NCBI RefSeq assembly: GCF_003410055.1
Contig: NZ_QUZK01000037.1
Location: 124,001 to 188,000 of the forward strand
Reading direction: 5' to 3'
DNA from: Wenzhouxiangella sediminis
Lineage (GTDB): Bacteria > Pseudomonadota > Gammaproteobacteria > Xanthomonadales > Wenzhouxiangellaceae
Length of the DNA stretch: 64,000 nt
A program made the position numbers and the translations under genes. A model generated the notes under the pieces. The model made no database searches. It worked only from the letters and a program-made list of their open reading frames with translations, and was not told the origin of the DNA. Numbering within the stretch: position 1 is the first letter of the stretch; every line of letters starts with the position of its first letter. This document shows, piece after piece, positions 1 to 64,000 of the stretch.

Positions 1-2500
1 CTGCGCCGAGCCGGAGCTGGCCGTCCACCCGCGACAGGCCGGCGGCATCCCATGCCGCTTCGACCCGTCCCGACAACGGCGTGGTCAGGGAAAACACCGG
101 ATCGATCGGCAGCAGCAGGAGATCCATGGGCACTTGTTCGACGCGCGTGACCACGCGGCCGGTCGCGCCGACGTCCAGGTGCTCGAGGCAAAGCCGTGCC
201 GGCGTGTCCGCGGCCGTGGTCAGGCAGGCCGCGCCGGCATCCACGCGGCTGGCGGAGACCCCGAGCGGCAGGGGCTCGGCCAGTCGCCAGTCGCCGGCCA
301 GGGTCTCTCCCAGATACAGCCGGGCGATCTCGCCGCGCCATTCCAGGTTGCCTTCCAGGCACTCGCCGAGCCGGCCGTTGGCCGCCAGATCGAGATCACC
401 GCGCGCGCTTGAGGCGTTCAGCTCCAGGCTATGTCGGGCGCAGCTGCCGGCCAGGGTCAGTTCCAGCTGCTCGATGCGATCCCAGGGCCGCAGATCGAGA
501 TTGTTCGCCGAAACGTTCAGGTCGATTTCCGGTCGCTCCAGCCAGGCGAACGCCAGCTCGACATCGGCCCGCTCGAGGTTGTATTCGTCGTAACGAAGGT
601 CTTCGACCTGCCCGCGCATTTCGACCCGGCCGGCTTCCGGGCGGAGTTGGCCGGCGAGGCTCGCTCTTCCGGCGAGCGTCGGCCAGAGCTGCTCGAGCGA
701 GACGGCCTCCAGCTCCACCTGCCAGGCGGCCGATTCCCGGTTGTCGAGCGCAATCCGGTTGTCGCCCAGTTGCAGCTCGAGGTCGGCGCTTTCGGGGCGG
801 CCGTCGACCCAGGCGACCCGGCCGGAACCGGCCAGCACCTGGCCGCGCAAGCGGCCACCGAGTTCCTCGACGCCGACGTCGATGCGCAAGCGTTCTCCGC
901 GTTCGAAACGAAGCGCGGCACGTCCGTCGATGCGACCCGGCAGCTCGCTGACGAACACGCCGGGATCGAAAGCGTCCAGGGCCAGGTTCACGTCGGCGGA
1001 CAGCGTCGGCTGCCAGGCCACGCGCCCGTCGAGGGTCAGCGCGCCGTGTTCACCGGCGTCGACGGACAATCGTTCGATCTCGGCGGCCTCGCGTGATCCG
1101 CTCGCGCTGGCCTCGATCCTCGCGGCCGGCGTCTGCGGCGATTCGAGCATGGCCTCGACCTGGGCCTGCCAGTCGCTGATGCGTCCGGTGACGTGAATGC
1201 GTCCGGATTCGCTGGCCACCAGGGGTTCGGCATCGTCGGTGACCGGCGGCCAGGCAAACTGCCGCCATTCCAGGGTGAGGTCGACGTCGTCGCCGGCCGG
1301 ATCGATGCGGCCGCTGCCGGTCACGCTCAACTCGCCGGGTTCGGCGCGGAGATCCAGGGATTCGACGTCGATCACGCCGTCCCGGGTGGCGACCGCCAGC
1401 TCGCCGCTGATGCGGCCCTGGTTGGGCCATTCCGGGTAAAGCGGCGTGAGATCCAGGGATTCGAACCGCAGGCGGGCGCGCGAGGCCGGCGCAGCCGCGC
1501 TCCAGTCGAGCTGGCCGCTGCCGGTGATCCGGCCGTCGAGCAGCTGCGCTTCCAGGGTGTCGATGGTCAGCGACTGCGTGGAGCCCGACAGGGCCAGCGA
1601 CCATTCGCCGGGAGGCAGTTCCGGCCCGCTCACCCGCGCGCTGGATTCGGCGCGCCAGTCGCTCGGCCGCCCGGCGAGGGAGACGACGAGATCCTCGATG
1701 TCAACGGGCAGGTCGGGCCAGCCGGCAATGCTGCCGGTGATCTCGGCGTCGATGCCGGGCGAGCGGGGCAGGTCGCGGACCTGGCCGCTGCCGTCGAGGG
1801 CGGCCGGACCGCTGCTGCTCAATTCGAAGTCCAGCGCGTCCAGCCGGCCGCTGAGTTCGATGCGGGCCGCTTGCACGCTGCCTCCGGCCAGCTCGGTTTC
1901 CGCCTCGACGGCGAGTTGCCCGCGCCCCCGGCGCTGGAGCGCCCAGCGACCCGTCGCGCTGGCGCTTCCCGCTTCGGTCTCGATTCTGAACCGCTCTAGC
2001 GCCAGTTCCTCACCGTAGCCGCCGGCCAGCGCGATCCGATCGATCCGGATCGGCTCGGCCCCGGCATGGACGTCGACTTCCTGCAGGTCCAGTTCCTCGA
2101 CGACGACCTCGACCGGGCTGGCCAGCATCGACAGGTCGAAAACCGGCGCATCGCCCTCTTCGGTCTCCTCGCCCGGCGGAAGATGAACGTCGATGCCGCG
2201 GCCGCGCAGGTGGCGCACCGTCACCCGCGGACCGGCGAACAGATCGATCCGGGCGGCCAGCTCCAGGCGCTGCGCGCTGATTGCCGTGCCGGCGTGGGCG
2301 AAATCGACGCCCTCGAGCGTGAGGCCCGAGGCCAGGCCGCCGGAAAGCTCCTCGTACTGGAGGCGCTCGACGGCCCCGGCGGCACGCGCCATGGCCCAGC
2401 GGGCGCCGCTTTCGCTGCGCGTGAGCCACAGCCAGGCCGAGCCCGCCAGCAGGAACAGGACGAGCAGGGCGATGCAGACGATGACCAGCCACTTCTTCAT
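1..2500 (-). CDS. tamB: Translocation and assembly module subunit TamB (partial, C-terminus beyond window)
   Basis: This is the N-terminal part of TamB, the inner-membrane-anchored periplasmic protein that works with TamA and is implicated in outer-membrane protein assembly and lipid transport across the periplasm. The reading frame is open from the ATG at 2500 to the left edge, giving about 833 visible codons. The start MKKWLVIVCIALLVL is a signal-anchor helix. It is followed by long, repetitive beta-rich sequence made of short alternating hydrophobic strands, as expected for the groove-shaped TamB fold. The ATG overlaps the tamA stop in an ATGA junction, so the two are translationally coupled. 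The DUF490 C-terminal domain should lie outside the window, so completeness cannot be judged. Confidence 0.9.
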   Translation of the reverse strand, partial: MKKWLVIVCIALLVLFLLAGSAWLWLTRSESGARWAMARAAGAVERLQYEELSGGLASGLTLEGVDFAHAGTAISAQRLELAARIDLFAGPRVTVRHLRGRGIDVHLPPGEETEEGDAPVFDLSMLASPVEVVVEELDLQEVDVHAGAEPIRIDRIALAGGYGEELALERFRIETEAGSASATGRWALQRRGRGQLAVEAETELAGGSVQAARIELSGRLDALDFELSSSGPAALDGSGQVRDLPRSPGIDAEITGSIAGWPDLPVDIEDLVVSLAGRPSDWRAESSARVSGPELPPGEWSLALSGSTQSLTIDTLEAQLLDGRITGSGQLDWSAAAPASRARLRFESLDLTPLYPEWPNQGRISGELAVATRDGVIDVESLDLRAEPGELSVTGSGRIDPAGDDVDLTLEWRQFAWPPVTDDAEPLVASESGRIHVTGRISDWQAQVEAMLESPQTPAARIEASASGSREAAEIERLSVDAGEHGALTLDGRVAWQPTLSADVNLALDAFDPGVFVSELPGRIDGRAALRFERGERLRIDVGVEELGGRLRGQVLAGSGRVAWVDGRPESADLELQLGDNRIALDNRESAAWQVELEAVSLEQLWPTLAGRASLAGQLRPEAGRVEMRGQVEDLRYDEYNLERADVELAFAWLERPEIDLNVSANNLDLRPWDRIEQLELTLAGSCARHSLELNASSARGDLDLAANGRLGECLEGNLEWRGEIARLYLGETLAGDWRLAEPLPLGVSASRVDAGAACLTTAADTPARLCLEHLDVGATGRVVTRVEQVPMDLLLLPIDPVFSLTTPLSGRVEAAWDAAGLSRVDGQLRLGA

Positions 2501-4413
2501 AGCAGTTGCGTGCCGATGGTGAAATGCAGTCGCCAGGGCTCGTCGACCTCGTCGAGCGCCTGGGCGATGTCGATGCGCAAGGGCCCGATCATCGTATACC
2601 AGCGGAACCCCACCCCCACCCCGCGCTTGAGCTTGGGGTTGCCGAAATCGTTGAAGGCGTTGCCGATGTCGGCGAAGGCCGCCAGCGACCAGTTCTCCCC
2701 CACGCGATACTCGTACTCCACGGAACCGACCAGCAGGTGATTGGCACCGTTGCGATTGGTGCTGAGATCCTCGTAGCCGTAGCCGCGCACGGTGCGGTCG
2801 CCGCCGGTCTTGAAGCGGTAGCGCTCGGGCAGGTCCGTGATGGTCAGGTCCAGGCTGCGATCGCCCAGGGCAATGTCGAGCCGCCGGGTATTGGCCTCGG
2901 TATATCCGGCCTCGCCGCGCAGCAGCAGCTTGTGGCGGTCGCCGAACAGCAGGTGCCAGCGCCCGCTCACCCAGGCCTGGGCGAAGCTCACGTCCGAGCC
3001 GGCCGACTCGTGCGCGCCGAGCAGGTGCGCGCGCCAGACCGAGCCGTGGGTGCCGAAGCCGGTGCCCTCGATGCGCGGCAGGCGCCAGCGCCCGCCCAGG
3101 GCGATCACGCGGCTTTCGGTATCCAGGTAGGGTCGTAGCTCGGGGTTGGCCTCGAGCAGGGCCTCGTTTTCGGGGCTGAAGGATCCTTCGCGGAAGGCAT
3201 CGAAACTCTCGTTGAGGATCGAGACGAACAGCCGTTCCTCGAGTCCCTGGTAGCGATCGGGCCACAGGCGCCTTTCCTGCAGGCGCCCGAAGGTCAGTTC
3301 GGTCTGCTCGCGGCGACCGTCGAAGGCCTCGAAGACGGGTTCGATCCGATCCTGGTCGTAGAAACGGAAGTTGTCCTGTTCGCTGCGCAGCGTCGTGCCG
3401 GCGGTGAGGAACTCCGACGGCTGGTCGCCGCGCGGATGCCGGTATTCGGCCTGCAGCACGTATTCTTGGTTGGTCTGCTGGGCGCCGAGCGCGGCTTCGA
3501 GGCGGTCGCCGCCGGAATTGAGGTAGTGGCGCGTCCAGCCGAGTTGCATGCGCGCGCCGGTGTCGGTGCCGAAGCCCACCGTGGCGCGCCAGGTGTTGGG
3601 CGGTCTCGGCTCCAGCCGGTAGTCGAGGTCGACGCGGTCTTCTTCGTTGTCCCGCTCGGTGTCGATCACCACCCGTTCGAACAGGCCGGAACGGACCAGG
3701 GCCTCGCGCTGGCGATCGAGCCGGTCGACGCTGTAGGGCTCGTCGGGCCGGAGAACGTGCAGTCGTTCCATCAGCGACTCGCTGAAGGGCTGTTCGTCGG
3801 CACGGTAGTCGCCGAAGCGATAGCGCGGCCCTGTCTCGAACACGATCCGCACGTCGGCTTGCTCGCGCTCGGCGTCGACCGTCACGCGCCGCTGCTCGAA
3901 GCGCGCCTTGAAGTAACCGCGCTCCTCGGCAACCTGCTCGAGCCGCCGCCAGGCTTCTTCCCAGGTGGGATGGTCGAGCCGATCGCCCGGCTGCAAGGGC
4001 CATTCCCGTCGCCACTGCGACAGCTCGGGGTCGTCCTGGCCGTCGCCGTGCAACTCGATGGCGACCTCGTCGATCAGCACCGGCGGGCCGGGCTTGATGT
4101 CGAGGCGGGCGCGCCAGTGCTGGCTGTCGTCCTCGGGCTCGATCAGGCGCACCTGGATGCCGGGCCGGTAGAAGCCGAAGGGTCTGAGTGCCTGCTCGAT
4201 CTCGGAGCGGGCGTCCTCGGCCATCTGGCGCAGGCGCCACAGCGACAGCTCGTCGAGCTGCTCGGCCTGGACCAGCGACACCGATGCGCGCACGTTGTCG
4301 AGCAACTCGCCTTCGACGCCGTTGATTTCGGTGGCAACGGTGGCCGCGGTAACCTGGCCGCTGCCGAGCAGCGCGGCCAGTCCGAGCACGACCGGCAGCA
4401 GTCTGGCCGCCAT
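2497..4413 (-). CDS. tamA: Translocation and assembly module outer-membrane subunit TamA (Omp85 family)
   Basis: TamA is an outer-membrane Omp85 barrel that partners TamB. The 638-residue product begins with a signal peptide (cleavage probably after about residue 23, VTAA), continues with POTRA-type repeats to about residue 270, and ends in a 16-strand-type barrel. The lid-loop signature TVRGYGYEDL lies near residue 540 and the C-terminus closes with aromatic/hydrophobic strands typical of outer-membrane proteins. The length fits the TamA family (about 570-640) rather than BamA (about 800), and the canonical neighbour tamB follows with a 4-base ATGA overlap. A separate BamA is encoded at 38100-40541. 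Confidence 0.93.
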   Translation of the reverse strand: MAARLLPVVLGLAALLGSGQVTAATVATEINGVEGELLDNVRASVSLVQAEQLDELSLWRLRQMAEDARSEIEQALRPFGFYRPGIQVRLIEPEDDSQHWRARLDIKPGPPVLIDEVAIELHGDGQDDPELSQWRREWPLQPGDRLDHPTWEEAWRRLEQVAEERGYFKARFEQRRVTVDAEREQADVRIVFETGPRYRFGDYRADEQPFSESLMERLHVLRPDEPYSVDRLDRQREALVRSGLFERVVIDTERDNEEDRVDLDYRLEPRPPNTWRATVGFGTDTGARMQLGWTRHYLNSGGDRLEAALGAQQTNQEYVLQAEYRHPRGDQPSEFLTAGTTLRSEQDNFRFYDQDRIEPVFEAFDGRREQTELTFGRLQERRLWPDRYQGLEERLFVSILNESFDAFREGSFSPENEALLEANPELRPYLDTESRVIALGGRWRLPRIEGTGFGTHGSVWRAHLLGAHESAGSDVSFAQAWVSGRWHLLFGDRHKLLLRGEAGYTEANTRRLDIALGDRSLDLTITDLPERYRFKTGGDRTVRGYGYEDLSTNRNGANHLLVGSVEYEYRVGENWSLAAFADIGNAFNDFGNPKLKRGVGVGFRWYTMIGPLRIDIAQALDEVDEPWRLHFTIGTQLL

Positions 4414-4474
4414 GCAATCTCCCGGGAATTCCTGTGCTTATGGTACCCCTCGGACAGTGGTGCCGGCGCGACGT

Positions 4475-5983
4475 TCAGGCGCTGCGCGCGAAATCGTCCC
4501 GCCGCCGGTCGAGCTGCCGATAGCCGATCGCTTCGGTGATGTGCCGTGCCTCGATGCGGTCGCTGGCGTCGAGGTCGGCGATGGTGCGGGCCACGCGCAG
4601 GATGCGATGGTGGGCGCGCGCCGAAAGGCGCAGTTTCTCGCACGCGGCCTCCAGCAGCGTGGCCTGGTGGCCGTCGAGCGCGCAGTGTTTCCGAATGCCG
4701 CGCACGTCCAGTCTCGAATTGACGTCGCCGCGCGCTTGCTGCACGGCACGGGCCTCGAGCACGCGTTCCCTCACCTTGCCGGACGACTCGCCTTCGGGCA
4801 GGTCCTTGAGCGACTGGCGCGGCACTTCGACGTGCAGGTCGATGCGGTCGAGCAGTGGGCCGGAAATGCGGTCGCGGTAGCGCCGGATCTGGTCGGGCGT
4901 GCAGGCGCAGCGCCCGGACGGGTCACCCTCGTAGCCGCAGGGGCAGGGATTCATGGCGGCCACCAGCATGAAGCGGGCGGGAAACTCGGCCTGCACCGCG
5001 GCGCGCGAGATGACCACGCGACCCGATTCCAGGGGCTCGCGCAGCACTTCGAGCACGTGGCGGGAGAATTCCGGCAGCTCGTCGAGGAAAAGCACGCCGC
5101 CGTGCGCCAGGGAGATCTCGCCCGGGCGCGGCTTCGAGCCGCCGCCGACGAGGGCCACGCCCGAGGCGGTGTGATGCGGGGAGCGAAACTTGCGCTGCCG
5201 CCAGGTCGGCGGCTCCAGCTCCTTGCCGGCCACCGAGGCGATGGCGGCCGCCTCCAGCGCCTCGGTTTCGTCCATCGGCGGCAGGATGCCGGGCAGGCGC
5301 GAGGCCAGCAGGGTCTTGCCGGTGCCCGGCGGGCCCATGAGCAGGAGGTTGTGGCCGCCGGCGGCGGCGATCTCCAGGGCGCGCCGCGCGCGATGCTGGC
5401 CGAGCACGTCGGCCAGGTCGGGGCCGGCGAGCTCCTCGAAGCCCGAAACCGGCTCGGCGCGCGGCAGCGGCTGGTGACCGTTGAGGGCTTCGGCCACTTC
5501 GCATAGCGATTCGGCCAGGTAGATTTCGGCATCCCCGACCAGCCCGGCTTCCTCGGCGTTGGCGCGCGGCAGCACCAGCTTGCGGCCCTGCTCGCGGGCG
5601 CGCAGGATCGCCGGCAGGGCGCCCTTGACCGCGCGCAAACGCCCGGTCAGCGACAGCTCGCCCAGGAATTCCCAGTCGCCGAGATCATCGTCGGGCACCT
5701 GCCCGGATGCCGCGAGCACGCCCACGGCAATCGGCAGGTCGAAGCGCGCGCCTTCCTTGGGCAGGTCGGCCGGGGCGAGCGACACCGTCGTGCGCCACGA
5801 CGGCAGGTCGAACTCGGAGTTCTTCATCGCCGCGCGCACGCGGTCCTTGCTCTCGCGCACGGCGGTTTCCGGCAGCCCGACGATGGCGAACATCGGCAGC
5901 CCCGGCGAGAGATTGACCTCGCACAGCACCTCGGGTGCCTCGATGCCGACGGCGGCGCGTGACTGGATGGTGGCGAGGCCCAT
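4475..5983 (-). CDS. comM: YifB/ComM family Mg chelatase-like AAA+ ATPase
   Basis: ComM/YifB proteins are hexameric AAA+ helicases that promote branch migration during natural transformation; in other lineages the role is less clear. The 502-residue product has an N-terminal ChlI-like S5-fold domain (SRAAVGIEAPEV, GLPETAVRESKDRV), a Walker A MGPPGTGKT near residue 210, Walker B FLDELPEF, the cysteine-rich insertion MNPCPCGYEGDPSGRCAC, and a C-terminal lid. A frame-open extension of 10 residues exists upstream, but the ATG at 5983 has a GGGGAG Shine-Dalgarno 5 bases away and matches the usual family N-terminus, so I chose it. Lies 61 bases downstream of the tamA start on the same strand, so it is transcribed towards tamA and may be co-transcribed with it. 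Confidence 0.93.
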   Translation of the reverse strand: MGLATIQSRAAVGIEAPEVLCEVNLSPGLPMFAIVGLPETAVRESKDRVRAAMKNSEFDLPSWRTTVSLAPADLPKEGARFDLPIAVGVLAASGQVPDDDLGDWEFLGELSLTGRLRAVKGALPAILRAREQGRKLVLPRANAEEAGLVGDAEIYLAESLCEVAEALNGHQPLPRAEPVSGFEELAGPDLADVLGQHRARRALEIAAAGGHNLLLMGPPGTGKTLLASRLPGILPPMDETEALEAAAIASVAGKELEPPTWRQRKFRSPHHTASGVALVGGGSKPRPGEISLAHGGVLFLDELPEFSRHVLEVLREPLESGRVVISRAAVQAEFPARFMLVAAMNPCPCGYEGDPSGRCACTPDQIRRYRDRISGPLLDRIDLHVEVPRQSLKDLPEGESSGKVRERVLEARAVQQARGDVNSRLDVRGIRKHCALDGHQATLLEAACEKLRLSARAHHRILRVARTIADLDASDRIEARHITEAIGYRQLDRRRDDFARSA

Positions 5984-6130
5984 GCGGCTCCCCGTGAAGC
6001 TTGAGACTGCCAACAGCTTGCGCGCACGGCAGCGACGGCGAAATGGACGCTTCGCGCGACGGCTTGTAGGAAATCTGCCATTGGCATTCGCGGGGGGGCG
6101 TGTGGCTACACTCGGGCGCAGGCAATTGAC

Positions 6131-6355
6131 ATGGGGTTGGCGATGCAGTGGAAATTGATGGTTGTGCTTGTTGCGCTGCCTGTGCTGGCCGGTTGGTATT
6201 TTTCTTGGCGTGCGACCGGGGACGAGGTCGTTGACGCGGGGGGCGCCCTGTCCTCGGATGAACTGGTGGTCGACGAGCCGGACGGCACAACCTGGTATCG
6301 GTTTCTGTTCACCACCGATCCGGAATCAAGGGGATTGGTTTTCCCGCAGCCCTGA
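6131..6355 (+). CDS. Small hypothetical membrane-anchored protein
   Basis: A 74-residue frame with one strongly hydrophobic segment near the N-terminus (WKLMVVLVALPVLAGWYF), followed by an acidic polar tail of about 45 residues with no recognisable motif. A second in-frame ATG at 6143 with GGGG 6 bases upstream may be the true start (70 residues). It stands divergent to comM and convergent to the GGDEF-EAL gene, with no other coding candidate in this gap. I do not recognise the family; it could be a single-pass inner-membrane or secreted small protein, or a spurious frame. Confidence 0.5.
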   Translation: MGLAMQWKLMVVLVALPVLAGWYFSWRATGDEVVDAGGALSSDELVVDEPDGTTWYRFLFTTDPESRGLVFPQP

Positions 6356-6381
6356 AATCTGGCGCCGGGGTTTCTGCGGGG

Positions 6382-9300
6382 TCACGGGACGGATTCCTGG
6401 TCATCGGCTGGATCGTTGATCTCTTCAACCGGTACCGGGTGGCCGAACAAATAGCCCTGCAGCAGCTCGCAGCCCTGCTGGGTCAGGAAGCGGTATTGCG
6501 CTTCTGTTTCCACGCCTTCGGCCACGACCTGCATGCCCAGGATGTTCGCCATCTCGATGACCATGCGCACGATGGCCGCGTTGTAGGGTTCTCGGTCGAG
6601 GTCCTTGACGAAGGAGCGGTCGATCTTGAGTTCGTGCACGGGCAGACGGCCGAGATAGGCCAGCGACGAATAGCCCGTGCCGAAGTCGTCGATGGAAAAT
6701 CGCACGCCCCGCTTGGCCAGGCGAAGGATCCTATCGCGCGCGGCGTGGACATCGTGGAGGAGCGTGCTTTCGGTGAATTCGAGGATGAGCTGCCTGGCGT
6801 CGACGCCGTAGTGGTCGAGCAGGGAATCCAGGTGGATTTCGAACTCGTCCCGGTAGAACTGGCTTGAGGCGACGTTGACGCTGATCGACCAGTTGCGCTG
6901 GGCGTCGTGGTCGCGCCATCGGGCGAGTTGCGCAATGGCCTGTTCGAGCGTCCACTTCTCGATCGGCGTGATCAGGCCCGTTCTCTCCGCCGCCGGCACG
7001 AAGTCGCCGGGGCTCAGCAGGCCGCGAGTGGGGTGCTGCCAGCGTATCAGCGCTTCCAGGCCGACGATCTCGCGATCCCGGTTGACCTTGGGTTGGTAGT
7101 GGAGCAGGAACTGTTCCTCGGCGATGGCTCTCCTGAGTTCGCTCTCCAGCGTCTGCTCCTGGGCGACGACCTGCTGCATCTCCGGGTCGAAGAAGCTGAA
7201 GATCCGGTCGGGATCCGCCTTGACCTGGTGCAGGGCGATGGCGGCCTGTCCGAGCACTTCCGCACCGTCGACCGAGGGGCCATCGAACACCGTGGCGCCG
7301 ATCCGGCAGCGGTTGTAGTACTCCTCGCCGCTGATGCTGAATGCGCGATTGAGCGCGGCGAAAACGCGATCGGCGGTCGCCTGCACGAGACTGGCCGCAG
7401 ACCTGGCGTCGCCGGCGGCGGTTTCGACGATCAACGCGAACTCGTCGGCGCCCTGCCGGAAGGCGTTGCCATCCTGACCTGCAATGCCGCGCAGCTCCTG
7501 GGCGACCTGGATCAGGAGCTGGTCGCCGGCGCTGAAGCCCATGGCGTCGTTCACCTTCTTGAACTGGATCAGGTTGATCAGCAGCAGGCTGCCGTAGTGT
7601 CCCGACTGGTGACCCTGCTCGATCGAGCGGGCCAGCCGCACCTCCATCAGGCGGCGGTTGCCCAGGCCGGTCAGCGAGTCATAGAGCGCCAGTTGCTGGA
7701 TGCGTGTTTCGGCTTTCTTCAGCGCGCTGATGTCGATGTAGTCGTAGATGAAGTTGCGCACGCGGCCCTGTTCTCCGCGTACGGCGGTGACGAGAAGGAG
7801 CTGTGAGTGCACCTCGCCGCTCTTGCGCCGCAGGCGGATCTCTCCCCGCCAGCGGCTGCGGTCTTCCATGCGTTCGTCCATGCGCTGCCGGAATCCCGCG
7901 CGATCGTCTTCCGGCAGGAGCATGGCGGGATCCCCTCCGATCATTTCGTGCTCTGCGAATCCCGTGATGCGCGTAAATGCCGAGTTCACGCGCAGGGTTC
8001 GGTGCGCTTCGTCGGTGATGCAGATGCTCTCCTGGGATTCAAAGGCTGCAGCCGCGATGCGAAGCTCGTGATCGAGACGCTTGCGCTGGGTGATGTCCTG
8101 GACAATCACGATGTAGCGGGTCTCGGGCGTCTCGGGATCGCGAAGCAGGTTGCCCGTGGCCTCGTAGTCGCGCGTTTCTCCATCGGCTTCGAGCTTGTAC
8201 TGGTAGGCGCCGGAGCGACCGTTGCGGTCGATGTCGTCCAGCAGCTTGTGGTACTCGCGTTGTACGGACTCGGGAAGGAAATCGAGCAGGCAGCGCCCGC
8301 GCACGTCTTCGGGCTGGGCAATAAGATGGGGGTAACGCGAATGCATCTGGTGAATGATGCCGCGTCGGTCCAGCTCGAAGATGATGTCCGGCAGGGCCTC
8401 GAGCGTTGCTCTGAGCCTGGCCCTCGCGCTGGCCAGTTCGCGATAGGGTTCCTCGATGCCGCTAATGACCACGGCGCGAAACAGGTAGTAGTACGCGAAC
8501 AGCTTGTAGACTTGCCCCAGCAAGTTGAAGGTGTCGTTGGTCGTTGCCTGCAAGGTGAACGAGATCGAGGCCAGGACGATGAATGCGATGGCGACGGAAA
8601 GGGAGCGGGTGTCGATATTGGGGATCGACCGTCGATGGAACTGCAGGACTCCGGCGCTCAGCAAGTAAATGGCGACGGCAAAATAGTGAATACCGTCTTG
8701 GAATGCCGCGACTCCCACCACTGACTGCAGGCCCGAGAGCAAGTCCTCGCGCCCGAAGAGTATGACGGCGAAGGTGCCCGCGACCAGGCCGAGCAAAGAG
8801 GACAGGAGCAGGGAGCGCGTCTGGGGTGACGTTGGCCTGTCCTTCCAGGGAATGAGAACGGCCAAGGCAACGCCCAGAACCGCGAGAAGCCGCGCCGCCA
8901 TCCAGAACAGCGGTGCCGTGCTGGCCCCGAAGAGCGCTTCCGGTTCGGTCGTGTGCTGGTCGGAAAGCAGGAAGCCCAGGCCGAAGAGGGCGACGCCCAG
9001 GAAAGTCGCGGCGATGAGCAGCACGGCGATCGGTGCTCGGCGCTGGTAGCTCATCCAGCCGACCACGAATACGAGGAAGGCGGCTACCGAAGATATTGTC
9101 TCGAAGAGTGCCTGTAGCGGCAGGTGGCGGGCCAGGGACAATGGTTCCCCGGCCGGAAGGGCGGCCATTGCCGGCAAGAGCAGCGCCGTGGCGAAGAGCA
9201 CGGGCAAGCCGTGCAGGCGCTCGGCGAGTGAGCGGGTCTCCGAGTCGGTCATCCGTGCTTGACCATGGGCGGGTGCGCCGAGACTACTAAAGTGGAACAT
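6382..9300 (-). CDS. Membrane PAS-PAS-GGDEF-EAL cyclic-di-GMP signalling protein
   Basis: A large c-di-GMP turnover protein of about 972 residues. The first 270 residues hold roughly eight hydrophobic helices forming a MASE-type membrane sensor. Two PAS domains follow (about 300-420 and 425-545), then a GGDEF domain whose signature reads RQGADEF instead of RYGGDEF, and a C-terminal EAL domain with intact GLEALIRWQHP, DDFGTGYSSL and LKIDRSF motifs. This suggests an active phosphodiesterase with a possibly impaired cyclase domain that may act as a regulatory module. Start is uncertain: a TTG at 9321, this ATG at 9300 and an ATG at 9252 are all possible and none has a strong Shine-Dalgarno. Divergent from the YigM-like transporter. 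Confidence 0.9.
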   Translation of the reverse strand: MFHFSSLGAPAHGQARMTDSETRSLAERLHGLPVLFATALLLPAMAALPAGEPLSLARHLPLQALFETISSVAAFLVFVVGWMSYQRRAPIAVLLIAATFLGVALFGLGFLLSDQHTTEPEALFGASTAPLFWMAARLLAVLGVALAVLIPWKDRPTSPQTRSLLLSSLLGLVAGTFAVILFGREDLLSGLQSVVGVAAFQDGIHYFAVAIYLLSAGVLQFHRRSIPNIDTRSLSVAIAFIVLASISFTLQATTNDTFNLLGQVYKLFAYYYLFRAVVISGIEEPYRELASARARLRATLEALPDIIFELDRRGIIHQMHSRYPHLIAQPEDVRGRCLLDFLPESVQREYHKLLDDIDRNGRSGAYQYKLEADGETRDYEATGNLLRDPETPETRYIVIVQDITQRKRLDHELRIAAAAFESQESICITDEAHRTLRVNSAFTRITGFAEHEMIGGDPAMLLPEDDRAGFRQRMDERMEDRSRWRGEIRLRRKSGEVHSQLLLVTAVRGEQGRVRNFIYDYIDISALKKAETRIQQLALYDSLTGLGNRRLMEVRLARSIEQGHQSGHYGSLLLINLIQFKKVNDAMGFSAGDQLLIQVAQELRGIAGQDGNAFRQGADEFALIVETAAGDARSAASLVQATADRVFAALNRAFSISGEEYYNRCRIGATVFDGPSVDGAEVLGQAAIALHQVKADPDRIFSFFDPEMQQVVAQEQTLESELRRAIAEEQFLLHYQPKVNRDREIVGLEALIRWQHPTRGLLSPGDFVPAAERTGLITPIEKWTLEQAIAQLARWRDHDAQRNWSISVNVASSQFYRDEFEIHLDSLLDHYGVDARQLILEFTESTLLHDVHAARDRILRLAKRGVRFSIDDFGTGYSSLAYLGRLPVHELKIDRSFVKDLDREPYNAAIVRMVIEMANILGMQVVAEGVETEAQYRFLTQQGCELLQGYLFGHPVPVEEINDPADDQESVP

Positions 9301-9329
9301 GTTAGGCGTGTTTTTCGGCAAAGTACAAT

Positions 9330-9354
9330 CACTTCCGGCTTCCCATCGGAAGTG
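9330..9354. promoter_or_regulatory. Inverted repeat in divergent promoter region, candidate operator
   Basis: Perfect 8-base inverted repeat CACTTCCG (9330-9337) and CGGAAGTG (9347-9354) separated by 9 bases, between the divergent GGDEF-EAL and YigM-like genes. A TACAAT box, resembling a -10 element for the rightward gene, lies immediately upstream at 9324-9329, which would put the start point inside the repeat. Regulator unknown; it does not resemble the BirA operator. Confidence 0.4.
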
Positions 9355-9414
9355 GTCCCGATCGCGGGAAGTGCGCAGTCTGCACCCACACCCTACAAAT
9401 CTGACGAGGCTCTC

Positions 9415-10281
9415 ATGTCATTGCTATGGATCGTGACCCTGGTTTGGGCCTTCAGTTTTTCGCTGATCGGCGTTTACCTGTCCGGGCAGGTCGACAACTT
9501 CGTCTCGGTGTTCCTGCGGGTGCTGTTTGCCCTGGCCGTTTTCGCGCCCCTGCTCGTGCGCGCCCGGCCAGGCTGGAAGGCGGGCGGTGCATTGATGGCC
9601 GTCGGCGCCGTGCAGATCGGGCTAATGTACCTGTTCCTGTTTCACGCCTACGGCTACCTGAGCGTGCCGGAGCTGCTGCTGTTCACGATCTTCACGCCGC
9701 TGTACGTGACCCTGATCGATGAAGTGCTGCTGGGGCGGCGGCACGTGGCCGGGCGTTTCTGGCTGGGCGCCGTGCTGGCGGTGGGCGGGGCGGCGATCAT
9801 CCGCTTCGGTGCGGTCAGCCCCGACTTCCTCGCGGGCTTCGCGCTCGTGCAGGGCGCCAATCTCTGCTTCGCTGCCGGACAGGTCGCCTACAAGCGGCTG
9901 GAACTCGGCGGCACCGTCTCGCAGGTACAGGCCTTCGGCCTGTTCTTTCTCGGCGCCGTCGTGGTCGCCGGCCTGGGAGTGCTGCTGTTCGCCGACCATT
10001 CACACTGGCCGGCCACGGCCTTGCAGTGGAGCGTTCTGCTCTGGCTCGGCCTCGGCGCCTCGGGTCTGGGTTACCTCGGCTGGAACCTGGGCGCCAAGCG
10101 CGTCAACACGGGCCAGCTGGCCGCCATGAACAATATGCTCATCCCCGCCGGGATCCTGGTGAACTTCGCCTTCTGGAACCGCGAGGTCGACTGGCTGCGG
10201 GTTGTCGCCGGCGGGGCCGTGATCGGGTTGGCGGTGTGGGTATGCGGCCGTCATTCGAGGGCGGCGAGCCCGGTAGAATAG
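9415..10281 (+). CDS. yigM: EamA/DMT-superfamily transporter, YigM (biotin transporter) type
   Basis: A 288-residue protein with ten hydrophobic helices arranged as two EamA repeats, in the drug/metabolite transporter superfamily. Segments such as LLWIVTLVWAFSFSLIG, SVPELLLFTIFTPLYVTLID and MNNMLIPAGILVNFAFW follow the E. coli YigM biotin transporter closely from memory, and I name it on that basis; substrate remains inferred. The upstream frame is open further, but the ATG at 9415 has a GAGG Shine-Dalgarno 6 bases before it and gives the normal family N-terminus in the first helix. Divergent from the GGDEF-EAL gene, sharing an intergenic region with an inverted repeat. Confidence 0.82.
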   Translation: MSLLWIVTLVWAFSFSLIGVYLSGQVDNFVSVFLRVLFALAVFAPLLVRARPGWKAGGALMAVGAVQIGLMYLFLFHAYGYLSVPELLLFTIFTPLYVTLIDEVLLGRRHVAGRFWLGAVLAVGGAAIIRFGAVSPDFLAGFALVQGANLCFAAGQVAYKRLELGGTVSQVQAFGLFFLGAVVVAGLGVLLFADHSHWPATALQWSVLLWLGLGASGLGYLGWNLGAKRVNTGQLAAMNNMLIPAGILVNFAFWNREVDWLRVVAGGAVIGLAVWVCGRHSRAASPVE

Positions 10282-10297
10282 GTGTGGAATTGGGATC

Positions 10298-10329
10298 GTT
10301 GGCTGGTTGGCTGGTTGGCTGGTTGGCTG
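10298..10329 (+). repeat. Tandem octanucleotide repeat, 4 x GTTGGCTG
   Basis: Four perfect head-to-tail copies of GTTGGCTG begin 17 bases after the yigM stop; a fifth copy degenerates after GTT. The G/T-rich strand bias is opposite to that of the A/C-rich octamer array at 10405-10465, so transcripts reading through could partly pair the two arrays, for example TGGTTC at 10328-10333 with GAACCA at 10438-10443. Confidence 0.9.
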
Positions 10330-10404
10330 GTTCGGCTACGGCCAGTCACACGGGACTCGGGGATCGGCGTCTTCGGAGCAACGTGGTCGCCCAGTCCATC
10401 ATGT

Positions 10405-10465
10405 ACACCAAAACACCAAAACACCAAAACACCAACGAACCAACGAATGAACGAACAAACGCACC
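10405..10465 (+). repeat. Octanucleotide repeat array running into the trmB start codon
   Basis: Nearly four copies of ACACCAAA (10405-10436) flow into four degenerate AACGAANN octamers at 10434, 10442, 10450 and 10458. The trmB ATG (10447-10449) is formed by the second of these. No Shine-Dalgarno is visible upstream. Repeat-number change here would alter the leader and the first codons of trmB. Confidence 0.85.
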
Positions 10466-11130
10466 TCCGCCGCATCCGCAGCTTCGTCCGCCGACCCGGA
10501 CGTCTGACCCCCGGACAGCGCCGTGCGCTCGACGAACTGCTGCCGCGCTACGGCATCGACCGCGAGGTGGCCGACCTGCGCGAGGCTTTCGAACGCGCCG
10601 CGCCGCTGGTCATGGAAATCGGTTTCGGAAACGGGCAGGCGCTGGCCTGGATGGCGGCCAACGAGCCGGACAAGAACTTCGTCGGTATCGAGGTGCACGA
10701 GCCGGGCGTGGGCAGGCTGCTCAAGAGCGTCGATTCGCACGGGCTCGACAACGTTCGCGTCGCCATGCGCGATGCCGTCGAGGTGCTGGCCGATCAGGTC
10801 GTGCCCGGCAGTCTCGACGAAGTCCGCATCTACTTTCCCGACCCCTGGCCCAAGAAGCGACACCACAAGCGGCGCCTGATTCAGCCGGCGTTTCTCGAGC
10901 GCCTGGTCGGGCGCATGAAGCCCGAAGGCCTGCTGCACCTGGCCACCGACTGGGCGCCTTATGCGGAGTGGATGCTCGAGGCCATTGCCGAAGTGCCGTC
11001 GCTCGAACTGGTCGGCAACCCCTACGTGCCGCGACCGCAATGGCGCCCGCAGACGCACTTCGAGCGGCGAGGCGAGAAGAAGGGCCACGAAATCGTCGAC
11101 ATTGTCTGTCGGATCAGACCCTCCGGTTGA
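10447..11130 (+). CDS. trmB: tRNA (guanine-N7-)-methyltransferase TrmB
   Basis: TrmB transfers a methyl group from S-adenosylmethionine to G46 of tRNA. The 227-residue product carries the SAM-binding motif VMEIGFGNGQAL (about residue 55), the family signature IYFPDPWPKKRHHKRRL (about 135-152) and the late HLATDWAPYAEWML segment. Length is normal. The frame is open upstream to 10282, but that part translates intergenic octamer repeats (WLVGWLAGWLV) and is not family sequence, so the ATG at 10447 giving MNEQTHLRRIRSFVRR is chosen. There is no obvious ribosome binding site. Its 3' end overlaps the convergent ispA by 17 bases. Confidence 0.95.
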   Translation: MNEQTHLRRIRSFVRRPGRLTPGQRRALDELLPRYGIDREVADLREAFERAAPLVMEIGFGNGQALAWMAANEPDKNFVGIEVHEPGVGRLLKSVDSHGLDNVRVAMRDAVEVLADQVVPGSLDEVRIYFPDPWPKKRHHKRRLIQPAFLERLVGRMKPEGLLHLATDWAPYAEWMLEAIAEVPSLELVGNPYVPRPQWRPQTHFERRGEKKGHEIVDIVCRIRPSG

Positions 11131-12001
11131 GGAGTCGTCCGGCCAGCCAGGTCAGCCCCTCCGTTCTGCCCTCGACGTCCGCCAGCGCGGCAGCGGCTTG
11201 CCCGGACAGCTCTTCGATGCGTTCACGGGCCGCGTCGGCGCCGAATAGCGTCGGCCAGCTGGCCTTCTGGCGGCTGGCGTCGCTGTCGCTGGACTTGCCG
11301 ATCGCTTCGGTGTCGCCCTCGACCTCGAGCAGGTCGTCGCGAATCTGGAAGGCCAGGCCGATGGCCGTGGCGAAGCGCGACAGGCTCTCGCGCTGGGACG
11401 GCGCCAGGTCCGGGCGCAGGGCCGTGGGCATCATCACCGCGGCGTGGATCAGCGCCCCGGTCTTGCGCATGAACATGTCTTCGACCGCCGCCCGGTCGGG
11501 CTTGCAGCCCTCGAACTGCAGGTCCAGGGCCTGGCCGCCGGCCATGCCGACCACGCCGCAGGCGCGGGCGAGTTCGCGCGACATGCTGCGTGACGCTTCT
11601 GCGTCGGGCACCGCAGTGAGCACCTCGAAGGCCATGGCCTGCAGGGCGTCGCCGGCCAGGATGGCGGTGGCCTCGTCGAAGGCCAGGTGGACGGTGGGCC
11701 GGCCGCGCCGGAGGTCATCGTCGTCCATGGCGGGCAGGTCGTCGTGCACCAGGGAATAGCAGTGGATCAGCTCGACTGCCATGGCCGGCGCGTCGAGTTC
11801 GTCGGCCGGCCGGTCGAGTGCTTCCCCGCTGGCGTAGACGAGCAGCGGACGCAGGCGCTTGCCGCCGCCGAGGGCGGCGTAGTGCATCGCCTCGGCCAGG
11901 CGTGCGGCATTGACGGGCAGTGCCCTGAGGCGGTCCCCCAGGACGCTTTCGGCGCGTCGGATCAGGCCGTCGACGCGCTCGGCGAAAGGCGACGGTGACA
12001 T
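11114..12001 (-). CDS. ispA: Polyprenyl (farnesyl/geranyl) diphosphate synthase
   Basis: Class I trans-prenyltransferase that condenses IPP with allylic diphosphates to make FPP for undecaprenyl and quinone synthesis. The 295-residue product has the first aspartate-rich motif HDDLPAMDDDDLRRGRPTVH, the GGKRLRP substrate loop, and a second motif reading IRDDLLEVEGD, where the usual DDxxD ends in Glu. The frame is open further upstream, but MSPSPFAERVDGLI at 12001 is the family-like N-terminus. In most gammaproteobacteria ispA sits between xseB and dxs; here it is 25 bases downstream of bamD and convergent to trmB, with neither xseB nor dxs nearby. Confidence 0.92.
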   Translation of the reverse strand: MSPSPFAERVDGLIRRAESVLGDRLRALPVNAARLAEAMHYAALGGGKRLRPLLVYASGEALDRPADELDAPAMAVELIHCYSLVHDDLPAMDDDDLRRGRPTVHLAFDEATAILAGDALQAMAFEVLTAVPDAEASRSMSRELARACGVVGMAGGQALDLQFEGCKPDRAAVEDMFMRKTGALIHAAVMMPTALRPDLAPSQRESLSRFATAIGLAFQIRDDLLEVEGDTEAIGKSSDSDASRQKASWPTLFGADAARERIEELSGQAAAALADVEGRTEGLTWLAGRLLNRRV

Positions 12002-12026
12002 GGAGTCGAAGCGATGGATCCGCCGA

Positions 12027-12836
12027 TCAGTCGAACGGCCACAGGCGACCCCAGAAACCGGGCTTGTCGTCTTCGAATTCCACATCGCCGTAGTTGTGCT
12101 CGATGACGCGGCGCGTGTCGGCGGCCAGTTCCGGCATGTCGAGCCGGGAGTATGAGCGCGCCATGAGGTCGAGCGCTTCGATGTTGGCCGGCGCCTGCGG
12201 ATAGGTCTCGATGACGTGCCGGGCGCGGTTGATGGCCGCGATGTAGGCGCCGCGCCGGAAGTAGTACTCACCGATGACGACGTCCTGCTCGGCCATGACG
12301 TTGCGCAGGAACACCATGCGCTGGCGCGCGTCGGCCACGTAGCGGCTCTCGGGGAAGCGCCGGATCAGCTCCTGGAAGTCCATGAAGGCCTGGCGGGCGC
12401 TGGTCTGGTCGCGGTCGACGACCTGCCCCGGGAACATCCGGCGCAGGAATCCCATGGCCTGGTCGTAGTTCACCAGCCCCTTGAGATACCAGGCGTAGTC
12501 CACGTTGGGGTGCGTGGGGTAGGTGCGGATGAATCGGTCGAGCGTGGTGATGGCCTGCTCGGACTGGCGCGCCTTGTACTGCGCAAAGGCCATGTCGAGC
12601 TGGGCCTGCTCGGCGTGGCGACCGAATGGGTAGCGCGTGGTGAGCTGCTTGTAGCGATCGATCGCCTGCGGCCAGGCCTTGGCCCGGAGCGCCGAATGGG
12701 CTCGCTCGTAGAGTTCCTCGGCCGGCACGCCGTCGTCGATTTCCTCGCGGCTGCACGCGGCGAGGACCGTGAGCAGTACCAGGGCCAGCAGCGCGAAGCG
12801 CAGAATCGGGCGACGGGCTGAAGCGGAATTGCGCAT
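12027..12836 (-). CDS. bamD: Outer membrane protein assembly factor BamD (lipoprotein)
   Basis: BamD is the essential TPR lipoprotein of the BAM complex. The 269-residue protein has an N-terminal lipoprotein signal ending in the lipobox LAAC (about residues 23-26). Its five TPR-like helical repeats include AEELYERAHSALRAKAWPQAIDRYKQL and the highly conserved PTHPNVDYAWYLKGLVNY, and it has the family C-terminal half with EYYFRRGAYIAAINRARHVI. The frame extends upstream antisense to rluD, but the ATG at 12836 opens the signal peptide. The divergent bamD / rluD-pgeF arrangement is the standard gammaproteobacterial one. BamA is at 38100-40541. Confidence 0.95.
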   Translation of the reverse strand: MRNSASARRPILRFALLALVLLTVLAACSREEIDDGVPAEELYERAHSALRAKAWPQAIDRYKQLTTRYPFGRHAEQAQLDMAFAQYKARQSEQAITTLDRFIRTYPTHPNVDYAWYLKGLVNYDQAMGFLRRMFPGQVVDRDQTSARQAFMDFQELIRRFPESRYVADARQRMVFLRNVMAEQDVVIGEYYFRRGAYIAAINRARHVIETYPQAPANIEALDLMARSYSRLDMPELAADTRRVIEHNYGDVEFEDDKPGFWGRLWPFD

Positions 12837-12921
12837 AATGATCTCGTATTCGAATTGATGCAGGCAGCGGCCGGCCATTATGCCATCCTCCCGCCGCACC
12901 TGCCCACCAGCCGCGAGCCCG

Positions 12922-13872
12922 ATGACGACCCGAGTGAACAAGCACGAGCGGATCGATGCCGCACACGCCGGACAGCGGCTCGATGCCGTACTGGCCGAGC
13001 TGTGGCCGGATTTCTCCCGAAGCCGGATCACCGCCTGGATTCGCGAGGGCAAGCTGCGCGTCGACGGCGGTGCGGTCAAGCCCAAGCTGCGCGTCTCCGG
13101 CGGGGAGCGGGTCGAGCTGGACGCCGAACTCGAAGCGCACTCCGGGGTCCAGCCGCAGGCCATCGAGCTCGACGTGCTCGTCGACGATCCGGCTTTCCTG
13201 GTCGTCAATAAGCCGGCCGGGCTGGTCGTCCATCCGGGCTCCGGCAATCCGGACGGCACCTTGGTCAATGCACTGCTTCATTTCGATCCCGGTCTGGCGC
13301 CGTTGCCCCGGGCCGGCCTGGTGCACCGGCTGGACAAGGACACCTCGGGCTGCCTGCTGATTGCGCGCACGACCACCAGCCACCGCGCCCTGGTGGCGGC
13401 CATGAAGCGCCGGGAGATCAAGCGCCGCTACCAGGCCCTGGTCTGGGGCGAAATCATCGCCGGCGGCACGGTGGACGAGCCGCTGGGCCGCCACCCGGTC
13501 GATCGCCGTCGGCAGGTCGTGCGCCGCGACGGTCGGCGCGCGGTGACGCACTATCGCGTGGGGCGGCGCCTCAAGGGCGCGACCCTGCTGGACGTGGAGC
13601 TCGAGACCGGTCGAACCCACCAGATTCGCGTGCACATGGCACATGTTCGCCATCCCATCATCGGCGACCCGGTCTATGGCCGGCGCGGCGCGCCCGCCGG
13701 GCTGAGCGAAGCCCAGCGCACGGCCTGGCAGCGCTTCGGGCGCCAGGCCCTGCACGCTGCGCGGCTCGGATTCGAGCATCCCGATACCGGCGAGCCGGTC
13801 GAGGCGGTCGCGCCGATGCCGGCGGACATGCGCGAACTCATCGAGATTCTTGCCGCCGATGAAGGTGATTGA
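12922..13872 (+). CDS. rluD: 23S rRNA pseudouridine(1911/1915/1917) synthase RluD
   Basis: RluD converts three uridines in helix 69 of 23S rRNA to pseudouridine. The 316-residue product has an N-terminal S4 domain (AGQRLDAVLAELWPDFSRSRITAWIREGKLRVDG) and the catalytic RluA-type core with the HRLDKDTSGCLLIAR motif containing the active-site Asp. The GRTHQIRVHMAHVRHPIIGDPVYG signature follows. The ATG at 12922 begins MTTRVNKHERI just ahead of the S4 domain. It overlaps the downstream pgeF start by 14 bases, implying coupled translation, and is divergent from bamD as in E. coli. Confidence 0.95.
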   Translation: MTTRVNKHERIDAAHAGQRLDAVLAELWPDFSRSRITAWIREGKLRVDGGAVKPKLRVSGGERVELDAELEAHSGVQPQAIELDVLVDDPAFLVVNKPAGLVVHPGSGNPDGTLVNALLHFDPGLAPLPRAGLVHRLDKDTSGCLLIARTTTSHRALVAAMKRREIKRRYQALVWGEIIAGGTVDEPLGRHPVDRRRQVVRRDGRRAVTHYRVGRRLKGATLLDVELETGRTHQIRVHMAHVRHPIIGDPVYGRRGAPAGLSEAQRTAWQRFGRQALHAARLGFEHPDTGEPVEAVAPMPADMRELIEILAADEGD

Positions 13873-14578
13873 GCCCGACTGGCCGATCGACGAGCGCGTG
13901 GGTGCCTTCACCACCACCCGCGACGGCGGGGTCAGCGCCGGGCCCTGGGCATCGCTCAACATCGGGGTCAACAGCGGCGACGACGCCGAATCGGTTGCCG
14001 CCAATCGCGATCGAGTGAGCGAAGCGTTGCCCGGGGAGCCGCGCTGGCTCAGGCAGGTCCATGGCAGCCGCGTGATCCACCTGGCCGACTGGCGGCCCGA
14101 CATCGAGGCGGATGCCGCCTGGACCGACCGGGCAGGGGAGGTCGTGGTCATCCAGGCCGCCGATTGCCCGCCCATCCTGCTTGCTGCCCGCGACGCTTCG
14201 CTGGTGGCCGGCGTGCACGGCGGCTGGCGTTCCCTGGCCGCCGGCATCATCGACAAGACCCTGACCAGCCTGCCGGTATCGGGCGACGAGCTGTGCGCCT
14301 GGATCGGTCCGGGCATCTGCGCCGGCTGCTACCAGGTCGGCAGCGAAGTGCGATCGGCCTTCGTCGATCGCGATCCGGTGCTGGCCGCCGCCTTCCAGGC
14401 CGACGGTGATCGCTGGCGCGCCGACCTCAAGTGGATCGCCGCCCAGCAGCTTCGCGCGGTGGGTGTCGAGGTGTTCGATTGTGGTCGCTGCACCTTCGAG
14501 GAAACAGATACCTTCTATTCCTTCCGCAGGGAGGGCCAGACCGGAAGGCTGGCGTCGGTGATCTGGTTGGCGGGGTAG
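13859..14578 (+). CDS. pgeF: Peptidoglycan editing factor PgeF (YfiH, laccase-domain purine nucleoside phosphorylase family)
   Basis: PgeF/YfiH family protein (239 residues), described as preventing misincorporation of Ser for Ala in peptidoglycan precursors and having purine nucleoside phosphorylase/laccase-like activity. Visible family motifs are FTTTRDGGVSAGPWASLNIG, QVHGSRV, the Cys/His metal site in QAADCPPILL and GVHGGWRSLAAGI, IGPGICAGCYQVG, and the C-terminal YSFRREGQTGR. The VHGGWRSL segment departs slightly from the common VHAGWRG. The ATG at 13859 lies inside the end of rluD, so the pair is an operon, as usual. Confidence 0.92.
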   Translation: MKVIEPDWPIDERVGAFTTTRDGGVSAGPWASLNIGVNSGDDAESVAANRDRVSEALPGEPRWLRQVHGSRVIHLADWRPDIEADAAWTDRAGEVVVIQAADCPPILLAARDASLVAGVHGGWRSLAAGIIDKTLTSLPVSGDELCAWIGPGICAGCYQVGSEVRSAFVDRDPVLAAAFQADGDRWRADLKWIAAQQLRAVGVEVFDCGRCTFEETDTFYSFRREGQTGRLASVIWLAG

Positions 14579-14775
14579 CCCTTCGGGCCGGCCTGCCCGT
14601 TTCGCTCGTACGACTTGTCCCGGCGCTGCCGCGCCGGGATGCCCTGCGGTACTCGGTTCGAACGGGAGTCTCCTCAACTCGCGCTTCGCGCTCAGACATC
14701 GGAGACTCTTTTCCGTTCGAACCTGCGTTCCTCGGCTGCGTCGAAGTCGCGAAATGGGCAGGCCGGCCCGAAGGG
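14579..14775. repeat. Composite palindromic repeat element of about 197 bases
   Basis: Outer arms 14579-14605 and 14749-14775 are 27 bases long and reverse-complementary with a single mismatch (CCCTTCGGGCC...TTTCGC). Nested inside are a second inverted pair, 14656-14673 and 14701-14722 (GTTCGAACGG...GTCTCC with a small insertion), a perfect GC hairpin CCCGGCG/CGCCGGG near 14619-14638, and a GCGC-TTC-GCGC micro-hairpin. The left arm starts one base after the pgeF stop. It looks like a REP/MITE-like non-coding element; it may also end transcription of rluD-pgeF. Confidence 0.75.
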
Positions 14776-17368
<2,593 letters not shown>

Positions 17369-17380
17369 AAAATAAGTGTC

Positions 17381-17528
17381 CACAGATGAACACAGATGAA
17401 CACAGATAAAAGAACAAGAAACTGGGTTATGGGTGTTGATTGTGGCGTACTGAGGCTCGCGCCGCCGAAGTCTTGCATGTCGATTTAGAAAGCTTTTTTC
17501 AATCTGTGTTTATCTGTGTTCATCTGTG
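17381..17528. repeat. Inverted decanucleotide repeats (CACAGATGAA family) between kdsA and eno
   Basis: Left arm 17381-17410 is three tandem decamers: CACAGATGAA, CACAGATGAA, CACAGATAAA. Right arm 17503-17528 is the reverse complement of the same series (CACAGATGAA, CACAGATAAA, CACAGA). A 92-base spacer separates the arms. The right arm ends 24 bases before the eno ATG, so any eno promoter or leader must lie in or beside it. It could form a long hairpin and looks like a dispersed intergenic repeat. Confidence 0.85.
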
Positions 17529-17552
17529 GACAAAAGAATTAAAGGTTTTTGA

Positions 17553-18839
<1,287 letters not shown>

Positions 18840-18869
18840 TCTGAATCCCAAAGGGCAGGTGCGGCCGGC

Positions 18870-20669
18870 ATGAGCATGCTGGCCGAGGTCATCATCTTCC
18901 TGGCCGCCGCGGTGGTCATGGTGCCGCTGGCCCGCTGGGCCGGCCTGGGTGCCGTGCTCGGTTTTCTCGCCGCAGGCGTATTGATCGGGCCCTGGGTGCT
19001 GGGCCTGATCGACGACGTCTACACCATCCTGCATTTCTCCGAACTCGGGGTGGTGCTGCTGCTTTTCCTCATCGGCCTGGAGCTCAAACCATCGCGGTTA
19101 TGGGTGCTCCGCCGGGTGGTCTTTTTCATCGGCTCGCTTCAGATGTTGTTGACCACGCTGCTGCTCTGGCCGCTGGCCGGCTGGTGGTCGGGCAGCTGGG
19201 GGATCGGCCTGCTCATCGCCGTCGTGCTGTCGCTGTCTTCGACGGCGATGGGCGTGCAGATTCTGGCCGAGAAGAAGCAGCTCGGTGCACCGCACGGCCG
19301 CCAGGCCTTCGGCATCCTGCTGATGCAGGACATCGCCGTCATCCCCTTGCTGGCAATCATCCCCCTTTTTGCCGGGCGCGAGCTGGACGCCGGGTCGGAC
19401 TGGTCCATTGCCGTCGATATCGCGCAGGCCGCGGCCCTCATCGGCGGCCTGATCCTGGCCGGCCGGTTCCTGCTGCGTCCCACGCTGCGGGCCATCGCGG
19501 CGACCGGTGTTCCCGAGGTATTCGTGGCCATGGCTCTGCTGGTGGTGCTCGGCACCGCGGCGCTGGCCGACTACGCCGGGCTGAGCATGGCGCTGGGCGC
19601 GTTTCTGGCCGGGGTGTTGCTGGCCGACTCGGAGTACCGTCACGAGATCGAAGCCGCCATCGATCCCTTCAAGGGCCTGCTGCTGGGCCTGTTCTTCATC
19701 GCCGTGGGCATGTCGATCGATTTCGGCCGCGTCATGGCCTCGCCGCTGTCGATCCTGGCGTTGGTGGGCGTGATCATGCTCGTCAAGGTGGCCGCGCTGC
19801 TGGTGGTCGGGCGCTTCGCGGGCCTGAACCGATCCTCGACCGCGGCCCTGGCCATGGCCCTGCCCCAGGCCGGTGAGTTCGCGTTCATCCTGTTTGCGGT
19901 CGCCGTCAACGAGGGCGTGATGAGCGCCGCCGTGGTCGATCCGCTGATCGTGGCAGTGACCATCTCGATGGCGCTCACGCCGCTGATGTACGTCATCAAC
20001 GACAAGCTGCTCCAGCCCTGGCTGGCCAGTTCGGAACCCGAACCCGAGCCCGACCGCATTCCCGACGATCACGGCGAGCCGCGCGTGATCATCGCCGGTT
20101 TCGGCCGCGTGGGTCAGATCGTCGGGCGCAACCTGTCGATGCTGGGCATTCACTTCACGGCCCTGGACAACAACCCCGTGCACGTCGATTTCGTGCGCAA
20201 GTTCGGTCACAAGATCTTCTACGGCGATGCCAATCGACTCGACGTGCTGCGCTCGGCCGGGGCGGACAAGGCGAGCTTGTTCATCCTGACGATTTCCGAC
20301 CCGGAGCGCTCGATCCAGACGGCGCAGATGGTGCGGCGGCATTTCCCCAATCTCAGGATCCTGGCGCGGGCGCGCAACCGCGACCATGCCATGGAGTTGA
20401 TGGCGCTGGGTGTCGACGAGGTGATTCGAGAGACCTGGCTGTCGAGCCTGGAGATGGCGCGCACCGCCCTGCGATCGATGGGCGTGCGCAAAGCCGACCG
20501 CTACGTCGATCGCTTCTCCGATCACGACGAGGCCACGCTGCGTGAGCAGATCGAGCACCGGGGCGATCACGAGCGTCTGGCGCGCATCGAGCGCAAGAGC
20601 CGCGAGCAGCTCGAGGACCTGTTCGCCGACGACCGGCGCTTGCTGCAGGAAGGCAAGGACTCCGACTGA
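18870..20669 (+). CDS. Kef-type monovalent cation:proton antiporter (CPA2) with RCK N domain
   Basis: A 599-residue inner-membrane protein. About the first 390 residues form 12-13 hydrophobic helices of the Na+/H+ exchanger fold (GAVLGFLAAGVLIGPWVLG, LLLFLIGLELKPSRLW, MALPQAGEFAFILFAVAV). After an acidic linker comes a Rossmann-fold RCK/TrkA-N domain (VIIAGFGRVGQIVGRNLSMLG, GDANRLDVLRSAGADKA). The C-terminus is a charged coiled-coil-like tail, resembling KefB/KefC. It probably exports K+ in exchange for H+; whether it is glutathione-gated is not clear. It is 30 bases after eno and co-directional, so may be co-transcribed. Confidence 0.9.
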   Translation: MSMLAEVIIFLAAAVVMVPLARWAGLGAVLGFLAAGVLIGPWVLGLIDDVYTILHFSELGVVLLLFLIGLELKPSRLWVLRRVVFFIGSLQMLLTTLLLWPLAGWWSGSWGIGLLIAVVLSLSSTAMGVQILAEKKQLGAPHGRQAFGILLMQDIAVIPLLAIIPLFAGRELDAGSDWSIAVDIAQAAALIGGLILAGRFLLRPTLRAIAATGVPEVFVAMALLVVLGTAALADYAGLSMALGAFLAGVLLADSEYRHEIEAAIDPFKGLLLGLFFIAVGMSIDFGRVMASPLSILALVGVIMLVKVAALLVVGRFAGLNRSSTAALAMALPQAGEFAFILFAVAVNEGVMSAAVVDPLIVAVTISMALTPLMYVINDKLLQPWLASSEPEPEPDRIPDDHGEPRVIIAGFGRVGQIVGRNLSMLGIHFTALDNNPVHVDFVRKFGHKIFYGDANRLDVLRSAGADKASLFILTISDPERSIQTAQMVRRHFPNLRILARARNRDHAMELMALGVDEVIRETWLSSLEMARTALRSMGVRKADRYVDRFSDHDEATLREQIEHRGDHERLARIERKSREQLEDLFADDRRLLQEGKDSD

Positions 20670-20743
20670 AGCGGCCGCCGACGTTTGACGCGCGTCAAGC
20701 GGGGCGGGGCGAGAGCTTGTAGACTGCCTCGGTGGATATCTTG

Positions 20744-20772
20744 TTGTAAATGCAAATCGTTATCAGTAAAAT
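20744..20772 (+). promoter_or_regulatory. Promoter overlapped by a Fur box
   Basis: A -35-like TTGTAA (20744-20749) and a -10-like TAAAAT (20767-20772) are spaced by 17 bases. Between and over them, 20746-20764 matches 14 of 19 positions of the classical Fur box GATAATGATAATCATTATC. Iron-bound Fur sitting here would block the promoter of the iron-binding lipoprotein gene that starts at 20808, the expected logic for iron-starvation induction. Confidence 0.72.
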
Positions 20773-20807
20773 TGATGCCCCGTTTCGCAATCGAGTGAAC
20801 CGAACCC

Positions 20808-21881
20808 ATGCGTATCCTTCTTACCGCCCTTTTGCTGGCGCTGCTGACCGCCTGCGGACCAGACCAGGGTAACGGCGAGGCCCGGCAGACGGCCGGCACC
20901 GAGCAGGCCGAGAACCTTGAAACCGCTGAACCCGCCGCGGCCGAGCCCGCTCGCCTGGTGGTCTATACCTCGCGCCAGCCGCACCTGATCGAACCGCTGT
21001 TCGATCGCTACACCGCAGAAACCGGCGTCGACATCGACTACATCAACGACAGCGAGGCGGCCCTGATCGAGCGCCTCGACGCCGAGGACGACCAGACCGT
21101 CGCCGACCTGTTCATGACCGTCGACGCCGGTAATCTCTGGCACGCTGCGCAGCGCGGGCTGCTGCGGCCGGTCGAGTCGGAGTCGCTGGTCAGCTCGGTG
21201 CCCGAAGCGCTGCGCGACGACCAGGGCCGCTGGTACGGCCTGTCGGTGCGCGCGCGCACCATTGTCTACCACCCGGAGCGGGTGGACGCCGGAGCGCTTT
21301 CGACCTACGAGGCGCTTGCCGAGGACGAGTGGGCCGGTCGCCTCTGCCTGCGTACCTCGCAGAAGGTCTACAACCAGTCGCTGGTCGCCATGCTGATAGA
21401 GCATCACGGCGAGGAACATGCGGAAGAAATCGTGAGCGGGTGGGTCGACAACCTCGCCACCGAGCCCTTCTCGTCCGACACTCGGCTGATCGAGGCGATT
21501 GCGGCCGGGCAGTGCGACGTGGGCATCGTCAACAGCTACTATCTGGGTCGAAAACTGGCCGAGGATCCCGAGTATCCCGTGGCGCTGTTCTGGGCCAACC
21601 AGGACACTACCGGCACCCACGTCAACATCTCCGGCGCCGGAGTGACCCGACACGCGCCGCGCCCGGAAGCCGCGCGGGCCTTGCTCGAATGGCTGGCGTC
21701 GCCGGAGGCCCAGGCCGAGTTCGCGCAGAACAACCTCGAGTTTCCGGTCAACCCGAACGTGGCGCCGCGCGGCATCGTCAAGGAGTGGGGCGAGTTCCGC
21801 GCGGACGATACGCCGCTGCAGATCGCCGGCGAACGACAGGCTCAGGCCGTGCGCCTGATGGATCGTGCCGGCTACCGCTGA
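20808..21881 (+). CDS. Fe(III) ABC transporter substrate-binding lipoprotein
   Basis: Periplasmic iron-binding protein of the FbpA/FutA type, 357 residues. It begins with a lipoprotein signal peptide ending in the lipobox LLTAC (Cys16), unlike soluble FbpA, followed by an acidic linker. The mature domain opens LVVYTSRQPHLIEPLFDRY and has ADLFMTVDAGNLW, the twin-tyrosine NSYYLGR iron-ligand motif, and the family C-terminal half (GAGVTRHAPRPEAARALLEWLASPEAQAEF). A Fur-box promoter precedes it and the permease gene overlaps its 3' end by 17 bases, so iron import under Fur control is well supported. Confidence 0.9.
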   Translation: MRILLTALLLALLTACGPDQGNGEARQTAGTEQAENLETAEPAAAEPARLVVYTSRQPHLIEPLFDRYTAETGVDIDYINDSEAALIERLDAEDDQTVADLFMTVDAGNLWHAAQRGLLRPVESESLVSSVPEALRDDQGRWYGLSVRARTIVYHPERVDAGALSTYEALAEDEWAGRLCLRTSQKVYNQSLVAMLIEHHGEEHAEEIVSGWVDNLATEPFSSDTRLIEAIAAGQCDVGIVNSYYLGRKLAEDPEYPVALFWANQDTTGTHVNISGAGVTRHAPRPEAARALLEWLASPEAQAEFAQNNLEFPVNPNVAPRGIVKEWGEFRADDTPLQIAGERQAQAVRLMDRAGYR

Positions 21882-23472
21882 GGCACTCTCCTTTCGGCTT
21901 CGGCCGCGGGCCGATCGGCGTTGGCTGATCGGCCCGCTTCTGCTGCTCGTGGGCATCCCGCTGCTGATGCTGCTGACCAGCTGGGCGCAACCCCAGCCGG
22001 ACATCTGGCAGCATCTCTCGCGCTACCTGCTGCCCCGGCTGATCGGCCACACCGCGCTGATGATGGTCGTCGTGGGCGTCGGGGTGGCGGTGCTCGGCGT
22101 CGGCCTGGCCTGGTTGTCGGCCTGCTGCGAGTACCCGCTCAGGCGCATTCTCGACCCGCTGCTGGTGCTCCCGCTGGCTTTTCCCACCTACGTGCTCGCG
22201 TTCATCTACCTGGGCATGCTCGATTTCGCAGGCCCGATCCAGACCGCCTGGCGCGAATGGTTCGGCGCCTCGCCGGCCCTGCTCGAGGCGATCAGCCGCC
22301 CGGGCGGCGTTCTGTTCATCCTGGTGCTGGCCTTCTACCCCTACGTGTACCTGCTGGCCCGCGCGGCCTTCGTCGGCGGCGGACTGGCCGCCTTCGAGGC
22401 TTCGCGCAGTCTCGGCCAGGGACCAGTGAGGACGTTTTTCCGGGTCAGCCTGCCCATGGCGCGGCCGGCCGTGGTGGCGGGCCTGGCCCTGGCGCTGATG
22501 GAGACCCTGGCCGATTTCGGCGCCGTTTCGATCTACGGCTTCGACACCTTCACCACTGCCATCTACCGCACCTGGCTGGGCATGTTCAATCTCACCGCCG
22601 CCGTGCAGCTGGCTTCGATCCTGATGCTCTTCGTGCTCCTCCTGCTCGGCATCGAGCGATTCAGCCGCAGCAGCCGGGTGGTGCAGTCCGAGCGGCGACC
22701 GACCGGCCACCGCATCCGACTTGGCGGGCTGCGCGGGTGGCTGGCCACCTCGCTGCAGCTCGCGGTGCTGCTGGTCGGCGTCGTGCTGCCCCTGGTCCAG
22801 CTCCTCGTCTGGGCCTGGCCGCAGATGTCGGACCTGCTCGATAGCCGCATCATCGGCGTGGTGTTCAACACCATGGTGCTGGGCCTGTCCGGCGCCCTGG
22901 CGGTCGTGCTCGGCGGTCTCCTGCTGCTGGCCGCCACGTACCGGGCCTCCAAGCGCCAGCAATTGCTCGGCGAGGTGGCGGCGCTGGGTTACGCCATTCC
23001 GGGCACGGTGCTGGCAGTCGCGATCATGCTCGCTTTCCTGCAGTTCGATCAGCTCGCCGGTACGAGCCTGGCCGGCGGCATGGCCGCGCTGGTGATGGCC
23101 TACCTGATCCGGTTCCTGAGAGCCGCCTGGGGCCCGCTCGACAGCGTCGCCGGGCGCATTCGTCCGCAGTACATCGAGGTGGCCCGAAGCCTGGGCGTGC
23201 CGCGCTGGTACCGGCTGTGGCGCGTCAACCTGCCGCTGCTTTGGCCGGGCCTGGTCACCGCTTTCCTGCTGGCCCTGGTCGAGGTCGCCAAGGAGATGCC
23301 GGCCACGCTGATGCTGCGGCCCTTCGGCTGGGAGACGCTCGCGGTGCGCATCTACGAGCTCACGGCCGAAGGCCAGTGGGAAATGGCGGCCGTGCCGGCA
23401 CTGATCCTCGTCCTGCTGGGCGCCATTCCCGTCGCCGTTCTGATCCGGTCCGGCCGCGTTCGGGCGATATAA
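21865..23472 (+). CDS. Fe(III) ABC transporter permease (FbpB type, two fused permease domains)
   Basis: A 535-residue inner-membrane permease with about twelve hydrophobic helices and two BPD_transp_1 domains, each with an EAA-type cytoplasmic loop (EASRSLGQGPVRTFFRVSLPMARPA near residue 190 and EVARSLGVPRWYRLWRVNLPLLWPG near 455). This layout is typical of iron permeases FbpB/SfuB. The start is a GTG at 21865 inside the end of the binding-protein gene, with no in-frame ATG before the first helix. No ATP-binding subunit follows; gcvT comes next, so the ATPase must be encoded elsewhere. Confidence 0.9.
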   Translation: MPATAEALSFRLRPRADRRWLIGPLLLLVGIPLLMLLTSWAQPQPDIWQHLSRYLLPRLIGHTALMMVVVGVGVAVLGVGLAWLSACCEYPLRRILDPLLVLPLAFPTYVLAFIYLGMLDFAGPIQTAWREWFGASPALLEAISRPGGVLFILVLAFYPYVYLLARAAFVGGGLAAFEASRSLGQGPVRTFFRVSLPMARPAVVAGLALALMETLADFGAVSIYGFDTFTTAIYRTWLGMFNLTAAVQLASILMLFVLLLLGIERFSRSSRVVQSERRPTGHRIRLGGLRGWLATSLQLAVLLVGVVLPLVQLLVWAWPQMSDLLDSRIIGVVFNTMVLGLSGALAVVLGGLLLLAATYRASKRQQLLGEVAALGYAIPGTVLAVAIMLAFLQFDQLAGTSLAGGMAALVMAYLIRFLRAAWGPLDSVAGRIRPQYIEVARSLGVPRWYRLWRVNLPLLWPGLVTAFLLALVEVAKEMPATLMLRPFGWETLAVRIYELTAEGQWEMAAVPALILVLLGAIPVAVLIRSGRVRAI

Positions 23473-23473
23473 T
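23468..23473 (+). promoter_or_regulatory. Perfect -10 box upstream of gcvT
   Basis: TATAAT overlaps the stop codon of the iron permease, 34 bases before the gcvT ATG. No good -35 hexamer is seen at the right distance, so gcvT may have a weak or activator-dependent promoter separate from the Fur-controlled operon. The gap is too short for a glycine riboswitch. Confidence 0.4.
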
Positions 23474-23507
23474 GCCCGCCTGATTCTGACCAGGCACTGT
23501 TTTCGTT

Positions 23508-24581
23508 ATGAGTTCCAAGACCCCGCTCCACGCCGCGCACCTCGACGCCGGCGGCAAGATGGTCGATTTCGCCGGCTGGGAACTGCCGATCCACTACGGC
23601 TCGCAGATGGAAGAGCACAACGCCGTTCGCGAGAACGCCGGGATGTTCGACGTCTCGCACATGACCGTCGTCGACATCCACGGCGGACAAGCCCGCGATT
23701 TCCTGCGCCGGCTGCTGGCCAACGACGTTGCCAAGCTGGGCGAGAAGGGCCAGGCGCTCTACGGCTGCATGCTCGACGAGCAGGGCGGGGTGATCGACGA
23801 TCTGATCACCTACTGGCTCGAGGATGACTTCTTCCGCACCGTGGTCAACGCGGCCACGCGCGAGAACGACCTGGCCTGGATGCGCCGGGTGGCGGCCGAT
23901 TTCGACGTCGAGATCGTCGAGCGCGACGACCTCGCCATGATCGCGGTGCAGGGGCCCGAGGCGCGCGAGAAAGTGATCGACGTGCTCGGCGCGCGCGAGG
24001 CCGAATCGCTCAAGCCGTTCCGTGCGACCAGCCACGGCGACTATTTCATCGCCCGCACCGGCTATACCGGCGAGGACGGCTTCGAAGTCCTGCTGCCCGC
24101 CGGGGAGGCCCCGGGCTTCTGGCAAGCCCTGGTCGACGCCGGCGTGAAGCCCTGCGGTCTGGGCGCGCGCGACAGCCTGCGCCTGGAAGCCGGGCTCAAC
24201 CTCTACGGCCAGGACATGGACACCACGACCACGCCGCTGGAATCCAACCTGGGCTGGACCGTGGCCTTCGACCCCGAAGACCGCGACTTCATCGGTCGCA
24301 AGGCCCTGGAACGCCAGAAGGACGACGGCGTGCCCCGTCAGCTGGTCGGCCTCGTGCTCGGTCGCGGCGGCATTCCCCGCACCGGGGCCGTCGTCCACAC
24401 TCCGGCCGGCGAAGGTCAGGTGACCAGCGGGGTCTTCGGACCCAGTACCCAGTGCCCGGTTGCCCTGGCACGCATTCCCGCCGGCGAGTTCGAAGAGGTG
24501 GAAGTCGAACTTCGCGGGCGCAAGCTGACCGCCCGAGTGGTCAAGCCGCCGTTCGTTCGGCAGGGAAAGGTGCGCGTCTGA
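23508..24581 (+). CDS. gcvT: Glycine cleavage system T protein (aminomethyltransferase)
   Basis: Transfers the aminomethyl carbon from the H-protein lipoyl arm to tetrahydrofolate, releasing ammonia. The 357-residue product has TPLHAAHLDAGGKMVDFAGWELPIHYG, GMFDVSHM, LANDVAKLGEKGQALYGCMLDEQGGVIDDLITY, the folate-site region VVNAATRENDLAWM with its Asp, RTGYTGEDGFEV, and the C-terminal GCV_T barrel domain (GRKALERQK, VTSGVFGPSTQCPVALARI). Length is normal. gcvH and gcvP do not follow, so the system is split in this genome. Confidence 0.96.
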   Translation: MSSKTPLHAAHLDAGGKMVDFAGWELPIHYGSQMEEHNAVRENAGMFDVSHMTVVDIHGGQARDFLRRLLANDVAKLGEKGQALYGCMLDEQGGVIDDLITYWLEDDFFRTVVNAATRENDLAWMRRVAADFDVEIVERDDLAMIAVQGPEAREKVIDVLGAREAESLKPFRATSHGDYFIARTGYTGEDGFEVLLPAGEAPGFWQALVDAGVKPCGLGARDSLRLEAGLNLYGQDMDTTTTPLESNLGWTVAFDPEDRDFIGRKALERQKDDGVPRQLVGLVLGRGGIPRTGAVVHTPAGEGQVTSGVFGPSTQCPVALARIPAGEFEEVEVELRGRKLTARVVKPPFVRQGKVRV

Positions 24582-24609
24582 CGACGCCGGGCCGCGCCAG
24601 CGGCTGGCC

Positions 24610-25098
24610 TCAGCCCACCGCTTCGAAGCGGTTGGCCGAGCGGTTCTTGCGCACCGTCTTCGGATCCCAGATGCGGCCGTTCATGGCGATCCAGACGCCG
24701 GCCGGAAGCGCCTGGACGGCGCCGACGGCGCAGCCGATGTTGAACACCGCATCCGAGTCGATGAAGCGCGCCGGGTTGAGCGCGCCGGTCATGACGATCA
24801 CGCGATCGCCGACATCGCCGAGCGCGGCGGCGGTTTCGACCATGGTGTCGGTGCCGTGGGTGATCAGGAAGTGGCTGTCGTTGCTGGTCATGATGGCCTG
24901 GCGGATCAGGTCGCGATCCTCGTCGTTCATGTTCAGGGAGTCCTTGCGCAGCAGGGCGCGAATCTCCCAGTCGAAGGCCACATTCATTGCCTTGAGGATC
25001 CGTCCGATCTCCGGTTCGCCGATCTGATAGTCGGACTTGTCGTCGTAGTAAATCTTGTCGATCGTGCCGCCGGTCGTGAGGATGTTGAGCTTCTTCAA
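24610..25098 (-). CDS. Single-domain L-asparaginase-like protein
   Basis: A 162-residue protein consisting only of the N-terminal domain of type I/II asparaginases (full enzymes are about 330 residues). The nucleophile motif LTTGGTIDK is at the N-terminus, the second catalytic Thr-Asp pair is in THGTDTM, and a Lys lies at the expected place near the C-terminus (PKTVRKNRS). Start is taken at a TTG at 25098, preceded by AGGAAGA at a good distance; the longer open frame upstream is not family-like. Such short forms occur as asparaginase domain-containing proteins; activity is uncertain because the C-terminal domain completes the active site of the partner subunit. Convergent to gcvT, divergent from the gene at 25173. 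Confidence 0.8.
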   Translation of the reverse strand: MKKLNILTTGGTIDKIYYDDKSDYQIGEPEIGRILKAMNVAFDWEIRALLRKDSLNMNDEDRDLIRQAIMTSNDSHFLITHGTDTMVETAAALGDVGDRVIVMTGALNPARFIDSDAVFNIGCAVGAVQALPAGVWIAMNGRIWDPKTVRKNRSANRFEAVG

Positions 25099-25172
25099 GA
25101 CGTCTTCCTGATGCTGTTCCGAGTGAGTGGTCGATGCGCGGGCTGCGCGAGCGTTCGGGTAGTATAGCGGCC

Positions 25173-27773
25173 ATGAAAAGCGGCCTGAGAAGCGCCTGCC
25201 TGCTGTTGGTTCTAGCGACCCTTGCGGGCCCGGCGCACGCACAACCCCTTCCCGAGGACGTCCTGGCCCTGCACTGGCACCCGGCCACCGCCGACCGCGC
25301 CCGGAACCGGACGCTGGCGGCGGCCGCCTGGCTCGAGCGTAGCGGCGATCCCGCTGACTGGCAGCAGACGGTCGAGGCGATCTCGCTTCGCCTGCAGCCC
25401 GCCATGGAGCGCATCGGCCCGGTGCGGGTATCCCTGGGCGACGGCCTGATGGCCTGGCTGGTGAGACAGCGCGAGGTCAATCTCGGTCAGTCCGGAAACG
25501 GATTCCCACAGCCCGGGCTGGGGGGTATCGGCGAATTGCTCGAGGCCGAGCATGCCGCCGGTGAGCTGGCGCGCAAGCGCGTTGTCGCCGCCTACCGGGC
25601 CGAAGCGGTCTGGTCACGGGCGGCCGAAGCCCTGGGCGAGGAAGCCGCCGCCGGCATCGAGGCGTTCTGGGCGCCACTGCTTGCCGAGCTCGACGGCGAT
25701 GCCGGCAATGGCAGTGTCGCCGCGCACGCCAGAGAGCAGGCCGAACGCGTCCGTGCCCTCGCTGCCGCTTCTTCGGAAGCGGAGCGAATCCGGATTCACG
25801 ATGCCGTCCTCCTCGCCGAGGCGCGTCACGCCTGGGAAACGGGGCGCCTGCTCGACTCGGTCTGGTCGGCTTTCGAAGCCCTGGCCCGTCTGACGCAGGT
25901 CGACGAGCCGGCCGGCGGAATCGCGGCAGAGTGGTCGACCTGGCTGGAATCGATCGAAGGCGAGCAGGGCGCCGAGTTGCGCCTCGTGGACGTCGACCTG
26001 CCAGTGGTCATGGCGTTGCTCGGTGACGCCGCCGACTACCTGGCCTCGCCCGGCCACGCTTCCCAATCGGCCATTGCCGAGCTGGCCGACACCTACGCCC
26101 GCCTGGCGCTGTTCGCGCCGGACCTGGCCTTCTACCTGGACCAGCCGGTGCGCGAGGGTGTGCGGCAGGTGATTTCGACGTGCAATCCCGATCCGCTTCT
26201 CGTCGGTCCCCTGCCGCGCGAGGTGTTCGAGCGATGCGCACGCAATCTCGAAAACATGCTGGCCGGCGACCTGGGCACCGAGGAACTCGTCGGCGGCGCG
26301 CAGGGTCCGTTTGCCGCCGAGTTTCTCCGCCGCGAACTGGGACTGGTGAGCTGGCAGCGGGCCGCCTATCTCGACGGCCATCTCAACTGGCTCCTCGAGG
26401 CCCAGTGCCAGCCGCCGGAGTGGATCAACGTGCTCGAGTGGTCGCTGCTCGCCGATCACCTGGTGCGCTGGGTCTCGCAGCGTCCGGTTTTCTTCACCGG
26501 CAGCGGCTGGCGCGATACCGTCGACCGTCTGGCCGAGCAGATGCGGGATCAAGCCACGGCCCACGCCGAGTGGATCGATTGCGTCACGGGCCGCGGCAGC
26601 AGCCGGCGCGATCCCGTCGTCCGCCTGATCGCGCGCCATCGCGCGGCCTTGCTCGATGTCGAGAATCTCCTGCTCGAGGCGCGGTCTTCGTTCTACGAGA
26701 ACGCGACGCGGCCGGGCGCGGACATCGAACTGGACGGACCGGCCGACCAGGTGACCGCCTACCGCCCCCAGGACCTGGTGATCGGTCCCTGTCCCGAGGC
26801 CAACACCTGTGGTTCGCGCGTCGCGCTGCCGGTCAGCCGGGCCTTGCTGGGCCTTTTTCCCAACGCCTTCCTGCTGGCCGACCAGGTCGGTATGGGCGAG
26901 CTGCACTTGTGCTATGACCAGGTTCGCTGGGTGGAACGTTCGATGGAGCCGGCCCGCCGGAGTGCGAGCCGCGTGGCGAACTATTTCGGCCGCCTGAGCT
27001 TCGACCTGGTCGGAACCTTCGCGGGCGAGGGAGATGCTCGCACGGTGTTTCGCTATCGCCTGACCGACAGCGAGACGCGCCATTACCTGTTCGGGTCCGC
27101 CGACGAGGCGATTCTCGGCGAGGACTGTCCGATCGAGCGCGTCGGGCGTTCCGTGGCCAGCAACCTGCCGGAAGATCATCCCGGCCTGGTTCCGAATCGC
27201 CTGACCTATTTCACGAGCACGCCGACGACGCCCGAGGCCGAGCTGCTCGCCAACTGGGATCAGGGCGCGGAATGGCGCGACTGGTTCGTCACCGGCCGCC
27301 GCGTCGAGCGGGTCGAGGCCGCCGACCCGGGGGACATGGAGGTGGCCGTTCAGGCCGAGCTGGCCGATCTCGTCAATCGGCGGGAACGCCAGATGGTCGC
27401 TCCCCTGATCAATCCGCCCCGTTCGGGTGACGCCGATCCGCTGGTGCTGGCCATGTCGCGAGTTGCCGATACCGCCGCCCTGCTGCGCCGGATGCTGGAG
27501 TTGCACTATCCGAGGTTGATTCGCCAGCATGCCCCGATCCGCTCGATGTTGGCCGGCGAGGCCGGTCTCGTTACGCGTGACCGGGTTCGCCTGTTGCGCG
27601 ACCAGGGCGTGGCCGCCAGCCGGATGCCGGAACTGGGCCTGGAGCGCGCCGAGCGGCTGAGCAGCGCCTGGCTCGACCTGCCCGAGGCGCTGCGCGAGCA
27701 GGGCCAGCGCGCCCCCGAGATCGACTACAGCCTGGAGCGGCTGTCGAAGCTGCAGCGCGAAATGGGACAGTGA
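25173..27773 (+). CDS. Large secreted/periplasmic protein of unknown function
   Basis: An 866-residue product that I do not recognise. It begins with a clear signal peptide (MKSGLRSACLLLVLATLAGPAHAQ, cleavage after AHA). The mature part is acidic and largely alpha-helical, rich in Ala, Leu, Glu and Arg, with no membrane segments. Cysteines are few, with a possible pair in GPCPEANTCGS near residue 550. A helical N-terminal half, a more mixed region around 540-700 and a helical C-terminus can be distinguished. The ATG at 25173 opens the signal peptide; a TATAGC box at 25163-25168 may be part of a promoter. The codon usage resembles its neighbours. Divergent from the asparaginase-like gene. Confidence 0.85.
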   Translation: MKSGLRSACLLLVLATLAGPAHAQPLPEDVLALHWHPATADRARNRTLAAAAWLERSGDPADWQQTVEAISLRLQPAMERIGPVRVSLGDGLMAWLVRQREVNLGQSGNGFPQPGLGGIGELLEAEHAAGELARKRVVAAYRAEAVWSRAAEALGEEAAAGIEAFWAPLLAELDGDAGNGSVAAHAREQAERVRALAAASSEAERIRIHDAVLLAEARHAWETGRLLDSVWSAFEALARLTQVDEPAGGIAAEWSTWLESIEGEQGAELRLVDVDLPVVMALLGDAADYLASPGHASQSAIAELADTYARLALFAPDLAFYLDQPVREGVRQVISTCNPDPLLVGPLPREVFERCARNLENMLAGDLGTEELVGGAQGPFAAEFLRRELGLVSWQRAAYLDGHLNWLLEAQCQPPEWINVLEWSLLADHLVRWVSQRPVFFTGSGWRDTVDRLAEQMRDQATAHAEWIDCVTGRGSSRRDPVVRLIARHRAALLDVENLLLEARSSFYENATRPGADIELDGPADQVTAYRPQDLVIGPCPEANTCGSRVALPVSRALLGLFPNAFLLADQVGMGELHLCYDQVRWVERSMEPARRSASRVANYFGRLSFDLVGTFAGEGDARTVFRYRLTDSETRHYLFGSADEAILGEDCPIERVGRSVASNLPEDHPGLVPNRLTYFTSTPTTPEAELLANWDQGAEWRDWFVTGRRVERVEAADPGDMEVAVQAELADLVNRRERQMVAPLINPPRSGDADPLVLAMSRVADTAALLRRMLELHYPRLIRQHAPIRSMLAGEAGLVTRDRVRLLRDQGVAASRMPELGLERAERLSSAWLDLPEALREQGQRAPEIDYSLERLSKLQREMGQ

Positions 27774-27791
27774 GGCGCGAGGCGCGCTGAA

Positions 27792-28126
27792 TCAGCGCTC
27801 GTCCGTGCGTCCGAAGCGCAGCGACGACATGGCCGTGAAGTAGATGCCGATGAGCACCACCTGGATGACGGCGGGAACCCGCGCCGCCGGATTGGCCCAG
27901 GCTTCCGACACGGCCAGGCAGAAATGCACGAGCAGCAAGCAGCCGGCCACGACCAGGGCGTTTTTCCGGAGGCCCCAGACGAAAGGCAGCAGGCCCAGCA
28001 GCGGTAGCCCCATGATCGCGATGGCCATCCAGGCCGGAACCAGCTCGGGCGGCGCCAGCCAGCCGAACCACAGCGGCTGGAGCACGATCAGGCCGAGCAG
28101 CGACCAGCGGCAGGCGCCCGGGCCCA

Positions 28127-28127
<1 letters not shown>
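27792..28127 (-). CDS. DUF2069-like small membrane protein
   Basis: A 111-residue protein with three to four hydrophobic helices: CRWSLLGLIVLQPLWFGWL, a central MAIAIMGLPLLGLLPFVWGL, VVAGCLLLVHFCLAV, and VIQVVLIGIYFTAM near the C-terminus. Composition and the pairing with wrbA agree with the DUF2069 family of inner-membrane proteins, a match made from memory. Its ATG overlaps the wrbA stop by one base (TGATG), so it is the third gene of an arsC-wrbA-DUF2069 operon. Function unknown. Confidence 0.75.
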
Positions 28128-29068
<941 letters not shown>

Positions 29069-29070
<2 letters not shown>

Positions 29071-30403
29071 GAAATCATCCGGGTCTCGCGACGAAGGGAA
29101 GGGTAGCGTACCCGCTCAGCCGGGCGTGTCAACGCAGCCGGCGCCCACCTGGCTCGACGCTTTCGGCGATCCGGGCTGGCTGCGCGCCTTCGGTGCTCAC
29201 CTGTGGCGGCACTTCCGCGAGGATCGCAGCTTCGAGGCGGCGGCTTCGCTGAGCTACACCAGCCTGCTGGCGATCGTGCCGCTGATGGCGGTGATGCTGG
29301 GCGTCATTTCTGCCTTCCCGGTGTTCGACCAGTGGGCGACGGATCTCGAGAGTTACATCTTTTCCAACTTCGTGCCGGCCGCCGGCGACGCCGTCCAGGA
29401 GCACCTCAACCAGTTCGTGGAGCGAACCGCCGGCCTGACGGGCGCCGGCACGCTGTTTCTCATCATCACCGCGCTGCTGCTGATGTCGACCATCGAGCGC
29501 AGCCTCAACCGGATCTGGCGCGTGGCCAAGCCGCGCGGCATCACCGGCCGCCTGCTGACCTACTGGTCGGTGCTCACGCTCGGTCCGCTGCTGATGGGCG
29601 GATCGCTGGCGTTGACGTCCTACCTGGCCGCCTTGCCGCTGCTGGCGCCCCAGGCCGTCGGCGGCGCGCTGCAGGAGTTCCTTCTCGGCTTCACGCCCTT
29701 CCTGGTCGCCCTGATCAGCTTCGCGCTCGTTTTCCTGGTCGTCCCCAATCGTCGCGTTCGCTTTCGTCACGCACTGGCCGGTGCATTCATTTCGGCGGTC
29801 CTGTTCGAACTGGCCAAGTTCGGTTTCGTGCTGTACGTGACCCACTTCCCGACCTACGAGAAGCTCTACGGGGCCCTGGCCGCCGTGCCCATCTTCCTGG
29901 TCTGGATCTACGTCTCCTGGGTGGTCGTCCTGCTGGGCGCCAGCGTGGCCGCGGCGCTGACCACCTTCAACTACCGCAAGAGCGACTGGCGCTGGTCCAG
30001 CCGGCACGAGTTGGTCCTGGCCATGCGTCTGCTGGGCCATTTCTGGCACGCACAACGCCAGGGGCGCGCCTTATCCCAGCCCGAACTGCTCTCGCGCGAG
30101 CCGGCGGCCAGCGATTCGCAGATCGGGCGCATCCTCGGCTGGTTCCACAGAGCCGGATTCATCCACGCCGATGACAACGGCGACTGGCTGCTCTCGACCG
30201 ATCTCGAGGACGTGACGCTGGGGGAACTCTACCGCGCCGGTCCGTTCATACTTCCCATCGGCGAGTTGCGGACGGTGCCAATGGAAAGCCACTGGGACCG
30301 CGCCCTGGTCGAAAGTCTTGCCGCCGTCGACGAGGCCGGACGACCGGCCCTGAACCGAACGATCAAGTCATTGCTCAAGTTCCAGCGAGGAGAATATTCA
30401 TGA
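29069..30403 (+). CDS. YihY/BrkB family inner-membrane protein with C-terminal winged-helix-like domain
   Basis: A 444-residue YihY/BrkB (UPF0761) protein, often mislabelled RNase BN. Six hydrophobic helices span about residues 55-300, with the family motifs FREDRSFEAAASLSYTSLLAIVPLMAV, TALLLMSTIERSLNRIWRV, VVPNRRVRFRHALAGA and YEKLYGALAAVPIFLVWIYVSWVVVLLGA. A soluble C-terminal extension of about 130 residues (ELVLAMRLLGHFWHAQ...) resembles the extension seen in longer family members. Start uncertain: GTG 29060, ATG 29063 and ATG 29069 all lie across the arsC start region. The stop overlaps the thioredoxin-like gene (ATGA). Confidence 0.9.
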
Positions 30404-30849
30404 GGTTTGCACTGTTTGCGCTCACCCTTCTGGCCGGGCCGGCGCTCGCCGAACTGGATTTCGAGCTGCCCGCGCTCGACGGCGAGCCTCAACGCCTGTC
30501 CGACTACCGGGGGCAGTGGGTGGTGGTCAACTTCTGGGCGACCTGGTGCAAGCCCTGCCGAAAGGAAATTCCCGATCTGTCCGAGCTTCATGACAGCCGC
30601 GACGACGTCACGGTGCTCGGGCTGGCTTTCGAGGATACCGAGCCGGCCGATTTCGAGGCCTTTCTCGAGTCCTACCCGGCCAGCTATCCCATCCTGCTCG
30701 TGGATGTCTACGACCCGCCGGCCGACCTGGGTCCGCCGCGCGTGTTGCCGACCACGCACCTGATCGACGGCAGCGGGGCGCTGGTCGAGACCTGGCTCGG
30801 GCCGGTCACCAGCGAAATGATCACGGAGTGGATCGATGAGCGAGAGTGA
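30400..30849 (+). CDS. TlpA-like periplasmic thioredoxin-family protein
   Basis: A 149-residue exported thioredoxin-fold protein. The signal peptide (MRFALFALTLLAGPALA) is followed by FELPALDGEPQRLSDYRGQWVVVNFWATWCKPCRKEIP, which contains the redox motif WCKPC, and a cis-Pro region VLPTTHLID. This is the TlpA/ResA/DsbE layout, so a periplasmic disulfide reductase role is likely. It is coupled to brkB upstream by an ATGA overlap and overlaps acyP by 14 bases downstream. Confidence 0.9.
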   Translation: MRFALFALTLLAGPALAELDFELPALDGEPQRLSDYRGQWVVVNFWATWCKPCRKEIPDLSELHDSRDDVTVLGLAFEDTEPADFEAFLESYPASYPILLVDVYDPPADLGPPRVLPTTHLIDGSGALVETWLGPVTSEMITEWIDERE

Positions 30850-31111
30850 TACGCGAAAGTGGCTGATTTCCGGGCGCGTCCAGGGCGTGTTCTTCCGCGA
30901 GTCCACGCGCCGTCAGGCGGAACCCCTGGGCTTGTCGGGTCACGCGCTCAACCTGCCCGACGGCCGGGTCGAGGTGGTCGCCACCGGTCCCGCAACGGCG
31001 CTCGACGAGCTCGAGCGCTGGCTGCATGACGGGCCGGAGGCTGCACGCGTCGACAGCGTGGCACGCGCCGAGGCGCCGGCAGCGGTTTCCCGCGGCTTCT
31101 CGACGGGCTGA
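30836..31111 (+). CDS. acyP: Acylphosphatase
   Basis: Hydrolyses acyl phosphates. The 91-residue product is the full family length and shows the active-site loop ISGRVQGVFFRESTR with the phosphate-binding Arg, and the catalytic Asn in HALNLPDGRVEV. The ATG at 30836 lies inside the end of the thioredoxin gene (14-base overlap), making brkB-tlpA-acyP one operon. Confidence 0.93.
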   Translation: MSESDTRKWLISGRVQGVFFRESTRRQAEPLGLSGHALNLPDGRVEVVATGPATALDELERWLHDGPEAARVDSVARAEAPAAVSRGFSTG

Positions 31112-31150
31112 CCTGTCCCACGGCGCCGTTCCTCCCGGCGCCTGAACGCA

Positions 31151-31176
31151 ACCGGCCGGCGCAGTGGCCGGCCGGT
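31151..31176. terminator. GC-rich hairpin between convergent genes
   Basis: Perfect 10-base stem ACCGGCCGGC / GCCGGCCGGT with a 6-base loop, located between the ends of acyP and the convergent gene at 31202. No T-run follows on either strand, so it is at best a weak or Rho-assisted bidirectional terminator. Confidence 0.45.
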
Positions 31177-31201
31177 CGCGGTTCGCATCTGATCGGGCGG
31201 T

Positions 31202-32488
31202 TTACTGCTCGATCGTGTCGAAGGGCCTGCGCGGCCCGCCCGCATCGCGGGCCACGGTGAAGCCGCGGCTTCGCGTTTCCAGCACGGCCATGCGGCCCTG
31301 GTCGAGCAGTTGCACTTCGCGCACCTCGAACGGCGCCGACAGGCCCGATTCCAGAACCAGCTCGGCGGGCACGTCCAGCCGCAGCTCGCCCTTGCCCGGT
31401 TCGAGCACGGCGGCGGTCTGCGCCATCGCGAGCGGGCGCAGCGAGCCGTCCGCGGCCGTGCCCCAGACCTGCCCCGAAACCTGGTAGCGGCCGGCCGCGG
31501 CCACTTCCACGCCGAGGTCGATCGCCAGGCCGGCGCTGCCGTTGCTGGCGATGCGATCGGTCAGCCTGGCCGTGGGCGCGGCGATACTGACCGCCACCTT
31601 GAGGTCGCGACGGACCAGGGTGCCGTCCTGGTGCCCCTGCAGGTAGGCGTGAACTTCATAAAGGCCCTCGCCGGCGTCCGGCAGGTCCTGCGGCGCCAGG
31701 CCCTTCAGGCCGAAGCCGTCGTCGGTGACTTCCAGCGGCCAGGAATGCGCGGCGTCGGGGCTGACCAGTACGGCCTGGATCGACTCGGCGGCAAAACGCT
31801 CGTCACCCTTGACCAGGCCGACGTCGAGCGCGATGTCGTTACCGGCCAGGTAGTTGTGACGGTTTGCCGCGAGGCGGCCCATCCACTGGCTTTCGGGCTC
31901 GAAGACGTGAACGACCAGCGCTTGTCCGGCCGGCAGGCCGGCCATCTGGAGCCGCAGGGAATCAGGCCGGCCCTGCTGAGGCAGCTGGAAGGCCAGCGTG
32001 TCGGCGGGAACGGCCATGCCCTGGGCCTGGAGATCCGCGCCGCCGAGCACTTCGATGCCCCCGGCCCCGGCGGTTTGCGAGAGCTGCATGCCGTCGATGC
32101 TGACCTGCAGACGCTCGGCATCGAGCAGCAGGCCGGTGTCGGCGTGCAGGGCGGAAACCCGGACGATGGCGCCGGCTGAACTCAGGGGCAGCTTGAGCCC
32201 CTGTTCCAGGCCGCGTCCGGTGGTGTCGACCCAGTACTCACGGCTTTCCATGGCGGGGCCGGAGGGCGCCGGCGCGCTGCGGTCGATGGTCAGCGGCCAG
32301 GCGTAGCTGACCGGCTTCGATTCGACGTGACGGCTCGGCGGGGCGGCCGGGACGGTCGCCGGCAGGCTCTGGATTCGAAGATCGTCGCCGCCCGGCGGCG
32401 CCCATTCAGCCGGCCCGGCAGCGGAAGCGGTTCCTGCGGCCAGCGCGAGGGCCGGCAGCAGGGCGGAAATGGTGGTGAACTTTTTCAT
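31202..32488 (-). CDS. Secreted DUF4785-like protein
   Basis: A 428-residue exported protein with a signal peptide (MKKFTTISALLPALALAAGTASA). The mature part has an N-terminal proline-rich stretch, then a region with YAWPLTIDRSAP and ISSAGAIVRVSAL-like beta strands, followed by several immunoglobulin-like beta domains. It resembles DUF4785 proteins of Legionella and Xanthomonadales, but I make this match from memory. The ATG at 32488 has GGGAG 5 bases upstream; the longer frame upstream is not signal-like. It lies 17 bases downstream of the lipase-like gene on the same strand, so the two are probably one operon of exported proteins. Confidence 0.75.
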   Translation of the reverse strand: MKKFTTISALLPALALAAGTASAAGPAEWAPPGGDDLRIQSLPATVPAAPPSRHVESKPVSYAWPLTIDRSAPAPSGPAMESREYWVDTTGRGLEQGLKLPLSSAGAIVRVSALHADTGLLLDAERLQVSIDGMQLSQTAGAGGIEVLGGADLQAQGMAVPADTLAFQLPQQGRPDSLRLQMAGLPAGQALVVHVFEPESQWMGRLAANRHNYLAGNDIALDVGLVKGDERFAAESIQAVLVSPDAAHSWPLEVTDDGFGLKGLAPQDLPDAGEGLYEVHAYLQGHQDGTLVRRDLKVAVSIAAPTARLTDRIASNGSAGLAIDLGVEVAAAGRYQVSGQVWGTAADGSLRPLAMAQTAAVLEPGKGELRLDVPAELVLESGLSAPFEVREVQLLDQGRMAVLETRSRGFTVARDAGGPRRPFDTIEQ

Positions 32489-32505
32489 GTCGGCTCCCAT
32501 TCGGT

Positions 32506-33366
32506 TCACAGGTCGTTGCGCAGGATGGTGTCGAGACCGAAGCAGTCCCGGCGGCTCTGGTGATGCGAGAGCACGCGATCGCTGTTGGTGCGCCAGTGGT
32601 CGTAGAACCACAGCGAACCGGCGCCGTCCTGGCTGGAGCACTCGAGGAAGCCGTCGGAGCAGTCGTCGAGCCAGTTCTGGGTGATTTCCAGGCCGACCTG
32701 GTACTGGTAGCCGCCGCAGTAGGCGTTACCGCTGAAGATCCCGGACTTGACGTCCGTGCCGACGACGTTCCAGAAGCCGACCGGCAGCGAGGGCCGACCG
32801 GCCGTCCCCAGCAGCCAGTTGGCGTTGTAGCTCTGCATCCAGCTTTGCTGCTGCATGCGCACCGCATCGCTCTGGTAGCCCAGCAGCCATCCCAGTGAGG
32901 CCTCGAACACGTTGCCCTGCATGACCGCGTCGGCCAGCGGCGTGCCCAGGCTGGAGGGGGCGACGGCATTGACCCAGCGGATGGAGTCGATGATCGCCGG
33001 GTAGCGGCTGTCCCAGGTGGGGTTCGACAGGATCCAGCGCATCACGTTGCCGCCGTTGGAGTGCGTGATCACGACCAGGTCGTCGATGCCGCGGCTGGTG
33101 ATGAAATTGTGCAGCTGGCCGGCCAGGCAACCGGCTGCGCCGGACGTCCACATGTATTCCTCGAACTGGCAGTTGATCACCACGTAGTTCGAGCTGTTGG
33201 GCAGGCCCTGGCGGACCGAGTTGACCATGTCGCCGGTCCAGTAGTCGTTGTAGGCGTCGGATTGATTGCCGGTGCCGTGCACGAAGGCCACGCCCGTGGC
33301 GCTCCATACGGAACCGAATGTCAGTAGCGCAAAAAGCGCCACGACGATTCGCATCATTCGGGTCAT
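32506..33366 (-). CDS. Secreted alpha/beta hydrolase (lipase/esterase-like)
   Basis: A 286-residue exported protein. After a signal peptide (about residues 1-22) the mature chain starts with the oxyanion-type segment GVAFVHGTGNQSDAYNDYW. The nucleophile elbow is VITHSNGGNVMRW, a THSNG variant of GxSxG, and a His near the C-terminus (LSHHQSRRDCFG) may complete the triad. Several Cys (CQFEEY, AAGCLAG, YCGGY, DDCSDGF, LECSS) suggest disulfides. The ATG at 33366 has AGGAGAT just upstream. Likely an extracellular or periplasmic esterase/lipase; substrate unknown. Confidence 0.82.
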   Translation of the reverse strand: MTRMMRIVVALFALLTFGSVWSATGVAFVHGTGNQSDAYNDYWTGDMVNSVRQGLPNSSNYVVINCQFEEYMWTSGAAGCLAGQLHNFITSRGIDDLVVITHSNGGNVMRWILSNPTWDSRYPAIIDSIRWVNAVAPSSLGTPLADAVMQGNVFEASLGWLLGYQSDAVRMQQQSWMQSYNANWLLGTAGRPSLPVGFWNVVGTDVKSGIFSGNAYCGGYQYQVGLEITQNWLDDCSDGFLECSSQDGAGSLWFYDHWRTNSDRVLSHHQSRRDCFGLDTILRNDL

Positions 33367-33410
33367 GCGGGATCTCCTCTCTTTGGTTGTGGTTACAGTC
33401 CCCGTAAAAG

Positions 33411-33446
33411 ACTATAGCCCAGCAGTGTGACGCGATTCAAATCGCG
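33411..33446 (-). promoter_or_regulatory. Promoter of the lipase-like operon with overlapping palindrome
   Basis: On the minus strand a TTGAAT -35 (33440-33435) and TATAGT -10 (33416-33411) are separated by 18 bases. A perfect inverted repeat CGCGATT-CA-AATCGCG (33431-33446) overlaps the -35, a natural place for a repressor or activator to bind. Confidence 0.55.
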
Positions 33447-33478
33447 CATCCGGCAATGAGAGTGCCCGCTCGGGCGGA

Positions 33479-34066
33479 TCAGAAGAGGCTGGCCTGGAAG
33501 ACGGGCCGGAAGCTGCGGCGGTGGGCGGGGCAGGGCCCGTGGGCCTCGAGGGCAGCCAGGTGGGCGGCGGTCGGGTAGCCCTTGTGGCGGTCGAAGCCGT
33601 AGTGCGGCCATTGCTCATGGAGATCGAGCATCAGCGCGTCGCGGTGCACCTTGGCCAGGATGCTGGCCGCGGAGATGGCGCGGTCGAGGCCGTCGCCCCC
33701 GACCACGGTCTGGACCGGCCAGGGCAGTCGGGGCGAGCGGTTGCCGTCGATGCGCACCAGGACCGGGTCGGTGCCGAGTGCGTCGAGCGCCCCGCGCATG
33801 GCCCGGAAGGTGGCCTGGAGGATGTTGAGGCGATCGATGTCGGCCGGTTCCACGACCGCGATGCCCCAGGCAACGGCTCGCTCCCTCACGGCGCCGGCCA
33901 GGACCTCGCGGCGCGACGCGGAAAGTTTTTTGGAGTCTGCCAGCCCGCTGATCGGCCGGTGCGGATCGAGGATCACCGCCGCGGCGACGACCGGCCCGGC
34001 AAGCGGTCCCCGGCCGGCCTCGTCGACGCCGGCGATCGGTCCGCTGCAGACGTCAACCGTCGCCAT
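33479..34066 (-). CDS. rnhB: Ribonuclease HII
   Basis: Removes RNA from RNA/DNA hybrids, including single misincorporated ribonucleotides. The 195-residue protein has the catalytic [18 protein letters not shown] (Asp-Glu), [24 protein letters not shown] and [15 protein letters not shown]-type region with the catalytic Asp. The [17 protein letters not shown] motif follows. It overlaps lpxB by 14 bases as the last gene of the superoperon; dnaE, often next in other genomes, is not here. Confidence 0.96.
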
Positions 34067-35213
34067 GGCCGATCAGTTCGAGCAGGGCTTTGGCGGCGTT
34101 GTCGCTGGCGCCGGCAGCCAATTCGCGCCGGCAACGGCCGGCCGCCTCCTGGTAGGCCGCCAGGCGCGAAGGGTCGTCGATCCAGCGCAGCGCTTCGCGA
34201 CCGAGCGCCTCGGGTCGCGCCTGCTCCTGGACGAACTCCGGCACGAGCGCGCGTCCCTGCAGGATGTTGGGCAGGGCGATGAATTGCGAACGCACCAGCC
34301 GCAGGCCGCGCAGCAGCCAGTACGTGGCCGGCGCCAGTCGGTAATAGACCACCAGCGGGCACTCGAGCAGAAAGGCCTCGAGGGTCGCGGTGCCCGACGC
34401 GCTGATGGCCGTGTCGGCTTCGGCCAGGCCTTGGCGGGTGCGCGCGCATTCGATCCGTACGTCTGCCCTGTCCAGCGACGCGCCGGCCAGGCCCTCGACC
34501 AGGGGGCGATGCGCCTCACGCGCCAGCAGCATGGTCAGCTGCAGTTCCGGCCGCTGTCTACGCAGCCAGGCGGCCGTTTCGCCCAGCAGGGCGGCGTGGC
34601 GCTCGATCTCGCCGCGGCGGCTGCCGGGCAGCAGGGCGATTCGCGGGGAGCGATCGCCGCGGCCGGTCCGGCGCTGCTCGAGCAGGGGCGGGGAGGCCGA
34701 GATCTCGTCGGCCAGCGGGTGGCCGACAAAGCGGCTGGCCAGGCCGTGCGCCCGGAACAGGGCCGGTTCGAAGGGAAACAGGGTCAGCAGCAAGTCGGTG
34801 GCGCGGGCGACCGAGGCGGCTCGCCCGGGCCGCCAGGCCCAGACCGTGGGAGCGACATATTGCACCGTGCGCTGGCCCCGGCGGCGAAGCTGGCGAGCGA
34901 GGCCCAGGTTGAAATCGGGTGCGTCGATGCCGACGAAGACATCCGGTTGCCATTCGAGGATCCGCTGCCTGAGGCGGCTGCGGAACCGGAACAGCCGGGG
35001 CAGGTGCTTGAGCACCTCCGTGAGGCCCATGACGTTGAGTTCGTCGAGGTCGAACCAGGCCTCGACGCCGGCCGCTTGCATGGCCTCGCCGGCCACGCCC
35101 GCAAGCTCGATCTCCGGATGCCGCTCGCGAAGCCTTGCCGCCAGGCTCGCGCCGAGGGCGTCCCCGGATGCCTCCCCGGCGACCAGGACGATCCGCGGCG
35201 GGCGAGCGCTCAC
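34053..35213 (-). CDS. lpxB: Lipid-A-disaccharide synthase
   Basis: Glycosyltransferase (GT19) that joins UDP-2,3-diacylglucosamine and lipid X to form the lipid A disaccharide. The 386-residue product has [80 protein letters not shown] and [21 protein letters not shown]. Length is normal for the family. It lies 10 bases after lpxA and overlaps rnhB. Confidence 0.97.
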
Positions 35214-35223
35214 GACGGTCGCT

Positions 35224-35994
35224 TCAGCGCAGCAAGCCGCGCTGGCTGCTTTCGATCGACTCGATCATCAGCGCCAGCTCCGGTTGCTCGTCCACCCGCG
35301 AACGCAACTCGGCGATCGCCTCGTCGCGGGGCAGGCCCTTGCGATAGATCAGGCGGAAGGCCTCGCGGATGTTGCGGACCTGCGCGGCGTCGAAGCCGCG
35401 GCGCTTGAGACCCTCGGCGTTGATGCCGCGCGGTCGCGGCGGCTGGCCCGAGACCATGACGTAGGCGGGAACGTCCTGGTTGACGCCGCCGTACATGCCG
35501 AGAAAAGCGTGCGCGCCGATGCGGCAGAACTGGTGGGCGCCGGAATAGCCGGCGAAGATCACCCAGTCGCCGACGATGACGTGGCCGGCCAGGGTCGCGC
35601 CGTTGGCGAAGATGGTGTGCGAGCCCACCTGGCAATCGTGTGCGACGTGGCAGTAGGCCATCAGCCAGTTGTCGTCGCCGATGCGGGTCACGCCGATGTC
35701 GTCGGATGTGCCGCGGTTGATGGTCACGTACTCGCGAATCGTGTTGTCCCGGCCGATCTCGACGGCAGTGTCCTCGCCGGCGTACTTCTTGTCCTGGGGC
35801 GCTTCGCCGATCGAGGCGAACTGGTAGATGCGGCAGTTCTCCCCGATGCTCGTGCGGCCGCTGATGACCACGTGCGGGCCGATCCAGCAGTTGTCGCCGA
35901 TGACCACGTCCGGGCCGATCACGCTGTAGGCACCGACGGTGACGTTGTCGCCGATTCGAGCCCCTTCCTCGACGATGGCGGTGCGATGGATCAT
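35224..35994 (-). CDS. lpxA: Acyl-[ACP]:UDP-N-acetylglucosamine O-acyltransferase LpxA
   Basis: First enzyme of lipid A synthesis; adds a 3-hydroxyacyl chain to UDP-GlcNAc. The 256-residue left-handed beta-helix protein starts MIHRTAIVEEGARIGDN with hexapeptide repeats. It has the catalytic His in LMAYCHVAHDCQVG, the GHVIVGDWVIFAGYSGAHQFCRIGAHAFLG region, and the C-terminal helical acyl-binding domain. The ATG overlaps the fabZ stop (ATGA). Confidence 0.97.
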   Translation of the reverse strand: MIHRTAIVEEGARIGDNVTVGAYSVIGPDVVIGDNCWIGPHVVISGRTSIGENCRIYQFASIGEAPQDKKYAGEDTAVEIGRDNTIREYVTINRGTSDDIGVTRIGDDNWLMAYCHVAHDCQVGSHTIFANGATLAGHVIVGDWVIFAGYSGAHQFCRIGAHAFLGMYGGVNQDVPAYVMVSGQPPRPRGINAEGLKRRGFDAAQVRNIREAFRLIYRKGLPRDEAIAELRSRVDEQPELALMIESIESSQRGLLR

Positions 35995-36458
35995 GGCGTG
36001 GGGTCGGGGCGGGCGGCGCAGAGCAGTTCCGCGCTGGCGACGGGCTTGTCGTCGACCAGCGTGGTGGCCTCATAGACGCCCATGTTGCGCATCAGCCGCT
36101 TCTGGGTGACGTCGAAGACGAGCTGGTCGCCGGGCACCACGATCCGGTTGAAGCGCGCCTTGTCGATCTTGACCAGGTAGTAGAGGCGGTTGTCGCCGCC
36201 GGTGGCCTCGCGAGCCAGGTGCGCCAGGCAGCCGGCCGCCTGGGCCATTGCCTCGAGCAACAGCACGCCCGGCATCACGGGGTGACCCGGAAAATGCCCC
36301 TGGAAGAAGGGCTCGTTGATGGTCACGTTCTTCAGGGCCCGGATGCGGGGCGGGTCGTCGAGCGTGTATTCCAGCACCCGATCGACCAGGAGGAACGGGT
36401 AGCGGTGCGGCAACAGCTCGAGAATCTTCTCGATATCTACCTGTGTGGTGTCGTTCAT
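35991..36458 (-). CDS. fabZ: 3-hydroxyacyl-[ACP] dehydratase FabZ
   Basis: Dehydrates 3-hydroxyacyl-ACP in fatty acid elongation and competes with LpxA for substrate. The 155-residue hotdog-fold protein has ILELLPHRYPFLLVDRVLE with the catalytic His, NEPFFQGHFPGHPVMPGVLLLEAMAQAAG with the catalytic Glu, and DKARFNRIVVPGDQLVF. It is coupled to lpxA by an ATGA overlap and lies 19 bases after lpxD. Confidence 0.97.
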   Translation of the reverse strand: MNDTTQVDIEKILELLPHRYPFLLVDRVLEYTLDDPPRIRALKNVTINEPFFQGHFPGHPVMPGVLLLEAMAQAAGCLAHLAREATGGDNRLYYLVKIDKARFNRIVVPGDQLVFDVTQKRLMRNMGVYEATTLVDDKPVASAELLCAARPDPTP

Positions 36459-36477
36459 CGTTTCTTTGCTTGATGGT

Positions 36478-37494
36478 TCAGGATTGGTTTCGCTCCAGCC
36501 GGCGCAGGCGACGAACCCAGTCGTCGAGCTGCCCCAGCCGGACCAGGATTCGCTTCCAGCGGGCGTGGGGCCGGGCGGGAATGCCCGAGCCGTACTCGCC
36601 GGGCTCGGTGATCGAGTCCAGCACGGTACTCATGGCGGTCACGATCACCTTGTCGCAGATGCTCAGGTGGCCGCCGATGCCGCAAGCGCCCGCGATCATG
36701 CAATAGCTGCCGATGTGGGTCGAGCCGGCGATGCCGACGCAACCCGCGATGGCCGTGTGTGCCCCGATGCGGACATTGTGGGCGATCTGGACCTGGTTAT
36801 CCAGGCGCACGTCCTCGGCCAGTTCGGTGTCCTCGATCGCGCCGCGGTCGATGGTGGTGTTGGCGCCGATCTCGCAGTCGTCGCCGATGACCACCGTGCC
36901 CATCTGCGGCACCTTGATCCACTGTCCCGCGTCCATCGCCAGGCCGAAGCCGTCGGCGCCGATGACCGCGCCGGGGTGGACCAGCACCCGCTCGCCGAGG
37001 CGGCACTGCGGGCCGATGTAGACGCGCCCCACCAGCCTGGAATCGTCGCCGATGACGGCGTCCTCGGCGATGACGCAGCCCGGCCCGACGACGACGTTGC
37101 GCCCGATGCGCGCGCCTGCGCCGACGCTTGCCTGGGGGCCGACGCTGGCCGACGGATCGACCTGCGCGTCCTCGGCGACCACCGCGCTGGCGTGGACGCC
37201 GGGTTCGGCTGCCGGCAGCGGTTGCAGAAAGGCCGCAATCCGGGCCCAGCTGGCGTAGGGGTTCTTGCTGATCAGGGCGTTGCCGCTCCAGCGCCCGGCC
37301 AGGTCCTCGCCGATGATCACCGCCCCGGCGCGGCATTCGGCCAGGTCGCGGGCGTAAGCCGGATTGGCGAGGAAGCTGACGTCGCCGGGGCCGGCGGAAG
37401 CCAGGGTGGCCAGCGAGCCGACGCGATGATCGGGATCGCCGCGGAGGGTCAGGCCGAAACGGTCGGCCAGCGCCTTTAGCGTGGTGTCATGCAT
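36478..37494 (-). CDS. lpxD: UDP-3-O-acylglucosamine N-acyltransferase LpxD
   Basis: Third step of lipid A synthesis, N-acylating UDP-3-O-acylglucosamine. The 338-residue product has an N-terminal uridine-binding domain (LATLASAGPGDVSFLANPAYARDLAECRAGAVII), a long left-handed beta-helix of hexapeptide repeats, the catalytic His in NQVQIAHNVRIG, and the GIAGSTHIGSYCMIAGACGIGGHLSI region. The frame is open upstream, but the ATG at 37494 gives the family start MHDTTLKALADRFGLTLRGD. It lies 17 bases after skp. Confidence 0.96.
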   Translation of the reverse strand: MHDTTLKALADRFGLTLRGDPDHRVGSLATLASAGPGDVSFLANPAYARDLAECRAGAVIIGEDLAGRWSGNALISKNPYASWARIAAFLQPLPAAEPGVHASAVVAEDAQVDPSASVGPQASVGAGARIGRNVVVGPGCVIAEDAVIGDDSRLVGRVYIGPQCRLGERVLVHPGAVIGADGFGLAMDAGQWIKVPQMGTVVIGDDCEIGANTTIDRGAIEDTELAEDVRLDNQVQIAHNVRIGAHTAIAGCVGIAGSTHIGSYCMIAGACGIGGHLSICDKVIVTAMSTVLDSITEPGEYGSGIPARPHARWKRILVRLGQLDDWVRRLRRLERNQS

Positions 37495-37511
37495 GCGTGG
37501 TTCCGGAATTG

Positions 37512-38087
37512 CTACTGGCCGGTCTGTCCGCCGGGAGACTGCTGGCTGCGGAAGTCTTCCTCCAGCCATTGCAGGACGCGGTCGGTGACGTCGATCCGGT
37601 CGGAGGCGTAGGCCACTGGACTGGTCAGGATCAGGTCGAATTCGCCCGCCTCGGCGATCTGGTTGACGGCCACGTCGATGGTTTCCTCGAGGGATTTCTT
37701 CTCGGCGTTGGTGCGGAAGCGCAGCTCCTCGGTGAGATCCTCTCGCCGCCTGTCGATGGATCGCTGAAGGTTGCGGATCTCGCGCTCCATCTCGAAGCGC
37801 TCCTCGTCGGACAGGCCGGTCGATTCGGCCAGTTCGGCCTCCATGCGCTCCAGGCGGGCCTCGTCGGCCAGCAGGGTTTCGTTGCGGGGGCTGAACTCCT
37901 GTTCCAGCGCTTCGCGGGCGTTGACCACCTGCGGCGCGGCGTCGAACAGCCGCTTCATGTCGACGTAGCCGATGCGAATGTCCTGTGCAGCGGCCGCCGA
38001 GCACAGCAGCAGCAAGCCGAGCGCGATCCATCGCGCCCGGCCCGGGCCGTCAGATCTGCGCCCGCTGGCCGCCGTGCTCACGATCAT
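37512..38087 (-). CDS. skp: Periplasmic chaperone Skp/OmpH
   Basis: Holds unfolded outer-membrane proteins on their way to the BAM complex. The 191-residue product has an arginine-rich n-region, then a signal peptide (WIALGLLLLCSAAAA, cleavage before QD). The mature part starts IRIGYVDMKRLFDAAPQV and continues with a long, highly charged coiled-coil segment (about residues 65-135) forming the tentacle helices. It lies 12 bases downstream of bamA, the conserved position. Confidence 0.92.
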   Translation of the reverse strand: MIVSTAASGRRSDGPGRARWIALGLLLLCSAAAAQDIRIGYVDMKRLFDAAPQVVNAREALEQEFSPRNETLLADEARLERMEAELAESTGLSDEERFEMEREIRNLQRSIDRRREDLTEELRFRTNAEKKSLEETIDVAVNQIAEAGEFDLILTSPVAYASDRIDVTDRVLQWLEEDFRSQQSPGGQTGQ

Positions 38088-38099
38088 GCCGGGCGCGGA

Positions 38100-40541
38100 T
38101 CAGAACGTCTGGCCGAAGGAGAACTGGATGATCTGGGTTTCATCGCCTTCGCGCTCTTTGAGTGGTGTCGCCACGTTGATGATAATCGGACCGACCGGCG
38201 CTTGCCAGGTCAGCGACAGGCCGGTGGAGGCGCGCAGCAGGTCGGTCTCGAAGCTGTCGACGTCGCTGTAGACGTTGCCGACGTCGACGAACCAGGCCAG
38301 GCGCGTGCCGCTGGACTCGATATTGGGCAGCGGGAAGGCCAGTTCGAAGCCGCCGATGACCTTGAAGTCGCCGCCGACCGAGCGGCAGAACTGGTCCTTG
38401 GGACCGAGCGAGTTGTCGTCGAAGCCGCGGATATCGGACACGCCGCCGCCGTAGAAGTGCTCGTAGAAGGGCAGGCCGGTGTCGTAGGTTACGACTTCAT
38501 CGAGCTGGCATTCGCGACCGCGCCCGTCGCTCAGCTCGGGCTCGATCGGCTGGATTCCCAGCTCGTCGTCGTAGTTGTCGTAGGCATCGCCGTAGGCCAC
38601 ATCGCCCTTGAGGCTGAAGGCCATGCCGTTGTCGCCGATCGGCCAGTATTTGCGGAAGCGGTAGTTGAGCCGGAAGAACTCGCGCGTGCTGCCGGGCAGC
38701 GCCACCTCGGCGCCCAGGCGGTGCAGGGAGCCTGTCGTCGGATTGAGATAGTGATTTCGGCTGTCGCGCGACCAGGTGCCGTCGAGACGATACGTCGTGA
38801 CACTTCTCTCATCGGGACTCAGGAACCCGTCGCCGTCCTCATCGAGCGTGATGCCGAGCGGTCGATCTGCGACGTATCGGTACTCGAACGGAGAGTCTGG
38901 CTCATCGGGGTCGACTGGGACGAGCCGGCCGCCGATATTAATATCGACGTCCTGAACGCCGAGGCCGAAGCGCAGGTAGTCCACTTCAGACAGCGGAAAC
39001 CCGAAATTGACCCCCGCAGCAGCCTGGCTGGTCGAGAATTGAGAGATGTTGGCATCGCCCTGGTCGAACTCGGTATAGCGGGCGTAGAAACCGCGTGAGA
39101 TGCCGCTGTCGGTGTAGTAGGGGTTGGTGTAGTTGACCGAAGCCTGGGTATAGATGTCGCTGTGGCTGACCGCAAAGCCGACGCGCCGTCCCGAGCCCAG
39201 GAAGTTGTCCTGCTGCACCGAGATGGAGGCGATCAGGCCCTGCACCTGCGAGTAGCCGAAGCCGACCTGGAAGCTGCCGGAGGGCTGCTCCTCGACGCTG
39301 ACGACGATGTCGACCTGGTCGTCGGTGCCCTCGACCGCCGGGGTCTCGACGTTGACGTTGTCGAGGTAGCCCAGGCGCTGCAGGCGCAGCTTCGAGCGGT
39401 CGATGGCCGACTGCGAGAACCAGGCGCCCTCGAACTGGCGCATTTCGCGGCGCAGCACCTCGTCCTTGGTCTGGGTGTTGCCGCGGAACTCGACGCGGCG
39501 CACGTAGACGCGCTTGCCCGGGTCGATGAAGAAGTTGAGCTCGGTCTCGAGCGTGTCGCGGTCGATTCTCGGCACCGGGTTGACGTTGGCGAAGGCGTAG
39601 CCGATGTTCGACAGCACGGTGGTGATGTTGTTGACGCTCTGCTCGACCTGCTTGCGCGAGAAGGTATCGCCCTCCTCGACCATGATCAGGCGCCGCAGCG
39701 CCTCCTCGCCGAGGATCAGTTCGCCGGTCAGTACCACGTCGCTGACGGTGTAGACCTCGCCCTCGCGGACATTGGCGGTCACGAAGATGTCGCGCTTGTC
39801 CTCGCTGATCGACACCTGGGTGGACTCGATGGAAAAGTCGAGGTAGCCGCGATCGAGATAGTAGGAACGCAGGGTCTCCAGGTCGCCCGAAAGTTTTTCG
39901 CGGGTGTACTTGTTGGCGCCCTGCCAGAAGAACCAGCCGAGCTTGCTGTCGGACTCGAAGTCGTCCCGCAACTCCTCCTCGGAGAAGGTCTCGTTGCCGA
40001 CGATGTTGATGTGGCGGATGCGCGCCTGCGCGCCTTCCTCGACGACGATGCTGAGGTTGACGCGGTTGCGCGAGAGCTCGCCCACATTGGTGTCGACTTC
40101 GACGGCGTAGTAACCGCGGCTGTAGTACTGCCGGATCATTTCCTGGCGCACGCGGTCGAGCTCGAGCTTGTTGAAGATCTCGCCCTCGGCAATACCGATA
40201 TTGGCCAGCGCCGGCATCAGATCCTCGGTCTTGATCTGGCGGTTGCCGGCGATGCTGATCGCCGAGATGGCCGGACGCTCTTCGACGGTGACGACCAGGA
40301 CATCGCCCTCGCGCGAAAGCCTGACGTCGTCGAAGAAGCCCGTCTCCCAGAGATCGCGGATCGTGCTCCGCGCCAGCGAGGGCGTCATGGTGTCGCCGAC
40401 TTCGAGCGGGACGTAGCTGAAGATGTTGCCTTCGGACAGTCTCTGCAGCCCGTCGACACGAATGTCGCTGATGCGGAATGTCTCGGCCGATGCGAGGCCG
40501 GTGGCGGCGAGCAGCATCAGCAGCAGGCAGATTCGTTTCAT
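38100..40541 (-). CDS. bamA: Outer membrane protein assembly factor BamA
   Basis: Core Omp85 barrel of the BAM complex. The 813-residue protein has a signal peptide (MKRICLLLMLLAATGLASA), five POTRA domains (about residues 22-420: FRISDIRVDGLQRLSEGNI, AISIAGNRQIKTEDL, INIVGNETFSEEELRDDFES and so on), and a 16-strand barrel. The lid-loop signature reads DIRGFDDNSLGP, a variant of VRGF. The C-terminus ends in FGQTF, the canonical beta-signal with terminal Phe. An unusual insertion in the barrel, residues 567-578 (DEDGDGFLSPDE), is a perfect EF-hand-type calcium loop. TamA is at 2497-4413. Confidence 0.97.
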   Translation of the reverse strand: MKRICLLLMLLAATGLASAETFRISDIRVDGLQRLSEGNIFSYVPLEVGDTMTPSLARSTIRDLWETGFFDDVRLSREGDVLVVTVEERPAISAISIAGNRQIKTEDLMPALANIGIAEGEIFNKLELDRVRQEMIRQYYSRGYYAVEVDTNVGELSRNRVNLSIVVEEGAQARIRHINIVGNETFSEEELRDDFESDSKLGWFFWQGANKYTREKLSGDLETLRSYYLDRGYLDFSIESTQVSISEDKRDIFVTANVREGEVYTVSDVVLTGELILGEEALRRLIMVEEGDTFSRKQVEQSVNNITTVLSNIGYAFANVNPVPRIDRDTLETELNFFIDPGKRVYVRRVEFRGNTQTKDEVLRREMRQFEGAWFSQSAIDRSKLRLQRLGYLDNVNVETPAVEGTDDQVDIVVSVEEQPSGSFQVGFGYSQVQGLIASISVQQDNFLGSGRRVGFAVSHSDIYTQASVNYTNPYYTDSGISRGFYARYTEFDQGDANISQFSTSQAAAGVNFGFPLSEVDYLRFGLGVQDVDINIGGRLVPVDPDEPDSPFEYRYVADRPLGITLDEDGDGFLSPDERSVTTYRLDGTWSRDSRNHYLNPTTGSLHRLGAEVALPGSTREFFRLNYRFRKYWPIGDNGMAFSLKGDVAYGDAYDNYDDELGIQPIEPELSDGRGRECQLDEVVTYDTGLPFYEHFYGGGVSDIRGFDDNSLGPKDQFCRSVGGDFKVIGGFELAFPLPNIESSGTRLAWFVDVGNVYSDVDSFETDLLRASTGLSLTWQAPVGPIIINVATPLKEREGDETQIIQFSFGQTF

Positions 40542-40599
40542 ATCGAACGCGTTCCGGTTTTATTGTTCCAGCATGACCCGCCTTCGGGCGTGCTGCAGT

Positions 40600-41973
40600 T
40601 TAGGAGAAAAGGCGTAACAGATCGTTAAATATCGCCAGGCTCATCAGCCCGACGACCATCAGGATGCCCAGGTACTGACCCGCTATCTGGGTCTTTTCGG
40701 ATACGGGTGACCCCTTGACCAGCTCCACAAGGTAATACATCAGGTGGCCGCCATCCAGTACCGGGATGGGCAGCAGGTTGATGATCGCCAGCGACAGACT
40801 GATCAGGCCCAGGAAGAACAGGAACCTCGAGAAACCCAGCAGGGCCGACGAATGGGCCATCTGGGCGATGGTGATCGGGCCCGAGAGATTGCTCAGGCTG
40901 GCGCTGCCGGTAATCATCCGGCCGAGCATGCCGAAGGTGGCCGCCGTCAGGCGGCCGGTCTCGGCGAAGGCCTGGCCCACGGCGTCGACCGGGCCGTGGC
41001 GCAGCACCGTGAAGGCCCGCTCCATGTCGGCGCGCGTGGCATCGTCCGGCGGCGGCGACTGGATGCCGATCACCGCGCGTCCGTCGCGCAGTTCGGGCGT
41101 GAGTGCGAGTTCCAGAAGACGTCCGTCGCGCTCGACCTGCATGTCGAGCTCGCGGGTCGTGTCCTGTTCGTCGAGACCGTGCGCCGGGATCAGGCGGGCG
41201 ACGTCGCGCCAGCCCTCGACCGGCTCTCCGGCGATGCTGACGATGCGATCGCCGCTCTGGAGGCCGGCGCGATCGGCTGGCGTTGCGGGGCTGACTTCGC
41301 CGACGACGGGCGGCAGGTCCGGTCGCCAGGGGGACAGGCCGATGGCCTCGAGCGCTCGCGATTCGTCGAAATCGGCCGGCATGCGCTGCAGCGGCAGTTC
41401 CAGCGTCCGGCGCCCGCCGCCGGGCCGCTCGGTCACCACGGTGACCGATTCACCGTCCAGCGCGTGCGGCATGAGTTCCAGCAGCACGTGGGTCCAGGTC
41501 TGCGTGTCGGCATCGCCGACGCGCACGATCAGGTCCTCGTTCTCCAGTCCGGCTTCCGCGGCGATGCCGCTGGTCTCGCCGACGACCGGCCGCGTCTCGG
41601 GGACGCCGACGACGAACATCAGCCAGAACGCGGCGATGGCGAAAATGAAGTTGAAGGCCGGGCCGGCCGCGACAATGGCCATGCGTTGCCCGAGCGGCTT
41701 GCGATTGAAGGCCTGGTCGAGCTCGTCGTCTGCCACCGGCGCCTCGCGCTCGTCGAGCATGCGCACGTAGCCGCCCAGTGGGATGGCCGCGACGCGGTAC
41801 TCGGTGCCGTCGCGGCCGGTGCGCGACCAAAGGGCCGGGCCGAAGCCGATCGAGAACTGGAGGACGCGAACGCCCGAGCGCCGCGCCACCCAGAAGTGGC
41901 CGAACTCGTGGAAGGTGACCAGCAGCCCGAGGGCGACGGCCAGCCAGAGAATGGGTCCGAGAATATCGAGCAT
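40600..41973 (-). CDS. rseP: Site-2 protease RseP (intramembrane zinc metalloprotease)
   Basis: Cleaves anti-sigma-E RseA after DegS in the envelope stress response and clears signal peptides. The 457-residue product has the zinc motif FHEFGHFW in the first helix, two PDZ domains in the periplasmic middle (ETSGIAAEAGLENEDLIVRVGD and GEVSPATPADRAGLQSGDRIVSIAGEPVEGW), and the LDG motif NLLPIPVLDGGHL near the C-terminus. The ATG at 41973 is chosen over an upstream TTG because it gives the normal N-terminus. dxr, usually between cdsA and rseP, is absent: only 128 non-coding bases separate them. Confidence 0.96.
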   Translation of the reverse strand: MLDILGPILWLAVALGLLVTFHEFGHFWVARRSGVRVLQFSIGFGPALWSRTGRDGTEYRVAAIPLGGYVRMLDEREAPVADDELDQAFNRKPLGQRMAIVAAGPAFNFIFAIAAFWLMFVVGVPETRPVVGETSGIAAEAGLENEDLIVRVGDADTQTWTHVLLELMPHALDGESVTVVTERPGGGRRTLELPLQRMPADFDESRALEAIGLSPWRPDLPPVVGEVSPATPADRAGLQSGDRIVSIAGEPVEGWRDVARLIPAHGLDEQDTTRELDMQVERDGRLLELALTPELRDGRAVIGIQSPPPDDATRADMERAFTVLRHGPVDAVGQAFAETGRLTAATFGMLGRMITGSASLSNLSGPITIAQMAHSSALLGFSRFLFFLGLISLSLAIINLLPIPVLDGGHLMYYLVELVKGSPVSEKTQIAGQYLGILMVVGLMSLAIFNDLLRLFS

Positions 41974-42101
41974 GTCCGGGTCGTTATCCGCGCCGGTCAG
42001 CAACCGGCTGTAGCAGGGTTCGATCGATCAAGCCGCACATTGTACCGGCTGCAGCCTGATTCTGCCCTGAACGGGAAGGGGTCAAGGGGCTTCGGGCCGG
42101 C

Positions 42102-42920
42102 TCAGGTCAGGGGCGTGCCGGCGGCATTCAGCACCGCCAGGGCGAAAAACGGGACCGCAGCCGACATGCTGTCGAAGCGGTCGAGGATGCCGCCGTGGCC
42201 CGGCAGCAGCGCGGAGGTGTCCTTGAGGTCGCGCTGGCGCTTGAGCAGGCTGATGTAGAGGTCGCCGCCGATCGATATCATCGCGATGCCGAAGGCGAGG
42301 GCCGCGAGCGTGAAGGGTTCGAAGGGGTTGAGCGGGAAGATCGCGCCGGCCAGGGGCGTCAGCACGGCCGCGCCCAGCAGGCCGCCGAGAGCGCCGGCGC
42401 GGGTCTTGCCCGGGCTGATTCTCGGCGCGAGTTTCGCACCGCCGAAATGCCGCCCGCTGAAATAGGCGCCCGTGTCGGCGGCGGCGATGATCACCAGCAG
42501 CAGGAACACCAGCCAGGGCGAAATCGACTGCAGCAGGCTCAGCCCCAGCCAGGCGGCGAGCAGGACGCCGCCGAGCACGACCAGCTTGAAGGCCACGATG
42601 GGCGGCGCTCCCGAGCGTCCCAGGCCGGGACGCGAGAGCCAGGCAAGGTTGACCAGCCACAGCAGGCAGGCGATCGACAGCAGCCAGGCCGGCTCCAGAC
42701 CCATGCCGTGGATCAAGGCGGCGAGACCGGCCAGGCCGACACCATAGATCCAGCGCGCGGCCGGGTGGTCGATGCCCGCCAGGCGGGCCGCCTCCCAGCC
42801 GCCCAGCAAGGGCAACACGGCGCCGACCAGCAGGGCGAAGCCCGTCGCCGGCAGCAGGAAGACTCCCAGCAGGCCGATGGCGGCCATCGCCAGGGCGGTG
42901 AGGACGCGCAGCCTAAGCAC
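42102..42920 (-). CDS. cdsA: Phosphatidate cytidylyltransferase
   Basis: Makes CDP-diacylglycerol from phosphatidic acid and CTP, feeding phospholipid synthesis (for example PssA at 53114). The 272-residue protein has about eight membrane helices, the conserved AAADTGAYFSGRHFGGAKLAPRISPGKTRAGALGG region, and the C-terminal signature GGDLYISLLKRQRDLKDTSALLPGHGGILDRFDS. Its start overlaps the end of uppS by 8 bases. Confidence 0.96.
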   Translation of the reverse strand: MLRLRVLTALAMAAIGLLGVFLLPATGFALLVGAVLPLLGGWEAARLAGIDHPAARWIYGVGLAGLAALIHGMGLEPAWLLSIACLLWLVNLAWLSRPGLGRSGAPPIVAFKLVVLGGVLLAAWLGLSLLQSISPWLVFLLLVIIAAADTGAYFSGRHFGGAKLAPRISPGKTRAGALGGLLGAAVLTPLAGAIFPLNPFEPFTLAALAFGIAMISIGGDLYISLLKRQRDLKDTSALLPGHGGILDRFDSMSAAVPFFALAVLNAAGTPLT

Positions 42921-43641
42921 TCTTCACCTGGCTCAGTCCGCCGAAACGGCGGTCGCGGCGGGCGTAGTCGGCCAGTGCGGCACGGAAGTGCTCCTCGCCG
43001 AAGTCCGGCCACAGGATGTCGGTGAAATACAGTTCGGTGTAGGCCAACTGCCAGAGCAGGAAATTCGACAGGCGGCGTTCACCGCCGGTGCGGATGAACA
43101 GGTCCGGCGGCTCGGTCGCGGCCAGCGAGAGCATGGACTCGAAGCGCGCTTCGTCGATCTCGTCCGGCCGGATGCGTCCGGCGGCGGCGTCGGCGGCAAG
43201 CGAACGCGCGGCGTGCAGGATATCGGCCTGTCCGCCGTAGTTGACGGCCACATTGAGCCGCAGCGCGGCGTTGCCGGCGGTGCGCTTTTCGGCCTGCTGC
43301 ATGCCTTCGCGCAATGTCCGGCTGAAGGCCGAACGGTCGCCGATGAAGCACAGTCGCACGCCGTGCTCGTCGAGTTCACGGACTTCGCGGTTGAGTGCGC
43401 GCAGGAAGAGATCCAGCAGCTTCCTGACTTCCGACTTCGGCCGGCTCCAGTTCTCGCTGGAAAAGGCGTAGACGGTGAGAACCGGTATGCGGTGGTTCAG
43501 GGCCGCGCGTATCGTGCGCTTGAGCGCGTCCGAGCCGGCTTCGTGGCCGGCCGAACGGGGTTGGCCCTGGCGGGATGCCCAGCGACCGTTGCCGTCCATG
43601 ATGATGGCGACATGATTGGGAAGGCAGGTAAGCTCGGTCAA
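42913..43641 (-). CDS. uppS: Undecaprenyl diphosphate synthase
   Basis: cis-Prenyltransferase that extends FPP with IPP to the C55 lipid carrier for peptidoglycan and LPS. The 242-residue product has PNHVAIIMDGNGRWASRQGQPRSAGHEAG with the catalytic Asp, TVYAFSSENWSRP, LNVAVNYGGQADI, and PPDLFIRTGGERRLSNFLLWQLAYTELYF. It lies 8 bases after frr. Confidence 0.97.
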   Translation of the reverse strand: MTELTCLPNHVAIIMDGNGRWASRQGQPRSAGHEAGSDALKRTIRAALNHRIPVLTVYAFSSENWSRPKSEVRKLLDLFLRALNREVRELDEHGVRLCFIGDRSAFSRTLREGMQQAEKRTAGNAALRLNVAVNYGGQADILHAARSLAADAAAGRIRPDEIDEARFESMLSLAATEPPDLFIRTGGERRLSNFLLWQLAYTELYFTDILWPDFGEEHFRAALADYARRDRRFGGLSQVKSA

Positions 43642-43649
43642 AGGGAACC

Positions 43650-44207
43650 TCAGATTTCCATCAGCTCCCGTTCCTTCGCGGCGACCGCCTCGTCGACCTG
43701 CGCGACGTACTTGTCGGTCAGCTCCTGGACCTGGCTTTCTCCGCGGCGCAGATCGTCCTCCGTCAGCTCCTTTTCCTTTTCATATTCCTTGAGCTGGTGA
43801 TTGGCGTCGCGCCGGATGTTGCGGATGGCAATCTTGGCGTTTTCGCCCTCGGAATGAACGACTTTGGCCAGCTCGGCGCGGCGTTCCTCGTTGAGTGCCG
43901 GCAGCGGCACGCGGATATTGGCGCCGGACGTGGCCGGGTTGAGTCCGAGATCGGAGGTCATGATGGCCTTCTCGATCTTCTGGACCATGGACTTGTCGAA
44001 GGGCACCACGCTGAGCGTGCGCGCGTCCTCGATGTTGATGTTGGCGGCCTGGTTGAGCGGCACCTCGGTGCCGTAGTACTCGAGCGTGATGTGCTCGAGG
44101 AGGCTGGGGTGGGCCCGGCCGGTTCGAATCTTGGACAGTTCGTTCTTTAGCGCGGCAACGCTCTTTTGCATGCGCGTGTCGGCATCTTTCCTGATCTCGT
44201 TGAGCAT
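43650..44207 (-). CDS. frr: Ribosome recycling factor
   Basis: Splits post-termination ribosomes together with EF-G. The 185-residue, all-helical/beta two-domain protein shows [87 protein letters not shown] and the C-terminal coiled coil. It has a GAGGTGAGACC ribosome binding region. It is 98 bases downstream of pyrH, the widest gap in this part of the superoperon. Confidence 0.97.
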
Positions 44208-44305
44208 GGTCTCACCTCTTGGATTACGCTGCCGCGCTCGGGTCGCGGCACGGCCGCCGATTGTAAGTGGTCAAGGGTCCGGCTTGTAGCCCCCCGCCGG
44301 GCCGA

Positions 44306-45022
44306 TCAGCTCACCAGCGTACCGACTTCCTCGCCCCGAATGACCCGGCCGAGTTCGCCCGGGCGGTTGAGGTTGACGATGCGGATCGGCATGGACTGGT
44401 CACGGCACAGGACGATGGCGTTGGTGTCCATGACCTGGAGCTTGCGCTCGATGACCTCATCATAGCTGATGCGGCTGTAGCGGGTCGCCTCGGTGTCGGT
44501 GACCGGGTCGGCCGAGTAGATGCCGTCGACCTTGGTGGCCTTGATCATCACGTCGGCGCCGACCTCGATGGCGCGCAGGCTGGCCGCCGTGTCGGTCGTG
44601 AAGAAGGGGTTGCCGGTGCCGGCCGCGAAGATGACCGCGCGTCCCTTTTCGAGATGACGCACGGCGCGGCGGCGGATGTAGTCCTCGCAAACGTCGCGTA
44701 CGGAAACGGCCGACATCACGCGGGTGGTCACGCCGGCTTTCTCGAGCGCATCCTGCAGCGCCAGGGCGTTCATGACCGTGGCCAGCATGCCCATGTGGTC
44801 GCCGGTGATGCGGTCGATGCCCGAGGCTGCCAGGCCCTTGCCGCGGAAGATGTTGCCGCCGCCGATCACGATGCCGATCTGCACGCCGCTGGCGACGACA
44901 TCGGCCACCTCGCGCGCGATGCGCGAGGAGATCTTGGGATCGATACCGTAATCGAGCTCGCCGAGCAGGGCCTCGCCGCTGAGCTTGAGCAGAACCCGTC
45001 GATAATGGGTGGTCTCGTTCAT
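44306..45022 (-). CDS. pyrH: UMP kinase
   Basis: Phosphorylates UMP to UDP, hexameric and usually GTP-activated, UTP-inhibited. The 238-residue product has the N-terminal [96 protein letters not shown], and the [20 protein letters not shown] segment. It sits between tsf and frr in the conserved order. Confidence 0.97.
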
Positions 45023-45072
45023 GTTCAGCAGTCTCTCCCTGCCCGGTTTGCCCGATTACGGCTCTCGTGTCT

Positions 45073-45942
45073 TCAGCCGCCCTTCGCCTGCTGCATGACT
45101 TCGGCAGCGAAGTCGGCTTCTTCCTTCTCGATGCCTTCACCCACCTCGAGGCGGACGAAGCCCTTGATGGAAGCGCCCTTGCTCTTGAGCAGCTTGCCTA
45201 CGGTCTGGTCGCTGTCCTTGACGAAAGGCTGACCGGTCAGGGTGATTTCGGCCAGGCGCTTGTTGAGACGACCGGTGACCATCTTCTCGATGATTTCGGG
45301 CGGCTTGCCGCTGTCCTCGGCCTGGGCGACCAGGATCTGCTTTTCGCTGTCGATCACGTCCGAAGGCACGTCCTCGACGTCGCGGTAGGCCGGGTTCAGG
45401 GCGGCGATGTGCATGGCCAGGTCGCGGGCCAGTTCTTCGTCCCCGCCTTCCAGGGCCACGAGTACGCCGATGCGGCCGCCGTGGATGTAGCCGCCCATCG
45501 TGCCGCCTTCGGCCGAGAGCTTGGCCATGCGGCGAACCTGCATGTTCTCGCCGAGCTTGGCGATGAGCTGCTTGGCCGCCTCTGCGACGGTCTGGCCGCC
45601 TTCGGTGGTGGCTTCGTTGAGCGCGTCGACGTCATCGACCGTCAGGGCCAGGCCGGCGACTTCGTCGGCGAAGCTGCGGAAGTTGTCGTCCTTGGCCACG
45701 AAGTCGGTCTCGCAGTTGATCTCGACCAGCACGGCGCTGTCGCCGGACTCGGCCATGACGACCGTGCCTTCGGCGGCCACGCGGTCGGACTTCTTGTCGG
45801 CCTTGGCCAGGCCGCTCTTGCGCAGGTGTTCGATGGCGGCATCCATGTCGCCGTCGGTCTCGACCAGCGCCTTCTTGCACTCCATCATGCCGGCGCCGGT
45901 GCGCTCGCGCAGTTCCTTGACTTGTGATGCGGAAATACTCAT
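45073..45942 (-). CDS. tsf: Elongation factor Ts
   Basis: Guanine-nucleotide exchange factor for EF-Tu. The 289-residue product begins [44 protein letters not shown], followed by the [17 protein letters not shown] core and the C-terminal dimerisation region. An AAGGAG Shine-Dalgarno precedes the ATG. It is 48 bases downstream of rpsB; the gap contains a 14-base tandem duplication. Confidence 0.97.
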
Positions 45943-45961
45943 TGCTGTCTCAAAGCTCCTT

Positions 45962-45989
45962 GCAAATCGGGTTCGGCAAATCGGGTTCG
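45962..45989. repeat. 14-base tandem duplication in the rpsB-tsf gap
   Basis: GCAAATCGGGTTCG occurs twice in direct tandem (45962-45975 and 45976-45989), filling most of the 48-base gap between the rpsB stop and the tsf start. It lies just upstream of the tsf ribosome binding site. Confidence 0.85.
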
Positions 45990-45990
45990 A

Positions 45991-47052
<1,062 letters not shown>

Positions 47053-47413
47053 GTCTTCTACTCCATTGTCGTGGACAAGACGCCCGCCAGGAAATTTTCC
47101 TTCGGGTCAGTTCGGCGGAACGCGAATTGTCCGGGGTTTAAGCCTCCGCTGATCCCATGCGGCGATCCTCGGGCCCGAAGGCCGGGACAACCCCGACGCA
47201 TGTGTCGACCAGCGTGTGTTTTTTGGTTCTTTGCCCGGGTCGGCCAGGCAAATCCCGTCAATTATAGCGGAGCCTTTGGCTGCAGCGCAACGCTTTGTTC
47301 GGACCCGAACCACTGCCGGCGGCCTCCACGGGGGCGGCGGGCGAGGGTATAGAATGCCGGTAAGGAGACGGGTGGTCCGGATCGGCGGACTGCGGACAAG
47401 ACAGGGAGCGAAG
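47053..47413. promoter_or_regulatory. Gene-free 361-base divergent region: rpsB promoter and leader, mscS upstream region
   Basis: On the minus strand a perfect TATAAT (47266-47261) with a TTGCGC -35-like hexamer 18 bases upstream (47290-47285) is a strong candidate rpsB promoter. It would give a leader of about 200 bases before the ATG at 47052. That length is compatible with an S2-responsive autoregulatory leader; a GGCCTTCGGGCC-type hairpin lies near 47171-47184. On the plus strand TATAGAAT (47348-47355) may be the -10 of the mechanosensitive channel gene. No protein-coding frame in this stretch looks real. Confidence 0.6.
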
Positions 47414-48673
47414 ATGCAGGACGCCAGCAGCCAGGAGAGCCAGAGCGCCAGCGACTCGACGGCCGGTGGAGCGAGCGCATCCGCCGAGCAGGCTGCTGCG
47501 GCCTCCGCCGAGGGTGGGCCGACCCCGGGAGCGGGCGCGGCCGATATCGGCCTGCCTTTCGCCGATCCGATCGGCAACGGAGAGGCGCCGGCCTGGCTGC
47601 CGACGCAACTCGAGACCCCCTGGGAGTTCCTTGCCGCGTATCCGCCGGTTCTGGCCCTGGTCGTTGCCCTGGTGGGCGTGGGGCTGGCCCTGCTTGGGCG
47701 GAGTTTCGTGCTGTTCTGGGGCCACAAGCTGACCTCGCGGATTCGTGGCGATCTCGATGAGCGCCTGCTGCGCATGGGCGCCAACGTCGCCGCCCTGATC
47801 GTCTCCTACCTGGCCATCGTGCTGGCCATCCAGGTGCTCCAGCTGGGCGACACGGCCGAGAAGATCCTGATCCGGATCGCCCTGACGCTGCTGGTCCTGC
47901 GCCTGATGACTTCGGCGCTCAAGGCCGGGCACCTCGGCCTGGAGATACTCGGGCGGCTGCGCGAGCGCTTCGCGATCGTCGAGGAGCGCACCCTGCCGCT
48001 GTTCGACCTGATCATGACGGTGCTGGTCATCGGTGCCGGCGCCTATGCGCTCCTGCTCGTCTGGAACATCGACCCGACCGCCTGGCTGGCCTCGGCCGGC
48101 GTGATCGGCATCGCAGTGGGCTTTGCCGCCCGCGACACCCTGGCCAACCTTTTCGCGGGGTTTTTCATCATCGCCGACGCCCCCTACAAGCTGGGCGACT
48201 ACGTGGTGCTGGACACGGGCGAACGCGGCGAGATCACGAAAGTCGGTATCCGCTCGACGCGCATTCTCACGCGCGACGACGTGGAGATCACCGTGCCCAA
48301 CTCGATGATGGCCAACTCCCAGATCTACAACGAGTCGGGCGGCAAGTGGGAACGCTTCCGCATCCGCATCAAGGTGGGCGTGGCCTACGGCAGCGACGTC
48401 GACGAGGTCTGCGAGCTGCTCGAGAACATCGCGTTCGAGCACGACACCGTCTGCCAGGATCCCAAGCCGAGGGTCCGCATGCGCGGCTTCGGCGACTCCA
48501 GCCTGGATTTCGAGCTGCTGTGCTGGGTGGCGCAACCGGCCCAGCGCGGCCTGGTCAGCCACGAGCTCTACATGGCCATCTACAAGGGCTTGAACCAGGC
48601 CGGCATCGAAATCCCCTTCCCACAGCGCGACGTGTGGATGCGGGGCGGCGCCGAAACGGAGGAGTCCGGCTAG
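47414..48673 (+). CDS. MscS-family mechanosensitive ion channel
   Basis: Small-conductance mechanosensitive channel of 419 residues. An unusual, disordered Ser/Ala/Gly/Glu-rich N-terminus of about 65 residues precedes hydrophobic helices at about 78-105, 120-145, 150-165 and 190-215. The pore-lining TM3 and upper beta domain show WLASAGVIGIAVGFAARDTLANLFAGFFIIADAP, YKLGDYVVL, ITVPNSMMANSQIYN, followed by the cytoplasmic vestibule. The ATG at 47414 has GGGAG 5 bases upstream; a GTG at 47372 with AAGGAG 4 bases upstream would add 14 residues. It protects against hypo-osmotic shock. Confidence 0.92.
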   Translation: MQDASSQESQSASDSTAGGASASAEQAAAASAEGGPTPGAGAADIGLPFADPIGNGEAPAWLPTQLETPWEFLAAYPPVLALVVALVGVGLALLGRSFVLFWGHKLTSRIRGDLDERLLRMGANVAALIVSYLAIVLAIQVLQLGDTAEKILIRIALTLLVLRLMTSALKAGHLGLEILGRLRERFAIVEERTLPLFDLIMTVLVIGAGAYALLLVWNIDPTAWLASAGVIGIAVGFAARDTLANLFAGFFIIADAPYKLGDYVVLDTGERGEITKVGIRSTRILTRDDVEITVPNSMMANSQIYNESGGKWERFRIRIKVGVAYGSDVDEVCELLENIAFEHDTVCQDPKPRVRMRGFGDSSLDFELLCWVAQPAQRGLVSHELYMAIYKGLNQAGIEIPFPQRDVWMRGGAETEESG

Positions 48674-48701
48674 CCCCGTCAATCGAGCGAGAGCCGGTGC
48701 A

Positions 48702-48735
48702 AGCGGGCCCACCCGCCCGCTGGATTGTCGTTTTT
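48702..48735 (+). terminator. Possible terminator after the mechanosensitive channel gene
   Basis: Stem AGCGGGC / GCCCGCT (48702-48708 and 48715-48721, 6-base loop), then a TTTTT run at 48731-48735. The run starts nine bases after the stem, so this is a weak candidate. A second small hairpin GGCCC-ACGC-GGGCC follows at 48738-48751. Confidence 0.4.
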
Positions 48736-48900
48736 GAGGCCCACGCGGGCCGTTTCGTTCACGCTCTGCCGGGATCGCCGCGCGCGATACGGCCGGCCCG
48801 GCTGAGCGCTTCCTGCAAACGTGTCCTCCTCCGGCGGGCTTTGCCGTAGTCATCAATAGTGCCACGAAGATCATTCACCCCCGCCTCGAGGAGAGAAAGC

Positions 48901-50514
48901 ATGCGCGCCCTGTTCCTGTTTCTGAAACTGTCGCTGGCGTCTCTGCCGGCCGCCGCCCAGCCCGACACCACCATCACTTACCAGGGCCAGCTTCAGGGCG
49001 TCAGTGGTCCGTTCACCGGCACGCCTGACATGGAGTTCCGGCTGTTCGACAGCCTGACGGATGGCAATCAGATCGGTACGGAAGTCGTCGTGCCCGCGGT
49101 GCCGGTCGCCGACGGCCTGTTCCAGGTCGAGCTGGATTTCGGTGCATCGTATGGCGTCGAACCGACCTTTCTGGAAGTCATGGTCGACGGCGAGACGCTG
49201 ACCCCGCGCCAGCAAATCTCAGCTGTGCCGCTGGCACTTAAGGCACTGGCGCTGGATGGCGAATATGCCGATAGAAGTTTCTGGCGGATCGGCGGGAATG
49301 CCGGCACCACACCGGGTACGGACTTTGTGGGTACCACAGACGAGGTCGCCTTTGAACTCCATGTGGATCACAACCGGGCGCTGCGAATTGAACCATTCGC
49401 GCCCGACCCCGGCTCCGACTGGTTCTATGGCGCTGCCAATATCATTGGCGGTTGGGCTCACAACTACGTTATCAACGGAGCGGTCGGTGCAACAATCAGC
49501 GGTGGCGGTGGCGAATGGGATGTGTTGCATGAGGAAGAGCCCAACACAATTGGGGGGTCTTTCAGTACTATTGCGGGTGGCGCAGGCAACCATGTCGGCA
49601 GCAGTTATTCGACAGTCGGTGGTGGCATAAATAACTCCGCCGGCGCATTCGGTGAAACTGGGGAATTCTCCACGATTTCCGGTGGTTTTGAAAACGTCGC
49701 CAATGCAAGTTATGCAACCATCCCGGGGGGATGGAATAACAGAGCGAATGGAGACTTCAGCTTTGCTGCCGGGAAATCGGCTAGAGCCGATAATGATGGC
49801 GCCTTTGTCTGGGGTGATTCGACCTCGAGCGGTTTCGAGTCAACCGGCAACGATCAGTTCTTGATTAAGGCCTCCGGCGGCGTCGGAATCGGCACCAACA
49901 GCCCCGCCCGCGACCTGCACATCAAGCAGCGCAGTACCAACAACGCCGAAATCGGCCTGCAGATCGAACGCAGCGGCGGGAGTACCAATAACTGGGGGTT
50001 CTATATCGCCACCTCCGACAACCTCGGATTTCGCTACAACGACACCCTGATGAGCCGGATCAACGCCTCGGACGGTGCCTATGTTGCGCTTTCCGACGCC
50101 CGAGCCAAGCACTCGGTCGAACCGCTGACCGGCGTGCTCGATCGCCTGCTCAAGCTGCGGCCGAGTTCATACCGGATGAGCGCCGGCGCCTCCTCGCAAA
50201 CGCGCTCGACCGGTCTGATCGCCCAGGAAGTGCGGGAACTGTTTCCGAGCTCGGTCAGCGTGCAGGACGGTTTACACGGCATAAAGTACAGCGAGATCAC
50301 CGTTTTGAACACAGCCGCGCTGATTGAGCTGAATGAACGCTACAGCAATCGAATCGCCGAACTCGAAAGCGAGTCGGCACGGCGCTTTGCGGCGCTCGAA
50401 GCCGAAAGCGCCGCCTTACGCGAACTGGCCGAGCGCAACCGCAATCTCGAAAAACGCCTGGCGGCGCTGGAGTCGATTCTGCTAGCGAACGAGCGAGTCG
50501 TCCGCTCGGATTGA
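48901..50514 (+). CDS. Secreted trimeric-fibre-like protein with C-terminal S74 intramolecular chaperone domain
   Basis: A 537-residue exported protein. A short signal peptide (MRALFLFLKLSLASLPAAAQ) is followed by an N-terminal beta domain (TITYQGQLQGVSGPFTGTPDMEFRLFDS). Then come YadA-head-like repeats of the type NTIGGSFSTIAGGAGNHV, SYSTVGGGINNSAG, FSTISGGFENVANASYATIPGG, and the C-terminal peptidase S74/endosialidase-chaperone domain starting LSDARAKHSVEPLTGVLDRLLKLRP. The domain ends in a coiled coil (RIAELESESARRFAALEAES). S74 domains trimerise the fibre and then self-cleave, in known cases at the Ser of the SDxRxK motif. GAGGAGAG precedes the ATG. No phage genes surround it. Confidence 0.85.
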   Translation: MRALFLFLKLSLASLPAAAQPDTTITYQGQLQGVSGPFTGTPDMEFRLFDSLTDGNQIGTEVVVPAVPVADGLFQVELDFGASYGVEPTFLEVMVDGETLTPRQQISAVPLALKALALDGEYADRSFWRIGGNAGTTPGTDFVGTTDEVAFELHVDHNRALRIEPFAPDPGSDWFYGAANIIGGWAHNYVINGAVGATISGGGGEWDVLHEEEPNTIGGSFSTIAGGAGNHVGSSYSTVGGGINNSAGAFGETGEFSTISGGFENVANASYATIPGGWNNRANGDFSFAAGKSARADNDGAFVWGDSTSSGFESTGNDQFLIKASGGVGIGTNSPARDLHIKQRSTNNAEIGLQIERSGGSTNNWGFYIATSDNLGFRYNDTLMSRINASDGAYVALSDARAKHSVEPLTGVLDRLLKLRPSSYRMSAGASSQTRSTGLIAQEVRELFPSSVSVQDGLHGIKYSEITVLNTAALIELNERYSNRIAELESESARRFAALEAESAALRELAERNRNLEKRLAALESILLANERVVRSD

Positions 50515-50522
50515 AATCGCGC

Positions 50523-50549
50523 CCCGGCGGCGCGCCTTGCGCCGCCGGG
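50523..50549. terminator. Strong GC hairpin between convergent genes
   Basis: Perfect 11-base stem CCCGGCGGCGC / GCGCCGCCGGG with a GCCTT loop, 9 bases after the S74-protein stop and 20 bases before the proS stop. There is no T-run on either side, so any termination would be non-canonical and could serve both directions. Confidence 0.5.
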
Positions 50550-50568
50550 CTGACGCGGCTGAACTCTG

Positions 50569-52278
50569 TCAGGACAGTTCCGACTTGATGAAGTCGATGG
50601 TCTTGTCGATTTCAACCTCACGATTGTCCCCGCCGCGCCGACGGTACTCGACGATGCCCTTGTCGAGGCCGCGGTCGCCGATTACGAGTTGGTGCGGGAT
50701 GCCGATCAGCTCGGCGTCGGCGAACATCACGCCCGGCCGCAGCGGGCGGTCGTCCATCAGCACTTCCACGCCGGCGGCGGTGAGCTCCTCGTAGAACTTC
50801 TCGGCCTGCTCGCGCGTGCGGTGCGACTTGTGGCCGTTGATCGGCAGGATGGCGACCTTGAACGGGGCCATCGGTTCGGGCCAGATGATGCCCGCCTCGT
50901 CGTGGTTCTGCTCGATGGCGGCCGCCACGATGCGCGAGACGCCGATGCCGTAGCAGCCCATCGTGGGATGCACGCCGCGGCCGCCTTCGTCCATGACCAC
51001 GGCGTTCATCGATTCGGAATACTTGCGGCCGAGCTGGAAGATGTGGCCGACCTCGATACCGCGGATGATCTCGAGCGTGCCGTCGCCTTCGGGGCTGGGA
51101 TCGCCGGCGACGACCTTGCGCAGGTCGGTAACCTCGGGCAGTTCGACGTCGCGGCCCCAGTTGATGCCGAAGTAGTGCTTGTCGTCGACGTTGGCGCCGG
51201 CGCCGAAATCGCTCATCACGGCCACCTGGCGGTCGATCACGCAGGGAATCGGCAGCTCGACCGGGCCCAGGCTGCCGGGGCCGGCGCCGATGGCGTCACG
51301 AATCTCCGCTTCGGTGGCCATGCGCAGCGGCGCGGCCACCCAGGGGTGTTTCTCGGCCTTGACGTCGTTGAGTTCGTGGTCCCCGCGCACCAGCAGGGCG
51401 ACGAAGTCCGCATCGCAGTCGTCACTGGCCTCGACCACCAGTGTCTTGACGGTTTTTTCGACGGGCAGGTCGAACTGTTCGACCAGCTCGGCGATGGTCT
51501 TGGCGTCGGGTGTGTCGACCAGGCGCATCTCCTCGGAGGGTTCGGCCCGTTCGCCCACGGCGACGGCCTCGGCGAGCTCGACATTGGCGGCGTAATCGCC
51601 GCCCGGTACGTGGGCGATGGCGTCTTCGCCGGAGTCGGCCAGCACGTGGAACTCGTGGCTGACCGCGCCGCCGATGGCCCCGGAGTCGGCCTTGACCGGC
51701 TTGAACTTCAACTCCAGCCGTTCGAAGATCCGCGAATAGGTCTCGAACATCACCTGGTAGTACTCGGCGAGGCTCTCGTCATCGATGTGGAAGGAGTAGC
51801 CATCCTTCATCAGGAATTCGCGCGCGCGCATCACGCCGAAGCGCGGGCGGATCTCGTCGCGGAACTTCGACTGGATCTGATAGAAGCAGATCGGCAGCTG
51901 CTTGTAGGAGCGAAGCTCGGCGCGGGCGAACTCGGTGATCACTTCCTCGTGAGTCGGCCCGAAGGCGAACTCGCGCCCGGCCCGGTCGGTGATCTTGAGC
52001 AGCAGCGGGCCGAAGTCGTCCCAGCGGCCGGTCTCCTCCCAGAGTTCGGCCGGCTGGATGGCCGGCATCAGCATTTCCAGCGCGCCGGCGGCGTCCATTT
52101 CTTCGCGCACCACCTGCTCGACCTTCCGCAGAACCTTCAGTCCCAGCGGCGTCCAGTCGTAGATGCCGGAGGTGAGCTTGCGGATCATGCCGGCGCGCAG
52201 CATCAGCTGGTGGCTGACGATCTCGGCGTCGGCCGGTACTTCGCGCTGGGTGACGAGGTGGAAGCGGGAGGTTTTCAT
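50569..52278 (-). CDS. proS: Prolyl-tRNA synthetase
   Basis: Charges tRNA-Pro. The 569-residue bacterial-type enzyme starts [46 protein letters not shown]. It has class II motif 2 ([26 protein letters not shown]), an INS editing domain (about residues 240-390), motif 3 ([27 protein letters not shown]) and a C-terminal anticodon-binding domain ([14 protein letters not shown]...). Length is normal. Convergent with the S74-protein gene. Confidence 0.97.
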
Positions 52279-52377
52279 CGGATGAGCCGTTGGCGCTTGG
52301 GTGGTTAAACGGCCGATTTTAGCAGCCGGCCGAGCTGATTGGCACCGGGGGAGGGGAAGGTTTCAGGGAGCAACGCC

Positions 52378-52458
52378 CGTCGCCCCGGACTTGATCCGGG
52401 GCCTTCCATCCAGTGGCGCCTTCGGTTGGAAGGTCCCGGATCGGGGTCCGGGACGACG
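52378..52458. repeat. REP-like imperfect palindrome upstream of proS
   Basis: Left arm 52378-52408 and right arm 52427-52458 are imperfect reverse complements of about 31 bases (core CGGACTTGATCCGGGGCC against GGTCCCGGATCGGGGTCC) with an 18-base loop. The sequence style, CCGGA(C/T)..GATCCGGG, is that of dispersed intergenic repeats seen in many proteobacteria. It occupies the gap between proS and the DUF4124 gene; nothing else was found in 52279-52537. Confidence 0.75.
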
Positions 52459-52537
52459 CTTTGCGTCGGTTTCAGGTTTCAGGGGCGCATCGGGTGTTCG
52501 GGACTGAAGGTTCGCGTTCGGGCGAGGGGGTCGGGGT

Positions 52538-52999
52538 TCAACACCACTCGTCGATGAAGTCGCGGGCTTCCTGCAACATGCGCTGGCGCTCCTCGTCGGA
52601 AATCTGCCGGCGTTCGCCGTCGTCTCCGCGAATCAGTACATTGGCACGCTGGGTCAGGTTTTCGATATTGCGACGGGCCTGGGCGCAACGCTCAGCCACC
52701 ATTTCGGGATCCGGTTCGGCCGCTTCCATTTCCGGCTGCGCGGGCGGTATGCCTTGCGCCGCGGCCTCCGCGCCGCCTTCCGCCATCTCTTCCCCGGCGC
52801 TGGCGGATTCGACCGGCTCACGGGTCTCGATACCGACTTCTTCGTAGTCGATGCCTTCGGGCGGGCGTGCGGTGTAGTGGACGACCCCTTCTTCGTCCAC
52901 CCACTTGTAGATGGTCTGCTCTTGCGCCACGGCTCCGGGCAGGGCCATGAACCCGGCCAGCAGGGCCGCGAGCAGGGTGCTGACGATGGTCTTGTTCAT
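52538..52999 (-). CDS. DUF4124-containing periplasmic protein
   Basis: A 153-residue exported protein. After the signal peptide (MNKTIVSTLLAALLAGFMALPGAVA) comes a short DUF4124 domain, QEQTIYKWVDEEGVVHYTARPPEG, with its typical YKWVDxxGxxHY motif. An acidic linker rich in Glu, Ala and Pro follows, and then a charged helical C-terminus (CAQARRNIENLTQRANVLI). Two Cys (in ERCAQA and at the last residue) may form a disulfide. Common in gammaproteobacteria; function unknown. Divergent from pssA. Confidence 0.85.
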   Translation of the reverse strand: MNKTIVSTLLAALLAGFMALPGAVAQEQTIYKWVDEEGVVHYTARPPEGIDYEEVGIETREPVESASAGEEMAEGGAEAAAQGIPPAQPEMEAAEPDPEMVAERCAQARRNIENLTQRANVLIRGDDGERRQISDEERQRMLQEARDFIDEWC

Positions 53000-53113
53000 G
53001 CGTGCTTCCTCGAGAAGGGGCTCACGAACCGACTTTGCCGCAGTCTCGGCGCAGACGCAAGTACGGGGTGGAATGCTATTCTTGTGGCCCCCTAAACGAG
53101 ATCAGCCCGAGGC

Positions 53114-53896
53114 ATGGCAGCCGACGATCAACCCGAACAGACTCCCGCCCGCGGCGCGTTCCTGCTGCCCAACGCGCTGACCACCGGTGCATTGATGGCG
53201 GGCTTCTTCGCCATCGTGTCGGCGATCGGCGGCGAGCCCGTGTCGGCTTGCATCGCGATCATGATCGCTGGACTGCTCGACGGGCTTGACGGCCGCGTGG
53301 CGCGCCTGACGGGTACGCAGTCGGAGTTCGGTGTCCAGTACGATTCGCTTTCCGACATGGTTTCATTCGGGATTGCGCCGGCCGTGCTGGTATTTACCTG
53401 GACGCTCGATACACTGGGTGACCCGGGCACCGTGGCCGCCAAGGCCGGCTGGCTCGGCGCCTTCTTCTTTGCCGCCTGCGCCGCACTTCGCCTGGCCCGG
53501 TTCAACACCCAGGCCGGGGTCGCCGACAAGCGCTACTTCCAGGGTCTGGCCAGTCCGGCGGCCGCCGGCATGCTGGTCGCCATCGTCTGGTTCTCCGACG
53601 ATCGCCAGATCAATCCCGAACTCATGTCCTGGCCGCTGCTGGTGGTCACGATCCTGCTGGGCACCCTGATGGTGTCGCGGGTGCGCTACTACAGCTTCAA
53701 GGCCGGTCCGCGCGGGGATCGCGTGCCGTTTGCATGGATCTTCCTGCTGCTCGTGCTCCTGGTGCTCCTGGCGATCGACCTGCCGGCCGTTCTGCTGACC
53801 GTGGGCATTCTCTATGTCCTGTCGGGTCCGGTCGTGACCGTTCGCGGCCGCAATCGCCAGCGCATCCGCAGGCGGCGCGAGGGAGACCGCTCGTGA
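53114..53896 (+). CDS. pssA: CDP-diacylglycerol-serine O-phosphatidyltransferase
   Basis: Makes phosphatidylserine from CDP-diacylglycerol and serine, the route to phosphatidylethanolamine. The 260-residue membrane protein has about eight hydrophobic helices and the complete CDP-alcohol phosphotransferase motif DGRVAR-N8-G-N3-D-N3-D in LDGRVARLTGTQSEFGVQYDSLSD near residue 62, plus the type II family feature FFAACAALRLARFNTQ. The C-terminus is strongly basic (RGRNRQRIRRRREGDR). A GAGG site precedes the ATG and TATTCT at 53080-53085 may be its -10. The stop overlaps the next ATG by one base. Confidence 0.95.
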   Translation: MAADDQPEQTPARGAFLLPNALTTGALMAGFFAIVSAIGGEPVSACIAIMIAGLLDGLDGRVARLTGTQSEFGVQYDSLSDMVSFGIAPAVLVFTWTLDTLGDPGTVAAKAGWLGAFFFAACAALRLARFNTQAGVADKRYFQGLASPAAAGMLVAIVWFSDDRQINPELMSWPLLVVTILLGTLMVSRVRYYSFKAGPRGDRVPFAWIFLLLVLLVLLAIDLPAVLLTVGILYVLSGPVVTVRGRNRQRIRRRREGDRS

Positions 53897-54381
53897 TGCG
53901 CTCGGCGGCCTCGAGGGAACGCCTTGCGGCGCTGGGTATCGACGTCTGGATTCGGCGGGAACGCGACAGGGCATCGGCCGATGCGGCCGCCCCGGTGCTC
54001 GAAACGCCGGCCGTTGAGGTGACGGATTCCGGGGCGGGAGGCGCCGTCGCTCGGGTGCGAATGGCCTCCGGCGACGGCGATTGGCTGCTGGTTCAGGGCT
54101 CGCCATGGGATGGGCGCCACGACGTCCTGCTGGGCGACATCCAGGCAACCATCGGTTCAGCGCGCTGCCGCTTCGGCCAGTGGGCGCATTCGGACTCGGC
54201 CGGCGTGCCGGTCGACGAGCTGGATTCCCGCGGCGTTTTACACGTACTCGCTTTCGGGGATCCTCCGCCCGGGGCGATGAAGCAGGGCGTGCTGGTCGCG
54301 CCGGAACTCTCCGTGCTGTCGACCAGCGCCGAAGCGCGTCGCCGGCTGTGGCGAAAGCTGGCTGGGGAGATCGCGGGCTAA
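53896..54381 (+). CDS. holD: DNA polymerase III psi subunit (HolD)-like protein
   Basis: A 161-residue protein that I identify as a divergent HolD, the clamp-loader subunit that links the gamma complex to chi and SSB. The N-terminus SRERLAALGIDVWIRRER matches the HolD pattern (E. coli RRDWQLQQLGITQWSLRRP from memory), and the C-terminus QGVLVAPELSVLSTSAEARRRLWRKL matches the E. coli segment around ASPALTDLRANPTARAALW. The strongest support is context: it overlaps rimI (TAATG), the same pair as holD-rimI in E. coli. The middle is poorly conserved. The ATG overlaps the pssA stop by one base. Confidence 0.72.
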   Translation: MRSAASRERLAALGIDVWIRRERDRASADAAAPVLETPAVEVTDSGAGGAVARVRMASGDGDWLLVQGSPWDGRHDVLLGDIQATIGSARCRFGQWAHSDSAGVPVDELDSRGVLHVLAFGDPPPGAMKQGVLVAPELSVLSTSAEARRRLWRKLAGEIAG

Positions 54382-54860
54382 TGGCGGCCATTCTCTCGCC
54401 GCGCGTGGAAGTTCGTGCCATGGCGCGCGGCGACCTGGACGCCATCACGCGTATCGAGACGGCGTCGTATCCCTTTCCGTGGACACGCGGCATCTTCCAG
54501 GATTGCCTGCGCGTGGGCTACCGTTGCCACGTGCTCGAGGCCAACAGCGAGATTGCAGGCTACGGCATCGTCTCCCATGCCCTCGACGAAGCGCACCTGC
54601 TCAATCTCTGCATCCACCCCGAACAACGTCGGGGCGGCCTGGCCCGCCTGTTGCTGGAGCACGTGGTCCGCGAGGCCCGGGTCGGCACTGCCAACCGGCT
54701 CTTCCTCGAAGTCCGGCCCAGTAACGAGGCCGCGGTGGCGCTCTATCGGGGCAGCGGCTTTCGCACCATCGGCCGGCGCCCCGGCTACTACCCAGCCAAC
54801 GAGGGCCGCGAGGACGCGATGGTGATGGTGTTGCATTTGGACGACCGGCGGGGACAATGA
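54381..54860 (+). CDS. rimI: Ribosomal protein S18-alanine N-acetyltransferase RimI
   Basis: GNAT-fold N-acetyltransferase that acetylates the N-terminal Ala of ribosomal protein S18 in E. coli. The 159-residue product has the family core AHLLNLCIHPEQRRGGLARLLLEHVV with the acetyl-CoA-binding QRRGGLA loop, LEVRPSNEAAVALYRGSGF, and the late GRRPGYYPANEGREDAMVM with the conserved tyrosine. It starts one base before the end of holD, as in the E. coli pair. Confidence 0.94.
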   Translation: MAAILSPRVEVRAMARGDLDAITRIETASYPFPWTRGIFQDCLRVGYRCHVLEANSEIAGYGIVSHALDEAHLLNLCIHPEQRRGGLARLLLEHVVREARVGTANRLFLEVRPSNEAAVALYRGSGFRTIGRRPGYYPANEGREDAMVMVLHLDDRRGQ

Positions 54861-54908
54861 AGGTTACAGGCCATGCGGCGCGGCCGGGGGGCGCGCCACG
54901 AGGGATGC

Positions 54909-57308
54909 ATGAACCAGGACAGCCGTTGGCAGCAGGTCAAGTCGTTCTATTCGGCGGCGCAGGATTTGCCGCCCGACAAGCGCGAAGCCTGGCTGGCGGA
55001 TAACTGCACGGACGCCGATATCCGGCGGGAAGTCCGGGAGTTGCTGGCGGCCGACCGGGAGGCGACCGGCTGGTTGCCCGACAGCAGCGAGCTCGGGGCA
55101 TCAGCCCCCGAACTGCCGCCGGACCTCGAGGGGCAGCGCTTCGGTCGTTTCGAGATCGTCCATCGCATCGACAGCGGCGGCATGGGCGCCGTCTGGCTGG
55201 CGCGTATCCGCGACGACGGTCGGGAAGTCGCGCTGAAGGTCATCCAGCGCGGTCTCGTCACCGACCAGGCCATGGCCCGATTCCTGCGCGAGCGCGAGAT
55301 CCTCGCACGGCTCGACCATCCCGGCATCTGCCCCATGCTCGACAGCGGCACGACGCCCGACGGCCGGCCGTTCCTTGTCATGCCCTTCCTCGAGGGCGCT
55401 GGACCGATTACCGATTATTGCGAAGCACATGCGCTCGACCTGAAGGCCCGGGTGCGTCTTTTCCGCCAGGTTTGTGTAGCGGTGCAGCACGCCCACCAGA
55501 ACCTGGTCGTCCACAGCGATCTCAAGCCCGGAAACGTTTTGGTGACCCGCGACGGGCGGGTGCAGCTGGTCGATTTCGGGATTTCCCGCCTGCTTTCGCC
55601 GGGCCACGAGGAACTGACCCGGCGCTTCGGCGAGCAGCGGCCGGCCACGCTGGACTACGCCTCACCCGAGCAACTGCGCGGCGACTCGCCCAGCACCCTG
55701 TCGGACGTCTATTCCCTGGGCGCGCTGCTTTACCGTTTGCTGGCGGGCAGAAAGGCCTACCACGTCGGGATGGGCGAGGATGCGGCGAACGACGTCGTGC
55801 CTCCTGAGCCCGCCCGCCCGGCATCCATGCCGGTCGACCTGTTCAACATCTGCCGAAAGGCCATGAGCGGCGAGCCGCAGTGTCGATACGGCTCGGCGGC
55901 CGCCCTGGGCGAAGACCTGGCCTGCTGGCTCGGCAACCGTCCGGTGGCCGCTCGCGCCCCCAGCCTGGCCTACCAGGCGGGCAAGTTTATCCGGCGAAAT
56001 TTCTGGCCCGCGGTCACCGCAGCGACCGCGCTGTCAGGAATCGTGGCGCTGACGGTTGTGCTGGCCGTCAACAATGCCCGGATTAATGCCCAGGCCGAGC
56101 GAATCGCCCTCGAGCGCGACCGGGCCGAGGCCACGGCCGAATTCTGGGCGCATTTGTTCGAGCAGACGGACCCCGTGGCCAGCGAAGCGGCCGCGCCCAG
56201 CGTCGAGCAGCTTCTCGATCGCGCCCAGGCCGAACTCACGGATTCCTCGAGCCGATTGCCGGCGGTCACGCGCGCCCGCCTGCTCGGTGTGCTGTCGACC
56301 AGCTACTGGAACCTGGCCCAGCAGCAGCGCGCCCGCGAGGCCGCGCAAGCCGCCGTGGACGCCATTTCCGAGGCCCCCGGCGAGCCCGCCGCCGCGGCCG
56401 CCGCGTGGAAGCAGCTGGCCAACATCGCCATGGCGCTAGGCGATGCGGAAGCTGCCAGAACGGCGGCGAATGCCGCGCTTTCGGCCATGCAATCGGCCCC
56501 GGGCATTCCTGCAGAACAACGGGCGTCGATCCTGGACGCACATGCCCTCGTCCTGGAAATGGAAGGTCAGCTCGAAGAGGCGGCCGCGGTGATGGAACGG
56601 GTCATCGAAATCCAGCAGACCCTGCCGCTCGAGGAGGTGATCGTCGACCACGCCACCGCCTGGGGTAACCTGGCATTCATGTATTTCAACCTGGCGCGGA
56701 GGTCCGAGGCCCCCGAACCCTGGTTCGAGCGGGCCGCCGGAGGCGTCGAGCGGTCGCTGACCCTGCTCGAGCGCCACTTCGGGCCGGATCATCCGCGCGT
56801 GGGTTTCATGCGCAACGCCTCCGGCGCGCTCAACCTGGAGCGGGGCCGTCCGCAGGCGGCCCTGGCCGATTTCCGCGCCGCAGCACGTATAGCAGAGAAG
56901 ACGCTTCCGCCGGGGCACGAGATGCTGGCTCACCTTTACTTCAACCAGGGCACGCTGCAGCGACAGCTCGGTGATCATGCCGGGGCGGAGGCCGCTTTCG
57001 CCCGCGCCTTCGAGGCCAGCAGCGGCTTCGACGACGAGCATCCGCACCGCGTTCGCTCTCTGATCGGCGTGCTGCGAGCCCGGCTCGCCCGGGGCGAGCG
57101 CGACGCCGCGCGTGCAGCGCTCGACCGACTGGCCGAGCTTTCCGGGCGCCTGGTGGAAAATCACTCCGCCCGCCTGTGGCAGCGTGTTTTCGAGCGACGC
57201 CTGGCCGCCGAGCCGATCGACCACGCGCTGGCGGCGGCGGCGCGCGAGGCCGGTGACCAGGAACTCGTCGAGTATCTCGAATCCCTGCCGGGCCCGGGCG
57301 ATGAGTGA
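54909..57308 (+). CDS. Membrane-anchored Ser/Thr protein kinase with C-terminal TPR-like domain
   Basis: A 799-residue Hanks-type kinase. The N-terminal helix pair MNQDSRWQQVKSFYSAAQDLPPDKREAWL is typical of kinases paired with ECF sigma factors. The kinase domain (about 80-345) has a G-loop IDSGGMGAVWLA (88-99), VALK Lys110, catalytic loop VHSDLKPGNV (Asp204, Asn209; HSD in place of HRD) and DFG 222-224. A transmembrane helix lies at about 366-387, with a helical repeat region behind it (about 400-790, TPR-like) predicted to be periplasmic. GGGAT precedes the ATG at 54909. The stop overlaps the ECF sigma gene by 8 bases, so signal sensing and sigma activity are probably linked. Confidence 0.92.
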   Translation: MNQDSRWQQVKSFYSAAQDLPPDKREAWLADNCTDADIRREVRELLAADREATGWLPDSSELGASAPELPPDLEGQRFGRFEIVHRIDSGGMGAVWLARIRDDGREVALKVIQRGLVTDQAMARFLREREILARLDHPGICPMLDSGTTPDGRPFLVMPFLEGAGPITDYCEAHALDLKARVRLFRQVCVAVQHAHQNLVVHSDLKPGNVLVTRDGRVQLVDFGISRLLSPGHEELTRRFGEQRPATLDYASPEQLRGDSPSTLSDVYSLGALLYRLLAGRKAYHVGMGEDAANDVVPPEPARPASMPVDLFNICRKAMSGEPQCRYGSAAALGEDLACWLGNRPVAARAPSLAYQAGKFIRRNFWPAVTAATALSGIVALTVVLAVNNARINAQAERIALERDRAEATAEFWAHLFEQTDPVASEAAAPSVEQLLDRAQAELTDSSSRLPAVTRARLLGVLSTSYWNLAQQQRAREAAQAAVDAISEAPGEPAAAAAAWKQLANIAMALGDAEAARTAANAALSAMQSAPGIPAEQRASILDAHALVLEMEGQLEEAAAVMERVIEIQQTLPLEEVIVDHATAWGNLAFMYFNLARRSEAPEPWFERAAGGVERSLTLLERHFGPDHPRVGFMRNASGALNLERGRPQAALADFRAAARIAEKTLPPGHEMLAHLYFNQGTLQRQLGDHAGAEAAFARAFEASSGFDDEHPHRVRSLIGVLRARLARGERDAARAALDRLAELSGRLVENHSARLWQRVFERRLAAEPIDHALAAAAREAGDQELVEYLESLPGPGDE

Positions 57309-57897
57309 CGCTGCTCGTGATCTGACCGACCTGCTCAACCGCCCCGCGGCCGACGGCGGCGGGCTCGATGCACTGATGCCGCTGGTGCACGAGCGCCTGA
57401 AGCTGCTCGCGCGCAACCAGATGGGCAAGCAAGCACCGCAGCCGACCCTGTCGGCGACGATGCTGGTCAACGAGGTCTATCTCCGGCTGGCGAAGAGCGA
57501 GCAGAAGCACTGGCAGGACCGCCAGCATTTCTTTGCCACGGCCGCGACCGTGTTGCGCCGCATCATCATCGACCATGCCCGGAAGGCCCACGCCGACAAG
57601 CGCGGCGGCGAGGAGCGGGCGGTCTCCGTCTCCCAGCTCGAAGAGGATCGTCGTGTCGAGCTGTCCTGCGAAAAGGCGGACCAGCTGATCGCCCTCGACG
57701 ACGCTCTCGAATCACTCGCACGCCACGACCCGCGGGCTGCCCGCGTGGTCGAATGCCACGTCTTCGGTGGCTACACCTTCGAGGAAACGGCGCAGTCGCT
57801 GAAGATCTCGCCGGCCACGGCCAAGCGCGACTGGCAGTTCGCGCGGGCGTGGCTGAAGCGCGAGCTGGGTGGCGAAACGACGGATCGGGGCGGCTGA
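57301..57897 (+). CDS. ECF-family RNA polymerase sigma factor (TIGR02999-like)
   Basis: A 198-residue sigma factor with a sigma-2-like region (LDALMPLVHERLKLLARNQMGKQAPQPTLSATMLVNEVYLRLAKSEQKHWQDRQHFFATAATVLRRIIIDHAR) and a sigma-4 helix-turn-helix (HDPRAARVVECHVFGGYTFEETAQSLKISPATAKRDWQFARAWLKREL). This is the pattern of the Sigma70_ECF/TIGR02999 group that pairs with Ser/Thr kinases. It starts inside the end of the kinase gene. No anti-sigma gene is adjacent, consistent with control by phosphorylation. Its regulon may include the secreted proteins on the facing strand, but that is inference. Confidence 0.92.
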   Translation: MSDAARDLTDLLNRPAADGGGLDALMPLVHERLKLLARNQMGKQAPQPTLSATMLVNEVYLRLAKSEQKHWQDRQHFFATAATVLRRIIIDHARKAHADKRGGEERAVSVSQLEEDRRVELSCEKADQLIALDDALESLARHDPRAARVVECHVFGGYTFEETAQSLKISPATAKRDWQFARAWLKRELGGETTDRGG

Positions 57898-57913
57898 AGC
57901 GCCGGGCGACCCG

Positions 57914-59440
57914 TCAGCCGCCGGATTCGAAGCGGTCGCTGAACAGCAGTGGTTGGTCGGCAGGCTGGAATTCGATCGCGCCGATATCGCAAAGCGGCCC
58001 GGTGCCTCGCGCGAGTACGCTCACCGGGCGCGTCTCGCCACGTTGGTCTTCGGTCGTGTTGCCGCCGAACGGGCCGGGACATCCGCCCGCCGTCCCGCCG
58101 TCGATGGCCGGGCTGCCGGAATCGGGGATCAGCAGGAATTGCTCGAAGGGGGCGCCGGGCTCGCTGAAGCCGCTGGGGTCGCCCAGGCCCGGTGAGGTGT
58201 CGGACCGATCGGTCGCTTGTGTCGCGCAGCTGTCGCCGGAGTCGATGTTGTAGCCCGATGACTGGATCGTGCCGCCGGTCGTCGCGGTGCAGTAGGCGGA
58301 CGTCGGCCACTGGGTCGCGATGATCGAGTGATTGAAAGAAGCGCTCGCCCCGTCCCGTGCCTTCACTCCGACGTCCGACGCGATTCCGCTGCCGTTGTCG
58401 ACCAGGGTGGAATGAAAGACGGCCATCGAAGCCGAGCCGGTCAGAAGAATCGCCGAGCCGCCATCGGAGGTTGCGCTGTTGTTGCCGAACAGCGTTGCGT
58501 TGCGCAGGATGGCCGCCACGTTTGAGGCCACGGTAATGGCGCCTCCATGTTCGGCGAAGTTGGCCACGAAGCTGCTTCGCTCGATCTGGGTCAGAACCGT
58601 CCCGATCACCGCGCCGGTCTGTCGCACGTGGACTGCACCGCCCCGCGACGTTCCCGCACCCGACGGCGTGGCCTGGTTTTCCTCGAGGAGGGAGTCGACG
58701 ATCGCGAGGATGGGGACCTGGTTGGCGTAGATTGCGCCCCCGGAGGCGCCGCTGGAATTGCCCCGGAAATGGGTCGAGTCGATCGACACGGAGTCCACGC
58801 GGGTGGATTCGTTACCGGAGATCGGTTCGTTGTCGACGTGTATCGCGCCGCCCGGACCTGCGGCCTGGTTTTGGTCGATCCTGGAATCGATGATCTCGAG
58901 ACGGGTGTTGCAGCCGGTATCGGGGTTGACCAGGATTCCTCCGCCGCCGCCTGTTCCCGCGGCTTCGCTGGTCGTCACGCGAAGCGATTCGAGACGAACC
59001 GTGTCGGCGCACTCGACGAGGAGTGCGGAGCCGCCGAGAAAACCGTCGGTATAGCCGTTGGCAAGTGCGAGGTCTCTCAGCACCACGTCCTGGCCGGGTG
59101 CGTCGATTCTCATCACGCGGGTGAGCAAACTGCCGGAGACAACGGTGGTATCCCCGCCCAGGCCCTGGATTGTCACGGCTTCGGTGATGTCGAGCTGGCT
59201 GAGCAGGGGTATCCGCCCGTTCACCAGCACCGTAATCGTGTCCGCTCCTGCGCTTCCCTGATTACAGTTGTCGATAACAAGGCCGGTGTTGGCGGTGTGG
59301 ATGGCCTCTCGCAGCGAGCAGTCGCCGTCGCTGTTGAGTTCGTCGTCGACGGTGTTGACGAGAATCGAAGCACCGATCGCAATGCCGGGTACGAGCAGGC
59401 CGAATGCAAGAAGGCTCCGCAAGGTCCAGATCAGATTCAT
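57914..59440 (-). CDS. Secreted CSLREA-domain beta-helix protein
   Basis: A 508-residue exported protein. The signal peptide (MNLIWTLRSLLAFGLLVPGIAIGA) is followed by the CSLREA module (ILVNTVDDELNSDGDCSLREAIHTAN) and then a right-handed parallel beta-helix built of repeats such as DSRIDQNQAAGPGGAIHV and SSFVANFAEHGGAITV. It then has the choice-of-anchor-Q-like end (SPAIDGGTAGG, DQRGETRPV, CDIGAIEFQPADQP). The C-terminus is LLFSDRFESGG, shared with the paralogue at 60376. GGAGG precedes the ATG at 59440. Probably surface-attached or released; substrate unknown. Confidence 0.88.
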   Translation of the reverse strand: MNLIWTLRSLLAFGLLVPGIAIGASILVNTVDDELNSDGDCSLREAIHTANTGLVIDNCNQGSAGADTITVLVNGRIPLLSQLDITEAVTIQGLGGDTTVVSGSLLTRVMRIDAPGQDVVLRDLALANGYTDGFLGGSALLVECADTVRLESLRVTTSEAAGTGGGGGILVNPDTGCNTRLEIIDSRIDQNQAAGPGGAIHVDNEPISGNESTRVDSVSIDSTHFRGNSSGASGGAIYANQVPILAIVDSLLEENQATPSGAGTSRGGAVHVRQTGAVIGTVLTQIERSSFVANFAEHGGAITVASNVAAILRNATLFGNNSATSDGGSAILLTGSASMAVFHSTLVDNGSGIASDVGVKARDGASASFNHSIIATQWPTSAYCTATTGGTIQSSGYNIDSGDSCATQATDRSDTSPGLGDPSGFSEPGAPFEQFLLIPDSGSPAIDGGTAGGCPGPFGGNTTEDQRGETRPVSVLARGTGPLCDIGAIEFQPADQPLLFSDRFESGG

Positions 59441-59532
59441 CGTTTGCCTCCGAGGGTCGGGTCGCTTCTTGGCGGTCATCGGCCCGGGTCCCTGGCGCCC
59501 TCGCGAGCACCGGGGAAGTTGCCGGCAACGAT

Positions 59533-60288
59533 TCAGTCGTTGTTGCCCAGATCCACGCCCTGACCGACGTAGGCGCGGGAGACCTCGGCGGTCAGGTTGT
59601 CGCGGAAGCGCACGGCCGAACCGCCGAACAGCCGGAAGCCGTACTGAGCCTGCTGGACGCGATTGCCGGCGATGAGGGCGGCGTTGCCGTTGGACGTGCC
59701 GATACCGATCGAGTTCTCGCCGACAACCGACATCACGTCGTTATCGACGATGGCGTTGCCCGAGCCTTGCACCTGGATGCCGGCCGCGAATTCAACGCCT
59801 CGCGCGAATCCGGTGCGAAACACGTGGTTGCCGCGAACGGTTGCATTCCACGCGTCGAGAAAGATGCCGTAGCTCCCCGACTGGTGAACGTTCATGTTCT
59901 CGATCGTGTGACCGATCGAGCAGCCGTCGCAGGCGCTCACGCCCTCGATGCCCCGTCCGAAACACGACACGCTGCCGTTGCGCACGGTCACATTGGCGAC
60001 CGCGCCGGTGATGCCAATCCCGACCGTCGGTGCGTCGAGCAGTTCGTTCGGACAATAGCCATCGGCGTTGCCCTGGTTGGACAGCGCGAAGCCGTTGAGA
60101 TCGAGCGTGACGTTACCGGCGTCGACGAAAATCGCCTCGCCGCTGGAGATTCGAACGTTTGCCGGGGCGTCCAGGCAATAGCGCCCGGGTGCATCGATGG
60201 TCGCTGGAAAGCGGGTCAGTGGCTTGCAGTCCGCGTGGGCGGCAAGCGCGGCCAGGGCGGTCGTTACCAGGAGACTGATTCGAAGCAT
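59533..60288 (-). CDS. Secreted right-handed parallel beta-helix protein
   Basis: A 251-residue exported protein with signal peptide MLRISLLVTTALAALAAHA. The mature chain begins with CKPLTRFPATIDAPGRYCLD and continues as a pectate-lyase-like beta-helix with short repeats (VTLDLNGFALSNQ, VTVRNGSVSCFGRGIEGV, NATVRGNHVFRTG, NAIVDNDVMSVVGENS, AALIAGNRVQQAQYG). It lacks the CSLREA module and the FSDRFE end of its neighbours. No catalytic residues of pectate lyases can be named, so it may be structural or a carbohydrate-binding helix. Confidence 0.82.
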   Translation of the reverse strand: MLRISLLVTTALAALAAHADCKPLTRFPATIDAPGRYCLDAPANVRISSGEAIFVDAGNVTLDLNGFALSNQGNADGYCPNELLDAPTVGIGITGAVANVTVRNGSVSCFGRGIEGVSACDGCSIGHTIENMNVHQSGSYGIFLDAWNATVRGNHVFRTGFARGVEFAAGIQVQGSGNAIVDNDVMSVVGENSIGIGTSNGNAALIAGNRVQQAQYGFRLFGGSAVRFRDNLTAEVSRAYVGQGVDLGNND

Positions 60289-60375
60289 GACGATGGTCCT
60301 CTGATGAAACTCGGGTTCTGAATCTCCTATCGGAGCGCGACGGCCAATCGGCTCATTCCCCGCGACGCTTTCGAT

Positions 60376-61887
60376 TCACGGGCTGCCTTCGAACCGGTCG
60401 GAGAAGATCACCGGGTTGTCGGCTGGCTGAAACTCCACCGCGCCGATATCGCACTGCGCCTCGCCCGACGCATCGCCGTCGATGGCGCGCGTCTGACCGC
60501 GCTGGTCGGTCGCCAGCGTTGCGCCGAAGGCGCCCGCGCACGGACCGACGCTGCCCCCGTCGATGGCGGGACTGCCGCTCAGCGGAAGGAACGTCTCCAG
60601 CATCGCCCAACTGGTGTCGTCGCCGAAGTCGTCGAGCATCGACAGGTTCGGGTCCGTCATCGGCAGATCGTCGGCATGCCCGGTACACGTGCCGCTGGTG
60701 TCGATATTGAAGCCGAGCGAGTTGAACACCGAGTCGGTGCTCGTCAACTTGCATTCCGGCTCCGACTCGGAACCTTCTGTCCAGACGATGCTGTGGCCGA
60801 GCGAGAGCGTGCTTGACTCGCCGATCGAGAAAACGCTGTCGGTCGGCCGTCCGGACAGGTCGTTTCCCACCAGAGTGCTGAAGAACACACTGGCGGTCGT
60901 GTCGAACCGAAGATGGACGGCGTTGCCGAAGTTCGAGCCCGAGTAGTTGCCGGTGAACGTGCTGTTCTCGACGATCAGCACGGAGCCGGATATGGCGGAA
61001 ATGGCGCCGCCGCCGCTATCGGCATTGTTGTCGTCAAACGTGGACGAGGTAATTCGCACGAGGTCGGAGGACCGGAGACTGAGGGCACCGCCGGCGATCG
61101 CACCGTTCGACGTACCTTCCGCGATGTTGCCGCTGAAGACGCTTCGGTCGATCGCGATCGCTCGTACATCATCGGCGTAGATGACGCCCCCGCTGAGCCC
61201 GGCGGAATTCCCGATGAAGCTCGATTCTTCGATCAGCAGGCTGTCGAGCGGTTCTTGCCCGGGAAATCCCGCAAGGTATATGGCGCCGCCGCGACCGGCT
61301 GCCGAGTTGTTTTCGAAGCGCGATCGAATCACCTCGAGGCGGGTGATGTCTTCGGATTCGACCGGCAGCTGCACGGCGATGGCCCCTCCGGGCGCGTCTC
61401 CGTTCGTCTGGTTGCCGGCGACTCGAAGTTGCTCGAGGCGGATGGTGCCTCCGCGCTGGATCCAGAGGGCGGCGCCGGGGACGGCCTCCGAGCCGTCGGC
61501 CAGCGTCAGGAGTCTGATCTCGACGTCGTGCGTATCGTCGGGCGCGTTGATGATGAAGATCGAGCTCGCGCCCTGGCCGGAGATGGTCAGGCTGTCGCGA
61601 CCCGCTCCGAACAGATCGACGCGTTCGGTGATCTGGATGGCATTGCCCAGATTGATCGTGCCGGTCACGCCGATGAAGATGGAATCGGTGCCAATGCTGT
61701 CTCCGGCGGTGCAGCTGTCGAAGGCCGTGTTCTGGTTGGCCGACTGGATCGCTTCCCGCAGCGAACAGTCGCCGTCCGCATTGGCTTCGTCGTCCAGGGT
61801 GTTGACCGTGATGAATGCGGCCAGCGCGCTGGCCGGGGCGAAAAGCGCCGATAACAGGGCACATCGAAGGAGGAATGTGTGAATCAT
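60376..61887 (-). CDS. Secreted CSLREA-domain beta-helix protein (paralogue)
   Basis: A 503-residue exported paralogue of the protein at 57914. After the signal peptide (MIHTFLLRCALLSALFAPASALAA) comes FITVNTLDDEANADGDCSLREAIQSANQN, then beta-helix repeats (SRFENNSAAGRGGAIYL, SSFIGNSAGLSGGVIY, STFDDNNADSGGGAIS). The C-terminal block is SPAIDGGSVGPCAGAFG, DQRGQTRAIDGD, CDIGAVEFQPADNPVIFSDRFEGSP. The longer open frame upstream is not signal-like, so the ATG at 61887 was chosen, with only a weak AGG site. The last nine residues repeat the FSDRFE motif of the paralogue. Confidence 0.88.
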   Translation of the reverse strand: MIHTFLLRCALLSALFAPASALAAFITVNTLDDEANADGDCSLREAIQSANQNTAFDSCTAGDSIGTDSIFIGVTGTINLGNAIQITERVDLFGAGRDSLTISGQGASSIFIINAPDDTHDVEIRLLTLADGSEAVPGAALWIQRGGTIRLEQLRVAGNQTNGDAPGGAIAVQLPVESEDITRLEVIRSRFENNSAAGRGGAIYLAGFPGQEPLDSLLIEESSFIGNSAGLSGGVIYADDVRAIAIDRSVFSGNIAEGTSNGAIAGGALSLRSSDLVRITSSTFDDNNADSGGGAISAISGSVLIVENSTFTGNYSGSNFGNAVHLRFDTTASVFFSTLVGNDLSGRPTDSVFSIGESSTLSLGHSIVWTEGSESEPECKLTSTDSVFNSLGFNIDTSGTCTGHADDLPMTDPNLSMLDDFGDDTSWAMLETFLPLSGSPAIDGGSVGPCAGAFGATLATDQRGQTRAIDGDASGEAQCDIGAVEFQPADNPVIFSDRFEGSP

Positions 61888-61942
61888 AGTGGTACCTGCT
61901 GAGTACGAGATGAGTGGTTGCCTGTGAACTGACGCCGTCTCT

Positions 61943-63064
61943 TCAGGGCAGTGCATCCAGGTTCAGGAAGAAGTTGTCGCCGACCCAGAAGCCGTCCCAG
62001 GGCGGGGATTTCGGCGCGTCGTTGGCCGCGCCCTCCATGGCCACCATGCTCAGCTCGTAGGCGCGGGCGATGCCGTCGGGCCTGAGTTCTTCGTCGGTGA
62101 CGGCTACCAGCACGGGCAGGCGCCATTGAACCGGCTGGCCGAGGATGTCGCGCTTGGCGACCTGCCAGGGGCCGCGAACGGCCACGCTGAGGATTTCCTG
62201 GGGCTTGACTTCGCGCTGCCCCCAGTCGCGGTCGTTCGAAAGGTATTGATGGACCGACCTCGAGAGTTGCTCGATGGAACCGGGGCCGTCGAAGGACGCA
62301 ACGTGGCCGGGCCATTCGGCCGATTCGATCCGTGCCTTCTGCTCGGCCTGCTTTTCGCTTGCGGCCTCTTCCACGGCCACACGCAGGCGGCCGAGTTCCG
62401 GGTGGCTCGGATCGATCTCCTGGGCGATCTCGATCATCTCCATCGCCTCGGCAAGGCGCTGCTGCTGGATGTTCGCGGCAAAATCGTCGAGGTCGTCCAG
62501 CCTCGAACGAACGCCGTCGACGAGGGTCTGGGCGCTCGCCGATCGCGTACCCGCCAGTTGCTCCAGAAACTCGAACAGGTCGTGGGCGTTGGCGGCCACC
62601 ATGTAGTTGGCCTTGTCGACCGACACGCCGGCGGCGTCCATGGCCTCGGTGATGGCGCCGCGCTCTCGGCCGTATCGCTCGGCGACGTTCTGCATCAGGG
62701 GGCGAATCTCCGCGGCCGCCGTTTCGGCGGCTTCGATTCTGTCCAGGCCCTCACTCGCGGCGTCCGGATTGTCGTAGTAGACGACGCTGTTGCCGTGGAT
62801 GGTGTCGAGCACGTCGCCATGCTCGGCATGGAGCGCAATGATCTTCTCGGCGTCGGCCGTCGCGGTGTCATGACCGGCGCTGTCTTCAGGGTCGTGGGCG
62901 CCCTCGGTGTCCCCGGAAGCCGGTTCCTCGACGCCCTCGACCAGGCCGCCGACACGCTCGGCGGCGCTCTTGAGGCGATCGAGTTGAGCCTGAGTCCCGG
63001 GAGACCAGGCAAGGAAGACGATGGATAGGAGCAGGATTGCGAACGTGATTGGTTTCGACGACAT
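61943..63064 (-). CDS. Secreted coiled-coil-rich protein of unknown function
   Basis: A 373-residue exported protein that I do not recognise. Signal peptide MSSKPITFAILLLSIVFLAWSPGTQA; mature part begins QLDRLKSAAERVGGLVEG, followed by a Glu/Asp/His-rich linker. Long amphipathic helices follow (about residues 75-235), and then a C-terminal globular part with WPGHVASFDGPGSIEQLSRSVHQYLSND, ILSVAVRGPWQVAKRDILGQPVQWRLPVLVAVTD and a terminal GFWVGDNFFLNLDALP. No Cys in the mature part. It sits inside the beta-helix gene cluster on the same strand, suggesting a related role at the cell surface, which is inference only. Confidence 0.8.
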   Translation of the reverse strand: MSSKPITFAILLLSIVFLAWSPGTQAQLDRLKSAAERVGGLVEGVEEPASGDTEGAHDPEDSAGHDTATADAEKIIALHAEHGDVLDTIHGNSVVYYDNPDAASEGLDRIEAAETAAAEIRPLMQNVAERYGRERGAITEAMDAAGVSVDKANYMVAANAHDLFEFLEQLAGTRSASAQTLVDGVRSRLDDLDDFAANIQQQRLAEAMEMIEIAQEIDPSHPELGRLRVAVEEAASEKQAEQKARIESAEWPGHVASFDGPGSIEQLSRSVHQYLSNDRDWGQREVKPQEILSVAVRGPWQVAKRDILGQPVQWRLPVLVAVTDEELRPDGIARAYELSMVAMEGAANDAPKSPPWDGFWVGDNFFLNLDALP

Positions 63065-63119
63065 GGTTGACTCTCCTTGCGAATGGTGCAGCGCTTTCAG
63101 GTGCCGGAATGTGCTTGAT

Positions 63120-64000
63120 TCAGGGCATCGGGGTGAGTGCGTCGACCGCTCTCAGCTCGATCGCGCCGACATCGCAGTTGGCGCCCGGCTGCCCCGACGC
63201 GTAGTCGACGGGCCGTGTTCGCCCGAGCCGGTCGTGGTCGATCGACGAGCCGTGCAGATCGCCGCAGGCGTATGGCGGAACGGCATCGACGGCGGCGTAG
63301 TGATAGGGATCCGGCGCGGGAACGGGATAGGCCGATGTCCCGCCGCGGGTTCGGTAGAGGGTCATCTGCGCGTGATCGACGTCACCCGGACCGTTGAGTC
63401 GGCACGAACCAGTATCGAGCTCGAGGTTGTAGCCCATTGAAGTCAGGCCCCGGGGCTGGCAGACGGCCCACGCGTTTCCGGGGCGCATCAGGTTGCCGGC
63501 CAGCCAGAGCGTGTCCGGGGCGTCGTTGACCAGGGCGGGTGCTGCGCCGCCCCGGTCGTTGTCGACGAGCGTGGAGAACAGGAGCTGCGATTGCCCGCTC
63601 GCACCGGTCAGTTGCAGGACCTGTATGGCCCCGGCGTAAGGGCTGCCGTTGCGCTCGAAAACCGAATTGGCGATGCGAAGCCGGTCGGCGACGACGAACA
63701 AAGCGCCCGATTCCTGCGCGCGATTGCCGACGAACGTGCTGCGGGTCAGGTCGAGTTCGGCCTCGTCCAGCGAGGCGATGGCCCCGGACAGGCCGCCGAG
63801 CGACTGGTTGCCGACAAACAAGCTGTCGGACACGTCGACCCGGATCGGACCGGCGCCGTCGAGCAGGAGTCCGCCGGACAGGTCGCCGGCATTGCCCAGG
63901 AAGTCGACATCGTCCAGGGACAGGCGCAGGGTCTCGCCCACGACGGCCAGCGGGCTGTCGCCGCCCTCGTTGCCTTCGAAGCTCGAGTGCCGGATCGAGA
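63120..64000 (-). CDS. Secreted beta-helix protein (partial, N-terminus beyond window)
   Basis: The C-terminal part (about 293 codons) of another beta-helix protein; the frame is open to the right edge (RHSSFEGNEGG... just inside it). Repeats such as VDFLGNAGDLSGGLLL, DSLFVGNQSLGGLSGAIASL and NSVFERNGSPYAGAIQVL are of the same type as in the two CSLREA proteins. The end contains YACGDLHGSS, RLGRTRPVD and CDVGAIELRAVDALTPMP, homologous to the choice-of-anchor-Q block, but without the FSDRFE motif. The CSLREA module, if present, is outside the window. Confidence 0.82.
   Translation of the reverse strand, partial: SIRHSSFEGNEGGDSPLAVVGETLRLSLDDVDFLGNAGDLSGGLLLDGAGPIRVDVSDSLFVGNQSLGGLSGAIASLDEAELDLTRSTFVGNRAQESGALFVVADRLRIANSVFERNGSPYAGAIQVLQLTGASGQSQLLFSTLVDNDRGGAAPALVNDAPDTLWLAGNLMRPGNAWAVCQPRGLTSMGYNLELDTGSCRLNGPGDVDHAQMTLYRTRGGTSAYPVPAPDPYHYAAVDAVPPYACGDLHGSSIDHDRLGRTRPVDYASGQPGANCDVGAIELRAVDALTPMP

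Follow-up and report, generated by a model that had tools for sequence, protein, structure and literature searches.

Short C-terminal homologies shared by many otherwise unrelated exported proteins per genome are known from the GlyGly-CTERM, PEP-CTERM, IPTL-CTERM and MYXO-CTERM systems, and species with GlyGly-CTERM proteins in general possess type II secretion systems (T2SSs) too (PMC3237569). The type A domain of the type IX secretion system (T9SS; TIGR04183) likewise is a C-terminal signal, has no membrane anchor and belongs to an outer-membrane secretion route. T2SSs handle folded periplasmic cargo. The site where cargo docks has been proposed to be GspC's second periplasmic domain, in many cases a PDZ domain (PMC12369372, PMC11981180), and in Vibrio the PDZ domain of EpsC is required for the secretion of one cargo (PMC12369372). 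According to PMC11981180 and PMC12369372, the known T2SS cargo signals are of a structural kind; neither a universal linear signal nor a conserved one has been identified so far.

In Wenzhouxiangella sediminis, dozens of exported proteins with no other relationship to one another end in a common tail of seven residues. This tail shares with the CTERM systems the many-to-one design and differs from them by the lack of a transmembrane segment, the lack of a model match and its only about 7 conserved residues. In contrast to the T9SS domain, whose model has 72 positions, the tail comprises about 7-13 residues. From the recognition of Ig/Fn3 folds of VesB and PelI by the GspC PDZ domain it differs in being a linear C-terminal motif, while the cargo is probably folded in the periplasm in both cases. 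No paper describing the tail was recognized among open PMC papers, where word searches are poorly suited to so short a motif.

Tagged proteins in the window

The window, a stretch of 64,000 nucleotides, contains two tagged genes and a third homologue. Start codons are those chosen by our in-house gene caller.

57914..59440, minus strand: tagged protein 1, 508 aa, with signal peptide, CSLREA start, beta-helix repeats, choice-of-anchor Q domain and tail LLFSDRFESGG
57927..57943, minus strand: codons F-S-D-R-F-(E) of the protein 1 tail motif, 3 residues ahead of the stop (G000:C32:181927-181943)
60376..61887, minus strand: tagged protein 2, 503 aa, architecture as protein 1, tail VIFSDRFEGSP
60389..60405, minus strand: codons F-S-D-R-F-(E) of the protein 2 tail motif (G000:C32:184389-184405)
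63120..63998, minus strand: third homologue, tail-less, truncated at the edge of the window, full length 463 aa

An earlier note on this DNA had reported an FSDRFE motif at the end of two proteins and its absence from the third. Reading of the ORF ends confirmed both statements: the ORF at 57914-59440 ends in ...CDIGAIEFQPADQPLLFSDRFESGG and that at 60376-61887 in ...CDIGAVEFQPADNPVIFSDRFEGSP, and the third homologue, in whose complete form a signal peptide was recognized by eye along with a CSLREA-like start, ends without a tail in ...CDVGAIELRAVDALTPMP. Proteins 1 and 2 exceeded the cut-offs of TIGR04214 and NF041518 (36.5 and 32.2 bits; 42.5 and 43.4 bits, cut-off 25) and are CSLREA and choice-of-anchor Q proteins. 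Their identity as Rhombotarget A (TIGR04212) was rejected, since they scored 47.5 and 59.6 bits against a curated cut-off of 295 that requires a full-length match. At 43% identity, the two cannot have arisen by a very recent duplication.

The tail in the genome and its link to export

The motif was defined as a hydrophobic residue followed by F-x-D-R-F-E and 0-9 residues to the end, with the reversed pattern as control. The DNA of the genome (3.5 Mb) contained 60 matches versus 6 for the reversed pattern. Among these, 35 were strictly C-terminal (ORFs of at least 60 codons) and four more were close to a stop, three of which seemed genuine and one cytosolic by eye; the remaining 21 were located elsewhere. 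In 718 called genes from 41 regions, mostly picked around tag sites, the motif was found at most 8 residues from the end in 66 genes and at 9 in one, and its [DN][RG] form occurred away from the C-terminus in none. The residues F, D, R, F and E of the tail were invariant in nine divergent CSLREA-type/beta-helix proteins of this genome with a mean column identity of 30%. The tail thus is far beyond chance.

The tagged proteins are otherwise unrelated to one another. A crude in-house test predicted a signal peptide in 57 of 64 tagged versus 231 of 618 untagged genes, and a crude scan found no transmembrane segment after the signal peptide in any of the 57. The tagged proteins with signal peptide show, by these crude tests, the features of type II cargo, a cleavable Sec/Tat signal peptide and no membrane anchor. 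Genes were called by a crude codon-score caller, with several high-GC regions re-read with a fixed score table or by coordinates, and as start codons are uncertain, so is the absence of a signal peptide from some of the other 7 tagged genes. Part of the cargo resembles known secreted enzymes, namely ExeM/NucH and the LapA aminopeptidase.

The earlier note had proposed to list the proteins with this ending and to check them for signal peptides; a restriction to two recent duplicates and a lack of enrichment among secreted proteins would have spoken against its idea. The list extends far beyond two genes and is enriched in exported proteins. This supports the view expressed there that the tail looks like a sorting, anchoring or secretion tag, as do the recognized sorting domains that take its place in some homologues elsewhere, and it does not choose among the three roles.

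Distribution in the order and beyond

In relatives across the Xanthomonadales the tail takes the form F-x-[DN]-G-F-[ED], with up to 204 matches in one genome (raw matches, not checked singly). The DGFE-like endings that the earlier note had mentioned for this order are thus real and widespread. Outside the order no clear case was found when motif matches were compared with the reversed pattern. G249 was considered as a carrier (63 vs 13 matches) but rejected, as none of three loci read showed a convincing tail; its matches look CGATCG-rich, and the excess is a base-composition artefact. G192 had 29 vs 9 raw matches at unread loci. A stop-anchored variant pattern gave at most 8 matches in every genome outside the order. 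This pattern is insensitive, since it scored 0 even in the W. sediminis genome, where tails extend past the E. A stop-anchored pattern that detects only tails ending in GFE had no match in seven f2 and f3 genomes whose raw counts were borderline or ambiguous; it scored 2 and 3 in the tag-rich G395 and G642.

The existence of an artefact in G249 is the one point in favor of ascribing the tail in general to base composition, chance or a recent duplication of two genes. We consider this virtually impossible, as it is refuted by the excess over the reversed pattern, the strictly C-terminal cases, the invariant residues and the order-wide spread, and a recent duplication also by the 43% identity.

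A tail without any receptor, which would cap or stabilize the C-terminus or shield it from periplasmic proteases and would have spread by duplication and domain shuffling, could account for its occurrence after very different domains and for the cases in which it is internal or carries longer extensions. Such a role is improbable in view of a sequence and stop distance that are nearly fixed across many families of the order, behind domains with no other relationship, and of a distribution restricted to this order.

Comparison with known C-terminal sorting systems

In 10 tagged tails scanned, no family model matched the tail, including the NCBIfam sorting models up to E 10. Membership in the PEP-CTERM, IPTL-CTERM and MYXO-CTERM systems, whose tails consist of a signature motif, a transmembrane segment and C-terminal basic residues, was rejected on these grounds and by the lack of a later transmembrane segment in the 57 genes, and membership in the T9SS sorting domain by the lack of a C-terminal TIGR04183 match in the 10 tails. 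GlyGly-CTERM/rhombosortase membership was rejected likewise: rhombosortase exceeded its family cut-off in only 2 of 26 genomes, both tag-poor, and in none of the 16 tag-rich genomes searched, although the tag-rich G514 came close (80.1 bits vs cut-off 84).

Some homologues of the window proteins elsewhere carry such sorting domains at the place of the tail. Names were first assigned to 35 homologue tails by eye, and 10 were then tested with models. Three were over the cut-off, L211 (MYXO-CTERM), L186 (IPTL-CTERM) and L222, a Bacteroidota protein (T9SS type A, TIGR04183); L156, L162 and L178 stayed under the cut-off. The only match of L202 was a MYXO-CTERM-anchored family, far under its cut-off, L155 and L158 matched choice-of-anchor Q only, and L207 matched no model.

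The sorting domains in homologues and the many-to-one design, with dozens of cargoes in one genome, would fit a tail that is the site of a putative processing, modifying or anchoring enzyme, sortase-like but without the membrane-spanning tail. The lack of a later hydrophobic segment (crude test), of a model match in the 10 tails and of rhombosortase above the cut-off in the 16 tag-rich genomes searched makes such a site rather unlikely. Rhombosortase, the single enzyme searched for (26 genomes), thus lends no support to the co-occurring processing enzyme envisaged in the earlier note; what emerged as a partner instead, solely through co-occurrence, was a secretion system. Among the 45 largest neighbor clusters listed (718 genes, 41 regions), no dedicated enzyme gene next to tagged genes was apparent; most of the recurrent neighbors were regulators, housekeeping genes or further cargo.

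Two type II secretion systems in tag-rich genomes

The tag-rich genomes examined hold two T2SSs, T2SS-A and the Xps-like T2SS-B. T2SS-A has the composition of a type II system (GspC-D-E-F, GspG-N), with GspD and GspG identified by family models, GspC by T2SSC and PDZ models, and the E, F and H-N genes named by position, length and look only. Its GspC matched the T2SSC and PDZ models, exceeding the PDZ cut-off in two of four cases, and its profile matched the PDZ structures of PulC and GspC. The three T2SS-B GspCs scanned matched no Pfam model and had no detectable PDZ domain.

Across the order, T2SS-A GspD was present in 92 of 108 tag-rich versus 14 of 195 tag-poor genomes (top three candidates scored per genome; the raw motif count is a noisy measure of the tag, and 45 of 348 genomes were excluded as ambiguous). 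A 40-row tree of secretins placed all 13 tag-rich genomes entered, together with G565 (84% complete, tag at background), in a second GspD clade (14 rows, support 100/99); the Xps-like clade mixed tagged and untagged genomes. A second high-scoring GspG was found in 16/16 tag-rich versus 0/17 tag-poor genomes searched, the tag-poor G651 being ambiguous by raw count; it also occurred in the reduced G448 (tag at background) and in the tag-less G620 and G698. In family f189, stop-anchored tags numbered 18 in 7 genomes with T2SS-A versus 5 in 32 without, all 18 confined to one genus.

The association has exceptions. T2SS-A-like systems without the tag were found in G620 and G698, where a compact gspC-N operon adjoins a cytochrome peroxidase-like gene, in G593, G638 and G679 and in reduced f1 genomes such as G448. 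Conversely, 16 tag-rich genomes had no T2SS-A match among the candidates scored; ten of them lie outside f189 and have a completeness of 73-96%, but G427, 97% complete with a genuine tag at one of four loci, still stands as an exception. Two or three GspD genes also occur in some tag-poor genomes (G274, G425, G438). Around T2SS-A loci, tagged genes show no grouping (5 in 531 kb). The T2SS-A counts may go back to a small number of independent gains or losses, so that a Fisher p-value means little.

A protein family chosen as control, L277:11141-12697, encoded downstream of the T2SS-B gspD, followed the tag just as closely, being present in 99 of 108 tag-rich and in 16 of 195 tag-poor genomes. 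The co-occurrence with T2SS-A hence is not specific and partly reflects shared ancestry. Picked as unrelated, this protein is probably an S-layer protein, its identity as NpdA resting on neighborhood and taxonomy rather than sequence comparison, and so is more a rival partner than a control.

Proteins may accordingly be secreted by other information and tethered by the tail non-covalently to the cell surface, e.g. to an S-layer lattice of the NpdA-like protein whose gene lies directly downstream of T2SS-B. Orthologs of npdA are listed in Wenzhouxiangella, Dokdonella and Tahibacter, with 12 gsp genes clustered upstream of npdA (PMC10765051). Wenzhouxiangella AB-CW3 excreted no proteolytic activity into the medium, from which surface-anchored proteases were inferred (PMC7691419), and the anchoring or sorting domains of homologues would fit as well. 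Genomes with both T2SS-A and the L277:11141-12697 family were tag-rich in 87 of 105 cases, those with neither in 4 of 192. However, 24 of the 32 f189 genomes without T2SS-A have this family yet hardly any stop-anchored tags, and npdA is listed in many genera beyond the order (PMC10765051), where no clear tag enrichment was seen. We regard surface docking as unlikely, if worth keeping in view.

A possible address for type II secretion

We tend to read the tail as a short linear sorting tag of folded Sec-exported proteins, most likely as an address used by one of the two T2SSs to select cargo, and give this slightly less than an even chance. The tag itself, its C-terminal position, its association with export, its distribution and the presence of two T2SSs in the tag-rich genomes examined are observed; the reading of the tag by T2SS-A is what we infer. 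As the predicted signal peptides suggest, cargo would cross the inner membrane and then fold. The last 7-13 or so residues, hydrophobic-F-x-[DN]-[RG]-F-[ED], would remain accessible; in the one structure predicted, that of protein 2, residues 436-503 including the tail region have very low confidence (pLDDT <50), as expected of a flexible tail. Tagged cargo would then leave by way of the T2SS-A secretin and end up on the cell surface or outside, and untagged cargo would be handled by T2SS-B. The number of residues past the motif varies from 0 to 9, which is ill-suited to PDZ domains that classically bind a fixed C-terminal residue and speaks against a role of T2SS-A.

Somewhat more tentatively, the tail could be the first linear, transplantable T2SS address, a C-terminal peptide that is bound by the GspC PDZ domain, separates the cargo of two coexisting T2SSs and replaces membrane-anchored CTERM signals in the order.

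The tail was missed by both family libraries scanned. Even with another receptor, it would be a simple annotation marker for part of the exported proteome in many families of the order. How T2SSs choose their cargo is an open question, no conserved or linear signal being known according to PMC11981180 and PMC12369372. A seven-residue tail on dozens of cargoes, in cells where the GspC of one T2SS contains a PDZ domain and that of the other none that is detectable, makes this choice directly testable.

The tail and the proteins that carry it

Two exported proteins of the window had been described in an earlier note as ending in LLFSDRFESGG and VIFSDRFEGSP, and a third homologue as stopping before this motif. 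Both open reading frames terminate in exactly this way, and the ending read for the third, which is cut by the window edge, has no tail. The region contains:

54909-57308, + strand: Ser/Thr kinase-like protein, adjoining the sigma factor gene and beside the tagged pair
57301-57897, + strand: TIGR02999 ECF-type sigma factor (193 bits, cut-off 126)
57914-59440, - strand: tagged protein
59533-60288, - strand: 251 aa, likely signal peptide, between the two tagged genes, without tail
60376-61887, - strand: tagged protein
63120-63998, - strand: third homologue

Both tagged proteins exceed the curated cut-offs for a CSLREA start and for a choice-of-anchor Q domain. In an AlphaFold model of one of them (9 sequences, mean pLDDT 70) the beta-helix core is confident, and the tail region (residues 436-503) has pLDDT below 50, which is consistent with a flexible tail but also with the shallow alignment of 9 sequences.

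A DNA pattern encoding F-x-D-[R/G/S/C/W]-F-[E/D] matched 60 times in the 3.5 Mb genome holding the window, compared to 6 matches of the reversed pattern. Of these, 35 represent [hydrophobic]-F-x-D-R-F-E followed by at most nine residues and a stop in open reading frames of at least 60 codons, 4 are near-terminal, with 3 looking genuine (FSDGFEG, FGDRFDQ, and FGDRFEP), and 21 fall elsewhere. The window and 40 stretches picked around tag sites gave 41 regions from three genomes, with 718 genes predicted by an in-house caller. The motif lies at most 8 residues from the protein end in 66 of these genes and at 9 residues in one more, and the [DN][RG] form was found at a non-terminal place in none of the 718. 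Residue usage was D in 32, R in 31, and E in 32 of the 32 tagged genes of the window's own genome, with I, L, V, or M always preceding the first F. The 29 tagged genes of G405, a genome of family f185, have D (22) or N (7), G (28), and E (27) or D (2), and in 19 of them the stop directly follows E or D.

Internal motifs were seen at L094 and L108 (G405) and at L030 and L033 (own genome), with domain names assigned by eye: between a first domain and an FG-GAP-looking domain, followed by 139 extra residues, and N-terminal to a DUF1800-looking protein at a contig start. These may be fusions or read-through. Relatives of the kinase and of the sigma factor also recur around tagged genes, the former as 9 genes in 8 of the 41 regions and the latter as 8 genes in 7; both may regulate the tagged secretome.

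A crude signal-peptide test, from which 36 genes truncated at a region end or shorter than 60 aa were excluded, was passed by 57 out of 64 tagged versus 231 out of 618 untagged genes. A later membrane span was predicted in 0 of these 57 versus 59 of these 231. The 64 tagged proteins belong to many families, the 25 commonest of which include beta-helix, subtilase, M14, M28, kelch, endonuclease I, ExeM/NucH, choice-of-anchor B, D, O, and Q, and SpoIID. Ten tails searched against Pfam and NCBIfam (E up to 10) matched no model themselves; the search hit nothing but choice-of-anchor Q at its edge and one FG-GAP repeat.

C-termini of homologues of the window proteins were read in 35 out of 80 loci. 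Nine proteobacterial homologues have the tail or one of its variants at the C-terminus (DRFE, SGFE, DSFE, DSYE, DGFE, DGFD, NGFN); eight are labelled as gammaproteobacteria or genera thereof, and L152 only as a proteobacterium. Other homologues carry MYXO-CTERM (Myxococcales MAG; 22.7 bits, cut-off 20), IPTL-CTERM (betaproteobacterium; 24.6 bits, cut-off 20.5), or a T9SS type A domain (Bacteroidota MAG; 34.4 bits, cut-off 23), and seven further tails tested were below cut-off or without a sorting match. Thus, the tail occupies a position that a sorting or anchoring domain can fill in other lineages. The tail is very probably a real sorting-type tag. The Chloroflexota homologues L155, L158, and L176 terminate in another short tail (SFILMPIISR, PIYLPIIHR, and FLIYLPVIVR), which may be another C-terminal tag that has so far escaped recognition.

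Distribution of the tag

In 348 genomes from the order, matches to the [DN][RG] pattern were numerous in f184, f185, f186, f187, and f192 and in most members of f190 and of f1, the window's own family. Within f3, g4, g296, g325 (up to 204 matches), and g333 were the only genera with high counts, and within f2, g319 and g340 were the only clear cases. Loci read in 13 genomes of the order contained 21 true tails out of 27, in 12 of the 13 genomes. Among 369 genomes of the class, the only ones beyond the order to stand out clearly were G249, whose matches were rejected as artefactual, and possibly G192. The tag also occurs in named relatives such as Wenzhouxiangella, placed in Chromatiales by NCBI taxonomy, and Pseudofulvimonas and Dokdonella, placed in Lysobacterales. 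Wenzhouxiangella gave the closest match bearing a name (41% identity), and the order is presumably Xanthomonadales of GTDB.

Co-occurrence with a second type II secretion system

A GspD family search in 45 genomes of the order detected two full-length secretins in tag-rich genomes; the tag-poor genomes G274, G425, and G438 likewise hold two or three. A tree was built from 40 secretins. Its clade A (14 rows, 100/99) comprised all 13 tag-rich genomes entered plus G565, and the Xps-like clade B contained tagged and untagged genomes alike. G274 and G425 have their second GspD, and G593 its sole GspD, outside clade A.

In the own genome and G514, the clade A gspD belongs to a gspC-D-E-F cluster of this second system (T2SS-A), flanked by thioredoxin/DEAD-box helicase-like and ftsEX-like genes; a gspG-N cluster lies separately, adjoining rsmE- or bioA-like genes. 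Genes besides GspC, D, and G were named from their location and appearance. An additional, high-scoring GspG was found in 16 out of 16 tag-rich genomes of the set, in the reduced f1 genome G448, and in G620 and G698, versus 0 out of 17 tag-poor genomes including G651 (raw count ambiguous, zero with the stop-anchored pattern). No GspG was detected in G384. T2SS-A GspC matched T2SSC and PDZ models, the PDZ cut-off being exceeded in 2 out of 4 proteins, and its profile matched PDZ structures of PulC and GspC, and also OutC and DegQ. Three GspCs of the Xps-like system (T2SS-B) matched no Pfam model; that of G465 is XpsN by NCBIfam.

For the order-wide comparison, genomes with at least 20 matches and 2.5 times the control were termed tag-rich (n=108) and those with at most 12 tag-poor (n=195), excluding 45 ambiguous genomes. 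T2SS-A GspD was present in 92 out of 108 tag-rich (88 full, 4 fragments) versus 14 out of 195 tag-poor genomes, a co-occurrence whose Fisher p-value ignores shared ancestry and is no measure of strength. An exported comparison protein of the own genome (L277:11141-12697), encoded downstream of the T2SS-B gspD and with several matches in many relatives, was present in 99 out of 108 versus 16 out of 195. It matched nothing in NCBIfam or PDB. According to PMC10765051, npdA S-layer genes lie downstream of a 12-gsp-gene cluster, and their orthologs occur in Wenzhouxiangella, Dokdonella, and Tahibacter, among others; by this neighbourhood and ortholog list, the protein is probably NpdA-like and hence a rival partner of the tag. 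The tail would then mediate surface docking to the S-layer, and proteolysis inferred to be cell-bound in Wenzhouxiangella AB-CW3 (PMC7691419) points the same way; we regard docking as rather unlikely.

Tag-rich genomes made up 87 out of 105 with both candidates, 5 out of 17 with T2SS-A alone, 12 out of 34 with the S-layer-like protein alone, and 4 out of 192 with neither. The 12 are eight assemblies 77-96% complete and four f189 genomes, two of which had true tails in 1 out of 4 (G427) and 0 out of 4 loci (G461). Family f189 separates the two candidates: stop-anchored tags number 9, 5, 4, 0, 0, 0, and 0, all 18 in one genus, in its seven members with T2SS-A (as a fragment in one of them), whereas the 32 without it have five single matches, although 24 of them contain the S-layer-like gene.

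T2SS-A was also found without the tag. In G620 (L339) and G698 (L340), a single compact gspC-N operon encodes a clade A-like system and adjoins a lipoprotein gene whose product resembles di-heme cytochrome c peroxidases (below family cut-off). The two lipoproteins have similar tails, -EYLKSL and -QYLKSL. True tails were found in 0 out of 4 loci of G620 and 0 out of 1 of G698, and a second, quicker tree grouped both with the G455/G600 branch, which suggests transfer with private cargo. In reduced f1 genomes, G448 for example, T2SS-A is retained and the tag counts stay at background level (true tails in 0 out of 4 loci). Hence, T2SS-A does not require the tag.

Reading of the tail by T2SS-A is the best single mechanism, at somewhat less than even chances, because the cargo is predicted to be Sec-exported and soluble, because two type II systems coexist of which one tracks the tag, and because the GspC of that one contains a kind of domain that has been tied to cargo selection elsewhere (PMC12369372).
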